Below are positions 1 to 64,000 of a stretch of DNA of 64,000 nucleotides, one piece after another. Source of the DNA: Anastrepha obliqua. Lineage: Eukaryota > Arthropoda > Insecta > Diptera > Tephritidae. The DNA is taken from assembly GCF_027943255.1 (NCBI RefSeq), contig NC_072896.1, positions 30,158,501-30,222,500 of the forward strand. Reading direction: 5' to 3'. Positions within the stretch are counted from its first letter, which is position 1; each line of letters begins with the position of its first letter. The notes beneath the pieces were generated by a model. It was given only the letters and a program-made list of their open reading frames with translations. It was not told where the DNA came from and did no database searches. Position numbers and translations under genes: made by a program.

Positions 1-148
1 ATGTTTGCCTAACAGCAGGTTTGTCAATAAGTCGACGCTTTATTAGTTTGACAGTTGACACTGTACGGTGTTGGCTTTTTAGGCTTGAATTCTGCACACT
101 GTAGGCAAATAATAAGCTACCCTGCGAGAAAGTGTGAGATAAGATGGG

Positions 149-992
149 ATGAGACACAACAGCAAATTAAGAGCTTTATTGCCAAAGATCTCCAATCAAG
201 AGCCCACCACATGCGGTGAACTGGACGGATTGGTTAATCAGGTAACGAAAGCCATGAGTAGTTTTCTAGAAGCTGGTTGCCGGTTGTATGCCACAGAGGA
301 AAGACAAAACCATCTTGGTGGACAAAAGAAATAACAGTTCACTAGACAGAGCTAGTTTACTGGGACGGCAGCCCTTGGTCGGGAAAAAACCCGAGTCATT
401 CCGTTAATGTAGAACCGGCTGTCATGGGACGAAATTCAGCCGACGACATCCAGGACAAAACAAACAGACATCGAATGGACCAGACAGTAAAAAGAGACAT
501 ACATCAAACAACATTCATCGGGAGCCCATCACCATCTTCTTAAGCTTCTGACCACCGAATGCCGTAATTGGAGCCCAACTACCACCTACAGCAAAGGAAG
601 ATCTCCAGCTTCCTAGTGAGACCCGCGTTACACTGGCACAATTACGTTCTGGATATTGTAGCAGGTTAAACTCCTACTTACCTAGAATTGACCCCGACAT
701 AGTAAACATATGTTCTGCATGTGAACGCACCTCGCACGGCACTAACCTCATTTTCATATGCCCCTCTAAACGTACTCATTTAACACCCCTCTCTCTCTGG
801 ACCCAACCTGGCGAAACAGCAAGTTTGCTGGGCCTATCTTTAGATGAGTTAGATAGACATGCACGAGAAATGAGTCATCTCTATGACAGGCAGGGAGCAA
901 ACCCATCAAAGCAGAAAAAGCTACAGAACATCTTCAATCCAGAGAAGAATAGCAACATAGATGGGAGATCAGTCAACGGGTGTTGGAGCTGA
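149..992 (+). mobile_element. Jockey-type LINE relic (linker and 3' protein end)
   Basis: The first part (149-345) reads like the endonuclease-RT linker, with a PSWW(T)KE-like motif after a frameshift. From about 590 to 992 the + strand encodes a typical jockey C-terminus: TRVTLAQLRSGYCSRLNSYL, then a Cys pair and ICPSK. The RT itself is missing, so this is an internally deleted copy or two fragments. Positions 345-460 match the repeat at 48283-48370 in inverted orientation. Confidence 0.7.
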
Positions 993-1139
993 AACTGCAT
1001 AATGAGTGATCAGGAAATACGGCGCCGTGGATTTTTATCTAACGCAGTTTATCAGGGAACACGTATTCTTTCGGTCGTATCTCCACTGTTTTAAGTTGGC
1101 AGAACACCCATACTACCCACACTGCTACAACACGATCGA

Positions 1140-1861
1140 AGATGCAGATGTGATGTAATGTGATGTGATGTGCAGAAGATGCAGGTCTTCCAATGTGACC
1201 ATTTTCGAGACGAGCGTCAAACACTGGAGATGCTACTTGGCCATCCGTTGCAGGTTAACCATCTGATACCAACTGTGAGTGCATCAATCAATAACTGGAA
1301 TGCTGTTAAGACATATTCAGCAAAAAATAATGCAGTAACTCCGTTATGCGGAGTGGGCGGCTGAAGAGTAGGTATCAAGAGCTCCTACTAGGTAAGGAGG
1401 CACTAACTTGTTCGACTCACGACGATATCAGACAGAAACAAGTCGATACTAACAACTTTGATATCGCATTCTTCCGATGGTCCTTTTGCTTCAAAAATCG
1501 GAGAAATTGAGACTATCTAGGACAAGAAACCTACATATGTATATATGTGAAAAGGATACGACGCAGAAAGCAATTGTGGTCAATAGACACAAGCGCGGCA
1601 TAGATAGGGACGTAAGAAGACGAGCCTATAGCAGAAAGCTGTTGGACCCAGACGTGGGTGAAGAGAACTGGTCCACTTCACGGATTCCGTTCTGGGCCCT
1701 CCAGAAGTAGTGCAGAAAGTTGTCCCGCGAAGGGTGTCTCCCCAGAAGGAGAGGAGGGATTGTTTAAGTGGCCACACCACTCAGCGCAGTAGATAGGGTA
1801 ACTGTAAGTGCAAAGGCACTTTGAACCCTACGTGACCCACAAAAAAAAAAAAAAAAAAAAA
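1140..1861 (+). mobile_element. LINE 3' end with poly(A) tail
   Basis: Frame at 1170-1320 reads CDHFRDERQTLEMLLGHPL and then NNWNAV, the pattern of the last part of R1/I-type LINE proteins (Cys-rich knuckle, then LE..LG, then W..V). It ends in a 20-base A run at 1842-1861, so the 3' end appears intact while the 5' part is lost. Confidence 0.6.
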
Positions 1862-2034
1862 TAGCCATAGCTAGGAGTACAGAAAGGTTGTTAGGAAAAT
1901 ACTATTTTGACTCACTACGGAACTTCACTACGGTATTGTAATAAAACCTAAACGGTATTGGGAAAAACGCTTCATAAGAAAAGCTAAATGATTCCAATGA
2001 TGAATAATCACTGAGGTTCCCATGTTACACAGTT

Positions 2035-2105
2035 GGACCTACGTGGTCTAAGTGAGCTGACTATTCTAAACCGACTGCCACAAATACCTGACCGAACCTA
2101 TGTAC
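2035..2105 (+). repeat. Dispersed LINE-tail fragment
   Basis: Similar to 46685-46752: both carry GGACCTA, a short gap, then GGTCTAAGTGAG, followed by a CTGCCA block and a CCTAACC-like end. Probably old LINE 3' untranslated sequence. Confidence 0.4.
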
Positions 2106-2448
2106 TGAAAATATTTTTTTTTAATTTCGTAAATTTTTTCTACCAGCCACCCTCATAAATAAAAACAATCTTATGCATTTGTACTCCCAGACTAACGAGG
2201 AATGTGAAAGCGTATGAATAGCAATATTTAGCAGACTTAATATTCTTCCATACACACATATAATACATATGCACAATAACTGCCTGACTGCTGGGTAAAT
2301 TCACGCACTGCACAGTAAGTCCAACAGCTTAGCCCGTTTGTGTTGTGGACAAGAGGGAAAACATCTCATAGAAACATAAAAGGATGTATGAATGTATGTA
2401 CGCAAATACAAATACATACGCATACATGACAGGCAAATACGCAAGCAC

Positions 2449-2512
2449 ACATATGTACATACATACATACATACATACATACACAAATACATACATATAT
2501 ATATATATAAGT
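2449..2512. repeat. Microsatellite (ACAT/TA)n
   Basis: Runs of CATA repeated about eight times followed by (AT)n. Simple sequence with no coding potential. Confidence 0.9.
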
Positions 2513-2864
2513 AGTCACATACAATGGCGAGCAGAACTGGCGAAATGTTTGCCACATTAATGCATTTTTGATTGTTGTAGAATCATTTTATAAGGAAAAA
2601 AGATGACTTGAAAAGCTTTGAAAAGAAGCTTTGATTATCTTACAGATCATTTTGTCGGATTTCGTTGACCTAAGCGCATATCCAATAGAACATGTTATAC
2701 TTCTTCAAGACAGAGACCCGAAACATACCGCGAAAATTGTTGATAAGTGGAAAAAAAGGGATTTCAGGAATTCCAGTTTTCAGAACGACCAGAACAAATC
2801 CTGATCCGTGCTGAACTGCATTGGCAGGGGAAGTGGTAGGGAGGCTCAGTGATAGTTATTATTT

Positions 2865-3300
2865 TCAGAGAGAATCAGAAGAAGTTTTTGCGTTAAGCCC
2901 GTGAGGTACCCAGGTTTTTTCGATAGATCTCACTGAATGAAGGTTATGATCGCAATTCATTTCTTCCACCAATTCACGGCTGGTTTGGGAGCCGTTCTTC
3001 TTCGAAAGTGATTTGAGATGTTCGCCAGCGAATTCAGAAGGTCTTCCGCTGCGGGACGTGTCTTTGACGTCAACGACGCAATTTTTGAACTTTGCAAACC
3101 ATTTCCGTGATGTAGATTTCCCTACGAGACCTTCTGTACACACGTCGCAAATATCCCGGGCTGCTTCGGCAACTTTTTGACCTCGATGAAAAATAAAGAA
3201 GAGCAGATGTCGAAAATGTTGATTTTTGCCCCCTGGGTATTCCATTTCTAAGCATGAAAACTAAAAAAAAATTAAGTAACTCAAAAATACGATTAACATG
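2865..3300 (-). pseudogene. Mariner transposase N-terminal relic
   Basis: Minus-strand reading starts MEYPGGKNQHFRHLLFFIFH and continues with RGQKVAEAARDICDV, WFAKFKN, RSGRPSE, TSRELVEEMN and WVPHGLN, the paired helix-turn-helix DNA-binding half of a mariner transposase. The DDD catalytic half is absent and the frame breaks near 2868. No clear TIRs were found. Confidence 0.82.
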
Positions 3301-3459
3301 GTTTTGTAGAGCTGAAAGATTTCTATCGTATAAAACAAACAAACAGCAAACAAATCGTTGTAAAATAAAAGAAAATATAAAAACGCTATGAATTTATTCC
3401 CCAACCCAATACCAGTTATTTTTTATAAAAAAAAGTCGTAGAAATAGATATACTTTTTT

Positions 3460-3660
3460 TTGATCCGAGAGATCCTGATTTAAGCCCTATTGAAAATTTA
3501 TGAGCTATTCTAAAGAAACGGCTAATATCTGACGAAATTTCCTCAAAGAGCATCGACGAACTATGATGGTCAAGAATTTAGAAGAAATTGCGTGATCTTC
3601 CACACTCAACTATTAAAAAACTGATCGAGGCATGCCAAGACGCATAAAGGCTTAAGGTTT
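3460..3660 (+). pseudogene. Tc1-like transposase C-terminal relic
   Basis: + strand reads DPDLSPIENL, the conserved block around the final acidic residue of Tc1 transposases, followed by LKKRL and, after stops, LIEACQDA. Several in-frame stops show it is dead. Confidence 0.7.
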
Positions 3661-4562
3661 GTGGAGAAATTATTAATATTAAGATTTATGTAATAAAAGT
3701 TACCGTCAAGCGAAACTGGCTGAATAAAAATTTTACTTCTTTTTATAATCTCTTTTTCATTTTTAAATATTTTGTGAACTTTAATTAATTATCTATCTTG
3801 AATTATTAATAACTTGAATTATTATTTACTATTTCGTAATAAATAAAGCATTTAGCCTGAAAGTGTGTTAACATTAATTTGAAAAATAACTCTACAGCAA
3901 TCAAAAATGCATGAATCTGGTAAGCACTCAGCCAGTTCTGCTCGCCACTGTACATATACCACAATCGCTCACCAATCCAGGACAAAACACAACGACACAT
4001 GCACCTACATGAGCACATATGTGTGTCTATATCGCCGTAAAATAGGCAATGAGGCAATGAAGTCACTCAATGAAACAGTCAGACAGCCGTAAAGGCAGGC
4101 GACCGGCAGTGAGTTGCTTGTATTGAAAAATGTCATTGACGGCAAAAATGTGTGTAACATCAACGGTTTTCAATTCGCATAATGGGCAGTGAGTTGTATG
4201 CGCGCACAAGTGTACAAATAAATAATGCATGCAAATGAACAAACAACAAATTTAACATGGGTGTGCGTTTTTTCTTTTATATGTCAAACGCAAATAGTCT
4301 TAACGGAACTGTGAGATGTTTTTTTTATTATAAGTTTAGGTGCGATCAGATATGGCGAGGAAAGTGATTTCTCAACTTAGGTTGCCAACGAAGAAATCTT
4401 TAGTCACACGGATGAGTGGTAGTAGGCGATAGTATCGAGTAAGTTATTTTCAGCTTTCCAAAAGCAAGGAAAAATTCTAATCTAATGCAAAAATTCAACT
4501 ATCGGAACTATAGGCAGGTCTGGAGAGTATAACCAAGCCTTATTGTAGAACAATAAATATCA

Positions 4563-5290
4563 TTGACAGCAATCATTCGGAGATCATGTATGCCTTTCAT
4601 CGATAAACACAGTATAATACATATAAAAAGGCACAGGAGTGAGTCAATCGTATTTACAGTACTTGCCAAAATGATCGCTCTCTTAAAAGAGCTATACTCG
4701 CACGCTTCCAGCCGCGTGAAACATGAAAATGTTTCGAATGAAGGCGACGAAGTTCAATACGGCGTCAGAGAAGGCTGCGTACTTTCTCTACTTTTATTCA
4801 GTTTAGAATTGGACCTAATAGTGTGTATAGTAGCCGATAGTAACAGAGGTATTTCCTGAAGTTTGTGTAGTCACCTAGAAAACCTAGACTATGCAGATGA
4901 CATCTGTTTACTATCCCGTAAATATATATATATATATATATATAATTGGCGCGTACACCCTTTTTGTGTGTTTGGCCGAAGCTCCTCCTCCTATTTGTCG
5001 TGTGCGTCTTGATGTTGTTCCACAAATGGAGGGACCTACAGTTTCAAGCCCATTCTGAACGGCAGATATTTTTATGAGGAGATTTTTCATGGCAGAAACG
5101 TAAATACTCTCATATATAAACAAAACTAAGAGCGGTAAGCGACTCTGCAGCACAAATTGCAAAAACAAAAGTAATGCGTATCAACACCACCAAAACGCAA
5201 GCTCTTCAAATTGCCGGCACGCCATTGGAAGACGTGGGTGAATTTTGTTACCTTGAAAGCATTATCTCAAAAACTTTAGTTCTATAAACA
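4563..5290 (+). pseudogene. LINE reverse transcriptase relic split by a SINE
   Basis: + strand reads the palm region: QYGVREGCVLS, then LENLDYADDICLLSRK with the YADD catalytic motif. A SINE occupies 4925-5098, after which the RT resumes as AKTKVMRINTTKTQALQIAG, then FCYLESIIS. Stops and frame breaks are present. This is an RTE/CR1-like RT and not the same copy as the intact one near 60 kb. Confidence 0.8.
4925..5106 (-). mobile_element. tRNA-derived SINE copy (5'-truncated) with TSD
   Basis: On the minus strand this is the 3' part of the common SINE of this window, from GGCAGAAA to the end GCGCCAATTA and a (TA)n tail (4921-4944 region). The octamer CGTAAATA occurs at 4917-4924 and 5099-5106, so it is a target-site duplication from insertion into the LINE RT. 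Confidence 0.8.
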
Positions 5291-6050
5291 TTAGAATGAC
5301 TTAAATTTTCATCTCTCATAAATTCACATTGGGAATGAGACAGAGAGCAGACTCTATCTGGAGGATGATGAAACCACATATGTAGCATATTTTGTGCAAC
5401 AGTATTGCCTTGGCATAGACAAGACTGCATCGAGATCAAATGGATCCGAATGAAATCAAAACTATTTCTGTTGCAGATATTCTGAAACTTGAGCGCAAGA
5501 CGAAAAATGTACTGAAAGAATTAGGCTTTCAACCAATTCCCAATCTGAGATGGCAGAGAACATCTAGGTTAAATAGAACCAGATGTAATGCAATCATTTG
5601 ATAGTAGTGCTAGTCAATACATCCTAAGGTGTGCGTACATTAGGATGGCCCAAAAAAATAAATTTGTTTTTCAAATTCTATAAAATTATAAATACCAATG
5701 CAACTCGAATTATCGTGGAACTTCGCCACATTGATGGGAAGCGAAGGAACGATGCGAGACGAACGCGCAAGCAACCACAACTGTCGCATTGATACAAAGA
5801 AGCAAGACGAACAGTAGACGAATATAACTTACGATTGAGTTTATTGCTCACAAAAGACGTAATTAGCAAAACGGTATCCCTGTAGGATGAACCGTGGGAC
5901 TTGAGTTGCTTTTAGTGGCTTTAAAGTCCCAGCCTTAGTCAGTGGCTTTCGAATGCTTTTACACCTCGTTAAAAAAAATAAAAAAAAGTAAAGTTAAGCT
6001 TAGTTAAGATAAGTTCCAAAATTCCACCATAATAAATCAAAAAGTGGAAG
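5291..6050. other. No gene recognised
   Basis: Short broken ORFs only. The first 300 bases may be decayed continuation of the LINE RT; the rest shows no motif or repeat I can identify. Confidence 0.5.
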
Positions 6051-6054
6051 AAAA

Positions 6055-6310
6055 CGTTTCACTTGTGTACGGGAAGACCGAGTCCCTCCAGGATCGTCAA
6101 AAATCCCTTTCTGTCCTTTCTGTTGGAAGAAATTTGAAAATCCGATAGTACCGAACAGCTAGAAAACGACTTCTGCAAATAGGTTTAAAAGGATGCAAAG
6201 CCCGAAAAAAGCCTGTGACTTTCAGAAAAAAGAAACGTTTAAAATGAGCTCTCCGCTATCAACATTTTACAAAGGAAGATTGGTGGCATGTTCTGTAGCC
6301 TGATTAATTG
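6055..6310 (+). pseudogene. Tc1-like transposase middle relic
   Basis: + strand frames read GRPSPSRIVK, then RLLQIGLKGCKARKKPVTF and LRYQHFTKEDWWHV, matching the GL.SR.P..KP...H...R..F...W region between the helix-turn-helix and first Asp of Tc1 transposases. Frameshifts and stops are present. Confidence 0.65.
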
Positions 6311-7157
6311 AACCTCGAGCGAGGCTTAGTCTGCATCAACATTCGTAGGTTCTTACTCCAGTCCAATTTCGAGGAAATCACACAAATTTTATAAAACGAT
6401 TTTTTTTTAACAAGAATGTACAGTGTTTTTATAGCAATTGATTATGAAATGCTAGCATTTAATACCATTACTATAATATTATATTTTGGTTATGTGCACA
6501 CGCATTTTATGTATCTATGTATCCTGTATATTTTACGATATCAGTTGGTCCAATAGAACAGTTAAAGTAAAACTTGCATTACTCCTGTGCTTTGGGGAAA
6601 CTTCCGAAAAGCTGGTAGGTGTGGATGAGTGTATGTAATAATGAACCCACTTTTGCTTTTGGCTAAGTTTCTTGGTGCTTTTGGTTTTTACTTTCAGCTC
6701 TTATAAGTAAGCTTATTTAAGTTAGTTAGCTTTGTTAACAGAATTCGATGAAATTGTTAGCTCAATTATTCGTTCGTATAAATGTCATACCAGAGAATGC
6801 ATACCTACCTACATATGAAAATATTGGCAAGAATTTCAAGATAATATACGAGTATTTTATGCTGTGTTCAAAAAAAAATACCATAAAGATATGCAGGTGC
6901 TAAAATATTCTCGTCAACAACCGGAACCGCAAAGCTCTGTATATGGGAATAAAAATGGTTTGAGGTATTACACTTCAACATCAAATAGTCTAAAATGTCT
7001 CCAACTCTGATTTTATTCATAGCAATTACATACATTCACTTATACTCGAAGATTTGGAATTGCCTGCTAAAGAACGACCACTATCAGAAAAAAACGGCTT
7101 CTATCATTTAGTGTGTCATGTCTGGGACTTCAAGTCTGGAGACCATCGAATGGTTGG
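6311..7157. other. No gene recognised
   Basis: AT-rich sequence without long ORFs, known motifs or obvious repeats. Confidence 0.5.
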
Positions 7158-8497
7158 TTAAAGTGATGATTCTTCCAGAATCCAACTAGCGCTTCCGCAC
7201 CATTTTGTTGCCACATCCTCGTTACCAACTTGTTTAACGGTTATTGACAGCATGACTATATCCAGTCTGTGGGGTTTAAAAACTTTGTTAGGTTGTTGAA
7301 ATCTAAGCCAGACAGCTGTTCGAGACTCTCGTCCTTCCATAGGGCAGGGCATTCACAGAGGAAATGGAAGATTGTTTCCTTTTTCTCCGGTTGCTTTTTC
7401 GTTACCTCCAATGTTCCGATGTCCCGGGACCAAGATTAAGGTAACTGCATGGTTTTCACTCAAGGTGGTGGGGCTATTCCTACTTTTTTCCACCCCTTTA
7501 GAGGTTGTTGTATCCGAACCCAGTGCCTGGATTGCAGCTTGGCTATCCGAAAGAATAGCAATATTTCACTTAAAAGAGAAATCTGCGAATAGTAGCCTAC
7601 AAGCTTCCTTAATTGCCAGTACTTCCGCCTGGAAACCACTGCTGGTATAAGGGATACGCACAGATTTCTCCATTTTAAGTCTGTGAGAATATATACCAGC
7701 TCCAACACCACAGTCCATTTTACTGCCATCTGTATTGACTGTAGTGTCTTAAGTTATTTAGACAGAATCCCTTATTCCATTCTTCCTTAGATGGAAAGAG
7801 AGTGGCAAAATTCCTATTGAATGTTACCGTCGGGACGATGTAGTCAGTCCTCACCGAGTTTAACTGAGTTTGTCGCAGTAATAGACGTTTTTTCTTTCCA
7901 GCAACCCGCTTGATTTAACCTAAATGCACTCATGGTTGCCGTCTTCTTAATATGTAGGTCTATTGGAATGACGTGTGTCAGTGCATTGAGAGCCTCTCTA
8001 GGACATGATCTGATAGTACCGACCGTTATTGCACAGGCTGATCTTTATATCCGCCGAGTAATTTGGTATTGTACTCTCTCCCTAGAGCTTTCCACCAAAC
8101 TACCGAACCATACAATAAAATAGGTCATATAACCGCCTTATACAACCGTAATGTATGCTTAGGTTGAGGACCACATCTTCTTCCTCGCATGCGTTTACAG
8201 GCATATAAAGCAATTTCTGCCTTCCTTACACGTTCTTCGACGCTTAATTTCCAGCTAAGCGTGGAGTTCAGAACTACCCTTAGTACTTACTTTGCGCTGG
8301 AGGTAGGGTAAAAGTTGGTACCTTATACATGGTGATGAAAAGCACAAGTTCTGTTTTACGCGGGTTTAAACTTAGGTCACATCCTGTGGGCCAAGAGTTA
8401 AGCTCACCTAACGCGCTTTGGATGATCTCACTGATCGTATTAGGACACAGTCCTGACGCCATTAGCACATCATTGGCGTACGCCACCGCCACCAACA
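7158..8497 (-). pseudogene. I/Loa-type LINE relic: RT, RNase H, Cys-rich end
   Basis: Minus strand, 5' to 3': RT fragment with AYANDVLMASGL at 8280-8500 (the YADD motif mutated to YAND), thumb remnants, then an RNase H domain ([41 protein letters not shown]) interrupted by a stop and frameshifts, then the FLCECPALW knuckle after a small deletion. It ends in the same 3' sequence as the copy at 37368-38387, with an AACC-type tail at 7158. Confidence 0.85.
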
Positions 8498-8536
8498 AAT
8501 GGTAGTCACGTACCAACCCATTCTGCTACGGTGACC
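8498..8536 (-). repeat. SINE head fragment (tRNA-like part)
   Basis: The reverse complement reads GGCGGTCACCGTAGCAGAAT followed by GGGTTGGTACGTGACTACCA, the 5' tRNA-like head (A box) of the SINE family, lacking the B box and body. Confidence 0.6.
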
Positions 8537-8689
8537 GCCATAACTTGGCTTTGGCAACCTTTGGGATTTTGTCAGCGACAGGTGTCAAGTCACACCTCCT
8601 AAGTCAAACAAACGTGTGGCGTCTACGAACTGGAACATCTTTCTCATCCTTAACTTAAAAGTATCGCTCAGAAGAAATAATGAGCTCAC

Positions 8690-9176
8690 ACCTCTAGATT
8701 GTCGGCATTTGAAGGTTTTGAAGTTTTGAGCTTCCCTCTCATTCCTCTATCTTTTCCAGAATCTATTTTGTACCTCATTAACGTTGTGATCTGTTAACAA
8801 CTCAATGTCAGTAGAAAATTTTTGGCTGCTTAGCATCAAGTGTTGGTGGTGGTGGAGATGCTGTCTTAGTGACACATCCCAGGCCCAATTAGCACAAAAG
8901 ATGCCATTTTGATACACAACTTGGAGAGCCACTGCTTTTTATTAGTCGAACCATGACTATAATTTGACTATGAATCTGCCTATGTCGTCTATTCTCTTTT
9001 TTGCAATTCGCTTCAAGTTAACCGTTGAAAATTCCCCCGTATTCTGTGTCGTAGAGCACCCGTACTTGGGTACTCACACAGATAGTGAAAGCCAGCGTGA
9101 AGTGCTATTTCTCCGCCTAGCCAAATGTCTGCTTGTAAGGTAAAAATCGAGTGTTTCCATCTTGTCACCGCCTATA
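8690..9176 (-). pseudogene. LINE 3' end, Cys-rich knuckle type
   Basis: Minus strand reads HYLCEYPSTGALRHRI and, after breaks, a 3' untranslated part (ATCTTTTGTGCTAATTGGGC). The same element occurs at 51735-51965. Interrupted by stops; a mariner adjoins its upstream edge. Confidence 0.65.
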
Positions 9177-11199
9177 CGAGGTGTGTTCAAAAAGTATCAC
9201 AAATTTTGTGTTTTTTTTCAAAATTATTTATTTATTCATTAATATCTATTTTGTCCCTTTAAAAGTAATCCCCATGAGATATTATGCACTTATGCCAACG
9301 TTTTTTCCAATCTTCGAAGCACTTCAAAAAATTATTTTTTTTTTTATCTTGTTCAGCTCCTCCTTCGATGCCGCCTTTATATTCCTTCGATGCCGTCTTT
9401 ATCTTGTCAATCGTAGCACAGCGTCATCCTTTCATGGCCCTCTTCAGTTTCGGGAACAAGAAAAAGTCACAGGGGGCCAGATCTGGGGAATACAGTGGCT
9501 GTGTGTTGTTTTTGGCCAAAGGGTCCCGCACAAGCAACGATGTGTGAGCAGGTTTGTTGTCGTGATACAGGAAGCAATTTTTGTTCTTCCACAAATCCGG
9601 GCGTTTCTGGCGGATTGATTCGCGCAAATTGAGCATAACTTGCAGGTAATATTCATTATTGACCGTTTTACCCTGTGGCAAGAACTCACGATGCACAACG
9701 CCCATGCAATCGAAGAAAACGGTAAGCAAAACTTTTACATTCGACCGAACTTGGCGCGCTTTTTTCGATCTTGGTTCGTGCGGCAGCTTCCATTGAGATG
9801 ATTGAGCTTTGGTTTCCACGTTATAATCATAAACCCACGATTCGTCACCAGTTATGACCCTCTGGAGCAAATTTGGGTCGTCGCGGTCAGAGTCCAACAT
9901 CTCATTAGCAATCTTCATGCGATGTTGCTTTTGATCGAAATTGAGCAGTTTTGGTACGAATTTTGCGGTGATCCGTCTCATGCCCAAATCATTGAAAAAA
10001 ATCGAATGGCACGAACCAATCGATACTCGTATGTCTAGGTCCTCAGCAACTTCTCTAACGGTGATTCGACGATTGGTCTATACCATTTTCTTCACTTCAT
10101 CAATTTTTTAGTCTGTTGTTGAAGTGTTCGGGCGTCCGTCTTTTCGTCGTTCACATCTTCTCGGCCTTCTGAGAACATTTTGTACCACCGATAAACGTTG
10201 CTTTGGTCCAAAGTACTCGTAGCTTCTCCGTATGGCACAGTCAACATTCGGAATGCATCCGCGTACTTAAGGGAGGAGCCTGGTTTAGGTAAAAAAAAAT
10301 CAATTTTTTTTTCGTTTTAAGCGATTCCTAATATATTTCAGAATATTCACACAAAGTTACAGAACCTAATTCTCAATATTTCCGTAGATACAAAGCCAAA
10401 GGTAGGCGAGCGTTAGGTAGTTACGCAGTGACCGGACAGCTATAGTACAAACTTTATCTTCTTTTCTCGACTTTTCATTTTTATGATTTCTTTGAATTGG
10501 CGTACATGAATGAAAAAAAACTAATGAACCTTTTGAAATGAATCATATCTTGTTCCCTTCAGTATTAAATTCTCTTCTATTTGAACTAACAAAATCAAGA
10601 TTTTTATACCAAGTTGAAGTGAATTTTTTTTTATAGAAAGGCATTTTTTTCTTTAAAACCTCCAAAAAGTTGAAATTTTGGAATTTCTCTCAGTTTTCTT
10701 AGTTCATCTAGAATAAAAAATCATGATAATTAGAAATCCATTTGAATTTTTTGGTTTAGATAATAATTACGAGCTGTATCTTGTACGCGAGTTGCAAACT
10801 CCAGCGTTGCAGCGCTCTACTAATTTCTACGTTAAACATTGTTTTCAACTTATTTTAACCAGTACAAAAATTTTTTATACTTTTGAAATGTTCATTAAAA
10901 GATAGAAAAAACTTTGCAGTGCTAAATTAATTTTTTTCTTAAAACAAAAAATCGCAAAGAGATGCAATTTTTAGACCTCATAAACCAGGCTCCCCCCTTA
11001 ATTTTGTGTTTCTCACAAAATTTGATACAGGTTTTTTGATCCATCTTTTTGAATAGGTAAAAAGACGAGCCGAAGCACGTGCAAGCAAAGCAGCTGTCAA
11101 CAATTAACTGAACATTCAAAATCCCCACAAAAAAAATCTAAATTCGAATATACGTAACCTGCGAAAATTCAAAATTCACGACACTTTTTGAACACACCT
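9177..11199 (-). mobile_element. Mariner element with inverted repeats, disrupted by a MITE
   Basis: Ends share AGGTGTGTTCAAAAAGTRTC as inverted repeats (9179 and 11198 regions). The transposase starts near 11044 (MDQKTCIKFCEKHKIK), is split by the insertion at 10271-10997, and resumes YADAFRMLTVPYGEATSTL, NVYRWYKMF. The catalytic half (9987-9424) retains VITGDESWVYDY, YHDNKPAHTS and YSPDLAPCDFFLFPKLK, i.e. D,D34D. A small tandem duplication and a frameshift near 9360-9425 and several stops in the first half inactivate it. Confidence 0.88.
10271..10997. mobile_element. TTAA-flanked MITE nested in mariner
   Basis: 727 bp bounded by 17-bp inverted repeats (GGGAGGAGCCTGGTTTA at the left; GGGGGGAGCCTGGTTTA as the reverse complement of the right end) and flanked by TTAA at 10267-10270 and 10998-11001. 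Removing it and one TTAA rejoins the mariner frame. TTAA duplication is the piggyBac signature. The AT-rich interior codes for nothing recognisable. Confidence 0.88.
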
Positions 11200-11719
11200 C
11201 CTTGCAGTGAACTTGCAGGTAGAGAGCGGCATATCTCACATCGCATATCAGATCAACGATATTGAATTGGAAATACCCTTTCGTGCAAGCTCGTTGGCTG
11301 GTACGTTGCTGTACTCGTATGTCTGCTACAGTTTTGTAGTATTTGAAGTGTTTTCAGAGCTTCTGGAGTGTCTACAAACATGAGAATGTTGTTGTTGGAG
11401 ACTATTCAGATATTCTATAGCGGAAGCTAAGCAGGAAGAACGGCTATTGTGTTGCCAGTTTTTTCTAATTAGAAGCCTTTATCAACTCTTATCTCTTGTT
11501 TGGAGCGCTTTTTTTAATCAAAGCGCGTTTTGCTTCTTCTTTCAGCTTGAAATCTGCATTTCAACTAATATTTGTGGAATTTTTTTTTTGTATTTTTTTT
11601 TTGTGTTTTTGTTTCTTCAACTCACTCAAGTACGATTCCATAACTACGCATAGTCTATTTTTTCCTTGTTAGCGTCAACACTCATTACAAACTCTTGTTA
11701 TTTATTTGGAGTCGTTGCA
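11200..11719. other. No gene recognised
   Basis: T-rich sequence with short ORFs only. Confidence 0.5.
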
Positions 11720-11935
11720 CTACACGCTAAACATTTTTCGTAGAATCACAATCACCATAATGGTGTTTATTCTGAACACCAGTACACGGTACTGGGCTGT
11801 TGTTTTTGCGCCGTCCCACATGATGTCGGCATCTGATAGCCCACACAGCATCGACCTTCGCCAAGTGATCTCTGGCCGACCGCGACATCTGTCCCTTGCG
11901 GATGCCAGTCCAGTGCCATTGTCGTGATTTTGCAA
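11720..11935 (-). pseudogene. RTE-like LINE C-terminal fragment
   Basis: Minus strand reads SARDRCRGRPEITWRRSM, the GRP..RWR...  motif that closes RTE/CR1-type LINE proteins. A related fragment is at 50980-51120 (SRGRPSIIWRRSM). Confidence 0.6.
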
Positions 11936-12957
11936 AGCTGGTCAATATTTTGGACAGCAAGCAACTGTTAATCATTACTAAGTATCCTCAATGCTTCACT
12001 TTTGGTATGTTTAGGTACTAAGCGACAGCAAATCTGCGCTCAGGGCCTTAGATAGCTCTCCAACCACTTGAGGGGTAGTTGAGTCCTGTTGCTAACATGG
12101 GTCTCGGGACACGTGTTTTTTTTTCCATGCTCTCTACGCGCTTACTGCGTTTCGAGTAGTTTATTATTTCAATTAATTTGTATTTTAGTGCAAATATTTT
12201 TATACATATGTGCAGTTTGACATTCAGATAGGTTGCAAATATTTTCGATTACATATTTTATAGTTTAACAAAGCCAACTGAAACAAAATGCCTGGGATTG
12301 GATACAAGCAGTTTATTAGTTATTCTACTATATTACTATTATGATAAAGTCATGAGGTAGGAATGTTTGAAGTATTGAAGTTTTTTAAATTATCGATAAT
12401 TTTTTTGATAAAATCATTAAATGATGTTATCAAACTAGGATACTTTGAAATTTGTTTAATATTAAATGCTGGAATATCATCGTTTTGTGTCTCTGTCGTG
12501 CACTGTGAAAGCGTGGGCAGTCGTGCAAAAGATGATGCATACTCTGCACAGTGAGCTGGTCACACGGGCATTAGTCTTCGTCAATGACCTTGAATCGCTT
12601 TAAGTATGCCTTATTGTAACCATGGCCAGTAAAGAGTTGTGTCAATTCGAATGATATCCCAAAGAGTTGTCGGTATAGTTGCGTATCTTCAAGAATTGGG
12701 AAGAAAGTCTTCGTAATGGAGCCATTGCGAGCGAAATGCAGTGTATACTCGATCAACTCCTTGATTTGCAGCTTCTTTTGCCTGCTCATCTGCGCGCTCG
12801 TTTCCTTCAATTTCGATGTGTGATTTGACCCGGTAAGAGCTAATTTTGTGTCCCTGGCGAAAAAGGTGGAGGTGCTGATGAATTGATGCTATTAAGGGAT
12901 TGGGATTGCTCCGATTTTGGATCACTTCCAAACAAGAGCGACTGTCGCTATATACTA

Positions 12958-14249
12958 CTTTGGGCAAAAAGTAAGGTGAATTTGGTTGTAAAATGAAAAA
13001 TCTTTATTTATTCTTGTAAATCAATTTCATCCCCTTCAAAATAATCCCCTCTCGATGAAATACACTTATGCAAACGATTTTTCCAATCTCCGAAATATGC
13101 CAAATAGTCCATTTCCGGTATAGCCATCAGCACCTTCTTCGATTCAGCTTTTATCTCCTCAATCGACTCGAAACGCGTTCCCCGGAGTGGTCTCTTGAGT
13201 TTTGGGAATAGCCAGAAGTCACACGAAGCCAAATCAGGCGAATACGGTGGTTGCGGAACGATATGCGTGGAATTTTTGGCGAAATGGTCACGAAGAACGA
13301 GTGCAGTGTGAGACGGTGCATTATCGTTATGCAAAAACCAAGAGTTGTTGGCCCATAATTCTGGTCTTTTTAGACGAATTGCTTCACGTAAACGAAGCAT
13401 AGCTCTCAAATAATAGTCCTTATTAACAGTTTGGCCAAGTGAAAGGAATTCATAGCGCAGCACACCACGAAAATCGAGAAAAACTGTCATCATGACCTTT
13501 ATTTTTGAACGACTTTGACGTGCTCTTTTCGGTCTGGCCTCGCCTTTAGCACGATATTCGCTTGATTGGACGGTTGTTTCAGGGTCGTTAGCATAAATCC
13601 AGGTCTCATCTCCCGTAATGATGCATTTGAGCTTGTCCTGATAGTCTGAAAGCATTGTTTCACACACATCAACGCGACGACTTTTTTCCAAGAAATTGAG
13701 AGTTTTCGGTACCAAACGAGATTTGACTTTTCGTAGGCCCAAATGGTCTTTCAAAATGGTTTTCACAGATCCTTCTGATATTCCGATCATATCAGTAAGG
13801 TCTTTAACAGTCAACCGACGATTTTTGAGCACTAACTCCTTCACTTTATTGACGTGTTGGTCATCTGTTGACGTCGATAGTCGTCCGGAGCATTCCAAGT
13901 CATCAACACGTTCTCGACCCTCTTTGAAGTCTTTGTACCACTTATAAACATTTTTCTGCGACATGGTCGAATCACCAAATGCTTTCTGCAACATGCTTAT
14001 CGTTACCGCAGCCGAAATTTCATTCCGCAAACAAAATTTGATGGCACTTCTCTGCTCAATCAAATCAGACATTGTAAAAATCGAAAAATGCACTCTTGGT
14101 CGTTTGGTAAACACAAGCGTAAATATATTCACATGAAAGTTTGCCCAGATGTTATTAACAGTGCTGCCAACTCATGAAAAAAATAACTAGAGCGAAATTT
14201 TAATCCTGCGGAGTTAGACAAATAAATTCCCCTTACTTTTTGCCCACAG
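12958..14249 (-). mobile_element. Complete mariner transposon
   Basis: 1292 bp with imperfect terminal repeats: CTTTGGGCAAAAAGTAAGG at the left and CTGTGGGCAAAAAGTAAGG (reverse complement) at the right, flanked by TA at 12956-12957 and 14250-14251. The rebuilt target ATACTAGTAT is a perfect palindrome. It carries an uninterrupted transposase gene and is the least decayed DNA transposon in the window. Confidence 0.93.
13008..14072 (-). CDS. Mariner transposase, intact ORF (354 aa)
   Basis: Cuts and pastes the flanking transposon at TA sites. I start it at the internal Met of MSDLIEQRSAIKF, because 354 residues is the usual mariner length; the open frame extends 20 codons further up. Residues 1-110 form the two helix-turn-helix motifs (NVYKWYKDFKEG, GISEGSVKTIL). 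The linker motif is RLVPKTLN rather than the more usual WVPH. Catalytic residues are D155 (ITGDETWIY), D250 (HNDNAPSHT) and D285 (LASCDFWLFP), with exactly 34 residues between the last two. No stop or frameshift is present, so the protein could be functional; end divergence could still limit mobility. Confidence 0.93.
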   Translation of the reverse strand: MSDLIEQRSAIKFCLRNEISAAVTISMLQKAFGDSTMSQKNVYKWYKDFKEGRERVDDLECSGRLSTSTDDQHVNKVKELVLKNRRLTVKDLTDMIGISEGSVKTILKDHLGLRKVKSRLVPKTLNFLEKSRRVDVCETMLSDYQDKLKCIITGDETWIYANDPETTVQSSEYRAKGEARPKRARQSRSKIKVMMTVFLDFRGVLRYEFLSLGQTVNKDYYLRAMLRLREAIRLKRPELWANNSWFLHNDNAPSHTALVLRDHFAKNSTHIVPQPPYSPDLASCDFWLFPKLKRPLRGTRFESIEEIKAESKKVLMAIPEMDYLAYFGDWKNRLHKCISSRGDYFEGDEIDLQE

Positions 14250-14329
14250 TAGTATGACTAGTTTTTCCGTTTTCAATTCTTTCTGAGCCCACTTCAGTGC
14301 AGCGTCAATTGCTAGAGCTTCAGCCCTTG

Positions 14330-14580
14330 AAAAAGGTAGGCTTCGCAGAGAGTACACTCTGCCCAGCATGTGGAGAGGAGAATGAGGCGGCTGACCACTT
14401 TCTGTGCGTCTACCCCGCCTTCGCTCGAATCAGGCTTAACGTCTTTGGCACTGATGTATTAAGAAGCGAAGACCTTGGCTCCTTTGCACCACAAGATCTA
14501 CACAGATTCCTTCGAAGGTCGGGTAGATTTAAAGAAAATTACAAAAGGAACCCGAGTGCAGTGCAATGGACTTAATGTTG
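14330..14580 (+). pseudogene. LINE 3' protein end (zinc-knuckle)
   Basis: + strand reads STLCPACGEENEAADHFLC followed by PAFARIRLNVFG and LHRFLRRSGRF then a stop. C..C...H...C with R..L..RSGR is the C-terminus of I/R1-type LINE proteins. 5'-truncated, in opposite orientation to the LINE beside it. Confidence 0.75.
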
Positions 14581-15970
14581 TCTGAGTGCTGTACTTGCTA
14601 GTTTGTCTCCACAAAAAAACAAAAAGTGTGTTTTTGTGGCGCGCTGTTCTGCCCAGAGCTTTTACCTTTAGGCATCGTTAAAAATATCTTTTTTCTAATA
14701 ACAATTGCAATACATAAATAAAGTTGCATACTTACCGGCGCTTTAGCCCACTAATCACTTCAAATGCACAAGAAAACACATTATTGAGTTTTTTTTTTCT
14801 TTTAAATATGTATGTATGCATATTTATATATATCTTTTTATTATTTTGTATTAGAAGTATGTACTCGTATGTATGTATCTTGTGGTATGTACTAGCATAT
14901 AATTTATAATTATTATTTATATTTCAATGTACACATTTATGCATGTTTGGTATAGGTATTTAAACTTATGGCTATTTCATTAATCTTTATGTAAAATCTA
15001 GGTATATAAAGCCTTGCATATTTATAGGCGCACAGACAGGTCAAAATACTAAATCATTTAGATTTTATGAACTCCAAAAACATGTCAATATAGAAACTAC
15101 ATGAAAATGTTTGTTAGATGGAAGTTTACATATGTGTGTGTGTGTGTGTAAACATATATATCTCGTATGTATACAGAGGGCATCATACCAGGCTTAGCAA
15201 AAATTGACCAAATTCGTTTTGTGTTGTTTCTCTTTGTGAATATTTTCCTTTAGTTTTTACGTATGTATGTTTTTTGTATGTATTTGAATTTATATTAATT
15301 TGTTTGTTAAGAAATTTCTTTAACCTAACTAAATGCGTAGATTCTCTCATTCATATTTTTATTCGTACAATTTGAAAGAGTTTTTCAAGAGTTTCAAGCT
15401 TCGCTTGGTTTCTTTGTTTTGCTATTTTCACAAGCTGCTAAATTTTTCATACTTTTTTTACTTTTAAATTTTGAAGTGTTTACACTCAGAACTCATTTTG
15501 CAGATTTGTCGATTTGTTGTTTTTTTTCTTTTTATTAAAATTTAAATAATACATTTTTCTGCAGTGTTTGTTGTTAAGTAAATTCTGTTTGATTCGAGCT
15601 CATTTATTTTTTTTTTTACTATTTATTATTGCATTAAAACTTTAATTTTCAACTAAAATAAGTCATTTCGAATGCTTTGCAGGTTAGTCAGGGGGGAGCG
15701 CAACGCGATCTTTACGAAAGACGTTGCTTGATTTGCGTCGAAAAATTCCTCATAAAAAAAAAATAGAGTTAAACCAAGTCTCGACCAAAATTATAACATC
15801 AAAATCACAGTGGGACTTATTGCGAATGCCACCCATATTCTTAAATTAATTTTCAAATCTTTAAAGCAGCTTACCCTATTAGGACTCGTTAGATTTTGTT
15901 GTTGGGAAGATCGTCCTTTTGAAAATTTTGAAAAGTGCGAACCTTTACATGAGCTGGCAAGAAAGACGTT
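14581..15970. other. AT-rich, no gene recognised
   Basis: Contains a (GT)n run near 15133-15150 and many T-rich tracts; no coding signal. A short piece near 15740-15765 resembles the SINE body but is too short to call. Confidence 0.5.
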
Positions 15971-15973
15971 CGA

Positions 15974-16360
15974 TTGATGGTCGGTATTATTACAGCACAC
16001 AACCCATGGGGTCAGCATATGACCACCATTGGAGTCATTGAGGACCCAATGTGCCTATCTTGCTTGGAGGAAATGGATAGCACTGAGAACTTTCTCTGTG
16101 AGTGTGCTGCCATTGCTAAAGCAAGGCTACGAATTTTGCGTTCCGATGTCGTGAGAATGAGTAATATTCGTTCTCTAAAACTGCAGGATACTTACAGGTT
16201 TACCAAAGAACATGGAAAACTCTCATAGGACTAACTATCTCTGTCTCTGTTTCTATTCTTTCCTATCTCTTTCTCTGATACTTTACTCTTTGACTATCTA
16301 CCCTCTTTCCAGAGCTCTAAATATGCGCAATGGGCTTTTTAGCCTGAGTGTTTTAGGAGC
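15974..16360 (+). pseudogene. LINE 3' protein end and tail
   Basis: + strand reads GIITAHNPWGQHM, CLSCLEEMDSTENFLCEC, then ARLRILRSDVVR and DTYRFTKEHGKL before a stop. The 3' untranslated part has AATGGGCTTTTTAGCCTGAG, like other LINE tails of flies. Confidence 0.75.
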
Positions 16361-16371
16361 CCCCAAATCTG

Positions 16372-17590
16372 TTGGTGCTCTTTGGCTCGACCAATTCAAA
16401 ATTTCAATTTCAAAATTTCAGTTTCAACTGGCTAAAGCGGGGAATTTGCGTAAAAGCAGATGGCACAAACCCGAGCTTAAAATTAATTCTCTGTAAAGAG
16501 CTAACACCTAACACCTTTCTTAATAAGGCTAAAACAGGAAATAAGCGACTTATTGATTTTAGAGTTTTTAACAACATAGTCAATAGTATCTTCAGAAGAA
16601 AAGAAAAGCTTAAAAGAGGAGATGTGAATCCATTTTTTGAATGCCCGAACATTCCCTTCAATCCTACAGTTAATACCACATCCGATGACTTGGTTTGCTT
16701 TTTAGCCCTTTTACCCGTCACTGTAGTGCATTGTGCTGGAGGCTGCGAGGCAGTGTTTGCACCAATACTACTTGTCAACAGCAGCAGCAGCCGCGAACGA
16801 TCGAGAGTTGACATCGGCAAAAATATGAGAGGAGTTAGCGTTAACTCCCGCAGCAGAGGATGCAGCAGCAAAGTCAGCAGAGATTTTAGCAGTTACAGAA
16901 GTAACAGCGGCAACGGTGAATGAGAGAGAGGCATCATCATCAAGTAATCGCTGACTCCTATAGCAGGAAATGAAGCGGGAAGTGCAGGATAATCAGCAAG
17001 AAAATGTGTGACGTTCTGTTATCAGCAGAGAGTAAAGTTTTTTTGGTTTTGCTTCATTTCTTTTTTACTAAAATTCGTATTATGCACACAAGTGCAAGCA
17101 TTTTCGAGTAGTACTTTAATTTCAGCAGTGAGCGCACATAAGGCTGAGGCCATTTCATCGCAGCGAAAGTTAAACTACAACAACTGAAACTCAGCTTGCA
17201 TTGCGTTCGTATTGGTTATGAGTTCAATATTATCATCTCGCAACTCATTAACAATAGCAACAATGCGGCTACTCTCAACTCTGAGTGCAGCGATTTCAGG
17301 TAATGTAGACCGCAATGTTAGTTGGTCACGCATGTTAACATTATCCATACGTCCGTTATCAATTAATAATTCCTGAGATGGAGAATCAGAATTCAATATT
17401 TTTTTGGATGCGGAAACGAATTGCTCCACCTACTACTTTGAACGTGTGCTTGACTATTCAGAGTAGTCAAGCTATTCGGGCAGACAGTTGTAATAGTGCA
17501 CTTTGCACATTGAACCTTAGGCGACGATCGTTCAACTTAATGACTACACTTTATAGTATTTCAAGAAATTATAATATTGAACTAAACTAA
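16372..17590 (+). other. Unassigned ORF region (183-aa ORF at 16372-16923)
   Basis: The 183-aa ORF is Ser/Arg-rich at its end and matches no family I know; AGC repeats near 16780-16880 make open frames likely by chance. On the minus strand 17175-17429 reads an 84-aa coiled-coil-like stretch (LPEIAALRVESSRIVAIVNE), which could be part of a LINE ORF1. Neither is supported as a gene. Confidence 0.25.
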
Positions 17591-17599
17591 TTTTAGAGT

Positions 17600-18626
17600 C
17601 ACCATCTCAGTTTTATTTAGAAAATTAATTGCAAATCAGCACTGCACAAAATATTTAAGTGCACACCAAAAGTTAAAACAACTTTGATGGGTCTTTACCG
17701 ACAATCAATCAATCAATAGGACTTTATACGTACTACGTATAAGTTTTGTAGACAGAATTGCTACAGTCTTTCGCACCTTTGGTATAATATCCTATTCTGT
17801 GTCCTCGCCGCAAAAGGATTAAGGGGCAAAATATATTCAATGTACCCGCCCAATAATTTCATTTTTCATACATATATATTTTAAATTTAAATTATTTTTA
17901 TATAAATAATTGTGGTGTGCATCTAAATGTTGGACCAAACGGCAAATTGGTTTTTTATGAGAAGATTTTGAGTGGGTGCCAGTACATGGGAGTTCAGATT
18001 TATAATTTTCTTTGTGCAAGTTTTACTTTTTTGACTTGTAAGTTAAATACTTGCCGGTCTAAGAGAAAAAAATACATATTTTTTATTTTCGATAGAATTT
18101 TTTTCGTATTTTACAATAAAAAATTAAACGAAAAATTTCTTTTCCATTAAAATTTATTTTAAAAAATTTGCTTTATAATAAAAAAAAGGATTTGCTACGG
18201 TAACATAAACAACTAAATACGCATGCCGTAACAAAAACTACTTCAAATATATAGGCGGCCACTAAATCATTGAATGCGCCTTTACTAAGATTAAAAAATG
18301 AACAGTAATTCCGGGCAGCCCTAAACGATATTAGCATCGCATCCAAGGTCAGCCTTATTTGAGTTCCGCATCACAGGGATATTGAGGTAAGCCGATTGTA
18401 AAGCCGATGAGTTAACCAGAAAAGTTACTACTCTTCAACAGCTTAATGATAGAAGTACCATACCGATGGTCATGAGCAAATTATTAATTAGGAATAACAT
18501 ATTCAAGAAGCCAATAGGGCATGGAGAGATGAAGATACAGGCTAATGTGGCCGCAAGTAAATAAGAAAAAGACAAGGAAACTGCTGAGCCTTTCCAGAGA
18601 GGATATCTCGAAGGTCATGGCTTGTA
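17600..18626. other. No gene recognised
   Basis: AT-rich. The stretch at about 18068-18130 recurs near 19998-20040 and, inverted, near 20757-20790 (TATTTTACAATAAAAAA core), so it is probably part of an AT-rich repeat or MITE family. Confidence 0.4.
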
Positions 18627-19131
18627 CCCTATGTTCAAAAAGTACCGGGAAGGTGATGTTGACTGTTTTATTCGATTGCTAAGGCGTAGTGTACCATGAG
18701 TACCTTCCATCGGGCCAGACAGTCAAAAAAGAATATTATTTATCCGTTCTGAAGCGTTTGAGAGATGCTGTACGTCGCAAACGGCCGGAAATGTGGGCAA
18801 ACAATTCTTGGATTTGGCATAATTATAATGCACCATCGCACCGAGCCCAAATTGTGCTGGATTATTTGACCAAACTCCAAGTAAATACCATCGTGCAAGC
18901 ACCATATTCACCTGATATAGCCCCGTGCGACTTCTTTTTGTTTTCCAAGTTGAAGTTACCACTTCGTGGAAGGAGATTTCAGTCAATAGAGGCAATCAAA
19001 GAGAATGCGACGAAGGAGCTGAAGGCCATCCATTCGTCGGCCTACCAGGGGGGCAAATGGAAATAAATTTGCCTGAAATTTAACTTTGTTTTCTTTTATT
19101 TAAACATTCACGGTACTTTCTGATCATAGGA
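18627..19131 (+). mobile_element. Deleted mariner copy A
   Basis: Bounded by CCCTATGTTCAAAAAGTACC and, at the right, the reverse complement of TCCTATGATCAGAAAGTACC, with TA on each side. The + frame (18689-19066) retains HEYLPSGQTVKKEYYLSVL, WHNYNAPSHRA (catalytic D changed to Y) and APYSPDIAPCDFFLF, and lacks the N-terminal half. It ends early at SSAYQGGKWK. Confidence 0.87.
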
Positions 19132-19199
19132 TAAACAGGCTATTTGGTAGGCATGTCTTGAAAATACTTATAGGAGTGATAAAGATTAAACGACGAAAC

Positions 19200-19565
19200 G
19201 TCTGAACGTCTAAACATTCACGGCAGTCATAACTGGCTTCCGATCTGTCGCGGAACAAGCAATCAAAAAGGGTAACCCTCACAACACACACTGTCACAGG
19301 TTTAAGCAACCGGAGGAGAAGGAAATAATCTTCCATTTCCTCTGTGAATGCCCTGCCCTATGGTAGGAGAGAATGTCTTCCCTTAGCAAACCACTGTTCG
19401 AGAGTCTCGAACAGCTGTCTGGCTTGGAGTTCAAGAACCTAATAAGGTTCTTTAAGTGCACAGACTGGATATAGGCTTGCTATAAAATGAGCTCCAAGCA
19501 AGTTGGTATTGAGGATGTGGCAAAAAAATTATGTAGAATCGCTAGTTGGATTCTGGATGGTCCAA
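19200..19565 (+). pseudogene. 3' fragment of the RNase H LINE
   Basis: Matches the end of the copy at 37368-38387: [10 protein letters not shown], an internal stop, [18 protein letters not shown] stop, then GAGGATGTGGCAA and GCTAGTTGGATTCTGGATGG. Strongly 5'-truncated. Confidence 0.85.
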
Positions 19566-19583
19566 GTAGGTGCTTTCTCCCAT

Positions 19584-19875
19584 GAATATTGTAGCAGTTG
19601 TAGAAATGAGGAAGAGGACGATACAATTGAACACTTCCTTTGCAGTTGCCACAATTATATAAAATTAGAGCAGATTTTTTAGGTAAATATTTTTCAATTA
19701 TCTTACGGAACTGTAGATGGGATCAATGCCGCGCTTCTTAAGCGCCACAAAATGGTTTCACGAAGAAAAACAAATCAAGTTACCGTGTCGCACAGTGGTA
19801 TCTCAACGAACCTGTAAGGTCGAAGTGAGTTGGTTGTGCAGACCGGGTACCAACATAACTCAACCTAACCTAACA
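19584..19875 (+). pseudogene. LINE 3' knuckle fragment with CTAACC tail
   Basis: + strand reads EYCSSCRNEEEDDTIEHFLC then frame breaks; the 3' part ends in CTCAACCTAACCTAAC, a repeated-unit tail seen on several LINE ends here. Confidence 0.65.
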
Positions 19876-20184
19876 TACAGAAAAAATTCTGTGGAAAATA
19901 TTTGTGTTTTTTCTCTTTTTCTCTCATTTTAATTTTTTTTTCTGTTTTAAATATTATTTTGATTGAATTGAAATTTTTTTAAATAAACAAACACATATTT
20001 TTTCGATAGAATTTTTTCCGTATTTTACAATAAAAAAATACAAAAAAATTTAATTAAAAATTTTTCTTTTTTTTTAAACAATTTAAATTAAAATAAAAAA
20101 TATTAGTTCTTGCAAAATAAGGAAAAATAGATGTGTTTTTTTTTCTCTTTCACTTACTTTAATTTTTTTCAATATTTAAAAATC

Positions 20185-20622
20185 GTTTTTGTGGGTTCAA
20201 ATCCCATGTAAAGCACGGTCAGGCGGCCTCGGTAGTCTAGCGTAAGTGCACCAGCCTGCCACCCCGGAGGTTGGGTGTTCAAATCTCACGTAAAGCACGG
20301 TTCTCGCACTTTTCCAAAATTACCTACTTTCCCTGTTTCTGTTTGTACAAAAAAAAAATATTATATCTTTCTTCAAAAACGTATCCTTTCCATCCATTGT
20401 GGCAACAAGCAACAACAAAAAGAAATATACAGTTAGAAATTGCATCAGTGGCTCCAGCAAGAGAAAGCAACGACAGATGGGCATTCTCACTATTTAGGAC
20501 TGATAGTGGCAGGCTAATCACCTACCCTGCCAGACATCAGATTAACGAAACCAACGCAGGACTGAGTCTTGTCGAGGCCCTATGCTCCCGAGAGGGGTGA
20601 ATAAGGAGAAAAAAAAAAACCG
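20185..20622 (+). mobile_element. tRNA-Gly-derived SINE
   Basis: The head at 20222-20293 has an A-box-like TAGTCTAGCGTAAGTG and a B-box-like GTTCAAATCTC around CCTGCCACCCCGGAGG, which resembles the anticodon arm of tRNA-Gly(GCC). The body continues to GAGGCCCTATGCTCCCGAGA and an A tail (20611-20621). A second partial B box with the same AAAGCACGGT continuation sits just upstream (20189-20219), so the head is partly duplicated. Confidence 0.75.
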
Positions 20623-21839
20623 GAAAAAATTCTTTACAAATTATTTTTTTTCTCTCTCTCTCTTATTTTAATATTTGTTTTTGTCTATTTAAAATAAAAA
20701 AAAAATTATATTGAAAAACAATTTAATTTAAAATTAAAAAAAAAAATTATTTGTTATTGTAAAATACGGAAAAAATTCTGTGGAAAATTTGTGTGTTTTT
20801 TCTCCTACTCTTATTTTAATTTCTTTTTCATTTTAAAAATTTCTTTGTTTTATTTAAATTAAATAATAACTTATTTTTTAATTAAAAAGAAAACATTTTT
20901 CTCATTTCTTTCCAACAAATTTTTTTGAATCTAAGCTTTTTTTAAATTGTTTTTTTTTTTTTAAAGACAAAAACAAATTTGTTTGGGGTACGAGTATTAA
21001 TGAACCCCACTGTAGATATTCTACATATATAAATTATCTTTGTGAACTAAAACCATTTCTTTTTTGTCATATCTTTTTCTTCTCTAAATGTTGTTGACAT
21101 ACATAAGTATGTACATATATATATTAGAATGTCTAGCTTCTATGCCCTTATATAATACAGAAGCTATCAAAGAGAAATGTTAAGCAAAATTGAAAATTAT
21201 TATAAATTGTATATCAATTTAAATTTTCATATTTTTCCCCTATAGCAAAATATTATAACCAAATTTGTAAGTCTTAACTAAGGTTCAAATGCTTTCTCTT
21301 TTTCTAAAGAGGTATTGTCTTTTCTAAATTTGGTAATAGTTATAATAAAATTTCACTCTCAAGTTAATGAAAAAAATTTCGCCCATAAAACTTCAAGAAT
21401 GCAATTTGTCGCTTACATTACATTTAGCTTTATTACACTCAGACGGATATTTTTCACATCACTAAAAAACTGTTTCCATTTTGACTTGCAGACAGTGCAG
21501 TTGATAGGATAAAATGGGAAACAAATTTTAATACTAAGACAGCCAAAAACTAATATTTTTTCATCGAAAATAGTTCATTTCCTATACATTTATTTTTGCT
21601 AAAGTAGTTTGTAACTCAAAAAGTTTATTAATGAAATATATGCACATACATTTTTTTTTTAATTAATAGGAATTTAATGTTCACTTTTAAGGTTAAGGAT
21701 GCTTTTTGAATTTTAATATTAAAGCTTCGAATTTATTGCTCTTAAAAATTGTTCACGAGTTGCCAAAATTCAAAACTAAACTTAATTGGATGAATATAAA
21801 AACAAAAATTATTAAAAAAACACTAAACCAAAAATCTCG

Positions 21840-22706
21840 AATAAAATAGAAGTTCAAAAAAAAAAAAGAATATTAAAATAGAAATCAAAGTAAAGTGAAG
21901 GTGAAAATAAAAAGATTTATATCTTAAACGTTAAAATAAAAGTAGAAATAAATATTTAAATAAAATAAATATATTAAACATGAAATTCAAAACACCAAAA
22001 AGTCAAGATAGTAGTAAGAAGTAAGAATAAAAATATAATTAGAAACATAAAAAAGTAAAGGAAAAGGAAAAATAAAGAAAAATAATTAAATCTAAATAAA
22101 TCAAAATAAAAGTGAAAGTGAAGTCATAAACATAAATAAAAATCATAAAAAAATCAGAGCTAAAATAAAAAAATAAAAAATAATAAATTAATATAAACTA
22201 AATAAAATAAAAATAAAATAAAAGTACGTTAATAATAAAAATAAAATTTAAAATAAAATAAAATAAAAGTAAAAGTAAAAGTTAAAGAAAAAATTTAAAA
22301 TAAAAAAGTTAAAATAACAATAAAAATGGAAAAGTAAAAATAACAATAAAATTTTAAATAAAACAAAAGTAAAAGTGAAATAAATATTAAAAATTATAAT
22401 AATAATAAAACTAAAATAGATAAAAATTGAATAGGAATAAAATAAGAGCAACAGGAAGCGTAAATATTTAATTAAAAATAGAAATGTAATAAAAGTACAA
22501 ACTAAAAACATTGAACTAAAAACAAAAATAAAAATAAGAGCAAAGGGATAAGTATAAATTAAAATAAAAGCAAAAATAAAATTTGAAATATTATAAAACC
22601 AAAAAATTAAAAGTAAAAGTAAAATATAAATTAAAAAAAATGTAAAATAAAATATAAATAGAAATAGAAATAAAAGTAAAAGTAAAATAAAAATAATACA
22701 TAAATA
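21840..22706. repeat. A-rich low-complexity tract (AAATA/AAAGT units)
   Basis: About 860 bases on the + strand with almost no C and few G, built from AAAATA and AAAGTA-type units. The long open frame on the opposite strand here (Phe/Leu/Ile-rich) is an artefact of composition. It stops exactly where the mariner copy begins. Confidence 0.8.
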
Positions 22707-23233
22707 CCCTATGATCAAAAAGTACCGGGAATGTTTAATTTAAACGAATTTTTTTCTTATGTTGGTAGCACTGCAAGGCACACATCTGCCACTTTTTAGC
22801 GCCATCGGATCATTAGTGTCTACCTGGGCAGCCGGTAATGTAGGCAAACAATTTTAGGATTTTGCATGATGTAACGCGCCATCGCACCGAGCCCAGCGAG
22901 TGCTGGATTATTTGACCAAACACCAAATAAATACCATCGTGCAAGCATTCACCTGATATGGCCCCGTGCGACTTCTTTTTGTTTCCCAAGTTGAAGTTAC
23001 CACTTCGTGGATGGAGATTTCAGTCGACAGAGGCGATTAAAGAGAATGCGACGAAGGAGCTGAAGGCCATCCCCTCGTCGGCCTACCAGGGGTGCATGGA
23101 CAATTGGGTTAAACGCTGGCACGTGTGTGTTGCTTCAGATGGGTCATATTTTGAAGGAGGTAAAATAAAATTTGCCTGAAATTTAACTTTGTTTTCTTTT
23201 ATTTAAACATTCGCGGTACTTTCTGATCATAGG
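22707..23233 (+). mobile_element. Deleted mariner copy B
   Basis: Same family as 18627-19131: begins CCCTATGATCAAAAAGTACC, ends with the reverse complement of CCTATGATCAGAAAGTACCG, TA at both sides. Retains only CDFFLFPKLKLPLRGWRFQS and the C-terminal CVASDGSYFEGGKI with its stop. The internal deletion differs from copy A. Confidence 0.88.
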
Positions 23234-25735
23234 TATTTACTCATTCATTCCGTCATATAACGATGCAAAATGACAGTAGGTGTGGAAATCCGGATCAATA
23301 CCAGCATCAGACGATGTAAAGAAAACTACTTTTTAATATACAAATACAACAAATGCTTTTTGACGTGCGGCAAGGCAAGTGCATATCTACGCCTCTATCT
23401 CATCTAGAGAGAAGCCGCACTAATTTTAACTGCCCGATTTCCTGCTCTATAACCGGCACTCTGAACTTCCTAGGCTAAATAAACTCATTCCTAGCAAAGA
23501 GTTCATGAATATTCGATCCACAGCTACCATCTACGTGTACAGGCCTTCATGGATTCGCACGAAGAACATAAATTTAGAATAAATCTTAGGAGTTGGTATG
23601 ATTAAATTCTAGGTTTTTAAAATAAACGATTTTTTCGTTGTCTACTTAAAAAGTTAGTCCTTTTGGACGCTTTTAATATTTTGAACATTTTAATTCAAAA
23701 TATATTTTTTTGTTTAATACATAATAAAAACAAAAAATTATGATTCACAACCCACAAATATTTGTAGTTCGATGCCTTTAATTACGCGCAGGGGTATAAA
23801 TTATTTGCCAAAAATATTTCTAAATATTTCGTAAGGAACTTAATTTTTAGTCTGCCGCGAATGAATTAATGCTTTCTGGAGTTTAGCAAGTGGTTATGAG
23901 GAACTATGAATTTTGAGTTTCTTTCGCAGAAATATTTTCTTCTAGACGTACTCCATTTCCTTTGCATGTTTTTGTGTTAATTTTTAAAGCTTTATTTTAA
24001 TTTTAGGATAATTTTTTTTGTTTTTGTTTTTTTTTTTTCTTTTTGTTTTGAGTTTGTAGCAACTGCACTGTCTGTTTCGTTCTCTTTTTTAAATTTGTTT
24101 TATATTCTATGCTAACAACAAACACACAGGCAACAGAGACAAAAGATATACCTAAGTATGATGTCTTGAGCAACTTTCGATTGCTTGTTTAGAATTTCAT
24201 TTTGAATAATTTTTTATTGTTGTTTTGGTTTTTTCTTTGTTTTACTCGCTCCCCTTTTGTATGTATATATGCACATACAAATATTATCTGTAATAAGCTG
24301 GTTAGGAGCGATAAGTTTTTATGATACACCTTCGCTATTGTTGCATATTTTGATATGTTGGCATATATTTATATGGTTTTTATTTGTTTAACGTCCATAT
24401 CCTTTTATGCTGCACTTACTTTACTTGAGCTTTGGTTAATGTTAAATGTTTGATTTGAGAATTTTCGCCAAAAGAAATTGTACAGAAAAAAAAGAAATTT
24501 ACATATTTTATTATCTAAAGCAAATTTCTTAAAAACCAAAAAAATAAAAAATATATTTAAAAAGGAAACATTTTTGTTTAAATAAAAAAAAATTTTTTTT
24601 TTAAATTTTAATAAAAAACAGTTAAATATTTTACTTTAAAAAAATAACTTTCTTAAGCAAGTTTAAAAAAATGTTTCATATATATTTTTCAGAAATAAAT
24701 TTCTTAAAAACCAGAAAAAATATTAAGAATATAAAAATTGAAAATTGAAAAATTGAAGAAATAAAAATATTCTTTTAAATAAAAAAAAAACATCGCAAAA
24801 TAAATACTAATATTTTATTTTCCTAAACAAACAAATGTAAAAAAATATTCATCGAAATATTTTATTCAAAAATATTAAAAAAAAATATTAAAAAAAATTT
24901 AATAAAAAAGATTTTATTAATCTAAATTAAATTTCTTAAGCAACTTAAAAAAATACTGTTAAAAAAATGTGTTCAAACAATTTTATTTTTTTTTAATAAA
25001 GTCAAATTTAATTAAATATAATAATATTTATTTAATATAATAATATTTATGTTCCTTTTAACAAACTACGTTTTGAGTAGCTTTTTTCTGAAATAAATTT
25101 CTTAAAGAATCTCAAAAAAATATTTTATTTTTTTATTATTATATTATTTTCAATAAAAAAATAAAAAGAAATAGTTTATTATATCAGTTTTCTAAGGAAA
25201 CAAAGGAATATTCTTAAAAAAATTTATTCAAAAAAATTTTATTTTTCTAAAATCAATTTTCAAAACAACTAAAACAGTATATTATTAGAAAAATAAAAAA
25301 ATTTATGTTTTTCTTATTTTTTTTAAATTTATTAACAAATGTTAAAAAAAATATAAATTTGTATAAAAGATATGGTGTTACAAAACAATGTTAAAATATT
25401 GTAATATTTACGTTCCTTTTAAATAACTACTTTTTCAGTAGCTCAACAAAAGCCTTTACACTTTTCGCAAATTGGCACAATAATATTTTTTTTAATGTAC
25501 ATAATTTTTTCTTAAAAACATTCCCCTTTCATGCAAAATCTGCCTTTAAGCAAATGCAGGTAAAATACTTTCCCTCTTCCTCTTGGTTTTGCGTTGTGTT
25601 TTTTGTTTCTTTCCTTTGTTTTGTTTAGAAGCAAATTATTCTGTTGCTTAAAAATGTCCATACATTTTACAAATTTGCTGATCATCAAATTTAAAAAAGA
25701 AACTATTTTGTTTTACTTTCTCTCTCCCCCACCAC
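23234..25735. repeat. AT-rich intergenic DNA with degenerate repeats
   Basis: No gene. From about 24480 to 25460 a motif like AAATAAATTTCTTAAAAACC recurs (about 24521, 24693, 24925, 25093), and GTTCCTTTTAA..A.CTACTTTT occurs at about 25050 and 25410, suggesting decayed tandem repeats. This is downstream of the GT92 stop codon, so its 3' UTR lies at the right end of this stretch. Confidence 0.5.
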
Positions 25736-26308
25736 TTAAGTGTCCATATACTCGACACGCGCTATCGGCAAACCCTCTTCGTCCTGCTCGAAGACAACAA
25801 CTTTACGTTTCTTGCGTTTCACTTTGTATTCCGCATGCGTGGGCCTTGCCGTTGGATCGATGCTGTTACCGTTACTTAACGCTGCTGATTTATTTATCGT
25901 CGCCACACTATTTCTAGAATTACTGTTATTCTCTCGATCGTTGTCTCGTTTCGATTTGACATTCGCTATGGTTTTTATTCGTTCGTCATCGCTTAGGCTT
26001 GCTGTGCGTTTCTTATTCACGCCATTAGTGTTTTTGTTGTTGTTATTATTATTGTTCGCTTTATTATCTGTACCTTGGTCCCTTTCGTTTTCCTTCAACA
26101 ACTCACCTGTGCTTTGTGATTGCTGCTTTCGTTGTTGTTGTCGCTGTTCTTGTGGTAATTCATTTGGTAGCGCTGGCAGATCGCAACGTTTTTTCAAGTG
26201 TTTGTAAACGAGTTCAACTCGTTCCACCAAACGATTTACATATTTCGTTGCTGTTCGATCGACCACTGAGGGCGCCTTGATGCAATCGTTGCCACCGAAT
26301 TCACAAAC
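25736..26308 (-). CDS. GT92 gene exon 10 (C-terminal tail and stop)
   Basis: 190 codons and a TAA stop. It begins [13 protein letters not shown] and [19 protein letters not shown] (end of domain, likely amphipathic helix), then a Gln/Asn-rich low-complexity tail, a basic motif KVKRKKRK near the end, and an acidic-hydrophobic close. The acceptor is TCTTCACAG|GTT. No clear AATAAA was seen in the first 150 bases after the stop. Confidence 0.87.
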   Translation of the reverse strand, partial: VCEFGGNDCIKAPSVVDRTATKYVNRLVERVELVYKHLKKRCDLPALPNELPQEQRQQQRKQQSQSTGELLKENERDQGTDNKANNNNNNNKNTNGVNKKRTASLSDDERIKTIANVKSKRDNDRENNSNSRNSVATINKSAALSNGNSIDPTARPTHAEYKVKRKKRKVVVFEQDEEGLPIARVEYMDT

Positions 26309-29300
26309 CTGTGAAGAAATTATAGACAGGAAAGAAATGTTTAGAATTAGCACTTTTTTGTTGAAGAGAGCAAAAAATAAAGAGCGGGAAGACAGATGGA
26401 GTTTTATCTTATCGTGTGCTATCTCAAAAGCAGAAGCAGGACCCTCAAAGTGCTGAAGATCTTACGTCACTCAATTTTCAAACTCATAACGGTGATCACC
26501 AGTCACTGGGTGATCGGAACTCATGCGGAAAAGCTTGGATTTCCGTACAACCCCCCTTGTAAAAGCTGTGGGGATCCGGCAGAGAAAGACACTGTTGAAC
26601 ACTTTCTTTACAAATGTATGGGTCTGGGGCTAGGCTCTTGAGGATTCTAAGTGTGTCCCTCGAGGATAGCTTGAGTCAGTTTTCCAGCCTAAATTCCGTT
26701 TCTCTCCTCCATTATATCAGGGATGGCTGTAAATGGTTTTCTTCAGTTTTTGGAATTTTTTACAGAGAGTCGTCTACATTATTGTATCAAAACGGAACTC
26801 TAGTGCTATTTGTAGTGTGCCCGTGGTACTCTTGCCATTTAACCTACCTACCTAAGGTTGCATTTAGTGATTTCAACCAGTATGTGCATCTGAGCTCTTA
26901 AACATGGGGATTATAATCCCCTACCTATAGTATGGTAGTTAGCTTAGTTAGACTTTTGGGATGAACTCCTTTAATTATTTATTGGAAATCATTAGCCCGA
27001 TATGTGAAGGAGGTTATAGTTTAAAATAGGTTAAATCAAATAGTTCGCAGAACGGATTAGGGTTCGCGAAACGGAGCTTAGATGTTTCAAACAAGCCTTG
27101 TGTTAACCGGAAAGTTAAGCAGCAGATATCGAGACGATTTCAACACATCTCCATCCAGACTGATACCACAATGGAGTCTCAAGGTTATGTAGGGTCTCAC
27201 CGGATAGCTTTTCATTAGCTGTTACCCGGTTATCCACACTACTAGAAGGGGAGCCTGTGGGGATCCGATTAGATTATTTCATAAGCTCGTTCAGAATCTC
27301 AGACTTTTGGTGCGAAGGAAACACTGAGCCCACCGTGTTCGTGGACGGCAAAAAGGCCTCGAAGTTATATTGAGTTTCACACCACAGATTTTCATCGAAC
27401 AGTGCCCAGTTTTCCTTTACGACCAGAGGATACTCCTCTTGTAGCTGTTGAAAAGTTACTCTTTAAAAGTTACAAACGAAGGAATGAACGAACTATCGAA
27501 GGTTACCCTCAGTAGGTAGGTAGGTGGTCTGGTGGCTGCTAATATGACACTCTCAATAATCAGGGTTTTTTACAGTCAGTGCTGTCTGTGTGTCATTGAT
27601 TTGAATGTTGCGTACAAGTTTGATCTCTTTCTCCCTTCATGTAAAAAGAAGTTGATATCATAAGGAAAGAAGTAAGGCGCCTCACAGTGAAGAAGCGAAT
27701 AAAATCTAATAGCTGACGGTTTACCTTTCTTTTTTGGCGAGGGCACACAAGCACTCATTTTATTACGGACGTATAGAACGGATTATGGTGTTTATGAAAC
27801 TTCCTCTGGTGGGTCAAGCTTCGAGGTGTAGAACTTGACCAGTACTGGGGAAATAAAACCACCCTGCTATTTGTTAATTCTTTGCTTAGACGTTTGCTAT
27901 CTAAAAATAATTGATGAGTCCAAACACTTACATAGTTCATCCACCAGCGTAGCAGCATCGATTAAAAATATGAGTTCTCAATGTCGTCTAGTACCGTCGA
28001 CTATCGACTTGGGGCTAGGGGATAGGTCTAACGCTAATGGGGCAGTTGATATCGACTTTGGTAAATACTGAAAGGGTTTCAAATACTTTAACTCCTACTT
28101 AAGAGTTTTCATCATTCCTTTGAGAAGCTGCGGTTTTCTTAGGAAACAGGGAATATAATATAATACCCCCCTGATCAAAGAGTTCCCGGATCAACCGCTA
28201 AATGAAGCTCAAAGTCACCTCATTTAAGTTCTGGTTTTTTCTTGTTAGGTTGCCACATCTGTAATAAACCTTCCTACCGAAATTTTATCGCCATTGCTTG
28301 ACATTTGTAAAAATTACGCCGGCTTGAGTAAATCTCCCTTTTATGAGTCGGACAGGAAACTCAGACATCAGACAAGTGAGTGGAGAGCTTCGAAAGAAGC
28401 AAGAAAAAAAAACAAAACACGTCGTTTTCAGTCATAAAAATAGCGATGCTCGCGGTTTTTATGGATTACAACGGTTTTGTACACCACGGATTTTTGTCAG
28501 AAGGTCAGACGTCACACGACGTCTACGTAAAGCAATTCGCCAAAAAAGAAAATATTTGCGGGAAGAGAACCCATGGATTTTGTGTCCTGATAATGCACCA
28601 TTGCACAGTGACGCCATTATCGGCGAATTTTTGACCAAGCACGAAACAAATACGATCCAACATGATCTGACTGCCTGCGATTTCTTTCTGTTTGATCGAG
28701 TCAAAAATCACGACGGGGACCGCGTTTAACAGTCAAAAGGAAGTAATGGAAAAATCGAAGACGGCTCTGATGGCTATACCGAAAATGGGGTTTCAGAAAT
28801 GTTTCCAGGTGAATCAAACGCTGGCATACGTGCGTTTCAGTTGATCGGCAGTACTTTGAAGGTGATAATATCATTTTTTAAGAATAAACTTGTATTTGGA
28901 ATTTTCTGAATATATTCAGAGAACTTTTTGATCAACGTGCATATAATTCTCTCAAGGTTTTCTCAAAGTTTTCGCGAAAATAAAGTGTTGACATACCACC
29001 TGTTTCTGATTAATGCTCTCTAAGTAGTATTTAGTAATAGTAATTTTATCCACTTACCCGATAATGCTGCAAAATACCATCAGTTGGTGGTACATTTAAT
29101 GATCCTTTTGCCGGCGAAAATTCCCAAACAAAATGGTTGCCAGCTTCGATAACCGACTCGGGCTTACAAATGTATTTAGAACGTTGTTTTTGGGGATGGA
29201 GTTTTAGGCGCCTGAAAGTAAGTAAGGAAAGCATAAAAATAAACACCAAGTGAAATAATGGAGTGAGAAAATGCAGAGCTTAAGTAAATTGAGGATTTAC

Positions 29301-32300
29301 AGATGTGTAGTTTTTCAAGAAATTTTCATAGAGATTTCAATTTGTACTTTCTGGAATTTGTATTTCTGGAATTGCTGAAAACCATGGAAATTTACAGGGA
29401 AATAAAGGGAATTCGTTAAAAATCAAAACCTGATTTCTTAGTTAAAAGTGTGTTTTGATCCTATACGAAACCTTTGGAAACAAATTAATAGCACGAGGAG
29501 GAACTTTTATTATTATTTTAAACAGGAATGCACTGGGTTTCCACAAAAGGCAGTAAAGCCCAACTTGAATACTGATCTTCAGACATGATGTATATCACCT
29601 CTTACTGTCCCAGTCCGAACGCTTCGAGCGGTGGAACTGTTAACCCAAACCAGAGACTGGATACCCCACGAAGTGGTAAACTCCGTATGCTAGTAGTGCA
29701 TATTGTACAAGCGAGACATACTTTACAGCGGAAAATTTCATTAAAGAACCGGGATGCAATGAAATGCAAGAAAGCCTAAAGATATTAAAAAATAATAAGA
29801 GTTACGGAATAAATGCAGAACTTTTAAAATATAGTGACGAAATTGACGAGCGAGTAAACGCCACAAATAAAGCTTTCGTCGCTCACTTAAAGCTATTGAA
29901 ATCTTAACTATCTCTCTATCGAGATCTCAACAGATGAAAATGAATAAATCGAGACCTACACTAACACACAGTAGCGAGGTATGGATACTTAAGGCGGTGT
30001 CTTTTGCCTTGTCCAAATACTGAGATCTGAAAAAAGGCAAAAGTATATTTTCTCTTGAGACTGAATACCGAAACATATCGAATCAGATATAATGACGAGA
30101 TCGATGCAACTGATACCTCAAAAAATGCGATACGTTTCAACAAAAGTGAAAGAATTAGAATGGCAAAAAACAGAACTGTCAGTATAGCGTTCCATAGACT
30201 ACTCATTGGACGCAGAGGACGAAGGAGGACAAGCAATGCTGACCTGCGGAAAGAGGATCGATCGAAGTGGAGCGCTGTAGTTGCAGAAGCAATGGTCTGC
30301 AAAATACTGTAATGCTAATAAGTATAATGAAGGAATGCACTGCGACTACTGATTAGGACTAATATACTTGACTGCCCGCATAAAATTGGTGAATGAATTT
30401 GAGTACCTCCGCAGGCTTTTTGATCCATTCTAAATATTATATAAATTTAGCCACCTAGGTGTACGAGTTTTCGCCTTGCGAGTGCTGCATATTCGCAGAG
30501 AATGTGCCTTAGAGGAACTACAAGTTCATTAAAGGAATCAGGAGTTTAGTAAATGGTATTTAACTCTTATTTTCCTTTTATTTACAAAGCCTTTTTATTT
30601 AAAAGAAATGCATTTGCAGCTTTCGACCCTCGATATCGCCACTCAATTCAACTGATTATGGACTGCTATTGGCATTAAAAAAATACTTCGTTAATTAAAT
30701 TGTTTGGTATTAAACCACCTCGTCTTTATCAGACCAATAAACTCACTTTAGTAAGACATTATCCCTTTCACTCAGCAAACCCCTCATTTCCACTTAAATT
30801 ACAATCGCGGAAACCATAATTACCAACACTTAATGTAGTTGTTTATTTGCCGGCTTCTTGCTGAAGTTCTTGAATTTATTAGTCGCAACTCATGCGCCAA
30901 TATTCGATTGAATGGTGCACAGCTGCATACATTCAAACTTAATCCATTTTTGTACTCACCTGCGTGTCTTTCGTTGTGTCACCAAGGAGGCGCGTAGTCC
31001 CGGGTTTTTATGGGCGTATGGCTGTTGTTGTTTTTGTTCCTGCGATAGCATCTGCGAGTGGCTTTGCAATATCAACGGATCGTCGGGGAATTGTAGATAG
31101 AAGAAGGCATTTTGAAAGGAGTAGGCGCCAAGATTGCGATAACGGAAGCGATGATTGAGCGAGCTGAACAGCAACAACAAAGTAAATAAGATAAGACATG
31201 ACAAGTTACAAAATGAGTATTCCATATAAGATATGCTTGTAAGCAATTGAGCGAAGGAGTTGATTTGAGGTTAAGCTGCAAAGCAGGCAGCTCGAAGCAA
31301 TTAGTGCAGATATTATGTTAATGTTAATAGCCTGTCTGTTTGTGTGATAGGCGGCTACTTCCACTGCCGTCATCGAAGAAAGCAGCGCAGTGATGTTGGC
31401 TGCAGCAAGCGCACACACATCTACAATACAAACACGTGCCATGTACCTACGCAGCGCATCAGCTGCTGCTTTATAGGCAGCATATTTGTGCGTATATACA
31501 TACATACATACATACAGTGGTGTTCACAATAATAGCAGCGCGATGTATTACAAAGTTTTGAATATTTATTTATATGTTGTTTCTTTTTTTGTTATTTTTG
31601 TACAAAAATATATTCTACAGAAAAAGCAAGACTTTGTACAAAATTAAAATAAGCAAATTAAAAAAAAAACTGGCATACAAATTTCAATATTTTTAGTCAG
31701 AATTTTTAAGAAGATTCAAGATTCTAGCTATGCAGTTTTATAGCCCATGCGATTTTAGTGTAGCGCCAGTTTAAAGCAGCTGAAATATTTCACTGATTTT
31801 CGATAATCTATTTTCTTGCATATAACGAATGCTCAAAGTTTTATTAAAATAAAATTGTTAAAAATCAATGCACCAATTTAGCACTTCAAGCTTCCACTTT
31901 ATTATAGCAAATTCAATGGGCTATCAAGTTGCATACCCAACATTTATCTAAATATGCTGCTTAAAAAATTTTAAATTTTTCAAAAAAATGTTTAACCAAT
32001 AAAAAAATATTAAAATTTTTTTAAGAAAAAAAATAAAAAATTAAAATTTTTTTAGAAAAAAATTAAAAAACTAAATTTTTTTTAGAAAAACTTGCCACTT
32101 AAAAAATTTGAAATTTTTCAAAAAAATTTTTAGAGAAAAAGAATTAAAAAAAAAAGAAATTTTAGGAAAAAAACATTAAAAAAATTTTAATTTTTTCACC
32201 AGCTTATTTAGATTTGAAATTTTTTAAATCTTAAAATCTTTAAATCTAAAAAATTTAAGTTTTTTTTCCCAAAAATTTCTTTGCGAATTTTAAATTTTTC

Positions 32301-35300
32301 TAAAAACAAAAATTAAATTTTTAAAGAAAAAAATATTAAAATTTTCTTAGAGAAAATTAAAACTTTAAAATTTGTTTAGGTAAAAATTAAAATTTTAAAA
32401 TTTTCTCTAAAAAAATTTTTAAAGTTTTTTTCTAAAAAAATTAAATTTTTTAGATAAATTTCAAATTCTACAAAATATCTTGGGAAAAGAAATTTAATAC
32501 TTTTTTCTTATTTTTTTTTACTTTTTTTCAGAAAAATTTTATATTTTTAACCAACATATTTAGATAAATTCTGGGTATACAGCTGGTTAAAAAATTTGAA
32601 ATGTTTCAAAAAAAAATTAACTAGCAAAAAAATTAAAATTGTTTTAGAAAAAACTTAAAAAATTAAAGTTTTTTTAGAAAAATTCGTCGCTTAAAAAATT
32701 TGAAAATTTTCAAAAAAATTTAAGAAAAAAAACTTATAAGATTAAAAATTTTTTCGCCAACATATTTAGATTTAGTTGGTTACAAAATTTGAAATTTTTT
32801 TAAATCTAAAAAATTTAAATTTTTTTCCCAAAAATTTTTCTTTAGAATTTGAAATTTTTCTAAAAAAAAAATTAAAAATTAAATTCTTTGCTTAGGTAAA
32901 AATTAGAATTTTAAAATTGTTTTAGAGGAAAATTAAAATTTTTTAGAAAAATTTACTGGTTGAAAAATTTGAAAACTCAATTTTTCTAAAAAAAATTTTA
33001 AAATTTTTTTCTCTATTAAATAATTTAATTTTTTTTTTAGAAAAATCTCAAATTCAAAAAAAAAATGTTTGGGAAAGGAAAATTAGTTTTTTTTCCTAAA
33101 TTTTTTTTTTTAATTTTTTTCAGAAAAATTTCAAATTTTTTAACCAACATATTTAAGTAGATAAATTCTGGGTATACAGCTGGTTAAAAAATTTGAAATT
33201 TTCCTAAAAAAAAATTAAATTTATTCAGAAAAAAGTTTTAAAATTCCTTTAGAAAAAATTTAAATTTTAAAATTTTTTAAGAGAAAAATTTAAATTTTTT
33301 AGAAAAATTTGCTGCTTGAAAAATTTGAACTTTTTCTAATAAAACTTTAATTTTTCAATTTTTCTCTAAGAAATTTTTTTTAATTTTTTTCTAAAAAAAT
33401 TTAATTTTTTAAAAAAATTTCGAATTCTAAAAAAATATGTTTGGGAAAAATAATTTAATTTTGTTTGTTTAGATTCAAAAAAATTTCAAATTTCAAATTT
33501 TTTAACCAGCTGTATACCCAGAATTATATAATATTATCTAAATACGTTGGTTAAAAAATTTGAAATTTTTCTGAAAAATATAATATTTTTAGAGAAAATG
33601 AATTGGAAAAAAAAAATTTTAAAATTTAAAACTTTTCACTAGTATATTTAGTTAAATTCTGGGTATACAGCTTTATAGCCCATGGAATTTAGTAGAATAA
33701 GTGTAAGTATTTTTTTCCTAAAAAAATTTAAATTTTGTACTAAGTCTGAGTTTGAGTCGTTTTTGTTGTAACAAAAAATATAATTAATATAAAAAAATTC
33801 GACTACTATTTTTGCTAACACCGCTGTACATATGCACTTGCTTCTGCCTGTCTGCGTGCCTGCCAGCCTAACGGTGTTTGTGCATTTGGTTGTTACTTAC
33901 TTAATTAATTCGTTGAGCGTGTCGTTGTGGCGTGGCACTATGAATTCATCCAAATCCACCATCGCTAAATATCGGTAGCGATGCATTGTGCGGTAGAGGC
34001 AATCGTTGAGTGCCGCGAAGAGTCCCTCTGTGCGTATTTCCTTTTGTGAGCGCATACGCAAATTCCACGGCAGGATATTAATCGTTGGCTTAGCAAAGTG
34101 TGTACTTTTGTAACGCCTCACCGGTGGCAATGTTGGTTGTAAAGGTGGTTTTGGTGGAAGTTGCGGTGGTGGTGGTGGTGGTGGTGGCTGCAACGCGCCG
34201 GTTACTTCACCTTCAAACGCTGTAGCTGCTGTCGGCCGTGTTTGCAGAGTTGAATCTGAACCTGAGGCAGCCGTGTGATTGGCACTCACACTGTTGCTTT
34301 TGTGGTCGACACCATTACCGTCGTTGTCTTTGTTATAATTGTTATTGGTATTGAGATTGTTGTAACCACTAAGCACAGCTGGGTCGTTTATAATTAAGAA
34401 AGCCATGGCAAAGAAATACAAAGAACAAGAAAAGATGTTGAGTTTAAATTGGAATTTAAGTTTACGTTTTCTACATCCGTAAATTGATGAAACCTTATAA
34501 TATTATTCAAGAAGTAATTTCGCTTGAAAGATCCAACATTAAGTTACTAGCAATAATTGAGGATAAGAGCCAATTTACATGATGACTTTTCACCCTGGAT
34601 GCTAGTTTGCTTTCACACATTTTCGTATTCTTATTCAAACGGAGTACTTTGGGCTCGCGCTAACGAACGAAAGAACCGCAGCAAATTATCAACAACATCC
34701 AAAAAAAAAGCCGGAAACAAAAAGTCATCGCGTAAATTCACGAAGACTTCCGAAGACTTTTTTTCGCAGGTAGTGATCCACATTATGGTATCAAAACGGC
34801 ACTCTAATGCTACTTGTAGTATACCTGGGGTACTCCTACCATTTAACCTACCTATCTACCTTCGAAGACTTCTTTTAAAAACAATGTGCAAAAAATCCAG
34901 GATGAAAACACATTGTGGAAACTCACTCTAGAAAGTGGCTCTGCAAAATAAAGCTACAGGCACAGTAATTCAAAAGAAATGTTACCCGAAAGATTTAATG
35001 TGGTGCCATTGGGACTGTTAAGTATAAGGCAGTCCTCGAAAGATGCGGCTCCAAGTAACGAGAACTGACTGACATGAAGTCACTAGGATTGATTCAAGAG
35101 GAGCGGTCGCTTGTAAGATTCAGCACGGAGTCACTAAAACTAATTGAAAGCAGATGTTCCTCAACCCATCCAAAAAGAACTCAGTGAGGAGATTTTAAGA
35201 GGGGATGGCTTACAATAAAAATTCTCTATGACCGACTTCAGATGAGATGTTGTACAAAAAATCTAGTACAAAGTCATTGCAACTGAAAGATGTTCCTTAA

Positions 35301-38300
35301 AGGTTCCCAAAAGAAGCCACGTGGGCTGAATCAATATGAGATATACCTCGAAATGTAAACTACTTAGTCACCGTAAATGGTTTAAAGTAAGATACGGATA
35401 AAATGATTCGACATAAAATAAATTGGACTGACTAGAGATGAAAAGTTGCTCCAAAGATCTTACCTGAGGTTAATGGACTCGAACCATCCGAAATGGACTC
35501 AAAATTACAAATTCCTAAAAATATCCAACATGAAATGTATAATATGAGTTCAAGAGGGGATGGTTCTAAAAAAAAATCACTGGATCTAACGTCAGATAAG
35601 AAGTTGCTCCAAAGACCTCACGTCTGGTCACTATAATTCACCTCCGAAAAAGGGCCAATATCTCTAACTCAATACGACATATTCCTCAAAATATCCAGCA
35701 TGAAATCACTTAGATAAGCTGTTGAACACAAAATCCACGCGAAACCACTGGAACTGCCGGGATGTTGTTTACAAATACAACTCGAAGTCTAAAGAATTGA
35801 CCCGAAATTAACAGTAGTTCTAAAGGAAAATCACTTGTAATCAATAGAGCCACAAGGACTGATTCAAAAGAGCTGTTGGAAATGGGATCAATCATGCAAT
35901 TAATAAGACCACAAAACAAGAAGAAAAGTCACTAATTGAAAATGAGATATTTTTAAAAATATTCAACACGAAGTTATTGAAATAATTGGAACCTCCCGAA
36001 ACTAGGCAACAAAGGGCTACTTCTCAAAGATCACGCGAGATACCTCGGAGTAATACTAGACAGTAAATTGTTGTGGAACCACAATGCTGAGGAAAGGGTG
36101 AAAAAGGCCAGTAATACGCATGTAAAAGAATTCTGGGCGCTACTTGGGGTCTATCACCCTCTCTGATGCATTGGTGTTACACGGCAGTAGTTAGACCGAT
36201 ATTGCTGTATGGGGCTTTAATGTGGTGGACTGTGACAAGAAAACTGACATACTTAATGGCACTGGAAAGGATGCAGCGACTTGGTACTCTGGGCATAACA
36301 GGAGCGATTAAAACCACTCCAACGGCGGCGCTGGAAATGATACTCAGCATGCCGCCTATTGACCTTATGGCGGAAAACCTGGCAGCGAAATCCGCGAGGA
36401 GGTTAGTGGCTGCTGGAATATTCACCTGTAGAACCTTCGGACATAGCTCATTAGGAAAGTGGAGCTCAGGTTGCACAGGCTACATGACTTTAAAAAGTTC
36501 AGTTCGCATTTAGCAGTAGCTCGGAAGAGTATAATCATAACTTTGATTAGTTGGGACATTGAAACTGAAAAGGCTTAAGAAAAAAAAAAGGAAGAGGTAC
36601 CTAAGTTTAATATTCACACGTTAAGAGAGTTCATAAGGTACAATTATTTACCCACTGTATTGAAAACGCGATCTAGAGATGATAGCCATTATAGTTTGTG
36701 CATCTAACTATAAACCAGCCCACTTCAAAACACAGGACAAAACCACTCTGCCAAAATGTGTCTGAGAGTGGTCGCCGCAGCTGAGTTGGCTTATGCGTGG
36801 TTTATTTGATGTTTGTTCGAAGATGTGAGTTCTTATCTCAACTGCTTGGGCTTTAGTATGACAAAAAAGATCATAGAAGTAAAAACCCAAAAGGAGTTCT
36901 CATAGTCTCTCATATTATATTTTACTAGGGAATGGGTATCGAAAGAGGTATTCCCACCAGTAACACTTGGTATCACCCTGGTTTTAGGACAGATAAGGGC
37001 AAGTTCCCAGACACCGTATTACCATGAGCTACGAGCTTTAGTGGCCGCCGAATGGGTTGGTGCATGACTACCATTCGGAATTCGGAGAGTGTAGGTTCGA
37101 ATCTCCGTGCATGAACATCAAATAACAGAAAAAGTTGTTTCTAATAGCGGTCGCCCCACAGCCGGCAATGGCAAACCTCCGAGTCTATTTCTGCCATGAA
37201 AAAGTTTCGCATAAAAACCATTTGCCGTTCGAAGTTGGGTTAAAACTGAAGATCCCTCCATTTGTGGTGCAACATCAAGACGCATACCATAAATAGGAGA
37301 AGGGGCTTGGCCAAACACCTATCATAAGTATACGCGCCAATTGTTTATTTATTTTTTATGAGCCTGAATAGGAATTTTGCCACACTCTTTCCATCTAAAA
37401 AAGAATGGAATAAGGGATTCTCTCTAAACAACTTCGATACCACAGTCTATACAGATGGCAGTAAAATGGATTGTGGTGTCGGAGCTGGTATATATTCTCA
37501 GAGACTTGGAATTGAAAAATCTGTGCGTCTCCCTAATACCAGTAGCGTCTTCCAAGCGGAAGTACTAGCAATTGGGGAAGCCTGTAGGTTACTAATCGCA
37601 GATTTCTCTTTTAAGGGCAATATCGCTATTCTTTCGGATAGCCAAGCTGCAATCCAGGCGCTGGATGCGACTATAACAACCTCTAAAGTGGTGGAGCAAA
37701 GTAGGAATAGCCTCACCAACTTGAGTGAAAACCATAGAGTAACCTTAATTTGGGTCCCGGGACACCGGAACATAGAAGGTAACGAAAAAGCTGATGAACT
37801 GGCAAGAGGGGGATCTGCCATGAATAACGCTCTTGCAGTACCAGTACTCACCCCACTAGGTGCGGTCAAGAATGCAATTTCCCTAAAATACCTTCGAATT
37901 GCAGAGTGTAGATGGAGAGACCAGACGAAATGCAAAATCAGCAGAACGTTATGGCCCACCTACAACCTCAAGCAATCGTCGACATTAATAAACAAGAAAC
38001 GACGGGACACCTGTAGACTTACGGCAGTCATAACTGGCTTCTGGTCTATCGGAGAACAAGCCGCCAAAATGGGCATCCCTCACAACACATACTGTCATAG
38101 TTGTAAACAACCGGAGAAAAAAGAAACAATCTTCCATTTTCTCTGTGAATGCCCTGCCCTATGGAAGGACAGAATGTCAACCCTGGGCAAACCGCTGTTC
38201 GAGAGTCTCGAGCAGCTGCCTGGCTTCGACGTCAACAACCTAATAAGGTTCCTAAACCGCACAGACTGGATATAGTCCTGCTGTAAATAACTGTTAAACA

Positions 38301-41300
38301 ATTTGGTAACGAGGATGTGGCAACAAAATGGTGCGGAAGCGCTAGTTGGATTCTGGATGAATCACCACTCTAACCAACCAACCAACCATGAGCCTGAGTG
38401 TGTCCCATAGTAAACAACCCCTTCAACCTAATCTAACCTAACAGTTGATATACTTTTCGAATAAACTGCGCTCCAAACTGTACACTTATTGTAGAACTCT
38501 ATGCTTTCTATGGGTTTCTATAGCAAAAAAACCAATCGATTCAGATGTATATCGTTTGGACCATCGAAATACACATCGATTTGGATAGTCCGGCGTTGGT
38601 GATGTAATCATATAAAGTGTCACCGGGTGCCTAAATATCCTCATTTACTACAAGTAATTTATCGAAATGGTCTATAAATTATCATAGGTGGACTTATAGG
38701 TCCTCAATAGGCCTCCATTCATTCTTCTTCGAAATCATCGACCACAACAAATTCTACTTTGAAGCTTCAGCGCTGAGAAAATAAACACAAGAGTCTATTA
38801 ACAAGCCTTATGAACTCCCTCCAACCCTATTAGTAAATTTTAACTTTCCTTGCAAAGCTTTTAATCAATCCTTTCCGACACATGAATGATAAAGCCTTGT
38901 ATTTCTGGTATAGTGAACTCAAAAATCGCAAGCTTTAATGTACTTTAATAAAACTCAGCAACCTTCAATCGAAATCAATTGTCCTTAATTGAACTTACCA
39001 TCCACTTTAGCGGCTTCCTGGCCCATTAGTGAAACACCCTTGCCCATCACTTCTGCCAAATCCACATCCCAGGCCGTCGATGTGTTTGGTATATCGCCGT
39101 CAATGTAGTGCTGCAACACACAAGTGGCATGCGGTCCCAAAGTGTGATTGTAGAATGTGAAGTGAGCAACACCCATGAGAGCGTAAAACTCCAGAAACTC
39201 CATTAGATACAATGCCTGATCATAATTGAAATGGAAGGGTTTCACACAGACGGCGATTTTATCCGGTATCTGTTCATCGGTGGGTAAACCGAATGGCAAA
39301 TATTGTGCACCCGCCGGTGACATTGTCGCGCGCATTTGATGTTGCTGCCGACTTGTAGTTGCATTAGTTTGCGCGGCAATGCTGCTATTCACAGGCACCG
39401 GTGGGGTGCGGAGATGCGCGAAGTCCGAATCCCAGTCTGTGTTGCGCAGTAGTAAGAGATTACCTGGTGGGGCGCGTAAACGCGCCACAATGCTCACATA
39501 ATGCGGCACTTCCAGCTCGGCTGGGCGCACTGGACAGAGCACAAAGACTGCGCTGTATTTGAGGTTCCAATTTTCGCGTATAACCTGGAAAGTAAGAAAA
39601 GGAGCAAACATTAAAAAGGCGTAACGTAAAGCGAAACTAAGTCTACGTTAAAAGACAGCAAAATCACAAGTCAAAACTTACCTTAACGCGCGCCATCACA
39701 GTCGCGGACGCATAGGCCGGCGTATGCTGCTGCTGCTGATGTTTTTGCTGCTGTTGTTGTGGCTGCTGTGGATACCAAAAGCGACACCACACCCGCTCGG
39801 GTGTACGCGTCTTTGTTGCGCCTATGACACGCACCAATTTCGCGCCATCACGTCGATCGTAATAGGCCGAAAAGACGAAGAACTTGAACCGTGTGCCATT
39901 GACAACCTGCCAAGCACCATCATTTGGCTGCACGCCAAGCGGAAAGTGTGGCAACGTCTCCTCCACTTTTGCGGGCAATATTTTTCCCCAGGGTATGAGT
40001 GGTGTGCCCATAGCGCCCGCTCGTACTGCACTTGGTCCCGGTGCACCGCTATCAGCGCTAGCACTATTTCGTGGTGGTGAGGCAGAAACGCTGCCAGAAT
40101 TGAGTAGAACACCCGCCACACGTCCGTTTGAATCGCCATCGGCATCTGTGCACATGAATGAATGCATAAATAAATTGAATAACCAAATAGAGAGAGAGAG
40201 AGAGAGAGCGAGAGAGAGGGAGAAAAGAAACAGAGCTTAGGTGATGATGGCATGACATTCTATTGAATTGACTAGTGGATAACTGCATTTTATCTGTAGA
40301 CATGCATCGCACGCCAAACCACTAGCCATCGGAGGCAATTAGAAATGTGACCGAAATGTGCAATTTCCGCCTTCACAATGGGATTATTTCACTTATTCAC
40401 TCATACATATTTATACGTACATATGCCGTTATATGGCCATCGACACAGCCTTGACAATAGTGGTCCTTCAGTTTGCTGAAAGCATTTTGCGGCATTCCTT
40501 TCTAACCCTTTCCCCACTTACTGCTTTTCTTTTCGCTATGTTATTGCTCATGATTCATGCACACATACACGCGCACATATGTGCTTTGCGATTTTCAATT
40601 ATTTACTCACCTTGAATTTTTAATTTATTATCACGAAATTGTACAAATCCCAATTTACTATCAGTCAATAGACTTTCATCCAGTAAATCGTAGTCATCCT
40701 GCAAAGAAGGAAATATTAAAATTGTTTTAATTAAAAATGGTATACGACGGTATATGGCAAAATAGGCTAATGTCAAGTGATCCAAGTAATCCAAGTATTT
40801 TGGACATTGTCGTAAAATTTTCTGAAAATTGGTTCAATTGTAGGCTTGAGTGTAATAAGAAGTAAGGTGAAGCAATTTAAAAAAAAATCATCATTTTGAG
40901 ATTTATTCAAAGTTAAAAATTCAGGTACAGGAGCATTGCTTTTTTACCTATTGGCTGTATGTTTCTTACGAGTACACTTACTTCAAAGGTTAATGGAATC
41001 TCACTATGAAACTTTAAGGGCTTAATGAGCATAGTGACAGCATTAAAAGAAAAAATAAGAAACAAATCTGCGAGGGAATGGTTTTCAAGAATAACAAAAA
41101 AAAAAAATTTTTCCAACAAATTTTTGCCCAAAAAAGTTTGACCCAAAATTTTTTAACAAAAAATTAAATTCTTTAACTAAAAATTAAATTTGTTCCAAAA
41201 AAATTCAAAAGTATATTTTATCCTAAAAAAGTTACAAAAACAACTTTAAAAATTAACAAGAATCAAAGATATTTTACTTTCAAGAGCTTGAAAACAAAAC

Positions 41301-44300
41301 TTAAAAAAAAAATCCAGAAACAAATCTTTAAATTGTAAAAAGAACCATAAATATTTTACTTTAAAAAATTCTATAAAAAGAAATTTAAAAACTTTTATTG
41401 TAATTTTTTCCAAAAAGTATATTTTGTCCTGAAAAAATTTCAAAAAATTGTTTAATGTTTAAATGAATCAAATATATCATATTTCACTTTAAAAAGTTCT
41501 ATAAAAAAATTTTCAACAAAAAATTTTAATTTTTTCCAAAAAACATTAAAAAATCCCAAAAATATCTTTAAATTAAAATATTACATTCTATAAAAAAATT
41601 TCAAAAAATTATAATTTTATATTAAAGAATTTTTAAAATGTATATTTTATCCTCAAAAAATTAGAAAAAAATATTTTTTAAAGCTTCAAAAACCGAAAAT
41701 ATTTCGCCTTAAAAAGTTCTATAAAAAAATTTTTAGTAATAAAAATTTCTTATAAGGAATTAAATTTGTCTACAAGCATATTTGAAAAATATATTTTGTC
41801 CTAAAAAATCAAAAAAAAATCTTTAAGTGTTAAAAAGAATCAAAGATATTTCGCTTTTATAAACTATAAAAAAATTTGAACAAAAAATTAAAATCTTTTT
41901 CCAAAAACATTTTTAAAAAGAATTTTTTATCTTAAAAAGCTTCAAAAAAAAAAATAAATGTTAAAAAGAGCGGAAAATATTTTACTTTAAAAAATTCTAT
42001 AAAAAATGTTGTTAAATAAATTTAAATTTTTTCCAAAAAGAATTAAAAAAACATATATTTTGGCCTAAAAAAAAAACTTCTTAATGTTAAAAAGAGCGAA
42101 AGAAATACTTTAGGCACTCCAAAAATAACAAAAAACTAAAATTTTTTTCAAAAACATTTTTAAAAACTATATTTAATCCTAACAAATTCCAAAAAAAAAC
42201 TTTAAATGTAAAAAAAAACCAAAAATATTTCACTTTAAAGATTCTATAAAAAAAAATTTTCTACACAAAATTTTAATTTTTTCCAAAAAGCATTTTCAAA
42301 AAGTATATTAAAAAAAATTACAAAAAAAATGTTTAAATGTTAAAGAGAACCAAGAATATTTCACGTTATAAAAGTATAAAAAGTGTTTAACGAATATCAA
42401 ATTTTTTCCTAAAAGCATTAAAAAATATATGTTATCCTAAAAAATTAAAAAAAAAAAATGTTTATGCGCTTAAAAGCCCAAAGATACTTCATTTAAAAAA
42501 ATGCTTTAAAAAAATGTTTAACAAAAAATTAAAATTTTTTTCCAAAAACACTTTTTTTTTAAATAATATTTTACCTTAAAAACATTAAAAAGTACTCCAT
42601 AAAAAATATTTAACACAAAATTAAAATTTTTTCCAAAAACATTTTTAAAATGTATATTTTATTCTGTAAAATTTCAAAAACAAACAGTCTTTAAATGTTA
42701 AAAAGGACAAAAATTATTTCACTTTAAAAAACCTTAAAAAAAATTTTACATTAAAAACATAAAAAAAGAAATTATACATCAATTTGTTGTTTCTAATTTG
42801 TTCAGCCTATTTATTATTCTCAAGCCTACAAATAAACCAACTTAAAAAAAAATGTATCTACGGCAATGTTGAAAATACTTGGATCACTTGAAATGGAATC
42901 GCTCTATACGGCAACCAGCCACGGACATAGGCGAAGTCACACTTTATGGTGGCATCGCGAGATTTGAGGCGGTATATCTGTTTTGGTGTTCAAACTAAAT
43001 TTTCATATAAATTTTTCCCATTTTTCCAAGCTCTCTTGGATAAAGAGTAATACGTGTACTAAGCCCATTAAAATATATACATTGTTGATCTGTTTATCAT
43101 GCGCACGGATGGACAGACATGACTAAATCGACTCCGCTCTTCATTCTCAGCATTTGATGTGCATATCTATCTAACCATATCTATCTCGCTTCATTTATGC
43201 AACTCCGAAGCTAATTTGAAGTTTCCGGTTATGACTCCAACTTCTCCGATAGTAAAGGACTTTTTTCGAGCGATTGTATACAGCCACTCAATAGAGAATC
43301 CCCAGTTTATTTCTGCCATGAATATGACCAGAATTTTTGAAATAAGGTGCGCGAAGCCTGTTGGGAAAATGCGAATGTCAAAATGTCAATGAATTCTTAA
43401 TACTCCTGCACAGTTTTGAACAATAAAATCAATTCGCGCTTATGCAAAGCAATTTGCTGTTGCCATAACATATACAACTACCCACAGCCATGCATGTATG
43501 TTTGTGTTACGAGTATTTCTTGGTTTTGCATTAATTACCGATTTTAACACAACCTGCAACAATTCACATTGTTGGGACACTAAGTACCCGAAATATGAAT
43601 GGTAGACTTTTTGCAACCATGAATAAAAGCACATTTTCTCACACATACAAACCGAATGGCAAGAAAAAAATGTTGATAATTCAGAGAAAAAGAGTTAAAA
43701 GGAAATCAGCTTTTGTAAAATACATTTACTTGCCTCTACATTTTGCCATTCACAGTCTTTATTAATAAATGCAAATCCATTTTTCGCAAGCGGGGCAGTG
43801 GAAAGCAAAGCTTGATGCAGGTGGAAAAGCTGAAGCAAAAAAAAAAAAACAAAAAAAAAATAAAAATTAAGTGAAATTAATGCAATAAAAAGTTGTGCTA
43901 TCCCACGATACTCGTACACACAGGAATCTATGCAGCCAGATAGTTGCACAAACACACACACACGCAAGCACAACTCGGCGCGTTGGGTCAGGAGTTCGTT
44001 GCACACAGGTGAGCTGAGCGCAAAGGGTATAAAGTAACAGGTGGAGGTGGCATGAAAACAAAAAGCATTAAAAACGATAAAAGCAATGAAAGTAGTAAGG
44101 GCAGAATTACAAAAACAACTACATGCAATGCATTGCGAGAAAGACTACAACTGCTGTTGAATTATGATTTTGCATAATTTTCAGCGTCGGTGCGACGCGG
44201 CGCTTTACCGCTCCTTGCAGTTGCCCCGTTGTTCAGTTGTTGTTTTTCCATTTCGAATTATTGTAATGTTTTTTACTGCGAAAATCCAAAAACAAAAAAA

Positions 44301-47300
44301 CAACACTCAAACTCGCTGCGCTGCAACTCTGCCAGGCTTAACTTTTGCTATTGTTGCAGCGCATTTTAATATTGTTCAACCACATCGCTCGTTCTTAAGC
44401 TCGGCGCTTACACACATACATACATGTATGGTATATGAGTACAGCGCGTTTCATAGCTATAGTACAGAGACTTATTGACAAGTTTTGATAATTTATTTGT
44501 TTCTCATTTAATTTTTAATAGTTTTTTTTATGAAAATATAGTTCATTCTTCTGGAAGATCTATATAAATCCAAACTTCAAATTTTGTAAAAACTACAAAA
44601 AACTCAAAATTTTTAGTCAGAATTAAAAAAAAATTAAAATTTACTAAAAATTCTGGTTAAAAAGTTTAATACAGGGTGGGCCATATAGCGTTTGCTTTTT
44701 GAACCACCTATTTTTTTGAGAATGGTAACACAAATGACATGTCAAATGTGTTCATAATTTACTTAAAGGTTTAACATTTACGAAATGGGACGCTATACGC
44801 TTGAACAAAATTGGGAAATATTGAAAACCTATTTCCAAAGTGGTGAGTCTTCTTCTTATTTTCTGATTTTCACATCGGTGGCTACGTCAATAAACAAAAT
44901 TGTCGAGTTTGGGGCTCAGAAAATCCACACGTTACTGTAGAGAAGCAAATGCATCCACAACGAGTCACTGTTTGGTGCGGTTTTGGTCTGGCGGAATCAT
45001 CGTGTCATTTTTTTTCGTAAATAAGCGAGGAGCCGCGGTTACAGTAAATGGCAAGCGTTACCGTGACATGCTCAACGAGTTTTTGTTTCCAAAAATTGAA
45101 GAGGATGATATGGACGACATTTGGTTTCAACAGGACGGTGCAACTTGTCACATTGCCAAAGTTATAGACAAATACTATGCGAACCATCCAAAGACGATTG
45201 ATGCTTTAAAACACGAAATCGAAGTTGCCATTCATGAAATTGGAGCTCAAACAATCGAAAATGTGCTTAAAAAATGGGTTGATCGAATGGCCGACTGAAA
45301 AGCCAGTCGTGGCATTCATTTGAACGACATTATTTTTCATTCATAAATGACAATGTTCAATCTTCAAAATAAAAAAAAGGTTTGAAAAAATATTGATTAG
45401 TTTTTTTTTTATAGCCGATTCAAAAAGCAAATTTTACATGGCCCACCCTATATTTTGACGAAAATTTGCTGAATTCTTTTTTTAATTGCCAAATAGTATT
45501 AAATTTAGATTTAGAAGCTTTTTGTAGGAGAATTTTCTAGATTTCCAAAAAAAAAAAAATATTGAAACTAAATAAAAAACAAATTTGTGTTCAAAACTTT
45601 TCAATAAATCCTTGACGCTGACTTTTTACTATCAAATACTTTTTCTGAGTATTCGAAATTCCTGTGATTCGAACTAAAGCTTTAGGACTTTTAGAACTTT
45701 CAAAAACTTAATTTTTGCAATAAATGATAATGTTTCAAAAATATTTCCTGAAAATTTCAAATGAACTAAATAACTGGCTTCCGAGTTATTCGACAATAAG
45801 AGCGAGTCCCTCGTGTACCTATAGTCAAGGCGAGTTCTTTAATTTAAAACCCGCTCGATAAGTTTTAAAGGATTTTTTTAAATTTATTGAAAAAAAAAAT
45901 ACTAACAGATCGAAAGATTTATATAATATTTTTGTAAAAAGTTAGGTTAGGTTCACCTGGCTGGCTGGCATTTCATTCGGTTTCTAGCTAATGCAGAGCA
46001 AGAATATAGAAGGTATTATTGGGGACAGGAACAGATATCGCGCTGTTTTGAATTCGGAAAAAACAGACACACGGTTGCAGCGGCACATAAGAAGTAGAAG
46101 TCCCAGTTCTTCGGTCATCTTCATCTCAAAATTGGCCGAAAATATTTCTCCCGGTAACCCATTTTGTTTTTTAATTTAAGAAAAGGATAAAGTCACAATT
46201 TCTGTAAGTCGCGTAGCATGGGAACATCCCATGCTATCCGAGCGGTCCAATCAATCGTCGCTGTCTCTAATACCGGTCGCCCCACGGCATAAAACTTCTT
46301 ATAAAAACCCATCTACCGTTCGGAGGCGGCATAAAACTGAAGGTCCATCCATTTGTGGACCAATGCCAAGTCGCGTTGGACCCTTATGATAGATACTCTT
46401 GTGAATACTTCAATTAAGATGTTGGGCATGATTTTTGAAGATATATTGAGCCGATCTTGTTAAAGTTTTGCACAGTAATTTTTGCAAAACAAAGTTATTA
46501 AGGCAAATTATGACAAAAATAACAACTTTTTCTAAAATTCATATTCTAATTTTTTAAGTTTCCTAATTTATATATATCTAATAGATTTTTTTTTTCGAAT
46601 GGATCCATCGTGAGTTATTCTGGCAACGCCAAGGGAACTTTACTCTGAAGGATCAAACATTTTTAAATTATATTGAGAGTTACTAGTAAAACAATGGACC
46701 TAAGAGGTCTAAGTGAGATCTTTTTACAGATCTGCCAGCTCTACCTAACCTAGCCCTATATTTGAGAGAATGGCGTAAATGACGTATTTCATTAGTAAAA
46801 ATGCTGTATTTTTAGCCTTCAAACTCTATGAAAGGCCTTAATATAGTTTTTCCATCGCTTCAACAGTAAAAAAATATTTTCGTTTGAGAATCAACAGAAA
46901 AATATTAGGCTGAAACAATTTTCTTTTATGCATTGATATTTTTTTGCACGCCACTGTATGTATATAGAAACACGCTCGTATGCATGAATAATATTAATGC
47001 TGCATTTGCTTATGTCAGTTAGTTATTCTAATATTGGCCCTTTTGCCGTTGGCCTCTGGTAGTTTGCTCTGCCAGAATGTTTAAATATATGTTTTTGGTT
47101 TTTCCATAGCAAAAACTTACCTTCACATTATCATAATCCGGCATTGAATCACCCGAACGTGAGCCAAAGTTATTTGCATGCCGCACCACCATCATCCCAA
47201 CGCGAGAACGGTCGTCGATCATGAACAGCTTTGCCAGCAACAAGGAACCAGAGCCAACCAGAGGTGGAGGAGCCAAACGGTTTTGGAAAAGAAGAGAAAA

Positions 47301-50300
47301 AATGTGCGACATTATTTTACAATTAAAATGCAATAATGTTGTTCTGTTTTTTTTTTTTTTTTGTTGTTTTCGGTTCAAGTAAAGTATGCTAATGCATTAT
47401 CAAGTCATAATTAAATAAAAATATGGAAACTGGAATGAGTAGGAAAAAATTCCAAAGTGAAAAGTGTAGAAAATGTCTGGTGACTTATACGAAATCAAGG
47501 TAGAAATCATTAAAATGATATTATGAACTTTGTTGCTAATGTCCAGTGCAGGTTGCTGGTTACTGATATGAGATTTAAAAAAGTTTTTTTTCTTTATCTG
47601 AAAGTAAGTTTCAAAAACTTTCTTCTTTTAGTGAAATTAAATGCGTAAATTCTTTTCAGTATCGGGCACTTCTTAGAGTTATTTTTTCTACGGAGAAACT
47701 CCGCTTCTAAAAAATAAAAAAATAATTGGCGCGTACACTTGTGTTAGGTTTTTGGCAGAGCTCCTTCTCCAATTAGTGTTAAGCGATCTAAAGTTTTAAG
47801 CCGACTCGCAAATGATTTTTATGAGAAGCTTTTTTTTTCATGGCAGGGGTCGGTATCCATCTGGTATCGCTAGGGACCAAAAGGTCTATGCGTGGCTTAT
47901 TGCCAACCAGGCTAACCTAACCTAACCTTTTCATGGCAGAGATACACTCGGAGGTTTGCCATTGCCTGCAGAGGCAGGCATTTGATATTCATGCACGGAG
48001 ATTCCAACCTTCTCACTCTGAAATGGTAGTCATGCACCAACCCATTCGATAACAGCGGCCGCCATAAACTCCGCTTCTGGTCACAGTCAATTGGTCAAGG
48101 GATAACTGGCTTTGGCTCAATAGTTTTCGCCATTTCTTCACGTAACGGTAAGATGAATTTCATCAGTAGTACAAAGTGGTTAATAGAATCTTATCTAACC
48201 CCCAACTTCCTTCCTCTCAGTTCCCTCCTTTCTTTTCACTGACAAAGAACGAATTTGTTTTATTTCCCATGTAACCTAACCAAACTTCTGGCCACGATAG
48301 ATGGTTCTACATTACCGGAATGACTCGAATTTATACCTGGCCGAAGATGTTACTTCACCACCACCAACAACAACAACAACCCAACTCCAGGAGTAGTTCA
48401 AATAAGTGCTCGAATCAATAAAAGTAGTGTCGAAGGATACTTTAACTGTGTTCCCTAATCAGGAGCTGCATTTACTTTAGTACCGTCGTTTGCAAACTTT
48501 TCGAAACTAAACCTATAGTTATAATCCCTTTCGACAAAAATTTTAGAATGAAGTTTCCTTCAAAGAGAAACTGGAAGAAACAGTAACATAAAGATGTATA
48601 AAGGTCTGAAGGTATGCTCCGAGAAACTTAGAGGTTCTCTCGTTCTGAGTACCAAGCTCCACAAGCTCTGTTATGTCTTTCATGCTCAAGAAAGATAAAA
48701 AATATACTTGTGACTGGTGATCCGAATTTTATGAGGGTGGTTCAATAAGTACCCGTGCTTGGTGACAAAGGGCGTTCCTGAGGAAAGTTGGTATTAGCAT
48801 CTTGTGCTGCCATATATCAAACGACGGCATTTCAGTCTGATTAACAGCTTAGTTTGAATTTGGCAGCTATTCGAGTAAGATGAGTTTCGAGATTTTCGCT
48901 AAGATGGAAAAAGAGCAGCATCGTTCGATAATTCGCTTTTTGTTTTTGAATGAGAACAAATGCGAAGAGATAAAAGCAAAGTTGGATGCTGTCTACGGGG
49001 ACGCCATCTATGACCAAAATTAGGTATTGATTCAACGAATTTAAGTGTAGGCGAACTTCCGTTTTTGATTAGGAGCAACCAAGACGCCCGGCAGACTTGG
49101 TTACCACTCAAACGTAATATTTTACATCATAAGTTGGCGATGAAAAAATTGTCGGCCCGATGGGTGCCGCGATTGCTCACAAGCAACGACAAGCGGATGT
49201 GGCTATTAATTTCGAAGTAGTGTTTGGAGCAATTAAAGCGAGATCGGAAGGAATTTTTGCGTCGAGTTGTCACCGTTGATGAAACCTGGATTCATCATTA
49301 CATACCAGAAACTAAGCAACAATCGAAACAATAGATTTCTAGCGGTGAATCTGCTCCAAAGAAGACGAAGACAGTCCTATCGGCCAGAAAGGTCATGGCT
49401 TTGATTGTTTGGAATGCGAACGGCGTCATTCTCATGAATCCAAGGAGGAACGATCACTGAACAATACTATAGTGAGTTATTGAACCGTTTCACAAAAAAA
49501 TTAAAGGAGACACGACCGCATTTGGGGAAAAAGAAGCTACCGTTTCACCACGATAATGCACAAGCACATTCATCCGCAACTGACGCCACCAAATGCATGA
49601 AATGCATTATGATTTGCTGCCGAAAATCTCTAACATAAAGAAATGGCTCGCCGGAAAAAAAATTACTTCAAACGTGGAAGTCAATGCCCAGACAGAGGCA
49701 CATTTTGGAGTGTTCGAGAAACCCTAGTTTTTGGAGTGGTTAGAAAACTGGCCGCAGCATTGGGAGAAATGCATCTTTTTAAAAGGGAACTATGTTGAAA
49801 AATAAAAAACGCGGTTACTTATTTAATCCTACTTGTAGAGAACTCGATCTGAACTCGCCGGGATAATACGTACAGATGTATGAGAAAAAAAATGCGGCAT
49901 TATTTTTATTACTCATTTTATGGTTTACTTTTACTCACCTCCATCAGCACGATCATACCGAATACGCCGAAGAATGCAATAACAATCAGAAAACTCATGC
50001 CAGCTCGTTCCCGCGGTCCCCAATTCGGCTTCTTCCCGCGTTTGCCCGGCGCATTGCTTCGGCTACCGCCGGCACCATTGTCACTTGCGCCCACACCTCG
50101 TCCAACCACATGTGAATGCGCGTGGTGTGAATGATGATGATGGTGGTGGTGATGATGGCCATATTTATGATAGAGCGCATACTCATCATCGTCATCATCT
50201 CGGCTCGTTAGTAATGCATTCGTTGAATTTGTTGAGTATACGGACTGCATTGAACTATTCGTACTTTCGCTTGTAGTCGATCGTTTGAGTGTATTTTTTG

Positions 50301-50595
50301 CACTGCTCAATTTAAGTGGCGCTGAGATGTGTTGTTTTTGTGTTTGTTGTTGTTCATCTTGTTGCTGTTTCTGAGATTTGTCGTTGTGATTCTGTGGGAA
50401 GTTACCAGCTGTGGTGTTTTTTGTTGGAGTGGTTAGTTTAGATGCCCCGACTATGGAAGAGGAGGAGCCCATTGTGCTGACTGGGGAACGGTTTACGGTA
50501 TTTGTTGTAGGCGGTGAAGTTGAGGAAAGTAATGTATTGGAGCCCCCCTTGGTAAGTGGTTTCTTACGCTGTGGGGGGCTCCACTTGAGAGACAT
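25736..50595 (-). CDS. Glycosyltransferase family 92 (DUF23) type II membrane protein, 10 exons, 1133 aa
   Basis: Coding exons (high to low): 50595-49939, 47228-47121, 42977-42888, 40698-40611, 40145-39682, 39584-38999, 34378-33901, 31163-30960, 29211-29058, 26308-25736. They total 3402 bases and every junction is GT-AG with matching phase. The product has a Ser/Gln/His-rich cytosolic head, one membrane segment (about residues 199-218), a stem, and a GT92 domain from about 577 ([10 protein letters not shown]) through FTFYNH (611-616), ILPWNLR (766-772), NDCL (789-792), DLDEF (806-810, probable metal/nucleotide-sugar site) to HYR (941-943). GT92 enzymes transfer hexoses, typically galactose, onto glycans in the Golgi; the acceptor here is unknown. 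A low-complexity block (about 665-756) interrupts the catalytic domain, and a basic, Asn/Gln-rich tail follows it. The start has an in-frame TAA two codons upstream and an A-rich context. Least certain points are the acceptor of exon 7 and the donor of exon 3. Confidence 0.88.
26430..26870 (+). pseudogene. LINE 3' end in GT92 intron 9
   Basis: + strand reads [17 protein letters not shown] then [20 protein letters not shown], a frame break, and [20 protein letters not shown]. The tail has CCATTTAACCTACCTACC; a similar tail is at 34785-34862. Confidence 0.78.
27000..28160. other. Intron 9 sequence, no element firmly identified
   Basis: The stretch near 27510-27535 has GTAGGTAGGTAGGTGGTCTG, which looks like a LINE tail on the minus strand. 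Otherwise nothing recognised. Confidence 0.35.
28166..28941 (+). mobile_element. Mariner relic in GT92 intron 9
   Basis: Flanked by TA with related ends (CTGATCAAAGAGTTCCC left; TTGATCAAAAAGTTC as the reverse complement of the right). + frames retain [43 protein letters not shown] and [13 protein letters not shown], i.e. the catalytic half of a mariner transposase, with frameshifts. Confidence 0.83.
29058..29211 (-). CDS. GT92 gene exon 9 (end of GT92 domain)
   Basis: Residues 892-943, including KYICKPESV and HFVWEF, ending at LQHYR, a typical close of GT92 domains. The acceptor is TACTTTCAG|G and the donor CGG|GTAAGT, phase 0. Confidence 0.88.
29730..30312 (+). pseudogene. RTE-like LINE relic in GT92 intron 8
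   Basis: + strand reads [20 protein letters not shown] (start of RT), then after a large deletion [31 protein letters not shown] and [10 protein letters not shown], the C-terminal order of RTE proteins. It parallels the longer copy at 59479-62472 (LKNNKAAGADGLPAEL; PVLTYGAEAWTM). Confidence 0.7.
30960..31163 (-). CDS. GT92 gene exon 8
   Basis: 67 codons (residues 825-891) plus split codons, from [20 protein letters not shown] to [10 protein letters not shown]. The acceptor is GCTGTTCAG|C and the donor ACGCAG|GTGAGT. It is part of the C-terminal half of the GT92 domain. Confidence 0.86.
31515..33826. mobile_element. Tc1-type inverted-repeat element with AT-rich repeats (GT92 intron 7)
   Basis: Left end CAGTGGTGTTCACAATAATA, right end (reverse complement) CAGCGGTGTTAGCAAAAATA, flanked by TA at 31513-31514 and 33827-33828. 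The 2.3-kb interior has no transposase. The motif CTGGGTATACAGCT recurs at 32571, 33168 and 33659 and inverted near 33509, and TATAGCCCATG occurs near both ends, so the interior has grown by repeat amplification. Confidence 0.8.
33901..34378 (-). CDS. GT92 gene exon 7 (low-complexity insert and DLDEF motif)
   Basis: Residues 665-823. The first part is Asn/Ser/Ala-rich, then eight prolines (729-736) in a Pro-rich run, then the catalytic core: [36 protein letters not shown]. The donor is AA|GTAAGT. The chosen acceptor (GACCCAG|CT) fits the phase; a downstream one (CGACAG|CA) would also fit and shorten the insert. Confidence 0.8.
34785..34862 (+). repeat. LINE tail fragment (GT92 intron 6)
   Basis: Matches the 3' tail of the LINE at 26430-26870 (ATGGTATCAAAACGGCACTC; CCATTTAACCTACCTA). 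Confidence 0.65.
35040..35990. repeat. Degenerate short repeats (GT92 intron 6)
   Basis: Variants of a motif like AAATATCCAGCATGAAATCACT recur near 35120, 35256, 35517, 35689, 35730 and 35955, and GTTGCTCCAAAGA occurs near 35447 and 35606. Spacing is irregular. Possibly a decayed satellite. Confidence 0.4.
36000..36560 (+). pseudogene. LINE RT thumb relic (GT92 intron 6)
   Basis: + strand reads [20 protein letters not shown], a frameshift, then [36 protein letters not shown] and [17 protein letters not shown], the region after the RT palm in jockey/I-type LINEs. Confidence 0.82.
37042..37357 (+). mobile_element. tRNA-derived SINE, near full length
   Basis: Head GGCCGCCGAATGGGTTGGTG (the A-box TAG is lost here) and B-box GGTTCGAATCT, then the body with GGCAATGGCAAACCTCCGAG, CTCCATTTGTGG, CAACATCAAGACGC and the 3' end TACGCGCCAATTG with a TTTATTTATT tail. 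The LINE at 37368 starts right after it. Confidence 0.87.
37368..38387 (+). mobile_element. 5'-truncated RNase H LINE with TSD (GT92 intron 6)
   Basis: Flanked by the decamer ATGAGCCTGA at 37358-37367 and 38388-38397. The open frame runs to 38275 (305 aa counting the flank-supplied Met). It encodes a complete RNase H domain ([48 protein letters not shown], giving D, E, D and the final D), then a knuckle ([20 protein letters not shown]) and an end at FLNRTDWI. The tail is (AACC)n. The RT is absent. Other copies: 7158-8497 (minus) and 19200-19565. Lack of stops suggests a fairly recent insertion. Confidence 0.92.
38398..38455 (+). repeat. LINE tail remnant
   Basis: CAACCTAATCTAACCTAACA tail-like sequence directly after the target duplication; likely part of the older repeat into which the RNase H LINE inserted. 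Confidence 0.4.
38999..39584 (-). CDS. GT92 gene exon 6 (start of GT92 catalytic domain)
   Basis: Residues 470-664 plus one base. It contains [10 protein letters not shown], then a Thr/Ser/Gln-rich loop, then the GT92 domain opening: [33 protein letters not shown] and [11 protein letters not shown]. The acceptor is TTTCCAG|GTT and the donor GATG|GTAAGT. Confidence 0.9.
39682..40145 (-). CDS. GT92 gene exon 5 (stem / pre-catalytic)
   Basis: Completes residue 315 and runs to 469. It includes a Ser/Ala/Pro-rich stem, a conserved-looking block ([18 protein letters not shown] and on to RVIGATKTR), a CxF-type Cys, and a Gln/His repeat ([16 protein letters not shown]). The acceptor is GTGCACAG|AT, preceded on the sense strand by a (CT)n tract; the donor is AAG|GTAAGT. 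Confidence 0.87.
40192..40222. repeat. (AG)n microsatellite upstream of exon 5
   Basis: On the sense (minus) strand it is a (CT)n tract about 50 bases before the exon 5 acceptor; it could contribute to the pyrimidine-rich context. Confidence 0.85.
40611..40698 (-). CDS. GT92 gene exon 4
   Basis: 29 codons plus one base (residues 286-315), [11 protein letters not shown] to KLKIQ. The acceptor TTCTTTGCAG|GAT and donor CAAG|GTGAGT are both strong. It ends in phase 1. Confidence 0.85.
40774..42890. mobile_element. Long-TIR element with AT-rich tandem interior (GT92 intron 3)
   Basis: About 80-bp imperfect inverted repeats: left 40774-40857, right 42810-42890. Shared blocks are CAAGTGATCCAAGT, AAGTATTTT, ACATTG.CGTA, TTGGTT and TTGTAGGCTTGAG. 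The interior is an array of roughly 110-bp units (motifs TTTCACTTTAAAAA.TTCTATAAAAAA and AAATTTTTTCCAAAAA) with no transposase. The right repeat abuts exon 3 and contains its splice donor. Confidence 0.78.
42888..42977 (-). CDS. GT92 gene exon 3
   Basis: 30 codons (residues 256-285), [20 protein letters not shown] and on to PFQ. The acceptor is AAACAG|ATA. The donor CAA|GTGATC lies in the terminal inverted repeat of the element next to it; a second GT (CAA|GTATTT) nine bases further in would keep frame and add three residues. Phase 0. Confidence 0.72.
42980..44670. other. GT92 intron 2 sequence
   Basis: Low-repeat intronic DNA with A-rich runs (43837-43862) and a (CA)n run near 43950-43966. 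Nothing gene-like was supported on either strand. Confidence 0.5.
44672..45450 (+). mobile_element. Internally deleted Tc1/mariner-superfamily element (GT92 intron 2)
   Basis: Ends CAGGGTGGGCCATATAGCG and the reverse complement of TAGGGTGGGCCATGTAAAA, with TA at 44670-44671 and 45451-45452. An N-terminal [20 protein letters not shown] (44785) is followed by a deletion and the frame at 44900-45298 with [36 protein letters not shown] (second catalytic D) and the C-terminal helix region. The block with the third acidic residue is deleted. Confidence 0.87.
45940..46200 (-). repeat. Putative LINE tail
   Basis: Reverse complement ends CCAGGTGAACCTAACCTAAC, a CTAACC-type LINE tail; no protein part is recognisable. 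Confidence 0.4.
46262..46385 (+). repeat. Diverged SINE body fragment
   Basis: Contains TCTAATACCGGTCGCCCC, CTACCGTTCGGAGGCGGC and TCCATTTGTGGACCAATGCC, matching the middle of the tRNA-derived SINE with deletions. Confidence 0.6.
46685..46752 (+). repeat. Dispersed LINE-tail fragment
   Basis: Counterpart of 2035-2105 (GGACCTAAGAGGTCTAAGTG, then CTGCCAGCTCTACCTAACCT). Confidence 0.4.
47121..47228 (-). CDS. GT92 gene exon 2
   Basis: 36 codons (residues 220-255), starting LFMIDDRSR and ending YDNVK. The acceptor is a pyrimidine-rich tract ending GGCAAAG and the donor is AAG|GTAAGT. Phase 0 at both ends. It encodes part of the stem after the membrane anchor. Confidence 0.82.
47723..48065 (-). 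mobile_element. tRNA-derived SINE with a nested insertion (GT92 intron 1)
   Basis: Minus strand: head at 48065 (GCGGCCGC, ATGGGTTGGTGCATGACTAC), body, and 3' end GTACGCGCCAATTATTT at 47723. The stretch TTTTCATGGCAG is duplicated at 47835-47846 and 47928-47939 around an 81-bp insert ending in CTAACCTAACCTAACC. Confidence 0.85.
47847..47927 (+). mobile_element. 81-bp retroposon 3' end inserted in SINE
   Basis: Flanked by the 12-bp duplication TTTTCATGGCAG and ending in (CTAAC)n. A very short, 5'-truncated target-primed insertion of some LINE or SINE; its parent is not identified. Confidence 0.75.
48283..48390 (-). repeat. Dispersed repeat with (CAA)n edge
   Basis: TGGTTCTACATTACCGGAAT then GACTCGAATTTATACCTGGCC matches 360-430 in reverse complement (CCGAGTCATTCCGTTAATGT, AGAACC). 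Followed by a CAACAACAACAAC run. Confidence 0.55.
48732..49835 (+). mobile_element. Mariner relic (GT92 intron 1)
   Basis: 19-bp end pairs TGAGGGTGGTTCAATAAGT and CAAGTAGGATTAAATAAGT (reverse complement), TA on both sides. Transposase begins [20 protein letters not shown], then [26 protein letters not shown] (first D), [13 protein letters not shown] (second D), lost third-D block, and [21 protein letters not shown]. Many stops and a frameshift. Confidence 0.9.
49939..50595 (-). CDS. GT92 gene exon 1 (start, cytosolic tail, membrane anchor)
   Basis: Residues 1-219. It holds a Ser/Thr/Gln-rich head, an acidic run (DDDDDE at 133-138), a run of nine histidines (about 147-155), a basic patch GKRGKKP before the membrane, and a hydrophobic segment at about 199-218 that ends at the exon boundary. 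This is type II signal-anchor topology. The donor reads GAG|GTGAGT, phase 0. Confidence 0.88.
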
Positions 50596-50979
50596 TTTTT
50601 ATGATTTGCCACACTTTTGCGAGACGCTATGAACAAGTTTTTGCGTTAGCGGTAATGCACTTCAATTTTTTTCGGTTCAATTGTCACTTTCACTTTATTT
50701 ACACAAAATTAATCGCTGAGTTGAAGAATTATACGCAAATTTTTAAAACTGTTTTATAATTTTGCTGAAAACGAAAAGGTTTAAAAGTTGGCATTTGCCA
50801 TTTATCATCTATAATAAAACTAAAATATCTAAGTCTCTCCCTAAAAAAGGAATGCTTTAGAATGTTAGTAACCAAGGGCCCATTTGTTTTATTTTGCACC
50901 AGACTCAGTTTTACTGCTTGCAATCGTATGATCTCTCTCTATTCCTCTGCTATCTGAAGTATTTTTTTGTATCCTTGTT

Positions 50980-51120
50980 TACTCTGCTCGGGAGCATAGG
51001 GCAAGACTCTTCCATCGTACAATGTTCTGGTTCGCGTAGCATTGACCTTCGCCAAATAATACTTGGCCGACCGCGGCTCCCTTGCAGCTGCTGCCTTGCG
51101 GGTTAAAGTCCAGAGGAAGA
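50980..51120 (-). pseudogene. RTE-like LINE C-terminal fragment
   Basis: Minus strand reads GSRGRPSIIWRRSMLREPEH; shares CATYGACCTTCGCCAA and TGGCCGACCGCG (plus strand) with 11835-11900. Confidence 0.6.
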
Positions 51121-51734
51121 AGTACATTAAAAATAGTGAAGATATTACCTGCATTTTTCAAGTGGAGATTCTGAGAGATATTAAAGAAGATTTCCCAGGG
51201 ATTATTTATTTAAGATTGATTTACTGAAACTGAAGATCACCCGTTCCCACGGCAGTCGGTTATACGCTACCTGAACAAATCGGAGTTATATCCATACCAA
51301 GACTGTGACTTCAGCAGCATTCCCCAAAAATTTATGGGAAAAGTTTACAGTCTTACAACAATAACAATGACTAAGGATCCGCTTCTCCTACAATAGCTGC
51401 CCATAAATTCAAGAAGACAGAATAAAAGTCTCCTAAAAGATGTCAGCATGACGAATGTTGAAGCTTTGACTGGCCGCTGTAGGAAAGTGAATATCCACTA
51501 ACAAGCAAGAAGGCTTACTACTGTACTTATAGGTGAAGTCTAGTTGCTAATAACGAAGTCTTCTTTCCCTGTAATAATGAGTCGAAGAAGTACTGTGGTA
51601 TAATGAGGAAATTACATTCCTAGGAACTGAGTGTCGCTGCCTGCCGAGCAGAAAACGCTATAAGAAAAACTTTTTTATGAGTTTTCATATCAGCAATGGG
51701 CTTCGAACCCGGACCTGGTTGGTCGGTCGGTAGA
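51121..51734. other. No gene recognised
   Basis: Short ORFs only; no repeat match noticed. Confidence 0.4.
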
Positions 51735-51965
51735 GATGCTGTCTGAGTGACACAGCCCAGGCCCAATTAGCACAAAAGATCAAGCATTACGATACACCAA
51801 CCATCTTAATTTGACTATGAATCTGCCTATGTCATCTACTTTATTTTCTGCAATTTCTTTCAAGTTAATCATTGAAAATTCCTACAGCATTCTATGTCAT
51901 AGAGCACCCAGACTTGGGCACTCACACAGATAATGGAAGACTGTCTCCCTAGAATCTACGGAAAT
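51735..51965 (-). pseudogene. LINE 3' end, same family as 8690-9176
   Basis: Minus strand reads HYLCECPSLGALRHRMLQEF then INLKEIAENKVDDIGRFIV and a 3' untranslated part containing TCTTTTGTGCTAATTGGGCC. Better preserved than its partner. Confidence 0.78.
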
Positions 51966-52085
51966 CCCGGTAATAGCTCAAATTCTGAGTTTGTATCCTA
52001 AGTTTACTTTAAAAATATACCGAAAATTCGTAATCCCAATGTTTTCCAGGTTCTGAAAATCCCAGAATCGATTTGTACTAATAAA

Positions 52086-52312
52086 TAAATTATAGGTGCG
52101 TAAGCTTTTGTTAGGTGTTTGGCTGAGCTCCTCCTCCTATTTGCGGCGTGTGTCGTAATGTTGCTTCACAAATGGAGGGACCTACAGTTTAAAGACGACG
52201 CCGAACGGCAAATGGTTTTTTACGAGGAGCTTTTTCATGGCAGAAATACACACGGAGGTTCGCCATTGCCTGGCGAGGGGCGACCTTCATTAGAAAGAAT
52301 TTGTTCTATAAT
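52086..52312 (-). mobile_element. tRNA-derived SINE copy, 5'-truncated
   Basis: Plus strand shows AGGTGCGTAAGCTTTTGTTAG, CTCCTCCTCCTATTTGCGGC, CAAATGGAGGGACCTACAG and CTTTTTCATGGCAGAAATAC, i.e. the SINE body reversed; the tRNA head is missing. Confidence 0.82.
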
Positions 52313-52439
52313 TTCATAAGTTCTATAATTTTCTGTTTAATAACTATAGCCACCAGTTCATGGAACCTACGGTCTTGCGCATATCACGTACTCGTAGGCA
52401 CCAGTTACGATCTGTTTTAGAATATATTACATTAGCATT

Positions 52440-52835
52440 TAAATTGTCCAGAATAATTTGTGCGAATGTGCGGATGCGGGGACCATATGGCACAGAACTT
52501 TGGAGCTCACGTTGATTCATACTAACCGACTCTTTAGACTTAGGTTAGGTAGATACCTTAAAAGGTTTGCGCTTCGACTCCATGGTGTTTGGTGCTCTCT
52601 ACTCATCACAGCACGTCATCCAGACCCAGTTCCCTTATTAAGATGAGATAGAGCTCGGTTGGTTTGACGTTCTTCTGGCTGCAGTTGGCCAAGATGTCTC
52701 AACCTTCCCCGCGCTATAGCGTTGTATTCCAGCAGAAAGTGAATTCGAGTATTCTGAAATTGGTCGCAGAAAGGGCAAGGGTCCGCAGATGATTACGCAG
52801 CCTGTTAGACTAAGGTTAGGTTAGAATGGTTGCCC
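52440..52835 (-). pseudogene. LINE 3' end with CTACCTAACCTAA tail
   Basis: Minus strand reads SADPCPFCDQFQNTRIHFLL (knuckle), then HLGQLQPEERQTNR, a 3' untranslated region and the CTACCTAACCTAA tail at about 52550-52538. Confidence 0.62.
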
Positions 52836-52859
52836 TAAGAGCGGGCTCAAAAAATAAAA

Positions 52860-53300
52860 CTCATCCTTTGTGATGCCATTGCAAAGTAAATAAGATGAAG
52901 AAAACCGATAGAATGAAAGTAGAGGAAGATGAGGGAGGTGGGAAGCAGATGGCGTTGAGAATTTGTGGATTACGAACGATGACTGATTTGCGGTCGTGTT
53001 AACCGCTTTTTGAAGCTGACGAAGATCATCAGATTTTCGATATCAAGGCGTAAGAAAGAAATGGGAAACAATATGTCTTAGTCACGCGAGAGCAGAGCAG
53101 CTAAGGAAAAGGTGCTGAGATATTTGCATCTCATCCTCCATAAAGCTGACGCAAAAAAGACGCGAAGTATAATAAATCCAAGTCTCACGGCATGCATACT
53201 TCGCAGATAGTGACCTGTGTGGACACCCACAAAATTTGAGAGCTAAGATTTTGTCATCATCATAAGATCGCTCGAACTCCACCGATCCATACGTGGCCAG
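52860..53300 (-). pseudogene. LINE Cys-rich C-terminus
   Basis: Minus strand reads KYACRETWIYYT, then EDEMQISQHLFLSCSALARL and RHIVSHFFLRLDIENL, another knuckle-type LINE end with frame breaks. Confidence 0.6.
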
Positions 53301-55265
53301 AAGGACTGTTAAAAGGACGCTTTAGCTTTAAAAAGGAATCATAAATGTATGACTAATTAAATGTAAGATTTAAAAAACAAAAAAAAATACATAGCAAGGA
53401 CGCGCAGAGTGACTACTGAGAAACTCCATAGGAAGCGCTGCAACCGCTGCAATCCGCATAGCTTAAGTTCATGAAATAACGAACAATTTTTTTAAAGTGT
53501 GTTAAAAAGGTGCTGTTTACTCTAAGACAGCAACATATAAAATGCTTACATACACATTCGCAAACCTATCCATGCACACACATACAAGAGTCAAACTACA
53601 TTAGTTGTCATGGTAAAGTGCAAATAATAGTCACATTAAATTATCGAAATAATTGCATGTCATTCACCCTCAACTTAACTGGCGGCAGCCCAGTGCCAAA
53701 TGCCCTCAACACCAAAACTACTACCACTACGAGTGTAACCAACCAACTGTTGCCATTCGAATCGCCAGCAGAAAAGTGTCAAGTGTCTTCGAAGCAAGTA
53801 AGCAAAAATGCAACAAAAAAATCTTCCATGTAAACAGAAATTGCCGACATTAAAACTTTGTAGGCAAATAGAGGACAAGTGACTACCAAGCCCTTAGAAG
53901 GGGATCACCGAAAAAAGCATAAAAAACCCAACGCTAGTAATTCAAATCGTCGAAGACGTAAATGAAAAAAGCAAACTAAAAGGATTGAAAAAACTACAGG
54001 TGTAAACAAAAATATCGTGTTGCTTCGTTACAATTACGAACGCACAAAAACAACAGCAACAATGTCAACAAGCAGATGAGCAGAAAACCCGCCATATCGA
54101 GACTCATAACAATAAAGTGTCAAAGTCAACTGTTGTCGCCTAAAAATACGTAGCCAAGGGGCCGAAGTGTGTGACGAGCGGGTCGGCTTTGTTTTGAATG
54201 GCAAAACGCCGCGCCATGCCGCGTGTGAGCCCAAGCAACACATACACTCATACACACACATACTCCTGAGAGAGCGCACCTGAGAGCAAAGGCGGCGCAC
54301 AGCTGTGCGAGAGCGCGCCAAAGGCTGTGCTGGCTGTGAAGAAGGAAATTTCGCGTTGCCTGCCGAAGTCAACTAACTCCTCACTTGATTTTGTGTGAAA
54401 AATCAATAGGCGGCGACAAATGCCACTGAAAAGAATTGATGATTTGAGTGTATTATATAAATCAAAGCGCTGTTTAATCTGAATTCCTGCATTCTTCAAT
54501 TGTAATGCACACTTCCGGCTTCGTATAAAGCCTTTAACTTGCTGCTTAATCCTCAGTTGCTGCAATTTACAATGATTTAGCTGTGTGTCCTTGCCGCTAA
54601 CAAACTCTTCTGGAAGTGAATTTCTGTGTATACCTTTTCACTGAATTATTTACTTTACACTGCAATTAACGCATTCACTTTATTCAATTTTATCACTCGT
54701 GTTTTTGCGAAGGTTTTCCTTTAACTTTTGTTACAATACAATTTTGTAAAAATTAGCACTTTTTTTTAATTCACTTCCGCGTTTAGTTTGCTTGTGCTCT
54801 GTCTATTTGAAATTTTCGTTTGTCTTTGTCGTTTGCACCTGATTTCATTCATAGGCCACTCTGCCACCAACTGTCAAGTGGTCCTCGTCGTTGCTCAGTG
54901 GCGGCAATAACAATCGTGTTAAGGACATGCGCGCTGCTCGCTGTGTCAACTTGGGTGGTATTGCCAGTTGCAAGCGAGCAATTTTGTATATTGAAATTTT
55001 CGTTTGTAAGAAAAATTGTGAAATGTAATAATATAAATTGTGACAGACGTCGGCATACTTAAACTTTCAGGTGAATTCGGCATACTTAAATTTTCGATGG
55101 TAATTTTCTCAATACTAAAGTTTTCCAAATACGTGATAGCTAAAATTAAATCCATAACTTGCTCCAATTTTTACGGCATACTTAAGAGCGAGCAATTGCA
55201 AAGATTTATTGACGGTATAAAACTGGCTTAAAAAGAGGCTTGTGAAAATGAGCTGGCCAAGTAAG
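53300..55265. other. Unassigned, possible upstream region of the GT92 gene
   Basis: Less repetitive and, at 54130-54360, more GC-rich with GAGAG and CACA runs than its surroundings. It lies 3-5 kb upstream of the GT92 start codon and could hold a promoter or noncoding first exon. No ORF here matches a known family. This is a weak inference. Confidence 0.25.
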
Positions 55266-55267
55266 CT

Positions 55268-55562
55268 GACGGCCGCCGTAGCCGAATGGGTTGGTACGTG
55301 ACTACCATTCGGAATTCAGAGAGAATGTAGGTTCAAAAAAGTTTTTTCTAACACCGGTCCCCCCTCGGCACGCAATGGCAAACCTCCGAGTGTATTTCTG
55401 CCATGAAAAAATTCCTCATAAAAAATATCTGCCATTCGGAGTCGGCTTGAAACTGTAGGTCCCTCCATTTTTGGAACAACATCAAGACGCACGCCACAAA
55501 TAGGAGGAGGAGCTCGGCCAAGCACTCAGAAAGGGTGTATGCGCCAATTATACATATATATA
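55268..55562 (+). mobile_element. tRNA-derived SINE, near full length
   Basis: Head GGCCGCCGTAGCCGAATGGG with a good A box; the B box is damaged (AGGTTCAAAAAAG). The body and 3' end GTATGCGCCAATTATA with an (AT)n tail are complete. Confidence 0.87.
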
Positions 55563-55854
55563 AGTATTTTTCTAATAGGAACGAGTTTTTTTACGAATAG
55601 ATCGTAGAACGAGGAATATGGGAAAGAATTATCGAACAAAACGGTACATATTTGATCTAAATCATATAATCTAACTATGTTAATTTCATCGCCGAAATAA
55701 AACGAAAGGACAAACGCAAAGATATTTCAGTTTTTAATCGGATTCGATTCACATTTCTTCATAATGGGAGAAACAAAATTCAAAAGTATTGTTGTGTCTT
55801 ATGATTACAATAATTTTTTTTTGATAGAACAATTGCACAATAAGGTCAATTTTA

Positions 55855-56890
55855 ATTTTTTTCACAAAATATTTATTTATTCATCAATTTTTATTTTATC
55901 TCCTTCAAAGTAGTGCCCCTCGTATATAATACACTTGTGTCAGCGTTTTTTCCAATCCTCGAAGCCGTTCTGATATGCACTTTTTGGTATATCCTTGAGC
56001 TCTCTCAGCAATTCGGTTTTTATCTCCTGAATCAGCGCAAAATACCGTCCTTTCATGGGTCTCTTCAATCCTGAGATCAGGCAAAAGTTGCAAGTCGCCA
56101 AATTTGGTGAATACAGTGGCTGTGTGGCATGATAACAGTGTTGTTTCTGGCGAAATAATCTCTCACAAGCAAATATGAGTGAGCAGGTGCTTTATCATAA
56201 TGAAAAAGCCATGAATATTTATTTTCTACAATTCCGGGCGCTCTTCTAGGTAGATAATACTCATTATTTAGCGCAAAAACTTGTGGTGAGAACTCCTGAT
56301 GCACTACGCCATGGTAATCGAAGAAAACAGTGACCAAAAATTTGACATTTGACATCGACATTTGCTTTTTTTGGTCTTGGCTCTTCTGGTCTCTAGCATT
56401 GGGACGATTGGGCTTTGGTTTCGATGTCATAACCATAAACCCATGATTCGTCACCAGTTATGACCCTTTTAAGCAAATTTTGGTCATCGTTGACGTCATC
56501 CAACAATTTCTGAGCGATGCTCATGCGGCGTTGTTTTTGGTCAACTTCGCTGTCACACGCTTCATGCCCAAAATTTTCGAAAGGATTGCATGGCATGAGC
56601 AAATCGAAATGCCGATGTGCTGACATCCTCAGCAACTTCTCCAATTGTGATTCGACAATTCTCTATAATAAAATTCTTCACTTTCTCAACATTTTCATCG
56701 GTTGTTGATGTGCTGGGGCGTCCAGAGCGAGCGTCGTCATTCACATCGTCTCGACCTTCTTTGAAAAGCTTGTACCACTTATAAACATTTTTTTGACTCA
56801 GAGTACTTTCACCGTATGCCACTGTCAACATTTCAAGTGTTTTGAGCACATAATTCCAGTTTTTATACAAAATATGATGTAACATCTTTG
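55855..56890 (-). pseudogene. Mariner relic
   Basis: Minus strand: YGESTLSQKNVYKWYKLFKE and RSGRPSTST near the start (56885-56562), then LLKRVITGDESWVYGYDIET, FFDYHGVVHQEFSPQ, LFHYDKAPAHSYLL (second D kept) and a shifted PHSHCIHQIWRLA where YSPDLA should be. Frames change several times. No clean terminal repeats found. Confidence 0.85.
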
Positions 56891-57966
56891 ATTAATTTTT
56901 TTTTTTCGTTAGCAGAAAATCGCCGAGCACGTAAAACACTTGTCTTATTTATGCCTCCCACAAACAAACTAAAAATGCGATATTGCGTTTCAATTTGCGT
57001 ATACAATATTTCTTATTATATTGATCAGTAGCAGATCGTTTTTTGGGTTGTGCAAGACTGCAATAACAGATTTGCTGTCGCTGCAAATAATATATTTTTT
57101 TGCTTACTTAGGAGACAAACATTACCGTTTCATGCAGCTGAGCAGGCAGGGCACCGATTGTGGCATCGGCGCTATTTATCACAGCAAAAGTTGTGCTGGT
57201 GTTCGATTTAGATCCCTCTGTGCACATAAGTGCAACATAAAAGATAATGTATTGATGAACAAAATATGTATACACTGAAACAAGGTATAAAATATGTCCC
57301 ATATTAAATGCTAAATTACCCACATTTACGTTAAGCAACGTAACCACGTGCATTCGTTATACAATTGAGTGTCTATCCCCAATTAGGTAAATACCCTAGT
57401 ATGAAAGCATTTATTTATAAATGCCCAGGATGGATAAATAGCCAGGCAACTAATTAATCGGCAATCTTCAGCCCCATTACCATTTAAGAGTCATCAAGAG
57501 TTTGCTGATCCTCGGTTTAACGGTACCTACCCTTCTCAATCCTTCCTTGACTCTACGAGAGCGAAGAAGGAGCCTCCCGGAACTAGTATAGACGTATACT
57601 TCACCGCGGTTATAGTGATAAATTTGAAATTTCTACGAATACTGTAGTGCCCGTAGCCAAAGTGAAGTCTTAAGAGAATTTCTGTTTTAAGAGAATTTGA
57701 GTTGTTGAGCGGGAAGCCTTCCTCTCCTCTCCAGTACCTTTTGCTTCTATAAACAAATCGCTATAGCCAGTAGAGCTATTGTTTCCACGCGCCAATAAGT
57801 TTCCAGGCAAGTACGGCAGTTAAGTGTTAGATCATCCGCCTTATTCGCCTGTTCTTATGCCGAGTAGCTTCTATCCCTTTTCTTAGGTGAAATTTGTCCG
57901 AAACCATTCGGATTCTTATTTGCGTTCGGTTTGGGTTTTCAATAGTTGTTTAGCAAAGTAACGTTA
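56891..57966. other. No gene recognised
   Basis: Short ORFs; 57560-57840 has minus-strand pieces faintly like a LINE 3' end (Arg/Tyr-rich) but too degraded to assign. Confidence 0.35.
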
Positions 57967-58257
57967 GTCGCCGTAGCCGAGTGGGATGGTGCGTGACTAC
58001 CATTCGAAATTCGGAGAACGTAAGTGAAAAAGTTTTTTCTAATAGTGGTCGCTCCTCGGCAGGCAATGGCAAGCTTCCGAGAGCATTTCTGACATGAAAA
58101 AACTCCTCATAAAAAATATTTGCTTTAGTTCGAAGTCGACTTAAAACTGTAGGTCCCTCCATTTGTGGAACAACATCAACACGCACACCACAAATAGGAG
58201 GAGGAAAAACGGTCAAACACCTAACAGAAGTGTACGCGCCAATTACTTATTTATTTT
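57967..58257 (+). mobile_element. tRNA-derived SINE copy
   Basis: Head CGCCGTAGCCGAGTGGGATG; the B-box region is partly deleted (GAACGTAAGTGAAAAAG). Body complete, 3' end GTGTACGCGCCAATTACTTA with a TTTATTTT tail. Confidence 0.87.
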
Positions 58258-58637
58258 ACTTTTAATAAGAAAATAAATGTTGTATGGCGAAATTTTTCCC
58301 ATAAGGGGAGCTGAGGGTTAATGTTCTCTCTTTAGACTCCTTTTTTAAAACCACGTAAAACAAGTTTCAGGCCACATGAGCCATTTCAAGTTTTGCGGCA
58401 AGATTTTAAGTTTCTTTTCAGCACTTTTGGTTTATCGGACCCAATTTTTACCATCTGGAAAGCGATACTATCCTCTCAATAAATAATTGCGCAGGTATTA
58501 TTCGAAATTTTTATTCAATTTATTATTTGTTTTTATAGCTGAACAGGTTTAGATCTCGACCCTTGAACAACTGCAATCTGTCTGGGTCCAGCGCAAAAGC
58601 AAAAAATATTCGTACGCCTTGGAGACTGCGACGAGAC

Positions 58638-58681
58638 CGTCGCACAGTGATTCAGGTATATGGGCTAATCGGACAAAAATC
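58638..58681 (+). repeat. Transib left end: CGTCG target, 23-RSS-like repeat
   Basis: CGTCG then CACAGTG, 23 bases, ACAAAAATC. The heptamer equals the consensus V(D)J recombination-signal heptamer, and the nonamer differs from its consensus (ACAAAAACC) at one position. Confidence 0.85.
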
Positions 58682-59229
58682 ACTACTCCTGTATTACTTT
58701 ACCGATTTTAATTTATTAAAAGCAGTTGTGTAGCTCATGTATAGAGTTACAACTGTAGCATGAAAAAAAAGTTCTGGGCTAAGTTAGGAGGCAGGAAGTA
58801 TAAACGAAAAATTTTAGAATATTAAACATTGAACTTTTAATAATATTAATTTATTTAAAACAATAATTTTTGCTATACATTTCAAAAAATCAAAATTATA
58901 TTTCCTCTTTAATTAGCTAGGAATATTTTTAACGCATTCACCAACTTTATATAATAAATTTTAAATAATAAAATTGAATGAAGAGATGACATCCCAAAAT
59001 TAAATTTTTCGATTTTAACTGGTTGTTTAAGAACTTCTTTTGTATTCATTTGTTTTGGTGTAGCTCCACAAATGAAGCAAGTTTGAGTAGAATTAGTCTC
59101 TGATAAGGTATTAATGCAACTTTCATCAAGCATTGTAAAGTGAAATTTAAAATTTACAGTGTAATTTTTGTTTTGAAAATTTATAGTTATAGGTTTTAAA
59201 TCGTTTATTTCTTGCTGCAGTCTCAAGCC

Positions 59230-62200
59230 GGAGGATGGTTCCATGTGTAGAAGTCCACGCAAGTGGGGAAAGTTACTGATCGCCATTCACTTGGGAGTGG
59301 CCAGGACGATTCTTCTACATATGGTTCAAGCAGCTCACAACGTCCGGGATTAGCCCACGTATCCTCTGGTTAGCTTCCGAACACCCGTTCGGGAGTGAGC
59401 TAAAGTGAGAAGGCGAAGCATCCCAGCATAGCTGGTTGTGCGCTGGGTTTGGGACCCGCCACTTAAAAAGCCCCCCCAATGAAAACAGCAACAAAGCCTC
59501 GGATGAGAACTTCCAACACTGATGACGACCCCTGCAAACGAAATAAGGAATACGAATTGAGGGCATGCACCTGGAATGTCCGGTCCCTTAATGGGGAAGG
59601 TGCCTCTGCCCGGCTGGTTGATGTCCTCGTGAGAGTAAAGGCTGACATCACTGCCATCCAAGAGATGCGATGGACGGGGCAAGGTAAGAAAAACATAGGA
59701 CCTTGCGACGTCTACTACAGCTGCCATGTAAAGGAGCGCAAATTCGGTGTCGGATTTGTTGTGGGAGAGAGACTTCGTCGCCAAGTACTGTCGTTCACTC
59801 CGGTGGACGAGCGTCTCGCAACAATCCGCATCAAAGCGCGATTTTTTAACATCTCGCTAATTTGCGCCCACGCCCCGACGGAAGAGAAGGACGATGCGAC
59901 CAAGGATTCTTTCTATGAGCGCTTGGAACGTTCCTATGAGCGCTGCCCCCGCCACGACATAAAAATCGTGCTTGGCGACTTCAACGCCAGGGTGGGCAAG
60001 GAGGGAATTTTTGGTCCCACAGTCGGAAAATTCAGCCTGCACAACGAAACATCCGGTAACGGACAGAGGCTGATCGACTTCGCCGGGGCCCGAAACATGG
60101 TAGTCTGCAGCACCAGATTCCAGCATAAGAAAATACACCAAGCTACCTGGCTGTCTCCTGATCGAAAAACGCGAAACCAGATCGATCATGTTGTGATAGA
60201 TGGAAGACACGCTTCTAGTGTATTAGATGTACGTACGATCCGAGGACCCAACATCGACTCGGATCATTACCTTGTTGCAGCCAAACTCCGCACACGCCTC
60301 TGTGCAGCAAAAAACGTACATCTACCCACGCAAAGAATGTTCGACATCGAAAAGCTGCAATCACAACAGACAGCCAGAAGATTCGCCACTCGACTCTCAC
60401 TCCTGCTCTCGGAGAGCACTGCCCAACACACCGGCATGCGCGAGCAATGGAGCAACATTTCTCGTTCCCTACGTACCGCCGCCGAAGAAGAAATCGGATT
60501 CCGGCGAGCCCGAAAAAACAATTGGTACGACGAGGAATGTCATGCTGCCGCCGAAAGAAAAGATGCCGCCTATAGAGCCACGCTGCGATCGGGCGCAACG
60601 CGAGCCATGTGGGATCGCTACAGAGAGCTAAAAAAGGAAGAGAGACGTATTATCCGACATAAGAAACGTGAGGCCGAAATACGTGAGTGCGAGGAGCTTG
60701 AGATGCTGGCCAATAGGAACAACGCCCGAAAATTTTACCAGAAAGTTCGGCGGCTTACAGAAGGTTTTAAGACCGGGGCGTTGTTCTGTAAGAACAAAGA
60801 CGGCGATATGGTGACTGACGTACAGAGCAATCTTAAATTATGGAGGGAACACTTCTCGAACCTGTTAAACGGTGACAGCTGCGCATGTCATAGAGAATGT
60901 GAAGATCCCGATACCCCAATCGTTGACGACGGAATTGTCGTTCCGTGACCCGACCATGACGAGGTGAGAATAGCAATATCACGGCTAAAGAACAACAAAG
61001 CCGCGGGCGCCGACGGACTGCCGGCTGAGCTATTCAAACATGGCGGCGAGGAGCTGGTAAGGTGCATGCATCAGCTCTTATGCAGAATATGGTCGGATGA
61101 AAGCATGCCTGCCGATTGGAATTTAAGTGTGCTCTGCCCAATCCATAAGAAGGGCGATCCTGCAATTTGTGCCAATTACCGCGGGATTAGTCTTCTAAAT
61201 ATCGCCTATAAGGTTCTAGCGAGCGTATTGTGTGAAAGGCTGAAGCCCACTGTCAACCAACTGATTGGACCTTATCAGTGTGGCTTCAGACCTGGAAAGT
61301 CTACCATCGACCAACTATTCACAATACGCCAAATCTTGGAAAAGACCCATGAAAGGAGAATCGACACACACCATCTTTTCGTCGACTTCAAAGCTGCATT
61401 CGACAGTACGGAAAGGAGTTACCTGTATGCCGCTATGTCTGAATTTGGTATCCCCGCAAAACTAATACGGCTATGTAAGATGACGTTGCTCAACACCAGC
61501 AGCGCCGTCAGAATTGGGAAGGACCTCTCCGAGCCGTTTGATACCAAACGAGGTTTCAGACAGGGTGACTCGCTGTCGTGTGACTTCTTTAACCTGATGT
61601 TGGAGAGCATCGTACGAGCCGCAGAACTTAATCGCTCAGGCACAATTTTTTATAAGAGCGTACAATTGCTGGCGTATGCCGATGATATTGACATCATCGG
61701 CCTTAACAACCGCGCTGTTAGTTCTGCCTTCTCCAAACTGGATAAAGAGGCAAAGCGAATGGGTTTGGTGGTGAACGAGGACAAAACGAAGTACCTCCTG
61801 TCTTCAAACAAACAGTCGGCGCACTCGCGTATCGGCACCCACGTCACTGTTGACAGTTATAATTTTGAGGTTGTAAAAGACTTCGTGTATTTAGCAACCA
61901 GCATTAACACCGATAACAATGTCAGCCTTGAAATCCAACGTAGAATCTCTCTTGCCAACAAGTGCTACTTTGGACTAAGTAGGCAATTGAGCAGTAAAGT
62001 CCTCTCTCGACGAACAAAACTAACACTCTACAAGACTCTCATCATGCCCGTCCTAACGTATGGCGCAGAAGCTTGGACGATGACAACATCCGATGAAGCG
62101 ACGCTTGGAGTGTTCGAGAGAAAGATTCTGCGTAAGATTTTTGGACCTTTGCACGTTGGCAACGGCGAATATCGCAGACGATGGAACGATGAGCTGTATG

Positions 62201-62500
62201 AGCTTTACGACGACATAGGCATAGCGCAGCGAATAAAGATCCAGCGGCTTCGTTGGCTGGGTCATGTCGTCCGAATGGATACAAACGCTCCGGCTTTGAA
62301 AGTATTCGATGCGGTACCAGCTGGTGGTAGCAGAGGAAGAGGAAGGCCTCCTCTGCGTTGGAAAGATCAGGTGGAGAAGGACTTGGCTTCACTTGGTGTG
62401 TCCAATTGGCGCCGGTTAGCACGAGAAAGAAACGACTGGCGCGCTTTGTTAATCTCGGCCAAAATCGCGTAAGCGGTTATCGCGCCAATTAAGAAGAAGA
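59230..62500 (+). mobile_element. Full-length RTE-type LINE inserted in the Transib
   Basis: About 3.27 kb flanked by AGTCTCAAGCC at 59219-59229 and 62501-62511, an 11-bp target duplication. It has a short 5' untranslated part (about 250 bases), one long protein frame, a very short 3' part ending CGCGCCAATTA and a terminal (AAG)n repeat, which is the RTE pattern rather than poly(A). Confidence 0.93.
59479..62472 (+). pseudogene. RTE endonuclease-reverse transcriptase, one in-frame stop
   Basis: Single frame of 998 codons interrupted only by TGA at 60946-60948. Apurinic-type endonuclease first: CTWNVRSLNGEGASARLVDV, TAIQEMRWTG (catalytic Glu), LICAHAPTEEKD, VLGDFNARVG and IDSDHYLVAAKL (final Asp-His). 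After an Arg-rich linker the RT begins SRLKNNKAAGADGLPAELFK, then ANYRGISLLNIAYKVL, QCGFRPGKSTIDQL, HHLFVDFKAAFDS and LAYADDIDIIG (YADD at 61675-61686). The C-terminus has PVLTYGAEAWTM, RLRWLGHVVRMD and GRGRPPLRWKDQVEKDL. RTE proteins nick the target and reverse-transcribe their RNA there; related proteins are often labelled craniofacial development protein 2-like. The stop falls between endonuclease and RT and may be a CpG transition (CGA to TGA). Confidence 0.93.
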
Positions 62501-63417
62501 AGTCTCAAGCCTTCTGTTTTAACTAAATCGGAATTTTCTTTAACAAAAATAAATTTAATTGGTCGACAGAAAAATGTTGACGTAGAGCGAGGTTTATTCC
62601 AAAAAATATAACCTTTTTCATCTGACAAGTTAAGGGGTGACATGGCAACTAAAAATAAATATTCGTCAGTCATTTCTGTGGAGCTAAATACTTGTTTGTA
62701 GGTGCTATGCCCAGAGCTTCCATCGAATCCGTATTTACATGTCAGAGTTAAAGTTTCACTTTTTATATATTCTTTGTCTAATATTGATTTTAAAATGCTT
62801 TTTAATGTATAATCAAGAAGTTGTTGTAGATTTATTTCAGATCCTTGTTCTGTGGTTATAATATCTTTTGGTAATAAACTGTCTCGAAACTGTCGCAGTT
62901 TATAGATGCTAGGTAAAAATTCTGAATGCACACCATTAATAATTGATCTAAGTAAGTTATATTTTCTCTGAGAAAGTTCTAACTGAAGATAAAGCGCTAA
63001 AGTTTCCTGTAAAGTTAATGAATGTTTTTTTAATTCCTTAAACTCAACCTGACTATTACTTTTTTTAGATAATTCTTTTACCACAAAAGAAAGCTCCTCC
63101 AAGGTGTATTTTGAGACCAGTTCTTCAATTCGCCTCTTTTTAGTCTTCTCACTTGACTCCCCAAAAGCTACATATGGTCTTCCACGAGAAGTGCTTTGTT
63201 CAGCAAAAGTGTTACCTGGAACAGCTGGTTTTCTTAAAATAGCTTTTAGTGATGAGGTCATATATATTTCAGAGTTCAGCCATTTGATTTCTTTGGCTAA
63301 AAACTGTTCTTTTCTGCGAAATTTTTTTTCCCATTTAATATTTATTTTTCCACAAAAAATGCCAAAAGACTTTTCAAATTCCCGCTTAGTTGCTTTCGTG
63401 ACAGTCTGAAGTCTCAT

Positions 63418-63972
63418 TAGGTTTAGAACCTTTTCAACTAACTTATTTTTCCTTTATTTTTTGGGCAATGAAATCCATGTATCCACCAAATCTTTATTTT
63501 TTATATTTGACAAAGTACCTAAAAAATAAAAATTCGGAATAAAGTACAACTTTGCGCAAAAAAAGACCTATGCCTTTAAAAACAGAACAGTTTAAAATAT
63601 CAAATAATAATATCACCTTTTGGCACCTTTTACCAAAAATAGAGTTTTCTAAAAATAATGACTACTTTACAAAAAAAATTAAGAAAAATATCAAACATAT
63701 ATTAAAATATTTACATACCTTACTGAATATTTGCCATAATAAACGAGTCAAACTATAAAATATCGAAACGTTCAGAACGAACTACCATACAATAATAAAT
63801 GTTGATCAAATCTAAAAAAAACAAAATAGGATTTTATTTAGGTAGACTTTATCATAATTTTACTGATAAGGAAACAAAAAATAAAAATAAACTTAAGGTG
63901 ATTTTATTTGAGCAATATAATGAAGATTTTATTTCCATTTTAGTTTTTCTAAAATATTGCTTTTAATTTTTT
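63418..63972. other. Transib 5' untranslated region
   Basis: AT-rich sequence between the transposase ATG (63417) and the right terminal repeat. It may contain the element promoter or an upstream exon; no motif could be assigned. Confidence 0.4.
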
Positions 63973-64000
63973 GATTTTTGTCCATTGTTTAAATCACTGT
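63973..64000 (-). repeat. Transib right end: 13-bp-spacer RSS-like repeat, cut by window edge
   Basis: On the minus strand: ACAGTG, 13 bases (ATTTAAACAATGG), ACAAAAATC. A C at position 64001 would complete the heptamer; CGTCG should follow at 64002-64006. Confidence 0.75.

Follow-up and report, generated by a model that had tools for sequence, protein, structure and literature searches.

Heptamer-nonamer signals at 13- and 23-bp spacings bound a Transib family of Anastrepha obliqua and are probably read much like vertebrate 12/23 signals

The window analysed here, a stretch of 64,000 nucleotides of the Anastrepha obliqua genome (NC_072896.1, positions 30,158,501 to 30,222,500), contains at its right edge a Transib element (family A) whose two ends carry CACAGTG-23-ACAAAAATC and CACAGTG-13-ACAAAAATC, with identical nonamers as described earlier, and these ends are probably read by the transposase much like vertebrate 12/23 signals. 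Taking the window together with the adjoining assembly letters, the element occupies 58643-64001 with CGTCG on each flank. The preliminary description had placed the element end one base past the window, and this is correct: position 64001 completes the heptamer and CGTCG follows, the predicted C being found on the minus strand while the plus strand reads G. The transposase lies on the minus strand, so that the 23-bp end is the 3' end and the 13-bp end the 5' end. The heptamers at both ends are of the CACARTG type in inverted orientation, as in the Transib superfamily. The features, with positions numbered from the first letter of the window, are:

58638-58642, strand not applicable: left TSD copy CGTCG (right copy at 64002-64006, beyond the window)
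58643-64000 in the window, final base 64001, minus strand (from the transposase): Transib element, family A
58643-58649, plus strand: heptamer CACAGTG of the long-spacer (3') end, from the letters
58650-58672, plus strand: 23-bp spacer of the long-spacer end, from the letters and copy comparison
58673-58681, plus strand: nonamer ACAAAAATC of the long-spacer end, from the letters
58909-59229, minus strand: second transposase piece, downstream of the retrotransposon insertion, resembling P0002 by eye
59230-62511, plus strand: nested non-LTR retrotransposon with endonuclease and reverse transcriptase ORFs, from the ORFs and direct repeats
62512-63417, minus strand: transposase N-terminal part, with the GRP-motif region followed by the HzTransib-aligned part, from the ORF and HzTransib match
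63973-63981, minus strand: nonamer ACAAAAATC of the short-spacer (5') end, from the letters
63982-63994, minus strand: 13-bp spacer of the short-spacer end, from the letters and copy comparison
63995-64001, minus strand: heptamer CACAGTG of the short-spacer end, its first base (64001) past the window edge

The gene within the element is a broken RAG1-like Transib transposase interrupted by the non-LTR retrotransposon, which is flanked by an 11-bp direct repeat (AGTCTCAAGCC; 59219-59229 and 62501-62511), and the ORF at 58909-59229 stops short of the full C-terminal part. The window transposase ORF matches HzTransib with an E value of 4.6e-24, bearing out, together with the motifs at both ends, the initial identification of a RAG1-related Transib with 23/13 RSS-like ends; the protein of a second Transib family of this genome (family B, P0012) matches HzTransib at 1.5e-115. 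An AF2 model of P0012 (pLDDT 92.4) aligns to 6pqx with a TM score of 0.94 by target length, and after 6pqx, RAG1 chains match the model at E values of about 1e-19 to 1e-15. The sequence and model comparisons point to a RAG1-like DDE transposase of the Transib superfamily, the DDE assignment being a whole-protein match rather than a comparison of single catalytic residues. A GRP motif is present at residues 79-81 of the window protein, and a passage of PMC9435367 equates this motif in Transibs with the RAG1 nonamer-binding domain (NBD). By this published motif the region is predicted to be NBD-like, while the fold match of the GRP-motif part to the RAG1 NBD is weak. The match to the solved HzTransib chain starts at about residue 133-137, past the GRP motif, so that little of the NBD region appears to be covered by the solved chain. 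As to a RAG2-like gene, no second long ORF was recognised in the window copy beyond the transposase pieces and the retrotransposon; family B carries, besides its transposase, one opposite-strand ORF of 195 aa, with a 146-aa ORF also present in one of three copies.

The simplest account of the unequal spacers, raised in the preliminary description, is a 10-bp deletion private to the window copy. A right end, sought within the fetched 6 kb, was located for 29 of 36 left-end copies of family A, and because all 29 carry spacers of 23 and 13 bp, a private deletion is ruled out and we give it practically no credence. All four motifs are exact in 23/29 copies, and the 5-bp TSD (mostly CGNCG, GC-rich) is exact in 25/29. 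The GG before the nonamer, thought at first to be conserved, proves at the 13-bp end to be the minority form (6/29, with AG in 23/29). No indel was found in either spacer across the 29 copies, an outcome that ungapped copy selection favours; indels are also rarer in the spacers than deeper inside the element, an observation on which we place no weight since the copies were picked by ungapped scans. The transposase ORF is broken in all 10 family A copies of 2.6-3.1 kb that were examined, so the family, judged by its reading frames, is probably no longer autonomous.

Compared alone, the spacers of the two ends share 7/13 identities with one 10-nt gap, a score equalled by 11.8% of shuffles, and spacer homology as such was dropped as not significant; with the nonamer included the ends match 11/11 at an offset of +10 (0/2000 shuffles). 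Genome-wide, the exact pattern heptamer-N5..35-nonamer occurs 302 times in 836 Mb versus 12 times for its reversed control, and from the control count about 0.001 chance occurrences are expected per 64 kb. That AT-rich ends have come to resemble RSSs by chance, unrelated to V(D)J signals, is a reading to which the variation of the second element between families lends something (ACAAAAATC, CCAAAAAT[CA], AAAAAAGT[CA] and AAA[AC]AATTC, with ACATTGGAT/TCATAGGAA in F4). Against it stand a transposase that is a RAG1 homologue bearing the GRP motif and the roughly 25-fold excess of the exact pattern over its control, even if some two thirds of the 100 matches listed belong to a 7-bp-spaced repeat; we consider chance resemblance very improbable.

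Asymmetry of one helical turn recurs in other Transib families of the genome. Both ends were located for 9 of the 11 families tried (the F1 3' end and both F12 ends are missing from the set), six being asymmetric, with spacer pairs of 13/23, 14/24, 14/24, 13/23, 12/22 and, in F10, exactly 12/23, and three symmetric. An 11-mer scan placed the best end-to-end offset at +10 in A, B, F2, F4 and F6, at +11 in F10, and at 0 in the symmetric families F3, F7 and F9. In all six asymmetric families the gap difference is 10 or 11 bp and it is the upstream side of the transposase that carries the short end; were the families independent, +10/+11 would arise jointly in the six by chance with a probability of ~2e-7. 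The one-turn asymmetry of the same polarity is strong in four families and weak in two (B and F4), whose short-end nonamers are poor. In family B a gap of 1-2 yields 23 identities over the whole end versus 20 for a gap of 10; against this nearly symmetric reading, the 11-mer scan and the likeness to the F2 spacers speak for 14/24. In some Transibs of this genome the transposase frame is long and open and the copies are nearly identical; B and F10 seem to have been active recently. Among 12 stretches of viral contigs, no Transib relative was confirmed.

In F10 the ends were tallied element by element. Exact 23-ends partner 36 of 40 scored 12-ends (full matches taken from 414 first-look candidates), leaving 4 without a listed 23-end, while 11 of 48 exact 23-ends have no listed 12-end. 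No 12/12 element was found among the 40 scored 12-ends, or with one partial match also checked, and no 23/23 pair among the 48 exact 23-ends.

Our favoured reading, which we hold with reasonable confidence, is that family A uses one heptamer-nonamer signal at two spacings, its nonamers bound by an NBD and a short and a long end synapsed together. The nonamers would be contacted by the predicted RAG1-like NBD; the one-turn difference would leave both facing the same side of the helix, where a hinged nonamer-binding dimer could bridge the short-end and long-end nonamers, and synapsis would likely join one short with one long end, with a preference for unlike ends. Alternatively, the transposase may read mainly the heptamer and first bases with the nonamer auxiliary, the 10-bp step being an old inherited indel. 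The coexistence of the symmetric families F3, F7 and F9, the poor short-end nonamers of B and F4, and passages of PMC7204232 in which invertebrate RAGL complexes (which are not Transibs) likely use the terminal 15-17 bp and are argued to be relatively insensitive to asymmetry are all consistent with such passive asymmetry, and inheritance alone would suffice to produce elements that pair a short with a long end. It accounts less readily for six families sharing one polarity and a step of 10 or 11 bp (spacers 12-14 / 22-24), for a best-matching stretch, beside or within the nonamer, that shifts with the step, or for the absence of spacer indels in 29 copies, bearing in mind the ungapped selection, and we judge it unlikely.

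Finally, asymmetric 12/23-like ends are already published for Transibs, and family A is thus an unusually clean example of a described class rather than a new system, its spacers of 13 and 23 bp lying within 1 bp of 12 and 23 and its nonamers being identical. Drosophila melanogaster Transib5 and Anopheles gambiae Transib2, N1, N2 and N3 are so listed in PMC8355894 (after Kapitonov and Jurka 2005), and PMC9435367 gives asymmetric TIRs throughout Transib Subgroup I and in part of Subgroup II. Set beside family A through the published listing, Transib5 and the Anopheles elements belong to other hosts and families while sharing a RAG1-like transposase, an insect host, heptamer-nonamer ends and 12/23 (±1) spacers; here, the checks took in many copies, their TSDs, the orientation of the ends to the gene and several families of a single genome. 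HzTransib (Helicoverpa zea, PDB 6PQN series), the closest solved transposase to the family A and B proteins, is described in PMC8289069 with TIRs that are symmetric and show little similarity at the nonamer. Amphioxus ProtoRAG/RAGL (ends 27/31, as given in PMC8355894) and Aureococcus RAGL (4/13, as given in PMC9435367) resemble family A in their RAG1-like enzyme, 5-bp TSD and asymmetric ends, and differ in carrying RAG2L and in a second element unlike the RSS nonamer.

At stake is the origin of the 12/23 rule, either in the transposon or together with RAG2, which PMC8355894 discusses as the origin of the need for asymmetric ends. Family A could represent an independent or ancestral form of the rule, as suggested earlier, in a genome where asymmetric and symmetric families occur side by side. 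In a tentative and rather doubtful extension, insect Transibs would obey a RAG2-free rule of the 12/23 type: an asymmetry of one turn, its polarity fixed with the short signal before and the long signal after the transposase, retained in divergent families and exactly 12/23 in the recently amplified F10, would be read by the NBD and would force unlike ends to pair. V(D)J recombination would on this view have taken the rule over from the transposon, and RAG2 would not be where it arose. The 12/22, 12/23, 13/23, 14/24 and 22/22 Transibs of this one genome provide matched natural substrates and enzymes for direct testing. The V(D)J signals of vertebrate antibody genes are cleaved by RAG1/RAG2 under the 12/23 restriction. 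Family A shares with the 12RSS and 23RSS the CACAGTG heptamer and the pairing of one short with one long spacer, and its nonamer is one base from the V(D)J nonamer ACAAAAACC; it differs in that its signals are the ends of a mobile element, with a spacer of 13 rather than 12 bp and no RAG2 seen, whereas the spacers of F10 are exactly 12/23, as in V(D)J signals.

The Transib element of the window, a member of what we call family A, lies in an 836 Mb assembly in which the window occupies C5:30158501-30222500 (C5 being one of its contigs). The element, its ends, the insertion it carries and two neighbouring copies of a repeat are as follows.

58643-64001, transposase ORF on the minus strand: Transib element, family A, recognised by its end motifs and flanking target-site duplications (TSDs)
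From 58643, plus strand: left end, CACAGTG-23 bp-ACAAAAATC
Up to 64001, minus strand: right end, CACAGTG-13 bp-ACAAAAATC
59230-62511: non-LTR retrotransposon (3.3 kb) with endonuclease and RT domains, within the transposase gene and interrupting its ORF
55272-55289: element-free copy of the repeat TAGCCGAATGG, exact
57967-57984: element-free copy of the repeat TAGCCGAATGG, 2 mismatches

CGTCG flanks the element at either side. The preliminary description had placed the right terminus one base past the window, and plus-strand base 64001 is G, with CGTCG next. The minus-strand ORF matches the Helicoverpa zea Transib transposase (E 4.6e-24), and the nested retrotransposon is bordered by an 11-bp duplication, AGTCTCAAGCC. 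The database proteins closest to the family A transposase come one from A. ludens and one from A. obliqua. The gene model P0001 (Anastrepha ludens LOC128864767) fuses Transib transposase N-terminal sequence with part of a fibrinogen C domain, a fusion that could be a prediction artefact.

A left-end search of the genome returned at least 36 places, each fetched with about 6 kb, and a right end lay within that distance in 29 of the 36. Spacers measure 23 bp on the left and 13 bp on the right in all 29 two-ended copies, as found by an ungapped end scan that some copies with spacer indels would escape. This comparison across copies, proposed in the preliminary description, overturns the simpler explanation offered there, a 10-bp deletion confined to the window copy. 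Of the 29, 23 have exact motifs at both ends, heptamer and nonamer alike; the others have an altered right heptamer (L024), left nonamer (L028, L038), left and right nonamers (L032), left heptamer with a disrupted right nonamer (L037), or left heptamer and left nonamer (L040). The 5-bp TSD is exact in 25 of the 29 and has a one-base mismatch in 3 more, while L040 has none. Copies vary in length between 1346 and 5359 bp, and the shorter ones too carry the same two ends and TSDs; none of 10 copies of 2.6-3.1 kb holds an intact transposase ORF (longest, 262 aa). The right end was not reached within the fetched 6 kb at seven loci (L012, L013, L019, L035, L041, L042, L044), and L019 has a properly oriented one about 10 kb away.

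Most family A TSDs fit CGNCG. By raw count, the repeat TAGCCGAATGG (up to 2 mismatches) adjoins 10 of the 29 insertions. Insertions at the dispersed repeat that starts GCCGCCGTAGCCGAATGG fall on its CGCCG, and this repeat seems to be a favoured target; its element-free copies in the window mean that paralogous empty sites exist. Genome-wide, CACAGTG-N5..35-ACAAAAATC occurs 302 times versus 12 for a reversed control. The 100 matches listed (contig C1 and part of C2) include spacers of 23 bp (9), 13 bp (9) and 24 bp (5); about two thirds are a repeat with 7-bp spacing. This repeat, CACAGTG-7 bp (CCGGAAG)-ACAAAAATC, frequent among the first 100 places in the assembly, is absent from the window and fetched loci.

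A transposase search of the genome turned up 133 matches, and many of them combine 30-39% identity with a long open frame. Families were grouped by eye; ends were sought in 11 and both recovered for 9, with only the 5' end found for F1 and neither for F12.

Transib families with both ends recovered (for asymmetric families, first the spacer on the 5' side of the transposase, then that on its 3' side)
A: 13/23, asymmetric
B: 14/24, asymmetric; three copies about 99.7% alike, each with a 627-aa open transposase frame; ends read from two copies
F2: 14/24, asymmetric; TSD CAACG; one copy
F4: 13/23, asymmetric; TSD CAATG; one copy
F6: 12/22, asymmetric; TSD CAACG; one copy
F10: 12/23, asymmetric; TSD CGCCG; one copy, then by search
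F3, F7, F9: symmetric; one copy each

The many families with long open frames, and near-identical copies in some (B, F10), suggest recent activity, as judged from sequence. At L054, where a family B copy ends, CATTGTG stands in place of CACAGTG as the right heptamer, although the 5-bp TSD, CAATG, is intact.

The short end lies upstream of the transposase in all six asymmetric families. Compared by 11-mers, the two ends match best at an offset of +10 in A, B, F2, F4 and F6, of +11 in F10, and of 0 in F3, F7 and F9. Taken singly, the offset is strong in A (reached by 0/2000 shuffles), F2 (3/2000), F6 (32/2000) and F10 (0/2000) and not strong in B (128/2000) and F4 (503/2000). The joint chance of +10 or +11 in six families is about 2e-7 assuming independence, which is not complete, given an apparent relationship among the A, B and F2 long spacers. 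This regular one-turn step and the fixed polarity across families would be the part of interest to specialists.

The 12-bp end of F10 gave 414 first-look candidates, and the 40 scored in full are 99-100% identical across 81 bases with no length change; one further match is partial. For the 23-bp end, a query made of the heptamer, the spacer and the nonamer's first five bases finds 48 exact copies. Such a 23-end lies 1.5-3.8 kb from 36 of the 40 12-ends, the other 4 having no listed partner, and 11 of the 48 23-ends have no listed 12-end. The 40 scored 12-ends include no 12/12 element, and the 48 exact 23-ends no 23/23 pair at distances up to 12 kb. This pairing fits a 12/23-like rule, and descent predicts the same equally. 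The assembly stretch G000:C3:106987415-106987568 holds two F10 12-ends in head-to-head arrangement, separated by about 10 bp; in one of them the first 18 bases are missing.

We infer a functional, 12/23-like rule. One short and one long end would probably be bound at their nonamers by a predicted RAG1-like nonamer-binding domain and synapsed as an unlike pair, a mechanism we consider likely, with some reserve because fold evidence for that domain is weak. Searches of the Transib literature, judged mostly by titles and abstract openings, gave no prior report of family A or of fixed polarity; those that joined Transib to Anastrepha, to Tephritidae or to a helical turn brought up papers on unrelated topics. 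Some Transibs have 12/23 asymmetric terminal inverted repeats (TIRs; PMC8355894), asymmetric TIRs are reported throughout Transib Subgroup I and in part of Subgroup II (PMC9435367), and most Transib families have symmetric TIRs (PMC8289069). Family A is a well-documented new addition to the asymmetric Transibs, a class already in print.
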